DNA of 23,207 bases, taken from positions 1 through 23,207 of IMG/VR virus record IMGVR_UViG_3300032246_000222. One strand, given 5' to 3'. The first letter of the stretch is position 1; every line of letters starts with the position of its first letter. The translations under genes were made by a program, and so were the position numbers. A model generated the notes under the pieces. It did not search any database. It had not been told where the DNA came from and worked only from the letters and a program-made list of their open reading frames with translations. The DNA is from a virus. Of this stretch, positions 1 through 23,207 are shown in pieces.

Positions 1-483
1 ACTGGCAAACAAGCAGCCGAGCGTGGTAGTGCCATTCATGCCATCATAGAAAGCTTTTTTGATGGTGTTTTACTAGAGTCAGTACCTGAGTATTGCCGTA
101 ACATAGAAAACGCTCTACAAGCCTCTTATGGGGCTAGATTATGGCTACCAGAAGTAAGTGCTAGTCACTCTGATCTTAAATATGGTGGAAAAGTAGATTT
201 ACACGCAAAAGCAGACAAAATTAAAGGTGTGCCAGGTGTAGTTGTAGATTTTAAGACTAAAGAAACCCCTTTAGAAAGCGTAGTTCCATACCAAGAGCAT
301 ATCATGCAAATGGCAGCCTACCGAGAGCTTCTAGGCTTAGAGGGTGCTAGATGTGGGATTATGTTTGTCAATGGCTTAACCAATGAGGTAAAGCTATGCG
401 AAATCACAGAAGATGAACTGCAAAAGGGCTTAAAGTGCTTTTTTCACTTATTGCGCTTTTATCAGTTAAAATCGGGTCTATAG
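1..483 (+). CDS. PD-(D/E)XK superfamily exonuclease, 5'-truncated
   Basis: The frame is open from the first base of the window to a TAG stop, giving at least 160 residues; the true start lies outside. The RecB/Cas4-like nuclease motifs are visible in order. They are an early G-x-x-I-H-x-x-I-E helix (residues about 10-19), a GGKVDLHA strand giving the first acidic metal ligand (about 62-69), VVDFKTK carrying the D-x-K catalytic pair (about 80-86), and a QxxAY-type helix (HIMQMAAYRELLG, about 100-112). The family cuts DNA with two metal ions, and phage members usually serve recombination or replication. An internal ATG at 229 would remove the first motifs and is not a credible start. It is the last gene of a + strand module and is followed by a hairpin. 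Seen: motifs. Inferred: exonuclease role in phage DNA metabolism. Confidence 0.8.
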   Translation, partial: TGKQAAERGSAIHAIIESFFDGVLLESVPEYCRNIENALQASYGARLWLPEVSASHSDLKYGGKVDLHAKADKIKGVPGVVVDFKTKETPLESVVPYQEHIMQMAAYRELLGLEGARCGIMFVNGLTNEVKLCEITEDELQKGLKCFFHLLRFYQLKSGL

Positions 484-488
484 AATTT

Positions 489-560
489 ATGGGGCTGGCT
501 TGGTTTCCCCCGACCATTACATCCTTCCGTGAGGAGTCAGCCCCACCCTATTGTTTTTTT
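489..560 (+). terminator. Long hairpin with T tract, possible terminator or structured RNA
   Basis: Six bases after the nuclease stop, 490-500 pairs with 535-545. This is an 11-bp stem with one G-U pair and a GGGGCTG/CAGCCCC core. Two small internal arms can form: TGGT 501-504 with ACCA 513-516, and CCT 523-525 with AGG 532-534. The result would be a three-way junction. A T-rich run follows at 550-560, but it lies about 5-8 bases from the stem, which is loose for a classical intrinsic terminator. GGGG 491-494 could instead pair with CCCC at 507-510, so two exclusive folds are possible. With the 484-670 gap this is noncoding. Termination of the upstream unit is the simplest reading. Confidence 0.5.
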
Positions 561-599
561 ACAACAAATAAAAATATATTTTTAATCCAAAGAAAAAAC

Positions 600-641
600 T
601 TGATCTAGATCAATTTTTTTAGGCAAATTCTATACGATACT
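600..641 (+). promoter_or_regulatory. Candidate FNR/CRP-type activated promoter
   Basis: A perfect 14-bp palindrome, TTGATCTAGATCAA, lies at 600-613 and matches the FNR/Anr consensus TTGAT-N4-ATCAA at every fixed base. A weak -10 candidate, GATACT (4/6), lies at 636-641, with TACGAT at 633-638 as an alternative. If GATACT is used, transcription would begin near 648 and the palindrome centre (606.5) would sit near -41.5. That is the position of a class II FNR-activated promoter, which lacks a good -35 box, as here. The element precedes the small-gene chain that begins at 671. Seen: palindrome and spacing. Inferred: activation by a host FNR-family regulator, or repression by an unknown dimeric phage protein. 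Confidence 0.5.
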
Positions 642-670
642 GATCATGAATTAACGCAAAGGGGAAACAA

Positions 671-841
671 ATGAAATACGGATATATTCGCAAAAACAAC
701 AAATATTTGGGTGGTGGTTATGTAATGATTGTTTCTCAAAATTTGTCTATTGCTGATGGCAATTATTTTGAGCAACATTACCCAAATTTACGAGCTGCTA
801 AAGCTGCTGGTAAGAAACAAAACTTAATTGTTTGGATGTAA
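671..841 (+). CDS. Small hypothetical protein, 56 aa
   Basis: ATG at 671 is preceded by AAAGGGGAAACAA, a good ribosome binding site, and the frame runs 56 codons to TAA. The product is basic and Tyr/Asn-rich (begins MKYGYIRKNN and contains a KAAGKKQ segment near the C terminus), with no membrane segment or cysteine. It looks like a compact one-domain protein with an N-terminal beta strand stretch and a helix near residues 40-48 (LRAAKAAGKK). I do not recognise a family. It is the first gene downstream of the FNR-type palindrome, so it is the most likely direct target of that control. It is supported by its start signal, length and position, not by similarity. Confidence 0.6.
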   Translation: MKYGYIRKNNKYLGGGYVMIVSQNLSIADGNYFEQHYPNLRAAKAAGKKQNLIVWM

Positions 842-849
842 TTTTTTAC

Positions 850-918
850 GACAGGTCATTGACACTATTCGGCAACGACTCGCAGAGTGACTGTTATACA
901 AAAAGACCTTGACCTGTC
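850..918 (+). other. Intergenic inverted repeat / structured RNA element
   Basis: GACAGGTCA at 850-858 is a perfect 9-bp inverted repeat of TGACCTGTC at 910-918. Within the 51-base loop, ACTC 878-881 can pair with GAGT 885-888 across a GCA triloop. A second GACCT at 905-909 could compete with 911-915 for AGGTC. The element fills the gap between the 56-aa gene and the 26-aa membrane peptide. No T tract follows, so it is not an intrinsic terminator. A TTGACA hexamer (859-864) is present, but no -10 box lies at the right spacing. It could be an RNA processing/stability hairpin or a pair of operator half-sites. Confidence 0.45.
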
Positions 919-938
919 ACCTTTACTTAGGGGGATTT

Positions 939-1019
939 ATGAAGATAACATTAATTGATTGGATTGGCGTAATACTGCTAGGTATTATTTTGGGTTCAAT
1001 GTTTGGATGGGGGTTTTAA
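939..1019 (+). CDS. 26-aa single-pass membrane peptide
   Basis: ATG at 939 follows a strong TTAGGGGGA ribosome binding site. The 26 codons give a short polar start (MKITLIDW) and one hydrophobic helix, about residues 9-25 (IGVILLGIILGSMFGWGF), with a GxxxG-like spacing that favours helix packing. The stop TAA is separated by one base from the ATG of the next gene, a lipoprotein, so the two are probably translationally coupled and may act together in the envelope. It is too short to assign by similarity. The strong start signal and tight coupling are the support. It may be a membrane toxin-like, holin-like or exclusion peptide, and nothing in the sequence decides between these. Confidence 0.55.
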   Translation: MKITLIDWIGVILLGIILGSMFGWGF

Positions 1020-1020
1020 T

Positions 1021-1266
1021 ATGAAATATGCTATTTTGCTTGCATTGTTTTTAACTGCTTGTGCATCAGGGCCTCAAGCCCCAAGCCAAGATTTAATTAT
1101 TGATAAACAAGTTGCAGCTCTTACTCGCAATGAAGTTATCAATGGTGTTACAGAATGTGAAGGTTCTGGTCTAAGAGCGTTTGTAATCACTACTAAACGC
1201 AAAATCAATGGTTATACAAGTGATATACCAGTTGAGGTAATGTGTATGCCTCGTAATAGATATTAA
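1021..1266 (+). CDS. Small phage-encoded lipoprotein, 81 aa
   Basis: The best start is ATG at 1021, one base after the upstream stop, with GGGGG at 1009-1013 as binding site. An in-frame ATG at 1003 would put charged and polar residues ahead of the signal peptide. The product has a type II signal peptide (MKYAILLALFLTAC) with lipobox L-T-A-C and Cys14 as the lipidated residue. A mature part of about 68 residues follows. It contains two further cysteines (in TECEG and VMCMP) that could form a disulphide in the periplasm. Small phage lipoproteins such as T5 Llp block the phage receptor and exclude superinfecting phages. That role fits here by size, topology and gene company, but no sequence similarity is claimed. 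Confidence 0.75.
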   Translation: MKYAILLALFLTACASGPQAPSQDLIIDKQVAALTRNEVINGVTECEGSGLRAFVITTKRKINGYTSDIPVEVMCMPRNRY

Positions 1267-1276
1267 GGAAAAAATC

Positions 1277-1525
1277 ATGGTTATGTCAACGGAATACGCA
1301 ACACCAGAATATAAGTCTTATAGGTGTTACAAAGTAAACCAAGTTTTATATGTGCCTCATTACACCAATCCTGGCATTTATGTAGGGCCAAGCACTAAAC
1401 AAGAAACAGGGTTTATTAAAGGCAAATATACAGCTTGTTTACTATATAAACATGAGCTAATAAAGATGGGCGCTTCAGAAGTTATTGAGCAGCTCTGGTC
1501 AACATCAGCAAGGGATAAATCATGA
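1277..1525 (+). CDS. Hypothetical protein, 82 aa
   Basis: The start at 1277 is preceded by TTAAGGAAAAAATC, a suitable binding site; a second ATG two codons later is possible. The product is rich in Tyr, Lys and Thr in its first half (many aromatic residues, beta-like) and ends in a helical stretch (about residues 45-80, containing LYKHELIKMGASEVIEQLW). There is no signal peptide or membrane segment. Its stop TGA overlaps the ATG of the next gene as ATGA, indicating coupled translation within the accessory chain. I do not recognise a family. The short N-terminal aromatic block could be a small nucleic-acid or protein-binding fold, but this is a guess. Confidence 0.65.
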   Translation: MVMSTEYATPEYKSYRCYKVNQVLYVPHYTNPGIYVGPSTKQETGFIKGKYTACLLYKHELIKMGASEVIEQLWSTSARDKS

Positions 1526-1749
1526 GTTTATGGGATGAGGCAAATGAAATAGAGTCTATTTCTAATCAAATATCTTGTTTAGGTAATGTATTGGAATTAG
1601 TTGCAGAAAAGCTATCATTTGACCCTGAGAGTGGAACTTTATGGTTGTGCCGTGATGTTTGTGAAAATGTCTATGAAAAGCTACAACTGCGTATAAAAGC
1701 ATTGTTAAAAATTTATACGGAAAAACAAAATGAACAATTTTCTAAATAA
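1522..1749 (+). CDS. Hypothetical helical protein, 75 aa
   Basis: It overlaps the previous stop by four bases (ATGA) and its translation is probably coupled. The 75-residue product is acidic in its N-terminal half and basic toward the end. It is predicted by eye to be almost wholly helical, with hydrophobic positions repeating every three to four residues (ISNQISCLGNVLELVAEK, then VCENVYEKLQLRIKALLKIY). It has cysteines near residues 19, 43 and 47 and no membrane segment. The look is of a small soluble helical-bundle protein that may dimerise. No family was recognised. The next gene starts inside its last codons in another frame. Confidence 0.6.
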   Translation: MSLWDEANEIESISNQISCLGNVLELVAEKLSFDPESGTLWLCRDVCENVYEKLQLRIKALLKIYTEKQNEQFSK

Positions 1750-1945
1750 CGGCAAAGTATTAATTGGTTCTAGATACGATGAGAATCCACTTAAACCTAG
1801 ATATGTAGAAAAAGATTCTGATATGCTAGAAATTCAAAAGTGGCTAATTGGCGATCCTGCTAAATTACGCTTTGAATACTGGTGCAATGTTGCTTATATT
1901 GCTGCTCTTAGTTTTGTGGCTTTGGTTATTTACATTACAGCTTGA
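1730..1945 (+). CDS. Small membrane protein, 71 aa
   Basis: The start ATG lies 20 bases inside the previous gene, with GGAAAAA upstream as a weak binding site. The product has a polar N-terminal half (about residues 1-48, many charged residues). It ends in one hydrophobic helix (about 50-70, VAYIAALSFVALVIYITA), so the expected topology is a cytoplasmic domain with a C-terminal tail anchor. Its TGA stop overlaps the TTG start of the nuclease-like gene. Function is unknown. Together with the 26-aa peptide and the lipoprotein it makes the third envelope-directed product in about 1 kb. Confidence 0.6.
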   Translation: MNNFLNNGKVLIGSRYDENPLKPRYVEKDSDMLEIQKWLIGDPAKLRFEYWCNVAYIAALSFVALVIYITA

Positions 1946-2370
1946 AGCCTTTTAGTCAACATTTACACGATGTATATGATGGCCCTGGTCGCAAAGCAGT
2001 AAGCGACTGGGTGCAAATGAAATGGGGTTTAGAAGTAAAAGATAACCCTAATCGCTATGGAGTTGATTTAATCTGTTATCGATCAGATGTTCCAGTTGGG
2101 CTGCTTGAGGTAGAAGTGCGTCAAGAAGGCTTTGATCGACTTGGTAGTATTCACGTAGCGCAGCGCAAAGACAAGCTATTTCAAGAAGGTCTGCCGACTC
2201 TATTTTTTGCTGTAACTCAGGACTTATCTCGTGCTTACTGGGTAAAAGCAGACTTGATAGCAAATTGCCCATTGATTGAAGTCCATAACAAATATGTTAG
2301 TAAAGGGGAGTTTTTTTACGACTGCCCCATTACTATGTTTAAAATTGCCGATCTTACGCAGCTATTTTAA
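1942..2370 (+). CDS. Putative small PD-(D/E)XK-like nuclease, 142 aa
   Basis: The start is a TTG that shares TGA with the upstream stop, so initiation probably depends on coupling. The product contains a strand-turn-strand core resembling restriction-endonuclease-like folds: R-Y-G-V-D-L (Asp42), about 14 residues, then LLEVEVR with Glu56 and Glu58. This is followed by a conserved-looking IHVAQRKDKLF segment and an FFAV strand. The usual lysine of D...(D/E)xK is replaced (E-V-E), so catalysis is uncertain. Phages carry many such small nucleases for recombination, host DNA breakdown or junction resolution. The gene ends the + strand unit and its stop overlaps the stop of the converging late operon by four bases. 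A non-nuclease reading remains possible. Confidence 0.55.
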   Translation: MKPFSQHLHDVYDGPGRKAVSDWVQMKWGLEVKDNPNRYGVDLICYRSDVPVGLLEVEVRQEGFDRLGSIHVAQRKDKLFQEGLPTLFFAVTQDLSRAYWVKADLIANCPLIEVHNKYVSKGEFFYDCPITMFKIADLTQLF

Positions 2371-2573
2371 TACTTACGCATATTTGGTAGTGGGGCTTCT
2401 TTTTGGCTTGATTGGTGTGGGTGATGAGCCTTTTCCATAGGCAAAGCCATATGCTTGTCTAATTTAGCCTCTAAACGCTCAATACGATCTTCTGTGCGAT
2501 GCTCAGAATCTTTAACGTAATGACCTTTAGGGGACTTATGTTCTTTGCCTTCAATCTTAAAATTAGTTGCCAT
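2367..2573 (-). CDS. Small hydrophilic hypothetical protein, 68 aa
   Basis: The chosen start is ATG at 2573, which has GGAGA at a proper distance. A TTG four codons upstream lacks one. The start lies inside the last codons of the endolysin gene (11-base overlap), so it is the terminal gene of the late operon. The product is highly charged and rich in Lys, Glu and His, with a central helix (about 25-45, RTEDRIERLEAKLDKHMAL) that could form a coiled coil. A His/Pro-rich tail (HHPHQSS) follows. There is no membrane segment. No family was recognised. Position after the lysis genes could mean a minor virion or lysis-timing role, but this is unsupported. Confidence 0.6.
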   Translation of the reverse strand: MATNFKIEGKEHKSPKGHYVKDSEHRTEDRIERLEAKLDKHMALPMEKAHHPHQSSQKEAPLPNMRKY

Positions 2574-3084
2574 TTGATTCTCCAATCATTTTTAATGCGT
2601 TTTGTTTAACATCTTCTACTCGTTTTAGCCAACCTTTGCCAAATGTAGGAAACGTAGGCAAAGACTCATAAAAGCCTATTTTACGCTGACTAAACGCTTC
2701 TACAACGTCTTTAGGGTTTTTTCCGTCAATTAATTGCATTGTGCGTGGGCCTATAGTGCCATCAGGAACGCATCCAAGGCACTCTTGCAGTAATTTGACA
2801 CTACGCCCTGCACCCATGTTTACGGCAGCGTCAAACGCCATGTAATCAACTCCTATGGGCAATTGGTTTGCATAGCAAGCCATCCAATACTTAGCTTGAT
2901 ACATAGGAGCTACATCGGTAGGGGTTAACCCTTGCATTGTCTTAACTTCATGTCCAACCCATTCTTGCCAGACTTTTTTAGTGACACCTAGATTGGTTTC
3001 ACCGCCAGGATCTTTAGGATTATTTACCCAGCCGCCCTCGCTTTTAAGCACAAGCTCAAGGCATTTTTGAAAATTATTTTGCAT
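2563..3084 (-). CDS. Endolysin, GH108-type N-acetylmuramidase
   Basis: The 173-residue product matches the glycoside hydrolase 108 pattern. An N-terminal helix ends in SEGGW with the expected catalytic Glu16. Then come NNPKDPGGETNLGVT (residues 21-35, the conserved D-P-G-G-x-T-x-x-G loop) and a C-terminal region with VVEAFSQRKIGFYESL and GWLKRVEDV, which resembles the peptidoglycan-binding domain usually fused to this family. It should cleave the glycan chain of peptidoglycan between MurNAc and GlcNAc. There is no signal peptide or N-terminal anchor, so a holin is needed for access to the wall. Its start overlaps the end of the Rz-like gene by 11 bases. Length is typical for the family. Confidence 0.9.
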   Translation of the reverse strand: MQNNFQKCLELVLKSEGGWVNNPKDPGGETNLGVTKKVWQEWVGHEVKTMQGLTPTDVAPMYQAKYWMACYANQLPIGVDYMAFDAAVNMGAGRSVKLLQECLGCVPDGTIGPRTMQLIDGKNPKDVVEAFSQRKIGFYESLPTFPTFGKGWLKRVEDVKQNALKMIGESNGN

Positions 3085-3502
3085 CTAATCCTACCATTTG
3101 GTTAATCCAATCTTGTAAAGCAATTACTTGCTGGGTTGTTTGGGCGCATTGCTCGGCAACAAGTAATACGTCAACGGCTTTTCCATTAATGGTAATGGTG
3201 GAGTTGGCATTGTAGGACATTGCACCGCTACTGGTGTTGTGCAAGCTGCTATAAAAGGTATGAATGTTATCAATATTAGCTTGATAAGTTTTTTTAGTAT
3301 TGTCATTAATTATCTCCTGTTCTTTCTTGATTGCTTTATTTTCTGCAATTTGTTTTTCCGCAACAATCTTAACTTCGTCTTGGAATTGCACAAAGCGTAA
3401 ATGTTCTACATAAAAGCCAGCACCAAAGGAACTAAGAATAAGAGCAGCATAAATGTAAATTTGTCCACCAATACCGCCTAATAAGTTAAATAAAAAGCTC
3501 AT
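3074..3502 (-). CDS. Rz: Rz-like inner-membrane spanin, 142 aa
   Basis: An N-terminal hydrophobic helix (about residues 14-32, IYIYAALILSSFGAGFYVE) precedes a charged helical region (about 38-75) suited to a periplasmic coiled coil. This is the layout of an i-spanin. The call rests mainly on context. It lies directly upstream of the endolysin, and a second lipoprotein gene with Rz1 character is wholly embedded in another frame within it, the hallmark of lambda-type Rz/Rz1. The pair bridges inner and outer membranes and fuses them in the final lysis step. The start ATG overlaps the stop of the preceding small membrane gene by four bases. No direct homologue is claimed. Confidence 0.75.
   Translation of the reverse strand: MSFLFNLLGGIGGQIYIYAALILSSFGAGFYVEHLRFVQFQDEVKIVAEKQIAENKAIKKEQEIINDNTKKTYQANIDNIHTFYSSLHNTSSGAMSYNANSTITINGKAVDVLLVAEQCAQTTQQVIALQDWINQMVGLDAK
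3124..3306 (-). CDS. Rz1: Embedded Rz1-like outer-membrane spanin lipoprotein, 60 aa
   Basis: The gene is entirely inside the Rz-like gene in a different frame and starts at an ATG preceded by a strong AGGAGATAATTA site. The product has a basic N terminus (MTILKKLIK), a hydrophobic stretch and a lipobox I-A-A-C with Cys22. It then has a short proline-rich mature part (TPVAVQCPTMPTPPLPL). Lipidation plus proline richness in about 40 mature residues is typical of o-spanins. A second cysteine at about residue 30 could make the inter-subunit disulphide seen in lambda Rz1. It should sit in the outer membrane and bind the Rz-like coiled coil. The lipobox and binding site make it clear this is a real gene and not a shadow frame. 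Confidence 0.85.
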   Translation of the reverse strand: MTILKKLIKLILITFIPFIAACTTPVAVQCPTMPTPPLPLMEKPLTYYLLPSNAPKQPSK

Positions 3503-3723
3503 TGTGGCTCTGCATCCTTTTTCATCATTACTGCTGCGCCATGTGCGCCAGATAGGATACCAATAGCTTGTGCAAAGTTCATAAGATCTATATTGCCATT
3601 ATGAACAGCATCCCACATACCACCAGCGATAACCGCTAAAGTGGTAGTTACCCATGACCAACGAGCTACGTCATGCGTTTCGTTATCTTTACCTGTTACA
3701 AGGTGTTTTAAAATTTCTAACAT
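3499..3723 (-). CDS. Small membrane protein, holin candidate, 74 aa
   Basis: The product has a charged N terminus with HxxAR (residues about 17-21) and a first hydrophobic segment (about 23-38, WVTTTLAVIAGGMWDAV). A second, weaker one follows (about 49-67, NFAQAIGILSGAHGAAVMM), and it ends in a charged tail (KKDAEPQ). Two membrane segments with small residues and a charged C terminus fit a class II-like holin. It lies immediately upstream of the spanin and endolysin genes and overlaps the Rz-like start by four bases. Holins let endolysin cross the inner membrane at a timed moment. The gene two places upstream is a competing candidate. Confidence 0.55.
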   Translation of the reverse strand: MLEILKHLVTGKDNETHDVARWSWVTTTLAVIAGGMWDAVHNGNIDLMNFAQAIGILSGAHGAAVMMKKDAEPQ

Positions 3724-4178
3724 TAAATTACTCCTAATACAAATTTAAGCCATAAAGTTACTATTAATGCTGCTATCCAACACCACATTTTGACACGCTG
3801 TATTTCTTTAGCATCGTGCTGGAAAGCCTCGTTTTCTTTGCGTTCCATGTTTTCTATATCTAGCTTAATTTTTAATACTGCATCCCATTCTTTTGCGCCA
3901 TATTTCTTTACAAAATCTATCTTTAGCTTTGCTTCTTGATCGCTAATTTGTTTTTTATGTTTCCAATCTTCTAGCGCTTTAATCAACGCTGTCTGCTTCT
4001 TTATTTCTGCTTCTTTTAACGCTCTGCGCCTTTCTTGTGCTTTGCGTTGTGCTATGTCTAGACCATCTTGCTGGATGCCTTCTACGCTTTTAGAAAGGCC
4101 TTTTGTAGCCTGTCTAGTAGCATCAAGACTACCACTAAGAGCTTGAATCCCCCCTGATATACCGAATGGGTCTGGCAT
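3723..4178 (-). CDS. Coiled-coil protein with C-terminal membrane anchor, 151 aa
   Basis: Residues 1-30 are Gly/Ser-rich. Residues about 40-125 are very rich in Lys, Glu, Gln and Ala with heptad-like hydrophobic spacing (a long amphipathic or coiled-coil helix). The C-terminal about 20 residues (MWCWIAALIVTLWLKFVLGVI) form one membrane helix. The architecture is of a tail-anchored coiled coil. Its start lies three bases after the stop of the upstream membrane protein, and its stop overlaps the next start. It sits in the lysis cluster between two holin candidates, so a role in lysis control or as an antiholin-like partner is plausible but not shown. Confidence 0.6.
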   Translation of the reverse strand: MPDPFGISGGIQALSGSLDATRQATKGLSKSVEGIQQDGLDIAQRKAQERRRALKEAEIKKQTALIKALEDWKHKKQISDQEAKLKIDFVKKYGAKEWDAVLKIKLDIENMERKENEAFQHDAKEIQRVKMWCWIAALIVTLWLKFVLGVI

Positions 4179-4181
4179 ACA

Positions 4182-4388
4182 TCATTTTGTGCTGAAATAA
4201 TGTGCAATAAAGCCTATAAAAGAACTTAGCGCAGATACCACCATCATTCCCACCCAAAAGCCACCACGACCTTTATTAGCCATAGCAAGAAGCTCTTTAA
4301 TGTCTTGGCGCATTTCTGCTACTTCTTTTTCCATAGCTTCTACTTTTTGCCACATTACCCCAACCTTAATTGGATCTAGTTCTGCCAT
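4182..4388 (-). CDS. XhlA-like coiled-coil/membrane protein, holin candidate, 68 aa
   Basis: An N-terminal helix with heptad pattern (about residues 10-36, containing WQKVEAMEKEVAEMRQDIKE) is followed by a Gly-rich turn (NKGRGGF). One membrane helix comes next (about 44-63, VGMMVVSALSSFIGFIAHYF). This is the layout of the XhlA/haemolysin-type membrane proteins that accompany holins and endolysins in phages. It lies two bases after the collar fibre gene and leads the lysis cluster. It may be a pinholin-like or holin-accessory protein. Assignment is by architecture and place only. Confidence 0.55.
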   Translation of the reverse strand: MAELDPIKVGVMWQKVEAMEKEVAEMRQDIKELLAMANKGRGGFWVGMMVVSALSSFIGFIAHYFSTK

Positions 4389-4390
4389 AA

Positions 4391-4936
4391 TTATGTTTTC
4401 TGTATAAATGCCAAAGCATAATAAAGTGGGTTATAAGTACCGCTAGGAGATACTGTTGTATTTGCTACAAAGCCACCTGTTGCCGCTACTGAGTAAGAAT
4501 TGCCTGCTCCTACAATAAAACGATCTCTCAGATCGGCTGTGCCATTTGAGCCATTACACAATACATAACCACTAGGAATAGAACCAATAGCGCCTGACCA
4601 CATTAGGATTGCGCCTGAAGGTACAGTAGTTCCTGTAGATGTTGCGTTTTGAATACCATATAAATTGTCATAAGTCTGAATTGTATTGTTGTTTGAATCA
4701 GTTAAAACAATCTTATAGTTATAGCCAGATGTAAACCAAATCTCTACTTGGGGTCTGCCATCAGAGCCTAATACAATAGGATTGGTGTTGGCAATTGCAC
4801 CATTAGGATCAGAATAAGTCGTAAGTGGTGTAGTAGAGCCAGCTTGATAGGTATATAGATAACCACCAGCTAAAGGCAAGCCTGTAGTAGTGAAGAATTG
4901 AAATCCATTACCAATTGGGGATAGTAAAACTGCCAT
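4391..4936 (-). CDS. Short tail fibre / collar-domain protein, 181 aa
   Basis: The N-terminal about 95 residues form the beta-rich virion-attachment domain common to many podovirus fibres (GYLYTYQAGSTTPLTTY, then YKIVLTDSNNNTIQTYDNL). After a Thr/Ser linker, residues about 105-181 carry a phage tail-collar domain: GAILMWSGAIGSIPSGYVLCNG, DLRDRFIVGAG, and the typical end PLYYALAFIQK. There is no catalytic depolymerase domain between them. It should bind the tail tip and contact the cell surface. It lies right after the ejection protein genes, the position of the P22 tailspike gene, so it is the positional counterpart of the tailspike but shortened. The main fibre cluster lies elsewhere, at 14-18 kb. 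Confidence 0.85.
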   Translation of the reverse strand: MAVLLSPIGNGFQFFTTTGLPLAGGYLYTYQAGSTTPLTTYSDPNGAIANTNPIVLGSDGRPQVEIWFTSGYNYKIVLTDSNNNTIQTYDNLYGIQNATSTGTTVPSGAILMWSGAIGSIPSGYVLCNGSNGTADLRDRFIVGAGNSYSVAATGGFVANTTVSPSGTYNPLYYALAFIQKT

Positions 4937-4938
4937 TA

Positions 4939-7473
4939 TTATTTTCCTATGTCTTTAAGATTAGTTTTGCCTTTTTGAGCGTTTTTCATCATTTCTTCTT
5001 GAAGTTTTGTTGCTTGTTTTAGTTCAGATTTACCAATGCTAAACTGTGCAGCTTTTTCACCTATTTTTTCACCAATTGTTGCTCCAAATGGAATATGTGT
5101 TGCAGCTCCTGCTTCTCTGCCAAACATAGGAAATTTTTCAGCAAACTTGCCAACTCTTTGGCCTTGTAAAGCTGCTCCTTCATAAGCATGAATACCAGGC
5201 ATGATGTAACCGCCATAATTTAATGTATGAAAAGCCCTTTGTTCTTCAGGAGTAAAAGCGTGTTCAATTTTTTTAGCTCTAGCATTAAGAATATTATTAA
5301 CTGAATTTTGATTCCAAGCGCCTGCTTTACCAGCTCCAGCTTGATAAATTTCTCTAGCCAAAGCGCCTCGCATTTCGGCTTTAGCAGCTTCAGCATATTG
5401 CATTAATTCAGGTGTAAGCTCTAAATCAAATCCTGTTCCACGAACTCGACCTTTTGAAATTTCATCAAAAGTATCATAAATATGCTTCCATTGGTCAGGC
5501 GGCATAGTATTAAGTTTTTTAGGAATTGAATCAAAGCTAGTAGCTGTTTGAACTCCATTTGGATCAACTTCACCAAATAAGTTTTTAATACCTTTAGATT
5601 CAAATATTTTCTTTTCAGCTTTATGCAGATTGTCTGCCTTTTTATATAAATCTTGACCACCAGCTAAAGCAATATCTTTATCAATTGCATTATTAATTTT
5701 GGCTACTACAGAGGCATTATCTTTAGTCCATTCGCCATTCAAAGCTTCTCTTACAGCTTTCCATGCAGCAATACTATTTGGGGGAAGAACATTTCCAGCA
5801 CGATCTTCAAAGCCAACAGTTCTAGCTAATTCAATAAGTTGTTCAGCGCTTTTGGCAACGCCTTCATTTCCTTTTAAACCAAGACCAGCTCTAAATTGTT
5901 TATTTTCTAATAAATTAGCAACAGAATTTGATTGAATAGGGTTATCGCCTACTTTTGCTCTAGCATCGTCAAAAAGCTCTTGTTTAGCTTTTTTTAAATA
6001 GCCAGTTAATCCTTCATCGCTTGCAATAGCATCATTCATCAATTGACCACGTTCATAGTCTGTAGGAAGATTCTTGCTTGCTCCGCTATTCTCAATACGC
6101 TTTTCAGCATAACGAGATAAAGCGTTTTGTTCTTCTGCAATTTGACGTTTTAGCAACTCGCTTTTAGGAGTCGGATTTGCTGATCTAGCTTCTGTATATT
6201 CTTGGCGCAAAGTATTTTCATTGCCAGTAACTACACCGCTACGAACTTGACCAGTATCTCCAAGAATTTCATTAGCAATTTGTGATCTAGTTGCTTGTTC
6301 AGCAAAAGGGGCATCTTGTGTAATCTTTGATAGTTTTACAGCAGGATATTGACCACGAATAGTTTCTTCTCCTGAAATCTTGCCTGTGTAAGGATTAATT
6401 TCAGCTTTAGCAGCACCAACTCCAGCCATTGTAGGCGCAACAGTAGGGGCAACTTGAGTAGGTTCTTCAAATTTAGGAAAACTCTTTTCAAATTGAGCTT
6501 TAAGAGCAGTTTTGGCACTTGGTAATTTAGCACCAACAGCAGTAGAAATGCTTCCAAGCATATTCTCTACATCTTCTTTTGGTATGCCTGTTTTTTTAGC
6601 AATAGTTTCTGCGCTTTCACCAACGTATTTAGCAACAGTTTCCATTGCTTGACGGCTAAACTCTTTTTGATAAGCTGGTTCTTGAGTAACGCCTAAAGCT
6701 TTACCAAATGGCTGAGATAAAGGCTCTGATACTGTTTGTGCTACTTTTGTAGCTTGTTCAGGTGTTTGTCCTACAGCTCTAGCAATAGGATAAGCAACTG
6801 AAGCTACTGTAGCTGGCACAACCCCAGCAGCAACATCGGCTACAGAAGCAACTCCAGCAGCTAATGGCCTATTTGTTTTTGTAGTCCCTTGTGAAATTTC
6901 TTCAAAACGCTTCATAAAACTAGGCGCATTGGATTCTTTTGATGTTTGCGTATCTAGTGCTTTTTGCAAATCTAATTGGGAAACAGCTTCTTGTTTTTGT
7001 GGTGTTCCAATAATTGCATTGTATAAAGCATCGTTAGAAGCAGGAGCAGATGTTTGAGTTTTTGGCTGTGTAGTGCCAAAAATAGCTTTACCACCTTTTT
7101 CCATCAAAATCATTGGCCCACTAATTACATGGCGCACAGCAGGATTATTAAGATCAATTTCTTGATCTGGCTTTAATCCAGTTCTTTCAGCTACAAACTT
7201 AATATAGCCCTCAGTATCATTTTTATCTGTAGGTGGCGCATATCTTGAAATTACACCTCTAAGGGTATTAATCTTATGTTTTGTTCCATAAGCCTTTAGA
7301 TTATCATCCATAGACTTAATGCCTTCTTCATAGCTAGAAGGCTGTTGAAAACCAGTAGATGAACCTACAGGTCGCATATTACCAACATTAAATTGGTTTG
7401 AACCGCTAGAAGGTGGTTGAACGGCTTTTGTAGGCTGAACACCTAAAATAGCATCGTATAAGGCATCAGCCAT
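4939..7473 (-). CDS. Large internal virion/DNA-ejection protein, gp16-like by position, 844 aa
   Basis: It is the last and largest of three consecutive ejection-type proteins, immediately before the collar fibre. Residues about 68-130 carry a conserved phage structural segment (INTLRGVISRYAPP, then TEGYIKFVAERTGL, and PAVRHVISGPMILMEKG) that I know from virion-associated proteins of several podo- and siphophages. Two copies of a short motif, ALYDAILG (4-11) and ALYNAIIG (149-156), flank it. The remainder is Ala/Lys/Glu-rich and helical with a hydrophobic Ala/Val stretch near 205-235, as expected for proteins that line an ejection channel through the envelope. P22 gp16 is about 609 aa; this is longer. 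The start ATG shares TAATG with the upstream stop. No catalytic transglycosylase motif was convincingly seen. Confidence 0.7.
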   Translation of the reverse strand: MADALYDAILGVQPTKAVQPPSSGSNQFNVGNMRPVGSSTGFQQPSSYEEGIKSMDDNLKAYGTKHKINTLRGVISRYAPPTDKNDTEGYIKFVAERTGLKPDQEIDLNNPAVRHVISGPMILMEKGGKAIFGTTQPKTQTSAPASNDALYNAIIGTPQKQEAVSQLDLQKALDTQTSKESNAPSFMKRFEEISQGTTKTNRPLAAGVASVADVAAGVVPATVASVAYPIARAVGQTPEQATKVAQTVSEPLSQPFGKALGVTQEPAYQKEFSRQAMETVAKYVGESAETIAKKTGIPKEDVENMLGSISTAVGAKLPSAKTALKAQFEKSFPKFEEPTQVAPTVAPTMAGVGAAKAEINPYTGKISGEETIRGQYPAVKLSKITQDAPFAEQATRSQIANEILGDTGQVRSGVVTGNENTLRQEYTEARSANPTPKSELLKRQIAEEQNALSRYAEKRIENSGASKNLPTDYERGQLMNDAIASDEGLTGYLKKAKQELFDDARAKVGDNPIQSNSVANLLENKQFRAGLGLKGNEGVAKSAEQLIELARTVGFEDRAGNVLPPNSIAAWKAVREALNGEWTKDNASVVAKINNAIDKDIALAGGQDLYKKADNLHKAEKKIFESKGIKNLFGEVDPNGVQTATSFDSIPKKLNTMPPDQWKHIYDTFDEISKGRVRGTGFDLELTPELMQYAEAAKAEMRGALAREIYQAGAGKAGAWNQNSVNNILNARAKKIEHAFTPEEQRAFHTLNYGGYIMPGIHAYEGAALQGQRVGKFAEKFPMFGREAGAATHIPFGATIGEKIGEKAAQFSIGKSELKQATKLQEEMMKNAQKGKTNLKDIGK

Positions 7474-8759
7474 TATAAAGTTCCTGTAGTTTCTAACTTC
7501 TGTAGATTCAAATATTTAGTAGCTAATTCTTTACGCTTTTGTTCAGATAATCCAGAACTTTTAATATATTGTTGAACAGCTTGTGCGCCATTTGCACCAC
7601 CGCCACTTTTATCAAAAATATATTTCATTTCAAATACTGAATTGTCATTTGCGTTTTTATTCCACATTGACAAGAAATGTTTAGCATTAGCATCGCCAAA
7701 TTTTTCTGATGCAACTCTTAATCCTGTAGCTTGCATATTTTTATTTTCAAGATTTGCGGCATTACGTCTTGCAATATTAACAAGAACTTTAGGATCATAA
7801 GTGACAGTACCATTAGCGTGAGCTAATAATGCTTGCCCTGATACTGTATCTAATGAACCGCCTTCTGCTTTAATCTGCGCAATTTGTGCATTTGCTAAAT
7901 CTTTAGATAATTGTTGATATTCAGGTGTTCCAATTTTTGCCATTAATGCACGTTCAGCAGTTCCTGCTGCGCCACCAAAAAATGTGCTGCCAGCAATTTT
8001 TTCAGCTTGATCAATTAAAGCATCATAATTTTGTCGAACTGATCCATAATTTTGTTGGGCATTAGAAAGCGTTGTTCTAATTTTTTCACCAAATTGACGA
8101 TCAGGTTCTTCGCTAGGTAATTGCGCTCTAGGTTGACCAGCTTGAGGAATTGGATAACTAAGTTTTTCAGGCTGACTAAATGGCTCTGCGCTTGTTGGTG
8201 CATTTGTTTGTGGTGCGCTTGGAGCTTGTGGAGCAGCTTTAAAGTATTCTGGTGGGTTTAATGCAGCTTGAGCTTGTTGATCTAAGCCAGCTACCATGCG
8301 AGTTTTAAGAAATTGTCTTAAGCCTTGACCATTTGTTTGCATAACAGCTTCAAGATATGGAGCATTAAGTTCTTCAGCTTTAGCTGGATCTAAACCCAAC
8401 TCTACGGCTGCTTTAGCTTGTCTTTCCACTAATCTAGCAATTTTTTCTTTATTTGCTGCTGCAAACTGTGGGTCTTGCTCTGCTTGAACAATTATAGGAT
8501 CATTGATTAAAGCAATTTGATTTCTACGCATTTTGTCAGCAAAATCTGTATCTAAACCTAATTTGGCTTTTTTAGCAGCAACTTGCGCAGATTCAGATGT
8601 AGCTATACCAGCTTGTATTTCTGGCGCTAATAAAGCTTTTTCTTTTTGCAACGCAGTAGAGCTACGGCCTAAACTTACCAGATCAGCAATAGACATACCT
8701 TTTTGAGGTTGAACATTGCTATAAATACTAGGGTCGGCTACTTGACTAATTGCTGCCAT
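7473..8759 (-). CDS. Ejection/internal virion protein, gp20-like by position, 428 aa
   Basis: The product is Ala/Gln-rich and mostly helical. It begins with a soluble stretch and a helical region (about residues 25-160). It then has a Pro/Ala/Gln-rich low-complexity linker (about 167-215) and a second helical half that ends at a short basic tail. There is no signal peptide or clear membrane segment. In P22 the genes for ejection proteins 7, 20 and 16 are adjacent in this order. Here the middle gene has the same position, comparable length (P22 gp20 is 471 aa) and comparable composition. It is expected to be packaged in the capsid and ejected to help build the conduit for DNA. The assignment is by synteny, not by motif. 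Confidence 0.65.
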   Translation of the reverse strand: MAAISQVADPSIYSNVQPQKGMSIADLVSLGRSSTALQKEKALLAPEIQAGIATSESAQVAAKKAKLGLDTDFADKMRRNQIALINDPIIVQAEQDPQFAAANKEKIARLVERQAKAAVELGLDPAKAEELNAPYLEAVMQTNGQGLRQFLKTRMVAGLDQQAQAALNPPEYFKAAPQAPSAPQTNAPTSAEPFSQPEKLSYPIPQAGQPRAQLPSEEPDRQFGEKIRTTLSNAQQNYGSVRQNYDALIDQAEKIAGSTFFGGAAGTAERALMAKIGTPEYQQLSKDLANAQIAQIKAEGGSLDTVSGQALLAHANGTVTYDPKVLVNIARRNAANLENKNMQATGLRVASEKFGDANAKHFLSMWNKNANDNSVFEMKYIFDKSGGGANGAQAVQQYIKSSGLSEQKRKELATKYLNLQKLETTGTL

Positions 8760-8768
8760 TTTTATTCC

Positions 8769-9536
8769 TTAAGCTACATAAATTGGGTTTGCTATATTTC
8801 CACCAGCTTGAGTTGGGCCTACTTGATTATTGTATGTAAATCCAGCATTATTACTTCCGCTTAATCCCATATTTGCATAAGGATTTGCGTTCATACTATT
8901 TAAAGCTGTATAACCAAGCATATTTCCTGCTGTATTGGCTACGTTTCCATAAATATTGCCTTGGGCAACTTGTGATGCAGCTTGAGCATTAGCATTTGCA
9001 AGTCCTACGTTTGCAATGTTTGTGCCTGTACCTAACAAAGTATTTGCTTGTCCTTGTGTGCCTGTCATCCCATAGCCAGCTATTTGATTCAAATTAGAAT
9101 AAATATTAGAACGTTGTTGCTGATATTGGTTAAAAGCATTTGCATATTCGTTAGAAGCAAAATTTTGAGTGTAGTCTTGCAATGCTCTTGAAGCATTTCC
9201 ACTTATTGCACCGCCTGTAGCATTTTGTGCTTGATTTAAAGCTGTTTGGCCTTGACCTAATCTAAAACCATAACCAGGGGCTAAAGTTGCGTTTAAATCT
9301 TGATTAGTAAACTGATGCGTAAAATAAGGGTCTGTGCTGATGGTATTAAGCGCAGTAATCCCTTTAGCCGTGTATGGTGCATATAAATCAGCAGCACCTT
9401 GACCAGTAGATAATAATTGACCTTGCGCTCTTGCAGCAGCATCTGCTTGTGATTGAGCAGCACTTTTAGTGGCTTCACTTTGCAAATAACCACCAACCAA
9501 TGAACCGCCTATAACGGCAACAGCTACCCAAGACAT
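8769..9536 (-). CDS. Ejection/DNA-transfer protein, gp7-like, 255 aa
   Basis: The N terminus has a glycine-rich hydrophobic segment (about 3-18, WVAVAVIGGSLVGGYLQ) followed by an Ala/Gln helix with repeated AAQSQADAAARAQ. The centre carries a motif typical of phage DNA-transfer proteins: LAPGYGFRLGQGQTAL (about 85-100), SGNASRALQDY and NEYANAFNQYQQQR. The C-terminal third is Asn/Ala/Gly-rich low complexity. P22 gp7 (229 aa) has a similar size and place as first of the ejection set. It is thought to leave the virion first and reach the periplasm or outer membrane. It follows the cupin-like gene by two bases and precedes the gp20-like gene by nine. Confidence 0.78.
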   Translation of the reverse strand: MSWVAVAVIGGSLVGGYLQSEATKSAAQSQADAAARAQGQLLSTGQGAADLYAPYTAKGITALNTISTDPYFTHQFTNQDLNATLAPGYGFRLGQGQTALNQAQNATGGAISGNASRALQDYTQNFASNEYANAFNQYQQQRSNIYSNLNQIAGYGMTGTQGQANTLLGTGTNIANVGLANANAQAASQVAQGNIYGNVANTAGNMLGYTALNSMNANPYANMGLSGSNNAGFTYNNQVGPTQAGGNIANPIYVA

Positions 9537-9538
9537 AT

Positions 9539-10003
9539 TTATCCTTCCAAAGCCATTTTTTGGCTCTCAATAACGATTTTTTTCAATTTATTACTCGAAT
9601 CAAATAATGCAGTTTCATCAGGCTCAATTAATTCTGTTTCAATTTCATCTAAATCAGTTTTGTCTGTTTTATGAACAGTAATTCCTATAGCATCAGATAA
9701 AGCAAAAGTTACCCTTTTTGTACCAGGTTTTGACTCGATTATATCGCCTGGAAGCAGTTTTTTCATCCCATTTTCAGTCCAAGCTATGATTTCACCCATA
9801 GCGCACATAAAAAAATGATCTTTTTTGTGAACTTTGCCAACTATTAACGTGCCTGCTGGTCTTGTTAACTTTCTGCAATACATACCTTCAGAAAAGTAAT
9901 GGTCTGTTTTTAGCTCAACTTGTGGCATAACAGTCATTTCAGCTTGCAATCGCAATATCTGTTCTTGGGTAGGAATACCCATTTTTTCAATAATTTCAGA
10001 CAT
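9539..10003 (-). CDS. Cupin-like protein in the tail/ejection cluster, 154 aa
   Basis: The central region (about residues 33-112) reads as a small beta-barrel of cupin type: YFSEGMYCRKLTRPAGTLIVG, then HKKDHFF with His59 and His63. Next are GEIIAW with Glu71, LLPGDIIESKPGTKR, and a strand ending in TVH with His111. The His, Glu and final His are arranged like cupin metal ligands, although the first motif is irregular. The flanking parts are helical: an N-terminal helix QEQILRLQAEM and an acidic C-terminal segment with DLDEIETELIEPDE. Cupin-like proteins of this type recur in phage structural clusters, where the function is not established. The start overlaps the preceding 78-aa gene by eight bases. 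Confidence 0.65.
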   Translation of the reverse strand: MSEIIEKMGIPTQEQILRLQAEMTVMPQVELKTDHYFSEGMYCRKLTRPAGTLIVGKVHKKDHFFMCAMGEIIAWTENGMKKLLPGDIIESKPGTKRVTFALSDAIGITVHKTDKTDLDEIETELIEPDETALFDSSNKLKKIVIESQKMALEG

Positions 10004-10232
10004 TGTAATAAGGCACTTTAAATGGCTTGCCGTTCACAGTTACATTAATAAATCCTACAGGATTGCTAGGTAGCGTTCCTGTGCCTTTTGTTGCTGTTCC
10101 TGCGCTTGTAAAATTGAGTAAATTCAAAAAATACTGTTGCCACGCTCTTGTGGGCATTTTGGTCTGCTCGTCAAGAACAGGGGTATTTGGATAAATATTG
10201 TTTTGAGATGTACCCCATAGCACGTTAGCCAT
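9996..10232 (-). CDS. Small virion-associated protein, 78 aa
   Basis: This short product has an N-terminal segment with NNIYPNTPVLDEQTKMPTRAWQQYFLNLL (about residues 11-39) containing a W-x-x-Y-F helix. A Gly/Thr linker and a C-terminal beta hairpin GFINVTVNGKPFKVPYYNV follow. That ending is one I associate with small podophage virion proteins and fibre termini. It starts at a TAATG junction with the gp10-like gene and overlaps the cupin-like gene by eight bases, so all three are probably translated in series. In P22 gp26 (tail needle) follows gp10, but this product is far too short and lacks the long coiled coil. A small tail-hub component is the best guess. Confidence 0.6.
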   Translation of the reverse strand: MANVLWGTSQNNIYPNTPVLDEQTKMPTRAWQQYFLNLLNFTSAGTATKGTGTLPSNPVGFINVTVNGKPFKVPYYNV

Positions 10233-12454
10233 TAATTATCCCCTTGACTAGCTTTTAAGTTAGCAGACACTATTACGCATTTTACAGGATCAGTTACAGA
10301 AACCTCAAAAATACGATCACGAGCTGTACCTAATCTGCGCCAAATCGCACGATTCTTATATTTTCCTTGTTGGCCTATTTTTGACCAATGCTCATTGCTC
10401 CAAGTTGAGCCACCATCGTTTGACCAACGTAACATTGCTTGTGGATTAGTTAAAGTATTGTTAGCTGATACTTGATTTGCAAAGCCTAAAATGTCAATTT
10501 GATTTGCACCAATAGTTAATGCGCCATTAGCAGGGATAAAATAAGCACTACCCAAATAGTTATTATTAGTATTATCTGTTTGTGTGCCACCAATACCAAC
10601 GCCCGGCTGAAACTGAATTTGTAATTCATCAAAATATTGACGTTGCAAATCTGCAACCAAATGTGGCGCTCTACGCAATCTGCGAATTTCATTGCCATTA
10701 TCTGTGTAATTATTGGCATCTAAAGAATAAATATTGCCATTTTGCCAATCGCCCACTAAATTTAGATTTTGAAAGTTAGCATGGCAATTAGAGCGATGAC
10801 GATGGTATGTATTGGTGGTATCTACCCATAACCATTTGTGCCATAGTTGAGTTGCTAAGTCATATACCCATGTAATATCTAATGTAGGAAATGAAATAAC
10901 ATAACATTCATGGCCTTCTATTTGATAAGTATAGGCAATAGCATCTGATACTACTTGATTAGCTAAAGTGTTTTCTACTGCATGGGTGCTAATTCTTTCT
11001 GGAAAATACCCATTCATTACTACAATTTCTGCTTGACCACGAGTATTTTTTGCCAAATAAGCAAAAGAATTGCCAATACGAGATATTGAAAATTTAGCAG
11101 CAATACCATGTTGAGAAGATGAGCCAGGAATACGCTGAAAAGCAAATGGGAATGTTCCTACATCTGACCAGACTTCGGAAGTTGTTTCGCCTAATAAATA
11201 GACTTGACCGTGATCTGCTACCAAAGAAACAAGATTATCAGGGCCTGTAAACTTACTTGCAAAGCTCAATCCATAGGTAATTGGACTTAATAAATTAGAA
11301 GCTGCCCATTGTTGAGTGCCAGGATAATTGTAAATAAAATAGTTATCAACAATATCAACTACGTCTGCACCTTGAAACGCACCATCTGTGCTTGGCAATA
11401 CGCTAAAGTTTAAAGCGTACATTGTTCTAGAGGCTACAGTTTGACTGTTATTAATAACATAGTTACCTGTTGATCCTGTGCCTGTGCCAAAAGTAACAGT
11501 AAGGGTTAACCCTGTGCCTGCACCATTAGTAGTTGTAGAAACAGGACTAGCAGGGACAGATGTATAAGCACCTGAAAATGTTTGAGAAAGCGTAGAAACT
11601 GCACCAGAGCCTCCAATTGCCGTAACTGTATAAGTAGCAGGACTATTGCCATAAACACCACCTGTGACCGTTATAGTGTCATTTACAGCATATCCTGTGC
11701 CAGCAGTAGCAATAGAAGTTGTAAGAATTGTGCCACTACCTAAAGCAGTAATAATTGTGCCTGACGTTACGCCTGTGCCTGTGATGGTTTGACCTGGATA
11801 TAACGTACCGCTAGTTGCTGTTACGGTTAAAGTTGTGCCTGATGTTGAAGCCGTTAAAACTGATGCAACTGCTACAGAAGTCATTGTTATTGCTGTCGAA
11901 ATAGTAACAGAATTATTAATAGTCCAGCTTGTGCCTGATCCTCCTGTAATAACAGTAGCATTAGGAACTCCAATACCAAATAAAGCTTGCCCTGTGGTTA
12001 TTGTTCCACTTGATACGCTAACAATCGTTAAAGTTGTGCCTGAAATAGTAGCATTAAAAGTTGCTGTAGCAGGGGTAGAAATACGCCATGTATAACGATA
12101 TGAGCCGTCTGTAATATAGACGTTTAAACCGTTATCTGTAATTCCTACGTTGCCTGTGCTAGTGTTTAATTGACCTATGATGGTAGGTGTAAAGTTGCTT
12201 GTTAAAATATAAACGTATGCTCCACAGACTGCTACCAAATAGCTACCACCTGATAGCGTTCTCATGCCCCTTACTTGAGCTTGAGCAGATAATAGAACTT
12301 GAGAAGTAAGACCAGGAGTAGGATATAAAGCAACAACGCCTCGTGTGCCTTGACCTTTAGCTGGATCAATTTCAGGCCTCCAATTGATACATTCTTGAGC
12401 ATCTTGATATATAGAGGGGGCTGTATAGGCTGCGCCTACGAATCCAAAGTCCAT
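10232..12454 (-). CDS. gp10-like packaged-DNA stabilisation / tail hub protein with large insertion, 740 aa
   Basis: Residues 1-130 and 346-740 fit the P22 gp10-type stabilisation protein. The N terminus has CINWRPEIDPAKG, and after the insert come GADVVDIVDNYFIYNYPGTQ, GQVYLLGETTSEVWSDVG and FPFAFQRIPGSSSQHGIAA. In P22, gp10 (472 aa) binds under gp4 and closes the head channel. Without residues about 131-345 this protein would be about 525 aa. The insert is Ser/Thr/Gly-rich beta repeat material, described separately. The rest (about 560-740) includes WVYDLATQLWHKW and an RRLRRAPHL segment. The gene shares TAATG junctions with both neighbours, the gp4-like gene upstream and the 78-aa gene downstream. 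Confidence 0.85.
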   Translation of the reverse strand: MDFGFVGAAYTAPSIYQDAQECINWRPEIDPAKGQGTRGVVALYPTPGLTSQVLLSAQAQVRGMRTLSGGSYLVAVCGAYVYILTSNFTPTIIGQLNTSTGNVGITDNGLNVYITDGSYRYTWRISTPATATFNATISGTTLTIVSVSSGTITTGQALFGIGVPNATVITGGSGTSWTINNSVTISTAITMTSVAVASVLTASTSGTTLTVTATSGTLYPGQTITGTGVTSGTIITALGSGTILTTSIATAGTGYAVNDTITVTGGVYGNSPATYTVTAIGGSGAVSTLSQTFSGAYTSVPASPVSTTTNGAGTGLTLTVTFGTGTGSTGNYVINNSQTVASRTMYALNFSVLPSTDGAFQGADVVDIVDNYFIYNYPGTQQWAASNLLSPITYGLSFASKFTGPDNLVSLVADHGQVYLLGETTSEVWSDVGTFPFAFQRIPGSSSQHGIAAKFSISRIGNSFAYLAKNTRGQAEIVVMNGYFPERISTHAVENTLANQVVSDAIAYTYQIEGHECYVISFPTLDITWVYDLATQLWHKWLWVDTTNTYHRHRSNCHANFQNLNLVGDWQNGNIYSLDANNYTDNGNEIRRLRRAPHLVADLQRQYFDELQIQFQPGVGIGGTQTDNTNNNYLGSAYFIPANGALTIGANQIDILGFANQVSANNTLTNPQAMLRWSNDGGSTWSNEHWSKIGQQGKYKNRAIWRRLGTARDRIFEVSVTDPVKCVIVSANLKASQGDN
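11420..12064 (-). repeat. Nested beta-repeat insertion inside the gp10-like gene
   Basis: Codons about 131-345 encode two copies of a phage beta module with the pattern SGTTLT(I/V)...SGT...GQ...G.GV...T.IT. Copy one spans about 135-193. Copy two begins at about 202 (STSGTTLTVTATSG) and is interrupted after GTIITALGSG (about 241). It resumes near 328 with TGNYVINNSQTVAS. The interruption (about 245-325) is another known kind of repeat, starting GTGYAVNDTITVTGG and including GSGAVSTLSQTFSGAYTS. The modules look like surface-exposed decorations. On the + strand the region reads as a spurious frame at 11835-12095. Confidence 0.7.
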
Positions 12455-13431
12455 TATCTAAAGAATCCACCAGAAAGAATCCAACCAGCATCTTTTTGAC
12501 GAGATGCCAACATTGCATCAGCAAATCTTGCAGATTGCACAGGTTTCATGTTTGTACGTTTTACAGTTGCTTTTGCTTGTGCTGCGTATGCGTTAATCAT
12601 GCCTATTTGCGTAGGATTGACTTTGCCATACATAGGCATTAATCGTTCTGCCAAACACCATCTTAATGCCATTGAATAACCTTGTGGCAAAATTACTGGG
12701 TCATAAAGACTTGCATAATTTTGAAACAAATTGTCTGTAAAGATGTGCATTTCACCTTGCGATGGATTAGGCCATACATAAATGTTGCCTAATGTTTCGC
12801 TTGGCTGATAATAAAGCGCTTTAGGCCAAGGGCCGTTTAACGTCTTTAAACCAATCATTTCATATTCTTCAACCGCCAATATAGCAATAGGGTAATCTAA
12901 ACCACCATTGTTAATAGGAATACCGTTAGAGTTGGTATTAATCCTTACAAACGCTGAATCAATGCTTAATGGGCGTTGATAGTAAAGATTAATGGTTTCA
13001 GAAGTAATAGCAGTTGTATATGCAATATTTAATTGATATGTGCCTGCTTCGTTGACGTTATTGCCTGCACCTGTAAGCATTGCAACAATTTTAGTTCCTG
13101 ATGTAATGCCTGTACCACTAAGGGTTTGCCCTACATTGATAGCCCCTGAACTAATCCCTGTTACTGTCAAAATATTACCAGAAATTGAACCTGTGATAAT
13201 TGCGCCAATTTGACCGGTTGGCCCAATAGTATATTGAGTTTGTCCTGGCACAATCGGAAATACAATTTCATTCTTGTAATAAACCATCATTTCTTCGTTT
13301 GACCATTGATCTACAAGATCATTGAGCATATCAAACGCATCAGCAGTTGCTTCAGGAGTTGGAGTTTCACCAGCTTCTAATGCACCTATGTCTTTTAAAG
13401 CTCTAGAAATAATGTCTATTGGCTGGGTCAT
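12454..13431 (-). CDS. gp4-like head-tail adaptor with beta insertion, 325 aa
   Basis: The N terminus (IISRALKDIGALEAGETPTPEATADAFDMLNDLVDQWS, about residues 8-44) is the helical start of P22 gp4-type adaptors. The C terminus has a helical region with LRWCLAERLMPMYGK and ATVKRTNMK. The segment after YTIGPTG (about 66-73) is normally followed by the strand RP..I.SAFVRI. Here YQRPLSIDSAFVRI comes about 80 residues later because of a beta-module insertion. P22 gp4 is 166 aa; longer versions of about 200-250 aa exist in other phages. It should bind the portal bottom and the gp10-like hub. Its stop and the gp10-like start share TAATG. Confidence 0.8.
   Translation of the reverse strand: MTQPIDIISRALKDIGALEAGETPTPEATADAFDMLNDLVDQWSNEEMMVYYKNEIVFPIVPGQTQYTIGPTGQIGAIITGSISGNILTVTGISSGAINVGQTLSGTGITSGTKIVAMLTGAGNNVNEAGTYQLNIAYTTAITSETINLYYQRPLSIDSAFVRINTNSNGIPINNGGLDYPIAILAVEEYEMIGLKTLNGPWPKALYYQPSETLGNIYVWPNPSQGEMHIFTDNLFQNYASLYDPVILPQGYSMALRWCLAERLMPMYGKVNPTQIGMINAYAAQAKATVKRTNMKPVQSARFADAMLASRQKDAGWILSGGFFR
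12985..13203 (-). repeat. Beta-module insertion in the gp4-like gene
   Basis: Codons about 77-149 encode GSISGNILTVTGISSG, then GQTLSGTGITSGTKI and a closing strand ending TSETINLYY. The pattern is the same as the two modules in the adjacent gp10-like gene (for example SGTTLTVTATSG and GQTITGTGVTSGT), with about 60% residue identity by eye over the conserved half. The flanks join smoothly into an ordinary gp4-like fold when the insert is removed, so it appears to be a discrete insertion. Confidence 0.65.
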
Positions 13432-13433
13432 AA

Positions 13434-13730
13434 TTAAATCTCAGGTTTAAATACTTGTGGCTGCCAAGGAGCAGGAACAGGCTTTTTATCTAATTGTGCT
13501 AATTGTGCTTCAAGATTTGCAATAATGTGGCATTTTCCATCAGTTTGAGCATCTTTTTTAATCCATTCAATAATTACTTCTTCAGTAACATCTGCAAATG
13601 GTGTTTTTGCAATAGGATTATCAAAATACCAATATCCTTCAGTTTCTACTTGATCATTAGATACAAAATATTTGACGTGGGTAATTACGTCATTTTCAGC
13701 AAAAACTTCAAGTATTTTCCAAATAAACAT
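13434..13730 (-). CDS. Small conserved-type phage protein, 98 aa
   Basis: The product begins MFIWKILEVFAENDVITHVKYFV, then has a TEGYWYFDNP segment, PFADVTEEVIIEWIKK and a Pro-rich tail (KKPVPAPWQPQVF). I recognise this composition as a small protein frequent among fibre genes of aquatic podo- and myophages, without known function. Alternating beta strands in the first half and one helix (about 50-65) suggest a compact alpha/beta fold. Spacing to both neighbours is two bases, so it is in the same translation chain as the gp4-like adaptor and the 133-aa fibre-associated protein. There is no signal or membrane segment. Confidence 0.65.
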   Translation of the reverse strand: MFIWKILEVFAENDVITHVKYFVSNDQVETEGYWYFDNPIAKTPFADVTEEVIIEWIKKDAQTDGKCHIIANLEAQLAQLDKKPVPAPWQPQVFKPEI

Positions 13731-13732
13731 TA

Positions 13733-14134
13733 TTAAAAATTAGTAATAGCCATTAATTCGGCAGTAGTTGTTGCATTAGCAATAGCGGCACGACCAACTA
13801 CTAGACTAGCAGTAAAGTCTGCATCGCTAACAGCATTTTCGATACTAGCTAGAATATTGAGTTGTCTTGCTTGGGCTTCTGCTACAGCTTTAGCGTTAAA
13901 CTGAGCTAGTTTGATAGCTTTAGCTTTTTCAAAGTTTACTATGACTGTAGAGCCGTTTAGTTCCCAGGCATCAAAGAATTGAGCGTCAGAGCCTTGTGGC
14001 AATGTGCTGTCATCAACAATAATTGCACCAGCAGGGCAGTCTTTTTCTAATACTTCGTTAATAGGCAATTCGCCAGTAGGAACACAAACAGATACACAGC
14101 CAATTGCGTTTGTATAAATGATTATTTGTGACAT
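13733..14134 (-). CDS. Fibre-associated protein, possible assembly factor, 133 aa
   Basis: The N-terminal half is beta-rich with conserved-looking features (YTNAIGCVSVCVPTGELPINEVLEKDCPAGA, then DSTLPQGSDAQFFDAWELNGSTVIVN). The C-terminal half is a long Ala-rich helical region (about 70-125, KAKAIKLAQFNAKAVAEAQA). The same two-part design, a small beta domain and a helical tail, is seen in many phage proteins encoded just after tail fibres and often labelled fibre assembly chaperones. It lies ten bases after the 287-aa fibre, in the right place for that role. Whether it folds fibres or stays in the virion is not visible. Confidence 0.6.
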   Translation of the reverse strand: MSQIIIYTNAIGCVSVCVPTGELPINEVLEKDCPAGAIIVDDSTLPQGSDAQFFDAWELNGSTVIVNFEKAKAIKLAQFNAKAVAEAQARQLNILASIENAVSDADFTASLVVGRAAIANATTTAELMAITNF

Positions 14135-14144
14135 TATTTTTCCT

Positions 14145-15008
14145 TTAATCGTAAACCGTTAAACAAACAGCGTATGGGTTCGTTTGTGCGCCATTATATC
14201 TTTGGATTTCAACTGCAAAAGAAGATGTTGTGGGTGCTTGATAAGTTGAGCCTGAAACGGCAAACAAAGTTGCAAAACATTGATAAGTTCCAGAATCTGG
14301 AGATGCTGCGCCTGTTACGCAATAGTTTGCATCTGATAAAGCATTAGTAAAATTAACTACATAATATCCAGTTGCACTATAAGTAACAGAGCTTACATTA
14401 TAAGATTTTACAATTGTTCCTGCGCCACTTGATGGATTAAATCGTACCCAAGCCTTTGCACTACCTTGAATAGCGTTAGTTGTTGAAGTGCTGTTAGTGC
14501 CATCACTTAAATTTGTAGATTGTAAAGTTGTTGTTGCTAAAGCTGTACCATTAAAAGTAAGCGCAGAAGAAGCTCCTAAAGAGCCACTATTGTTATATTG
14601 AATCTGTGTATTTGATCCTGCTGGTACTGCAATAGAACCCCATGCAGAACCGTTATAACCTTCAAAATTGCTATTTGTTACGTTATATCGAATCATTCCT
14701 TGAGCTGGGCTTGAGCTTCTTTGAGCTGTTGTTCCGCTAGGAATTTGAATTTCGCCTGTACCGCCAAATATGGCATCGCCTGTAGTGTTTAACGTGCTAA
14801 GGCTTGTTACTCCTGTTACGCTTAATGTGCCACCAAATGAACCTGTGCCTGTAGCGACTAAATTAGTAGTATTAAGGTTATTTGAGCCATCAATATAGGC
14901 CAAAGTGCCATTAGCAGCAGGAACAGTCACAGAATACGCATTTGCCGTATTTGTGCCGTTAAATGTGATGTTACCGCCAGCGTTGGCTAAAAAGACTAAT
15001 TGACTCAT
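14145..15008 (-). CDS. Tail fibre, 287 aa
   Basis: The whole product is Gly/Ser/Thr/Asn-rich beta material. The N terminus (VFLANAGGNITFNGTNTAN) is of a kind found at fibre starts. Residues about 45-100 contain repeated GSFGGTLSVTGVTSL / GDAIFGG segments, and about 100-125 the common MIRYNVTNSNFEGYNGSAW segment. The C-terminal about 100 residues carry a receptor-binding-type domain seen at the end of many aquatic phage fibres: KAWVRFNPSSGAGTIVKSYN, YYVVNFTNALSDANYCVTG and a final short VYD. It is likely trimeric and a host-recognition protein. It is one of two full fibres in the cluster, the other being the 745-aa gene upstream. Confidence 0.85.
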   Translation of the reverse strand: MSQLVFLANAGGNITFNGTNTANAYSVTVPAANGTLAYIDGSNNLNTTNLVATGTGSFGGTLSVTGVTSLSTLNTTGDAIFGGTGEIQIPSGTTAQRSSSPAQGMIRYNVTNSNFEGYNGSAWGSIAVPAGSNTQIQYNNSGSLGASSALTFNGTALATTTLQSTNLSDGTNSTSTTNAIQGSAKAWVRFNPSSGAGTIVKSYNVSSVTYSATGYYVVNFTNALSDANYCVTGAASPDSGTYQCFATLFAVSGSTYQAPTTSSFAVEIQRYNGAQTNPYAVCLTVYD

Positions 15009-15039
15009 AATTGTTCCATTTTAATATGTTAAGTAGTAA

Positions 15040-15309
15040 TTAACAATCTGTAGCACCTTCAAACTCAGGCTTTTGTTTAATAATGGCATATAACTGTTCT
15101 CTGTTAGCACCAGCCACATATTCATTGCCGCTAAGTTGTAATTTGCCTGCGGATAAAGGTTGTTTGCCAGCATCTCTTGCTTCTTTTGAAGCATATCCGT
15201 AAAAAGTTATTTCAGTACCATAACCTTTAAAATCTTCTTGAATTGCACCAATATTCCAATATGTTGCTGGAATTCCATAATCTGTGTCAATTAATTTTTC
15301 CAATGCCAT
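15040..15309 (-). CDS. Small phage protein of the fibre cluster, 89 aa
   Basis: The product begins ALEKLIDTDYGIPATYWNIG, continues with EITFYGYASKEARDAGKQPLS and ends EQLYAIIKQKPEFEGATD. This pattern (T-x-x-G-I-P-A-T-Y-W, Y-G-Y-x-S-K-E-A-R, then a short C-terminal helix with KQxPEF) is one I associate with a widespread small protein next to phage fibre or structural genes, with no known function. It is followed after a 31-base gap by the 287-aa fibre and preceded by 12 bases from the 745-aa fibre. A minor tail or fibre-attachment component is plausible. Confidence 0.7.
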   Translation of the reverse strand: MALEKLIDTDYGIPATYWNIGAIQEDFKGYGTEITFYGYASKEARDAGKQPLSAGKLQLSGNEYVAGANREQLYAIIKQKPEFEGATDC

Positions 15310-15321
15310 AATTTTCCTTTT

Positions 15322-17559
15322 TTATCCTACTAGAAGTCTGCGAGATGTACCACCACTATCTGTAATTGTTATATATCCTGCTGGGGTTAATATTCCTGCT
15401 GTATATGTGCCAAATCTAATTGTTCCTGCACCTTTTGGTGCTAATGACAAAGTAACATCTGTGTCTGAACCTTGGGCAGAAATAGCAACAACTTTGCTTG
15501 CTGTTGTAGCACCTGTCACTTGTAAATAATCAACAGCAGAAGTTGTATTAGAAACTCGCATTTGTTCTAAAGTAACATTATTTGTGTAGAAACGAATATT
15601 TCCAGTACCAGCAGATGAAGCATATAAACTACCATCAGACTGTAATCCTAGTCCTGCTACTCCACTAAAGGATAGGGTAGGAGTTCCGTAGATTGCTGTG
15701 GTGGTTGTCGGAACATAAGTATTAACTGTAGTGCCAACTTCAACTTGAGGAGCAACAATAGTGACAGTTTTTGATGTTCCAGTAAAAGAATAATTTGTAC
15801 CATCTTCTGATATTAAAAGTTGTACACCAGCCGTACTTACTGAAGCTGTTATTGATAATCTCCACCAACCACTTCCTACATTAGTAGAAGAATAAGAAGT
15901 TGGAGAACTAATAATATTTGCTGAAAATGCACCTGTTGTTAAATTAAAAAATACACCTTGTGCTGCGGCAGAAGCATAAATACCAAAATAATTAGCAGTT
16001 CCAGCTTTTGCATAAATGCTGTAAGTAAATATGTTTGGTGTTGATAAAATTTGTGAAATTTCATGGTTACCAGTTCCAGTACCAGTATTCATCAAAAATG
16101 CTGTAGTGCCGCCAAAAGGGTCAGATTGACCGCTTGTTAAAGTTACATTTGTTGCCGCCCAAGACGCATTAGTTAAATCACTACTTCTTACAAATAAATT
16201 ATTACCAGTACCTTTTAATACTTCTGTCTGTCCAGTAATAGTAGTAAATGTACCTGCGGCTGGGGTAGTTCCACCAATAACTGTGTTGTCTATTGTGCCG
16301 CCTGTGATTGCAGGAGTTATCAAAGATGCGCTTGTAGCCAAAGCTACAACTGTTCCTGAGCCTGATGTGCTATAGCTTGTTCCCCATGCGCTGCCTGTGC
16401 TATTTGGTATTCCAGAGCCAGGATAAACCATTGTGCTAGAAGCATTAATTGTGATTGCAGCAGAACCATTATAGGTTGTACCGCTACTAAATGTAATGTT
16501 TGTACCAGCAGTTAGATTAAATAAATTACTACCTAATGCTACTCCTGAGATTGTGCTATTTGACAATGCACCATTAGGAATACTAGTCAAACTTGCGCCT
16601 GATCCACTAAATACTGTTGCTGATAATGTGCCTGTATTAGGTACAAAAGATAGTTTTGTAGAGCTAGTAGTAGCAGCATTATTGCCTGTTGTTGCGCCTG
16701 ATAAAACAGGGTAATAAGTAGAAACAGAGCTTGTATTGTCAGTAATGGCTATATTTGTAGCATTTGTGGCTGTTGTTGCACTTGTCGCTGTGCTGGCGTT
16801 GCCTGTCAATGCACCTACAAAAGTTGTAGAAGTAACGCTAGTTAAGCCTGCAATGGTAGTTGCTGTGCCGCCCAAACTAATAGCAGTTGATCCTACGGTA
16901 ATACTAGAGTTAGTAAGGGCAGAGTTAGGGATGCTTGTTAAACTCGCCCCAGAGCCGCTAAAAACAGTCGCAGATAGCGTTCCGGTAGATGGGTTGTATT
17001 GATACTTAGTAGAGCTTGTATATTCTGTTGATAGACTTCCACTTGTTTGGTTAGCAAACAAAGGATAACGAGTTGCATTTGTAGTGGTGTCATCGGTAAC
17101 AGAAGCGTAAAAAGTAGGCGTTGTCCAAGAAGGGGCGCTTCCTGTCGTTGCTGTTAAAACTTGACCTGTTGTGCCGTTTGTTAAATAAGCCGTATTTCCA
17201 GAACTTGACTGATAAACAAGTGTATTTGCGCCACCAAGCTGTAAATTTGTTGCAGTTGAAGCTATGCCATTTAAAGAGCCTACAAAGCCACCATTAGCCG
17301 ATAAAACGCCTGTAGAGGGGTTAAAACTAAGCTTAGACGATGTAACGCTAAGACTTGTGACTTGACCTGTATTAACTGCTGAAAAAGTGGGATAGAACGT
17401 GCCTGATGCTGTTGTATCAATAATGCCAATACTTTCAGTAGCAGAAACAACAAAAGGCTGACCTTGACCTAGAAAAGTATTAAATGACCCATCTAAGTTA
17501 AAGTAAGCCTGAACAGGCAGAATATTCTGGTCTGTCGTTAATGCTGGCCCTATAGCCAT
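15322..17559 (-). CDS. Large tail fibre with repeats and carbohydrate-binding-like domain, 745 aa
   Basis: Order of parts: an N-terminal anchor (about 10-40, LPVQAYFNLDGSFNTFLGQG) shared with the gene upstream. Then come three related shaft units near 48-90, 155-198 and 272-315, each with YP...TG...TSS.KLSF.P.TG.LSA-like order. A Gly/Ser/Thr-rich stretch follows. A jelly-roll-like domain (about 443-615; FTYSIYAKAGTANYFGIYA, VGSGWWRLSITASV, APQVEVGTTVNTYVP) resembles carbohydrate-binding modules in fibres. The C-terminal domain (about 650-745; VDYLQVTGATTASKVVAIS, then LAPKGAGTIRFGTY and GYITITDSGGTSRRLLVG) is a common fibre end. It should be a long trimeric fibre binding surface sugar. Apparent frames on the other strand here are by-products of Ala/Thr/Val-rich codons. 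Confidence 0.88.
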   Translation of the reverse strand: MAIGPALTTDQNILPVQAYFNLDGSFNTFLGQGQPFVVSATESIGIIDTTASGTFYPTFSAVNTGQVTSLSVTSSKLSFNPSTGVLSANGGFVGSLNGIASTATNLQLGGANTLVYQSSSGNTAYLTNGTTGQVLTATTGSAPSWTTPTFYASVTDDTTTNATRYPLFANQTSGSLSTEYTSSTKYQYNPSTGTLSATVFSGSGASLTSIPNSALTNSSITVGSTAISLGGTATTIAGLTSVTSTTFVGALTGNASTATSATTATNATNIAITDNTSSVSTYYPVLSGATTGNNAATTSSTKLSFVPNTGTLSATVFSGSGASLTSIPNGALSNSTISGVALGSNLFNLTAGTNITFSSGTTYNGSAAITINASSTMVYPGSGIPNSTGSAWGTSYSTSGSGTVVALATSASLITPAITGGTIDNTVIGGTTPAAGTFTTITGQTEVLKGTGNNLFVRSSDLTNASWAATNVTLTSGQSDPFGGTTAFLMNTGTGTGNHEISQILSTPNIFTYSIYAKAGTANYFGIYASAAAQGVFFNLTTGAFSANIISSPTSYSSTNVGSGWWRLSITASVSTAGVQLLISEDGTNYSFTGTSKTVTIVAPQVEVGTTVNTYVPTTTTAIYGTPTLSFSGVAGLGLQSDGSLYASSAGTGNIRFYTNNVTLEQMRVSNTTSAVDYLQVTGATTASKVVAISAQGSDTDVTLSLAPKGAGTIRFGTYTAGILTPAGYITITDSGGTSRRLLVG
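16573..16632 (-). repeat. Fibre repeat copy 2 (codons 310-329)
   Basis: This encodes the 20 residues from GTLSATVFSG to SLTSIPN, identical in protein sequence to copy 1 at 16924-16983. The codons differ at 17 of 20 positions: 43 of 60 bases match and the longest shared run is five bases. The repeats are 117 codons apart. Confidence 0.9.
16924..16983 (-). repeat. Fibre repeat copy 1 (codons 193-212)
   Basis: This is the first copy of the perfectly conserved 20-residue segment of the large fibre. It uses more G/C-ending codons (for example GCG and ACG) than copy 2 at 16573-16632. All 17 differences are silent: 16 at third codon positions and one at the first position of a leucine codon. Confidence 0.9.
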
Positions 17560-17569
17560 AATTTAACCT

Positions 17570-18061
17570 TTAATAGGCAATACAGTTAACTAAAACTACA
17601 TCACTTGCAGACATATTTGCTGCTGCGCCTGTAGTAACAGAATAGCTAGTAAATGTGACTGAAGTTGTTGTGCTTCCTGTTAATTGTAAAAATAATGTGC
17701 TACCGCTAGTTACATCAGCAGCAAAAGCCAACCAACCATTAGGAGCTGTTGGAAGGGTAATTGTTCCATTTGCTGCACCACCAGTACCAACCACAACTTT
17801 AAACACAAATGTGCCAACAGCAGTAATAGTTGGGCTTGTGCCAAAACCTGATGAAATAGTAGGCAATGTGTTTGAAGTGGCGATTAAATTGCCACCCATA
17901 GACAATGTAGATGGGTTTTCAGTATTGCCAGTTAAAGGTGGAGAAAATACAACACCACCAGGACCAATTAAACCTGTGCATACACCAGCAGCGTTAAATT
18001 GAGCCTGAACAGGAACTGTATTAGTAGTTGAGGTTGATGCTACTGCATTAGTGTATGACAT
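17570..18061 (-). CDS. Fibre-related beta protein with shared anchor, 163 aa
   Basis: The N terminus contains TVPVQAQFNAAGVCTGLIGPGG (about 15-36), which aligns with LPVQAYFNLDGSFNTFLGQG of the large fibre just downstream. The DNA also shares a 12-base stretch (agcctgaacagg on the + strand at 18002-18013 and 17506-17517). The rest (about 60-163) is Gly/Thr/Ser-rich beta structure with a strand pattern FVFKVVVGTGGAANGTITLP and NGWLAFAADVTSG, ending LVNCIAY. It could be a short fibre, or a spike that attaches at the same site as the big fibre. It is separated from the fibre by ten bases and from the upstream gene by eight. Confidence 0.75.
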   Translation of the reverse strand: MSYTNAVASTSTTNTVPVQAQFNAAGVCTGLIGPGGVVFSPPLTGNTENPSTLSMGGNLIATSNTLPTISSGFGTSPTITAVGTFVFKVVVGTGGAANGTITLPTAPNGWLAFAADVTSGSTLFLQLTGSTTTSVTFTSYSVTTGAAANMSASDVVLVNCIAY

Positions 18062-18069
18062 GATTTTCC

Positions 18070-18423
18070 TTAATTCTGATCAATCATAGGCATTACATAT
18101 AGCGTATTAGCTGCACCAATAGCTGTAATAGCAAAACTAGGTGGTACAGCAATAACAGTAGGCTGTGACATTGAAATGCCTAAAACAAAACTGTTAGAGC
18201 TATTTCCACCAGTAGGAAGAACGGCTGCTGGTGCAGTTGTCGTTGTTCCTGCTACGGCAGGGGCAATACTAATAGCGATAGGGGTTGAGCCTGTGTTTAA
18301 AAAGCCACAAAAGTTCGGCTGATCATTACCAAAAGGAGTAATAGTTACAGAAGTCGAACTAGCTGTAGATACTGTAATCGCTGTTGTTGGGCCAACAAAG
18401 CGATAAGCTGATACGTTAGCCAT
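18070..18423 (-). CDS. Beta-rich small virion protein, 117 aa
   Basis: The product is rich in Ala, Thr, Ser and Pro with alternating hydrophobic strands (AYRFVGPTTAITVSTASSTSVTITPF, then GSTPIAISIAPAV). It has no charged helices, no signal peptide and no membrane segment. The look is of a small beta-sandwich such as a head decoration or fibre-joint protein. It starts after GGATAAATC and lies nine bases after the 108-aa gene. No family was recognised. Placement between the coat and fibre genes, and a composition matching its neighbours, point to a structural role. Confidence 0.65.
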   Translation of the reverse strand: MANVSAYRFVGPTTAITVSTASSTSVTITPFGNDQPNFCGFLNTGSTPIAISIAPAVAGTTTTAPAAVLPTGGNSSNSFVLGISMSQPTVIAVPPSFAITAIGAANTLYVMPMIDQN

Positions 18424-18432
18424 GATTTATCC

Positions 18433-18759
18433 TTAAACAGCAGTAGTTGGCAATGGGCCTTCTGCACGAACAATTTGGAACTCATAAACGCCAGCAGTAG
18501 GGGTAACGCTTGTAGTTGCAACATTACCAAACTGAACTGTTAATACGTTTGCAGTTAAGCAATCAGCTTCAACAATAAATGCTCCAGTAGCTTGGTTAGC
18601 AATATAACCTTGTGCAACGATAATATCGGTTACTTGCAAGCCAGGTAGGCTAAAAGTTTGAGCAGCAGTAGTATTTGGGGCTACTTGAGATGGTGTTAAA
18701 GATGGGCCAATATAAAAAGTTTCGTGAGAATTGCCACGAGTTACAGTAGTGCTAGACAT
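18433..18759 (-). CDS. Beta-rich small virion protein, 108 aa
   Basis: A polar N terminus with SSTTVTRGNSHETFYIGPS is followed by beta strands (AQTFSLPGLQVTDIIVAQGY, then LTANVLTVQFGNV and GVYEFQIVRAEG). There is a single cysteine and no membrane segment. It begins after AAAGGAAAAAAT, a strong version of the structural-gene binding site. An upstream inverted repeat lies between it and the glycosyltransferase gene. The composition and neighbours suggest a virion surface or fibre-joint protein. I recognise no family. Confidence 0.65.
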   Translation of the reverse strand: MSSTTVTRGNSHETFYIGPSLTPSQVAPNTTAAQTFSLPGLQVTDIIVAQGYIANQATGAFIVEADCLTANVLTVQFGNVATTSVTPTAGVYEFQIVRAEGPLPTTAV

Positions 18760-18784
18760 ATTTTTTCCTTTGCAAAGGGGGTTT

Positions 18785-18800
18785 GTTGTAAATCTACAAC
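18785..18800. repeat. Inverted repeat in the gap after the glycosyltransferase gene
   Basis: GTTGTAAATCTACAAC is a 6-bp inverted repeat with a four-base centre, lying directly at the glycosyltransferase stop. No T tract follows on the - strand (the next bases are AAACCCCC), so it is not a terminator. It is an operator-like or RNA hairpin element of unknown role. Confidence 0.45.
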
Positions 18801-19480
18801 TATTTTACATTGTTTTGTGCTTCCCTCAAGTGTTTTCCGCAACTTCCTTTAAAAGTTTTGTAGCCAATGTGACCTAGCTCAAACTCAAGATTTGCCCAGA
18901 CTTTGCCACCAATATCAATCCATCTTTGGCAAAAGCTAAAATCTTCACTTAGACGATTGCCGTTAGGCATTTCATAAGGGTCAAATAATGGCCAAAATTG
19001 ACTATATTCTGTAGTGCTACGCAAAGTCTGACGAGGATAAGCCTCAATCATCTTTTGGGCACAATTACGGCTAATTTTCATAAAACCACCAGGAAGCCCT
19101 AATACCTCTAATAATCCTGTTTCTGGGTCTGTGGGATAAGATTCTTTTACAGCTATTTTAAAAGGCCATTCAAATGGTTCTTTTTTCTTAGGGTAAATAC
19201 CACCCACTAAATCTACAGGGTAATCAATTAATTGGATTAATGCCCCTGGTTCCCAAAATACATCATCATCAATAAAGACTAATGTATCGCAATTAGAGCG
19301 TACAAAAGCAGCAAATAATGCCCCTCTTGAGCCTGCAATATCGCTATTACCTATGTCCTCTGCCATGCAGAACTTATCTCCACGATGAATAATATTCATG
19401 GAATCTAACAAAATTGAGCGCATAGTTGGAAAATGAACCTTAGCTGAATAGCAAGGCATAGCAATCATTACATTCTTCAT
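18800..19480 (-). CDS. GT-A type glycosyltransferase-like protein, 226 aa
   Basis: The order of motifs is that of a nucleotide-sugar GT-A fold. An N-terminal strand VMIAMPCYS (4-12) is followed by LVFIDDDVFW with the D-x-D metal-binding triad at 71-73, and VGGIYPKKK (92-100). Next are LPGGFMKISR (129-138), SEDFSFCQRW (178-187) with the likely catalytic acidic residue, and a final GHIGYKTF with His204. Enzymes of this class transfer a sugar from a nucleotide donor. In a phage, targets may be capsid or fibre proteins, phage DNA, or host surface polymer (lysogenic conversion). It lies in the late operon, directly after a terminator that follows the coat cluster, which favours a virion or late target. 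There is no membrane segment. Length is short but complete for a single domain. Confidence 0.82.
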   Translation of the reverse strand: MKNVMIAMPCYSAKVHFPTMRSILLDSMNIIHRGDKFCMAEDIGNSDIAGSRGALFAAFVRSNCDTLVFIDDDVFWEPGALIQLIDYPVDLVGGIYPKKKEPFEWPFKIAVKESYPTDPETGLLEVLGLPGGFMKISRNCAQKMIEAYPRQTLRSTTEYSQFWPLFDPYEMPNGNRLSEDFSFCQRWIDIGGKVWANLEFELGHIGYKTFKGSCGKHLREAQNNVK

Positions 19481-19496
19481 AAATTCCCCTTAGATG

Positions 19497-19530
19497 TTAA
19501 AAACCCACCCTTTTTAGGGGGTGGGCTTTT
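19497..19530 (-). terminator. Intrinsic terminator after coat/145-aa gene
   Basis: On the - strand, CCCACCC (19525-19519) and GGGTGGG (19510-19504) form a 7-bp GC-rich stem with the loop CCTAAAAA. A run of five T follows, a textbook intrinsic terminator. The A-rich 5' side can extend pairing with the T run, so it could also stop + strand transcription. No promoter is visible between it and the glycosyltransferase start (19480), so downstream genes depend on readthrough or antitermination. Confidence 0.85.
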
Positions 19531-19543
19531 ATTTTACAACAGA

Positions 19544-19981
19544 TTACTGTGCTGACAAGTCGTAACCATATACATAAACGTCAATAGTTCCTGTAGCAGT
19601 AGCAGTAGCTACGTTTACATAGAGTTGTTGAGCGTTTGTTGCGCTTGCAACCAAAGTGGTAGCTTGAACTTTAGCGTTAGTAGTTGTCGAATTGCTTGAC
19701 AATGCTGCCGCTGTGAAGATTGCTGTGCCACCTTGTGATGGAGCTGTGTAAACACCTAAATAAATGCTAGAGATGCTAGAAACTGTTGCTGTACCATTTA
19801 CTGCGTTAGCAGTAATAATAGAAACAGGAACATAGTTAGTTACATCAATTACGTTTACAGGTGTGTCACCCAAAGATGCTAGGTTTACTGCTTGAGCAGT
19901 TGCGATCAAACGCAATGCTTGGTTAGTGCCTAGAATTTGTGGGTGAATCGAGGTAGTTACTGCTGGGCCTGGATTAGCCAT
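19544..19981 (-). CDS. Putative head decoration or minor virion protein, 145 aa
   Basis: It lies 25 bases after the coat gene and just before a strong terminator, so it should be expressed as highly as coat. The product is Ala/Thr/Val/Asn-rich and beta-like: SIHPQILGTNQALRLIATAQ (about 11-30), NVIDVTNYVPVSIITANAVN, SISSIYLGVYTAPSQGG and a C-terminal IDVYVYGYDLSAQ. It has no cysteine and few charges. Phages often encode a small decoration protein beside coat, and a beta-rich trimer at the capsid surface would fit. No family was recognised, so decoration is an inference from place and composition. Confidence 0.65.
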   Translation of the reverse strand: MANPGPAVTTSIHPQILGTNQALRLIATAQAVNLASLGDTPVNVIDVTNYVPVSIITANAVNGTATVSSISSIYLGVYTAPSQGGTAIFTAAALSSNSTTTNAKVQATTLVASATNAQQLYVNVATATATGTIDVYVYGYDLSAQ

Positions 19982-20006
19982 AATAGTTTCCTTTCGTTAT
20001 TAGTGA

Positions 20007-21263
20007 TTAAGCTGCAACACGGCAAGCGAGTTCAGGATACAAGTTAGCCCAACCATACAGAACGTCTAAACGAGTAGGAATAGAGTCATTGTTAATGGTG
20101 TATTGACGAACTACACGCATTGACAGACCGATTTCCTTATCGCTTGCACGACCAGCAAAGTGAACACCCTCTGGCAACTCAAGATCGGCTACTGCTAGAG
20201 TAAACGCATTGCGATGCATGATGATGTTTTGTGGGGAAACAACGCCTGTGCTATTAAAGAAAGTCACAGCAGCAGTACCTGATGTTGAAGGAATAGATAC
20301 GTTTTGGAACTGACCCGCAGTAATAACAGCAGGAGATACGTTAACAGTTACAGATGAACCTGAAGCCACTGAAACAGCAGAGTTAACAACAAAGTTACGC
20401 AGCTTGTTAGAACCATAAGCTTGACGATTTTGTGGGTTAACTGCAAAAACGCCAGCGATTGTGAATGTATCGCCTTGGTTTAAGTTGATAGTACCAGTAT
20501 TGGCTGCTGTCAAAGTGATGTTAGAGCTAGAAGCCCAACCACTTGTCAAGAAACCAGTAGCTGTTGTAGTAGCAACAGAAGCAGTTACAGTTGTTGTTGA
20601 GAAGTTACCATAAGTATGAGCAACAATGTTTTGATCCATTTTCCAGTTCATACCAGCGGAATCACGACCCATCAAGCCTTTACGATACTGTTCGCCAATA
20701 GCTTCTTGTGGCACAAATAAGCCTTTCAAGCTGTCAACGATAGTAGCGGAAGTAAACGGCTCAACAATACATGATCTACGACCATCACGAGGTGCGCCTT
20801 CAGAATCAAGGTAAGCAGCAGCAGTTAGGTAAGTAATTAAACCTGTTGGAGGTGTACCGGCAGTACCAACAATGTTAGCTGTGTTGTTAGCAGCTTGCAA
20901 TGTGCCATCACGATCAATCTTGTTGGCAATAGCAGCAACAGCAGGCTTCAATACACGATCAGAGAACATATCTAAAGACAATGCCAAATCTTGTGTTGTG
21001 AACTGGGTATCAACGTGAAATTGAGTGCTGAGGGTCACAGGTACAGAAGTCTCATTGAAGTCTTCCACATTAAGGGCCGGTCCTGTAGTTCCAATGAAGC
21101 GTCCAGGTTTTCTTACGTTTACTGTGTTACCAATTTTGCCACCTACAACGGCAAACTGGTCATCATAGTTACGATCTACTTCAGATGTGAATGTTAATTC
21201 GTTTTCTAAGACCATCAACGCTTCGTTAGTGATCTTGGAAATGGTTAGCAAATTATTTGCCAT
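20007..21263 (-). CDS. Major capsid (coat) protein, P22 gp5 type, 418 aa
   Basis: The N-terminal helix NNLLTISKITNEALMVLENEL is followed by DRNYDDQFAVVGGKIGNTVNVRKPGRF (about 30-56) and FTTQDLALSLDMFSDRVLKPA (about 88-108). These are characteristic of P22-type coat proteins with the HK97 fold. An extra beta-rich stretch (about 222-330, Thr/Ser/Asn-rich with VFAVNPQNRQAYG) is where P22 coat carries its inserted (telokin-like) domain. The end IMHRNAFTLAVADLELPEG and DSIPTRLDVLYGWANL is also typical. Length is close to P22 (430 aa). About 30 bases separate it from the scaffold gene, and an AAAGGAAAT site precedes the ATG. It forms the icosahedral shell with scaffold help. Confidence 0.93.
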   Translation of the reverse strand: MANNLLTISKITNEALMVLENELTFTSEVDRNYDDQFAVVGGKIGNTVNVRKPGRFIGTTGPALNVEDFNETSVPVTLSTQFHVDTQFTTQDLALSLDMFSDRVLKPAVAAIANKIDRDGTLQAANNTANIVGTAGTPPTGLITYLTAAAYLDSEGAPRDGRRSCIVEPFTSATIVDSLKGLFVPQEAIGEQYRKGLMGRDSAGMNWKMDQNIVAHTYGNFSTTTVTASVATTTATGFLTSGWASSSNITLTAANTGTINLNQGDTFTIAGVFAVNPQNRQAYGSNKLRNFVVNSAVSVASGSSVTVNVSPAVITAGQFQNVSIPSTSGTAAVTFFNSTGVVSPQNIIMHRNAFTLAVADLELPEGVHFAGRASDKEIGLSMRVVRQYTINNDSIPTRLDVLYGWANLYPELACRVAA

Positions 21264-21293
21264 GATTTATTTCCTTTATTTTAAATTTGGGTA

Positions 21294-22208
21294 TCAGCGT
21301 ATCCGTTTAGCCTGTCTTGCAGCTTTCCATTGAGCGTATGTGCCATGAAATGCGCCATTTCCGTCAATGAGAACGTCAGACGTTCCTTTTCCTGCTGTAA
21401 GGGGCTTAATGGGTGCTGGTGCTTTACTACGAGCAACAGGTTCGCTTTTCTCAACAGGAGCTTCTTTACGCTCAAATTGAACTTCCAATTTCCCTAATTC
21501 TTTGAGTGCTTTGCTTGCAGGCATATCTGCAAACTTGGCAGCGTATTCGTCATTTGATGCTAGGTGATATAGGATTTCAGGGCCTACATCTGATTCTAGT
21601 ATTGCATCTCGTACTTCATCTCGTACTTGAACATTACTAGACGCTACCATATCGTCAAAATCAGGCAAGTTCGCTTTCGCAGCTTCGAGTTTTTGAGTCC
21701 ACGATTTAATAACTTCGTTTCTCTGTTCTTCGACTTTGCGTTGCTGTTCTTGTATATCACGCTGCTCTAAAGCCTTTTCTGCGCTCCATTCAGCTAGTGC
21801 TTCAGCGTATTCAAAAGCATCATTAAACTGCGATGCTTGTGGTTTTTCGCTTACTGGATCAGCTTGTTTGGGTGCAGGGGCTTGTTTAGCCTCAAGTTCT
21901 TGTAAACGTGCTTCTAATGCTTGCTTATCGGCTTCAGCTTGTTTAGCTCGTTTAGTAAGTTCAGAAAAACGCTTTTCAAGTTTGGGATTTTGTTTGGGCT
22001 TGTCTGCTACTTGCGCTTCTTCTTCTGCTTCTGGTTCACTCTCAGTTTGGGCTTCAACTGCTGGCTCTGATTCAGGAGTTTCCTCGACTGTTTCAGCCGC
22101 AACAGGAGCTTCATCACTAGCTAAACCTAATTTTTCAGCATGGAATTCAGCTAAATTATCGCTTGTTACTACGCTTGATGCTGTTCTTACTACTTCTGCT
22201 TCTGACAT
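21294..22208 (-). CDS. Scaffolding protein, P22 gp8 type by position, 304 aa
   Basis: The ATG at 22208 has GGAG six bases upstream. A TTG four codons earlier has no binding site and is rejected. The product is very acidic in residues about 25-65 (many Glu, with EEAQ blocks) and Gln/Ala/Lys-rich and helical in the middle (about 75-190). It ends in a short basic segment (FHGTYAQWKAARQAKRIR). A basic C-terminal helix that docks on coat is the known coat-binding region of P22 scaffold (303 aa), and length and place agree. It should fill the procapsid and leave through coat holes. The antisense frame at 21736-22227 is an artefact of its codon pattern. Confidence 0.85.
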   Translation of the reverse strand: MSEAEVVRTASSVVTSDNLAEFHAEKLGLASDEAPVAAETVEETPESEPAVEAQTESEPEAEEEAQVADKPKQNPKLEKRFSELTKRAKQAEADKQALEARLQELEAKQAPAPKQADPVSEKPQASQFNDAFEYAEALAEWSAEKALEQRDIQEQQRKVEEQRNEVIKSWTQKLEAAKANLPDFDDMVASSNVQVRDEVRDAILESDVGPEILYHLASNDEYAAKFADMPASKALKELGKLEVQFERKEAPVEKSEPVARSKAPAPIKPLTAGKGTSDVLIDGNGAFHGTYAQWKAARQAKRIR

Positions 22209-22228
22209 GGATAACTCCAAGAATTAAC

Positions 22229-22266
22229 CCTGTGAACCCACAGGTAGGCAATACAAATTCATTTGT
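22229..22266 (-). promoter_or_regulatory. Two inverted repeats in the portal-scaffold gap
   Basis: In the 84-base gap between portal stop and scaffold start, two inverted repeats lie close together. CCTGTG-AACC-CACAGG (22229-22244) is a 6-bp stem with a four-base loop. ACAAAT-TC-ATTTGT (22253-22266) is a 6-bp stem with a two-base loop. No T tract follows either on the - strand. The GC-richer one lies just before the scaffold binding site and could be an RNA stability or translation-control hairpin; the other is operator-like. A poor promoter (TTGTAA, 17 bases, TACAAA) could be drawn across the gap but is not convincing. Confidence 0.4.
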
Positions 22267-22292
22267 AACATAAGTGTCTCTTTTTTACAACA

Positions 22293-23207
22293 CTAAATTG
22301 CACGTTCTATAGCTTCTGCTTCGGCAGCTTTTTTTGTAGTTTTATTGATATGAGCCAATACCAAAGCTAATTGCGCCTTTAGTTGCTCAATTTCAATCTT
22401 AGTTTGATTGTTAATAACTGTGTCAGTCTGCTTAGTCGCATCACGCATCTCTGTATCGTGGGCTTTAGTAGTCTGACGCATGAGTTCACGCTTAGTTTCA
22501 GCTTCTTCTTGCATCTGTTTGATGGTTGAATTGTGCTTAATATCAAGCTGGAGCTGCTGAATAACTTGCTGCATTTGCTGCATTTGCTGTTTATTGTTAG
22601 CAAGCTGCATTTGAACTTGTGGTGGGATTGGTGATTTATCGTCAATCTGAGCCATTGGGTTAACGGCAGCCAAACGATCAGCAATAATGTCTGCTCCAGG
22701 GAAATCCATGTTACGGAAGATCAAATCGCCTGCTTGTTGCATCAATGCAGGGTCAACAGAGAGCATTTGCACCATAGAATCGACTGCTTCTTGACGCTTA
22801 GAGTTATAACCAGGGCCTGTTTCCATCACAACGTCATATTCGCCTACAGTTACGTCATTTAGGATTTTGGCTATACCCTGCTCATCTTGCCCTTGTTCGT
22901 TGATTGTGACCATTTCTGGCTTGCCGTCATCGCCAATTATGCGCATAACTCGCTCACGATCATAAATCTTAGGGATTAGATCAAGAATGATGCGACCTGT
23001 ATGACGGATAGAACGAGTCAAATTGTCGTAATAGTGGAAATTGGTCATATCCACTTGAGCTTGCTGACCTTGCAACGCTTTGCCTGACATATTGCCCTGT
23101 GGCAATTGGCTAGGGTCAAAAATACCTACAACAGCTTGTAAATCGCCATTTAAGCCTTGTAATGCAGTAACAATGCCTGATGGTGGTGGCTCTGGCTGTA
23201 ATCTTTG
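22293..23207 (-). CDS. Portal protein, P22 gp1 type, C-terminal part
   Basis: The frame is open to the window edge, giving 304 residues; the start lies outside. A TTG at 23105 is only an internal codon. The upstream part (about 30-120 of the visible sequence; SGKALQGQQAQVD, TNFHYYDNLTRSIRHTGRI, LDLIPKIYDRERVMRIIG) is the conserved P22-like portal core. VGEYDVVMETGPGYNSKRQEAVDSMVQ follows. The last about 105 residues are a long helix rich in Gln and Glu (QMQLANNKQQMQQMQQVIQQ and on), like the helical barrel that extends into the P22 head. It forms the 12-subunit DNA channel. Stop TAG is followed by the gap before scaffold. Confidence 0.9.
   Translation of the reverse strand, partial: QRLQPEPPPSGIVTALQGLNGDLQAVVGIFDPSQLPQGNMSGKALQGQQAQVDMTNFHYYDNLTRSIRHTGRIILDLIPKIYDRERVMRIIGDDGKPEMVTINEQGQDEQGIAKILNDVTVGEYDVVMETGPGYNSKRQEAVDSMVQMLSVDPALMQQAGDLIFRNMDFPGADIIADRLAAVNPMAQIDDKSPIPPQVQMQLANNKQQMQQMQQVIQQLQLDIKHNSTIKQMQEEAETKRELMRQTTKAHDTEMRDATKQTDTVINNQTKIEIEQLKAQLALVLAHINKTTKKAAEAEAIERAI

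Follow-up and report, generated by a model that had tools for sequence, protein, structure and literature searches.

The gp10-like protein encoded at this locus raises the question of whether it carries a module inserted into a second module that is itself inserted into the protein fold, and how such an arrangement could have arisen. The window analysed here is a 23,207-base viral record from a P22-like freshwater phage. Its 740-aa open reading frame matches PHROG 578 (head closure Hc3) with an E value of 5.1e-95, a profile match over the body of the protein. A profile of 49 relatives matches the solved structures of the needle head protein 7eeq (E 9.2e-21) and the stabilization protein 9vyg (E 2.6e-16), as well as P22 gp10 8tvr (E 7.2e-5) and 7sg7 (E 1.3e-4). 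On this profile evidence, the protein is a homologue of P22 gp10, the head closure or tail hub protein. It resembles P22 gp10, the gene 8 protein of 7sg7, and the needle head protein of 7eeq in body profile and in P22-type gene order; however, these solved proteins contain 442-472 aa, and the 740-aa window protein has a nested insert and a second, smaller variable stretch close to the C terminus. The neighbouring genes are of P22 type (PF16510 P22_portal and PF11651 P22_CoatProtein), in the order portal-scaffold-coat-...-gp4-gp10. The gp4-like gene adjoins gp10; the two abut at 12454, with no gene between them. In other loci (L083, L416, L409, L415, and others), the gap between gp4 and gp10 is a hot spot that holds free-standing GIY-YIG/HNH endonuclease or fibre-like genes. 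The structural block of the window also encodes a 745-aa protein (15322-17559, minus strand) that has no Pfam or PHROG match.

Table 1. Positions of the gp10 insert, its parts, and the two neck genes in the window.
Feature	Position	Strand	Evidence
gp10-like head closure / tail hub protein, 740 aa	10232..12454	(-)	phrog_578 and solved-structure profile matches
Complete insert at a beta-hairpin turn in the gp10 body, residues 126-345: A1, then A2 interrupted by B	11420..12079	(-)	missing in 76 insert-free homologues, where the loop has 9-11 residues
Module A1, residues 126-195	11870..12079	(-)	A profile 39.3 bits; predicted strands 130-149, 156-160, 168-173, 176-195
A2 opening part, three strands, residues 196-238	11741..11869	(-)	A profile 38.3 bits; strands 198-214, 223-225, 233-238
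Module B within the A2 strand 3-4 hairpin, residues 239-322	11489..11740	(-)	non-gp10 B profile E 6.6e-19; B-less relatives join ITAL to GTGTGG
B turn GGSGA, residues 281-285; site of module C in relatives, empty in the window	11600..11614	(-)	C present at this turn in L097 and in 11 further distinct gp10
A2 closing strand, residues 323-345	11420..11488	(-)	20.8 bits alone; best closing half in the protein; strand 330-348
gp4-like tail adaptor with one A module (about residues 77-148 of 325 aa)	12454..13431	(-)	A profile E 2e-30; phrog_12985 and phrog_637 head-tail adaptor Ad3

The window gp10 sequence runs from RYTWRI through 220 residues to YALNFSVLPSTDGAFQGA, and insert-free relatives read RYTWVA-STN-TFTTLPST-DGPWQGA uninterrupted. 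Because these homologues join both flanks directly, the insertion site in the gp10 body is real. A sequence-only reading of the window had recognized a gp10-like protein interrupted at one site, which both the PHROG 578 match and the insert-free homologues bear out. It placed the insert at 11420-12064; the place is correct, but the start lies a few residues earlier, at about 12079.

The central observation is that the second A module, A2, is split by B. For this test, the A profile was built only from gp4 modules and from the gp10 modules of B-less relatives, all B-bearing sequences being left out. With the two halves of A2 rejoined, the match scores 62.6 bits, as compared to 39.0 bits with B left in place and -6.0 bits for B alone. 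None of 2000 shuffled closing halves reaches 62.6 bits (highest shuffle, 50.8), and when every window of the protein is tried as the closing half, the best one begins at residue 323, directly behind B. The shuffles and the all-windows control rule out chance or low-complexity similarity as the cause of the split. B-less relatives have the same A2 joint, with IITAL continuing directly into GTGTGGTGTY. A profile of B drawn from 43 copies outside gp10 matches window residues 247-322 across nearly its whole length. The window gp10 thus has a host module on both sides of its guest, a guest that occurs independently elsewhere, and homologues in which the site is empty. The earlier proposal that a second A-type module is interrupted by a different repeat and then resumes is therefore confirmed. 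Its picture of two A modules needs one adjustment, in that the pair is a tandem unit and a single A was not met among the gp10 matches listed.

The predicted structure agrees with this division. The AlphaFold model of the window gp10 has an overall pLDDT of 80.2, with 10-residue block means above 90 for most A blocks and between 80 and 90 for most B blocks. Each A is predicted to form four strands, and B falls between strands 3 and 4 of A2. The two are modelled as separate strand sets, and the single continuous domain that would have contradicted the sequence-only reading does not appear. The GGSGA turn of B sits between predicted strands 274-280 and 285-293. In the model of the L097 gp10, which carries a third module, C, this module is poorly predicted, with 10-residue blocks mostly at pLDDT 40-65. 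The places of insertion in A2 and in B are hairpin turns, as is, judging from the sequence of insert-free relatives, the place in the gp10 body. A second length-variable stretch lies near the gp10 C terminus (10445-10588, minus strand; residues about 623-670) and is modelled with low confidence; it is absent from the insert-free gp10 of L083 and elsewhere reaches up to ~60 residues over the shortest form.

Relatives were collected from viral scans (best 80 loci each), a genome scan, and named phages, affording 304 distinct gp10 sequences. Only four architectures occur among them: no insert (76), A-A (113), A-A(B) (103, the window type), and A-A(B(C)) (12), counts that depend on the queries and on the best 80 loci per scan and are not natural frequencies. 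Insert lengths fall into classes without overlap, at 9-11, 147-157, 231-241, and 320-327 aa, respectively, and length class and B profile are concordant in every case. Empty sites are therefore available at each level, in 76 gp10 without the insert, 113 without B, and 103 without C. The 76 insert-free proteins rule out that the region is an ancestral part of all homologues, the case that had been named as refuting a nested insertion. In the 12 longest proteins, C lies in a turn of B; in L097, B rejoined over C reaches 121.3 bits, against 83.2 for the best shuffle. Among the matches listed in the viral scans (best 80 loci each), no gp10 has just one A, an absence that is not proof, so the first step of the build-up is not seen. 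Likewise, none of the 304 sequences (best 80 loci per scan) has B without the A pair.

The modules also occur outside gp10. B stands alone in unrelated phage proteins, the source of the 43 copies used above, and C is free-standing in many others. The gp4 of relatives carries one or two A modules, and two tandem A modules are found in gp4 of L206, L026, L140, and others, in all gp10 classes except the small A-A(B(C)) one. Two open reading frames starting at 1406 and 1649 in L481 and L482 encode giant proteins of about 1540 aa in which C-type repeats predominate and a single A module is interspersed. Outside gp10, the loci examined yielded no protein with the A(B) composite. When A and B were scanned against Pfam, no matching family was found, and queries with A, B, or C against solved structures gave nothing convincing. 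B shows weak matches to antibody light chains (E about 0.01) that look compositional; the predicted model is beta-rich, and no Pfam Ig family was matched. In tblastn searches with A and B alone against named phages, almost nothing was detected, for which the BLAST low-complexity filter may be the cause.

These data make it probable that mobile beta-rich modules have accreted in the hub protein gp10 as a nested stack, which varies by recombination and likely forms six outer protrusions. A tandem A pair sits in a beta-hairpin turn of the gp10 body, B sits in the hairpin between strands 3 and 4 of the second A, and in some relatives C sits in a hairpin turn of B. Every insertion falls at a hairpin turn, those of A2 and B being rich in Gly, Ser, and Thr, and for this reason the host module still closes around its guest. 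This closure is shown by sequence, by empty-site homologues, and, for A and B, by predicted strands. Homologous recombination would then swap the A2-B(-C) tract between conserved flanks, so that the stack varies among related phages.

Such tract swapping is seen in one near-identical pair, the only one for which a recombination tract was read closely. L064, which lacks C, and L416, which carries it, are nearly the same in gp4 and in most of gp10. Their identity is 93-100% to about gene nt 600, 77-87% over nt 600-1140, and then mostly 95-100%. The divergent tract extends from the A1/A2 border to just past the insert and contains the 270 nt of C; the difference is a replacement tract and not a clean insertion. 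A divergent A2-B tract that brings C points to cassette exchange by homologous recombination. Further backing comes from extra divergence restricted to the insert, which is less alike than the body by more than 0.08 in 11 of 113 pairs with a body identity of at least 0.90, pairs that share sequences and are not independent; three control regions give 0. The C modules of L405 and L097 are 96% identical in amino acids and have 90% of codons identical, with bodies at 87% and 59%, a likeness that would fit a recent exchange of C. Since tract replacement, and not fresh insertion, has moved the outer layer at least, the nested state of the window may itself have arrived as a ready-made cassette.

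Shuffling of this kind could also proceed with no benefit to the phage. The insert would then be neutral baggage, beta repeats being moved about by recombination and by homing endonucleases at the gp4-gp10 junction. GIY-YIG/HNH genes are indeed often found there, and are more common with C (6/12) than with A-A(B) (10/96; Fisher p 0.002). However, this association is lost when independent pairs are drawn with regard to the tree (median p 0.375), and homing endonucleases are accordingly rejected as the driver of the spread of C. In addition, reading frames are kept in >200 distinct inserted gp10 despite 30-45% module divergence. We regard neutral shuffling as unlikely. A somewhat less probable reading is that the whole A1-A2(B) cassette was put together outside gp10, perhaps in a fibre or a different neck protein, and came into gp10 as one piece in a single event. 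Cassette exchange is seen, no single-A gp10 appears among the matches listed, and tandem A-A occurs also in gp4, all as this reading would have it; but the absence of the A(B) composite from the non-gp10 proteins examined argues against it, as does the abundance of B-less A-A gp10 (113 of the 304).

Layer-by-layer accretion in gp10, the reading preferred here, can be compared with trees of the gp10 body built without the insert (quick trees with SH-aLRT support). Inserted and insert-free gp10 are separated by a branch of 100% support. The A-A layer requires a single change on the body tree and C requires 10 among 11 rows; B requires 4 among inserted rows, on a tree that leaves the order of A-A and A-A(B) unpolarised. 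The outer layers are therefore the labile ones, and the distribution of C is nearly as scattered as that of shuffled labels. Two rounds of insertion, proposed from the sequence as the simplest history, hold as a minimum, but B needs four changes and some relatives underwent a third round, that of C into B. Within the A-A(B) class, A and B distances correlate with body distances (Mantel r 0.29-0.65, p 0.001). Those of B (r 0.65) follow the body tree fairly well, which suggests that B is vertically inherited much of the time. The first A2 loop is several residues longer in many B-less A2 than in nearly every B-bearing A2, which argues against simple deletion of B. That the long form is ancestral, with insert-free and B-less gp10 as losses from an old stack eroding outside in, is very improbable: A-A(B) does occur across most lineages of the inserted clade, with A-A groups among them, but the more distant relative Rhodoferax phage P26218 has an insert-free gp10 (and a gp4 without an A module), the solved family members are merely 442-472 aa, A, B, and C are each found as modules in unrelated proteins, and the B-less ITAL-GTGTGG joints are seamless and look like different A2 alleles rather than scars.

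Accretion in gp10 may, more specifically, be recursive. Each module would bring a hairpin landing site for the next, the hub would grow outward with layer age falling from the inside (A-A) to the outside (C), and swaps would occur by homologous recombination between module-bearing phages. We put this forward tentatively, as a possibility that builds on the single tree change of A-A and on the approximately ten gains, losses, or exchanges of C.

The P22 virion has 12 gp4 copies with six gp10 copies below them (PMC5850374). Given this P22 arrangement, the outer face of the neck and hub would most likely bear six modular protrusions. Six stacks beside the A modules of gp4 would create a decorated neck surface that is adjustable. 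Such decoration may help the phage to adsorb weakly to cells or particles. Ig-like modules of other phages have been linked to adhesion (PMC7602432). For A, B, and C, whose fold need not be Ig-like, a part in adhesion is thus a guess that carries moderate weight.

Beta modules are known on other phage structural proteins, such as Hoc, pb10, gp17 of N4, and the phi29 coat with its BIG2 insertion domain (PMC7602432). The gp10 modules are like these in being mobile beta modules that decorate virion proteins, some as insertion domains, with adhesion proposed. They differ in that A and B lack a Pfam match, that A, B, and C lack a solved relative, and that they are nested in one another within the hub. 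Nested domain insertion has been described up to six levels (Protein Sci 2026, PMC13114784), with the same A1-B1-C-B2-A2 hierarchy as found here. However, those cases are architectures of single cellular proteins, whereas the layers of phage gp10 vary between close relatives, so that the build-up is visible in populations. An incomplete literature search found no published description of such a gp10 series, and as far as searched, a natural nested-insertion series within one phage gene is new.

Nested insertion is as a rule deduced from individual proteins in their final form; the gp10 family offers four successive natural states. Since every level has its empty site and one near-identical pair differs in the outermost layer, the order of insertion, the hairpin-turn rule, and the mode of tract exchange become testable. 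Almost all steps (none, two, one nested, two nested) survive among the relatives, and Russian-doll growth can be traced in nature in an essential, genome-sealing hub that tolerates ~220-320 inserted residues per subunit.

Follow-up and report, generated by a model that had tools for sequence, protein, structure and literature searches.

Identical 21-residue segments in different codons in an environmental phage fibre gene: probable contributions of protein constraint, silent saturation and module exchange

INTRODUCTION

The DNA analysed here (referred to below as the window) is a stretch of 23,207 nt from a virus, positions 1 to 23,207 of IMG/VR record IMGVR_UViG_3300032246_000222, and it contains a gene for a putative phage fibre of 745 aa in which one and the same peptide occurs twice, written with largely different codons. 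How can a peptide be copied so exactly within a gene when the DNA that encodes it is not? The initial annotation of the window offered two readings, namely that the copies are old repeats held under strict constraint at the protein level, or that selection against recombination, and against the consequent loss of the 117 codons between them, has kept their codons apart. We report here a comparison of the gene with its relatives in environmental phages, from which we conclude that the two copies are very probably old and separately inherited parts of a fibre family that has undergone shuffling, and in which protein constraint, silent saturation and the exchange of modules have all played a part.

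RESULTS

The relatives of the 745-aa protein in MW202520 and MW202674 are annotated as 'phage-related tail fiber protein', and its assignment as a predicted tail fibre rests on this annotation and on the neighbouring structural genes, which include a P22-type coat protein. Scanned as a whole, the 745-aa fibre gave no match in Pfam and none among the PHROG profiles at E 0.01. The segment that runs from repeat unit B through linker C to repeat unit D (the B-C-D segment; Table 1) matches phrog_34255, phrog_6002 (virion structural protein) and phrog_6942 (tail fiber protein) weakly to moderately; these are partial matches to this segment only, and hence we claim no membership of any of the three for the fibre. 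A profile search of the PDB with the same segment found no solved relative, and its AlphaFold model as a single chain was poor (pLDDT 53.9, pTM 0.21), as would be expected where one chain of a probable trimer is modelled by itself.

Profile searches identify three repeat units of 60 residues in the fibre, A (about residues 45–106), B (154–213) and D (271–330). Elsewhere in the window, the coat protein (PF11651), together with a head-closure Hc3-like protein (phrog_578), assigns it by predicted function to a P22-like structural module. A Glyco_hydro_108 endolysin adjoins a putative spanin pair, in which an Rz1-like ORF is nested in the frame of an Rz-like ORF; the Rz1-like ORF is short, lipoprotein-like and proline-rich, with a signal that ends in AAC. 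A further short ORF with a weak match to the collar domain PF07484 (below the cut-off) stops soon after the start of the domain, and is possibly a truncated tail-collar protein. GenBank holds only two phage records with similar DNA, both of them Manatee Spring podophage-like genomes.

Table 1. Parts of the putative fibre gene, and other features of the window referred to in the text
Feature	Position	Strand	Evidence or remark
Phage fibre gene, 745 aa, holding both core copies	15322..17559	minus	ORF; annotated relatives
Unit A, residues 45–106, divergent first repeat copy	17242..17427	minus	Unit profile match at residues 49–103 of read-through ORF; own clade in trees
Unit B head, residues 154–191	16987..17100	minus	Profile match; 87% nt identity to L036 B head
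Core copy 1, TGTLSATVFSGSGASLTSIPN, residues 192–212	16924..16986	minus	Translation; codon comparison
Linker C, residues 213–270, connecting B to D across the family	16750..16923	minus	Conserved in B-C-D alignment
Unit D head, residues 271–308	16636..16749	minus	Profile match; 85% nt identity to D heads of L036 and L037
Core copy 2, identical 21 residues TGTLSATVFSGSGASLTSIPN, residues 309–329	16573..16635	minus	Start is exchange boundary
Module E, residues 330–440, after copy 2, ending in GTIDNTVIGGTTPAAGTFTT	16240..16572	minus	L001 changes to a different tip there
C-terminal tip module, residues 441–745, unrelated to L001 tip	15325..16239	minus	Comparison with L001
Endolysin (Glyco_hydro_108)	2563..3084		Adjoins putative spanin pair
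Probable spanin pair, Rz-like and nested Rz1-like ORFs	3074..3502 and 3124..3306	minus
Short collar-domain-like ORF	4391..4936	minus	Weak PF07484 match, below cut-off
Head-closure Hc3-like protein	10232..12454	minus	phrog_578
P22-type coat protein	20007..21263	minus	PF11651

The peptide identity described in the initial annotation is exact: residues 193–212 and 310–329 are the same, 17 of their 20 codons differ, all silently, and the longest DNA run that they share is 5 nt. Its length was understated by one residue, T192/T309 (ACC/ACA) extending the identity upstream to 21 residues, which we call the core. Over this length 18 of 21 codons differ, again all silently, the codons in common being those of F, one S and P only; no common run of DNA exceeds 5 nt, and the copies start 117 codons apart. 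Codon positions 1 and 2 are alike in the two copies apart from one silent Leu change (CTA/TTA), and the serine codon block (AGY or TCN) is the same at 5/5 serines, for which the chance in the fibre gene is about 0.04. The 3/21 shared codons compare with about 8 expected from the codon usage of the gene or of the phage (P 0.010–0.014), and codon shuffling gave P 0.02 for the same figure; these probabilities are uncorrected, and the pair was chosen post hoc for exactly this property. Codons ending in G or C make up 10/21 of copy 1 and 3/21 of copy 2. Besides the near-identical L001, the nearest DNA relatives of copy 1 are in other phages, with 9/63 nt different.

A scan of IMG/VR for relatives of the fibre returned 421 related stretches, of which 80 were kept, and from these we define a B-C-D family of environmental phage fibres. 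The order of unit B, linker C and unit D is fixed in 69 distinct gene pairs, the unit starts lying 115–121 codons apart, and the fibre of the window has the same arrangement, with a B-type and then a D-type 60-residue unit at this spacing and linker C between them. Across phages the units cluster by position and not by gene. The closest DNA relatives of the window's units are the same-position units of other phages, not the partner in the same gene, and in both protein and nucleotide trees its A, B and D units fall in separate clades among those of other phages, from which it follows that the split between B and D predates the divergence of these phages. This pattern identifies B and D as ancient paralogous repeat units of the predicted fibre shaft. 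B units show almost no variation in the core motif FSGSGA.LT[SN]IPN, and the serine at core position 12 is encoded by TCN in 51/51 distinct cores and that at position 10 by AGY in 47/48. With separate B and D clades and a near-invariant core, the view of the copies as old repeats under strict protein-level constraint is essentially right; exchange of modules, described below, must be added to it.

Among the 51 distinct cores, where two peptides are 15–19 residues alike the proportion of codons shared at identical residues is mostly 0.36–0.46, and the silent identity expected from codon usage (0.38) is close to these values, which are those seen between cores of different phages. The exact 20-residue peptide was also found in other phages by a degenerate-codon scan, in 12 distinct encodings that share a mean of 8.1/20 codons; three codons or fewer are shared by 1/62 pairs of encodings of this same peptide and four or fewer by 11/62, these 62 pairs excluding the four in which copies of the window and L001 are compared with one another. 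In L095 and L103, which are B-C-D genes, the two cores are identical at 20/21 residues and share only 6 and 3 codons, respectively. These comparisons show that the silent positions of the core are saturated across the family. Ordinary silent saturation in all repeats of the gene family had been named at the outset as evidence against a special explanation of the pair, and saturation is, by and large, the norm in this family. L095 and L103 had been picked out by a degenerate DNA pattern as further exact double copies, which translation did not bear out; L114 is a candidate exact double copy by the degenerate DNA pattern alone.

When 35 B-C-D segments are aligned, a border becomes apparent where the second core begins. 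Where the D heads of two phages are at least 88% alike in DNA, identity falls to 38–67% at the D core in 13/17 pairs, the B cores staying at 79–100%; the D head of the window is 85% alike to those of L036 and L037, and its D core only 59% and 38%. The alignments demonstrate that the second core begins at a boundary at which related phages exchange everything downstream. The first core was examined in a mosaic test, in which the informative silent codons of the window favour L036 by 15:0 in the B head and L095 by 7:0 in the core (P=6e-6; P=1e-7 with all informative sites), a significance that is inflated by picking the closest parents, of which there are about 1200 possible pairs, but not by enough to remove it. 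A mosaic, imported origin of the first core is strongly indicated by these codons. That the two segments might have come separately from different fibres had been recognized from the start as a challenge to the readings then offered, and the homologues largely bear this out, as they indicate different DNA ancestries for the two cores.

Pure vertical descent, in which one ancient tandem duplication gave rise to B and D and the core peptide was kept with no exchange at the cores, would account for the separate clades of B and D and for the fixed B–D spacing. We consider it unlikely, because most D units of the family carry a different tail instead of the core, and near-identical D heads differ at just this place. 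Furthermore, core serine 12 at the D position is written AGC in L095 and L103 and TCA in the window, which points to more than one origin and suggests that the core reached the D position more than once. It is tempting to speculate that fibre exchange preferentially uses the core peptide itself as its joint, the structure tolerating the attachment of unrelated shaft or tip modules at this point, although we regard this as somewhat doubtful; since the joint is not conserved as DNA, conservation there would reflect viable protein joints and not a DNA signal.

The gene contains another switch, further downstream. L001 (same contig as L104) and the window are 97.9% identical in DNA over 6972 bases, ending at fibre residue 440; the two match through GTTPAAGTFTT and are unrelated from the next codon onward (16240–16300 in the window; L001 5001–6320), so that a near-identical N-terminal part is joined to an unrelated C-terminal part, as in mosaic fibres. 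About 70–85 bp round this joint are also 80–86% alike in L002, L015, L040, L093 and L127.

The proposal that selection against homologous recombination drove the codons of the copies apart, thereby guarding the 117 intervening codons, can draw on the fact that the window pair shares fewer codons than codon usage predicts (P about 0.01–0.02, as above) and has so short a longest common run. Such selection predicts that B and D should be silently less alike within a gene than between genes, and the difference is in the opposite direction: in 47 nonredundant genes silent identity is 0.428 within genes and 0.365 between them (0/5000 permutations as high, P<0.001), and shared runs are longer within genes (9.2 versus 8.0 nt, P=0.0006). 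Nor does the window gene contain fewer exact DNA repeats than versions of it with shuffled synonymous codons. Exact repeats of 9–12 nt are as frequent as in the shuffles, those of 9 nt numbering 61 as against 49 ± 10, and the longest exact repeat is 12 nt as against a shuffle mean of 12.8. Repeated cores that share 14–27 nt are tolerated in other phage genes with the motif, and a far smaller silent difference would presumably already disrupt pairing. The proposal is therefore unsupported, and we rate it as very improbable; a literature search for cases in which protein repeats diverge in their codons and so avoid recombination found nothing directly on point. The window pair, with a whole-unit silent identity of 0.229, is third lowest of the 47 genes and so lies at the margin of a distribution that is itself ordinary, either as an extreme draw or as a pair of different ancestry; its place in the low tail is probably due to its two cores coming from different lineages. 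The core motif occurs at least six times in a single fibre-like ORF of L184, where, in contrast to the diverged pair of the window, several copies have 14–17 nt of exact DNA in common.

Finally, convergence, whereby the peptide would have been reached independently in B and D from unrelated sequence, has in its favour only the codon differences themselves and can be given practically no weight, since the agreement at codon positions 1 and 2 and in the serine blocks points to common descent within a repeat family, which excludes chance identity of unrelated peptides as the initial annotation had held, and since homology of the flanking units, and hence of the whole 60-residue unit, already refutes it.

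DISCUSSION

In the explanation that we regard as highly likely, the core peptide is a motif of the B-C-D family under strong constraint, most probably kept, or re-imported, at the B and D positions, and its silent positions are saturated. Fibre modules are in addition exchanged between phages, with borders that coincide with the core. Given exchange borders at this place, the two cores of the window appear to derive from separate donor lineages that differ in their codon habits, and the occurrence of the same peptide in different codons is explained by protein constraint, saturation and module exchange, with no need for selection for codon difference as such. The constraint most probably lies in the structure of the fibre shaft, in which the core may be an element required for packing or trimerisation, and the swapped downstream part may set receptor binding.

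A more general caution is that silent divergence between the internal repeats of a gene is not to be read as selection. As the proper control, repeats of one family have to be compared between genes, and in the present case this comparison runs the opposite way. The B-C-D family, from an uncultured group of phages, also illustrates fibre exchange clearly, with its borders mapped.

Intragenic protein repeats are known across life in which units are conserved by position, the copies within a gene diverging fast and their orthologues slowly (PMC5120217). The units of the window resemble these in that each is conserved at its own position across phages and differs from its partner within the gene; the difference is that in the window fibre one stretch of 21 residues is identical at both positions, whether retained or imported. 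Mosaicism of tail fibres and tail spikes, in which proteins have fragments in common along part of their length and are unrelated elsewhere, is likewise well known (PMC10684548). The fibre described here, which shares one part with its relative and is abruptly unrelated after residue 440, differs from such mosaics in nothing essential, the repeated core at the border of a swap being a detail of the B-C-D family.
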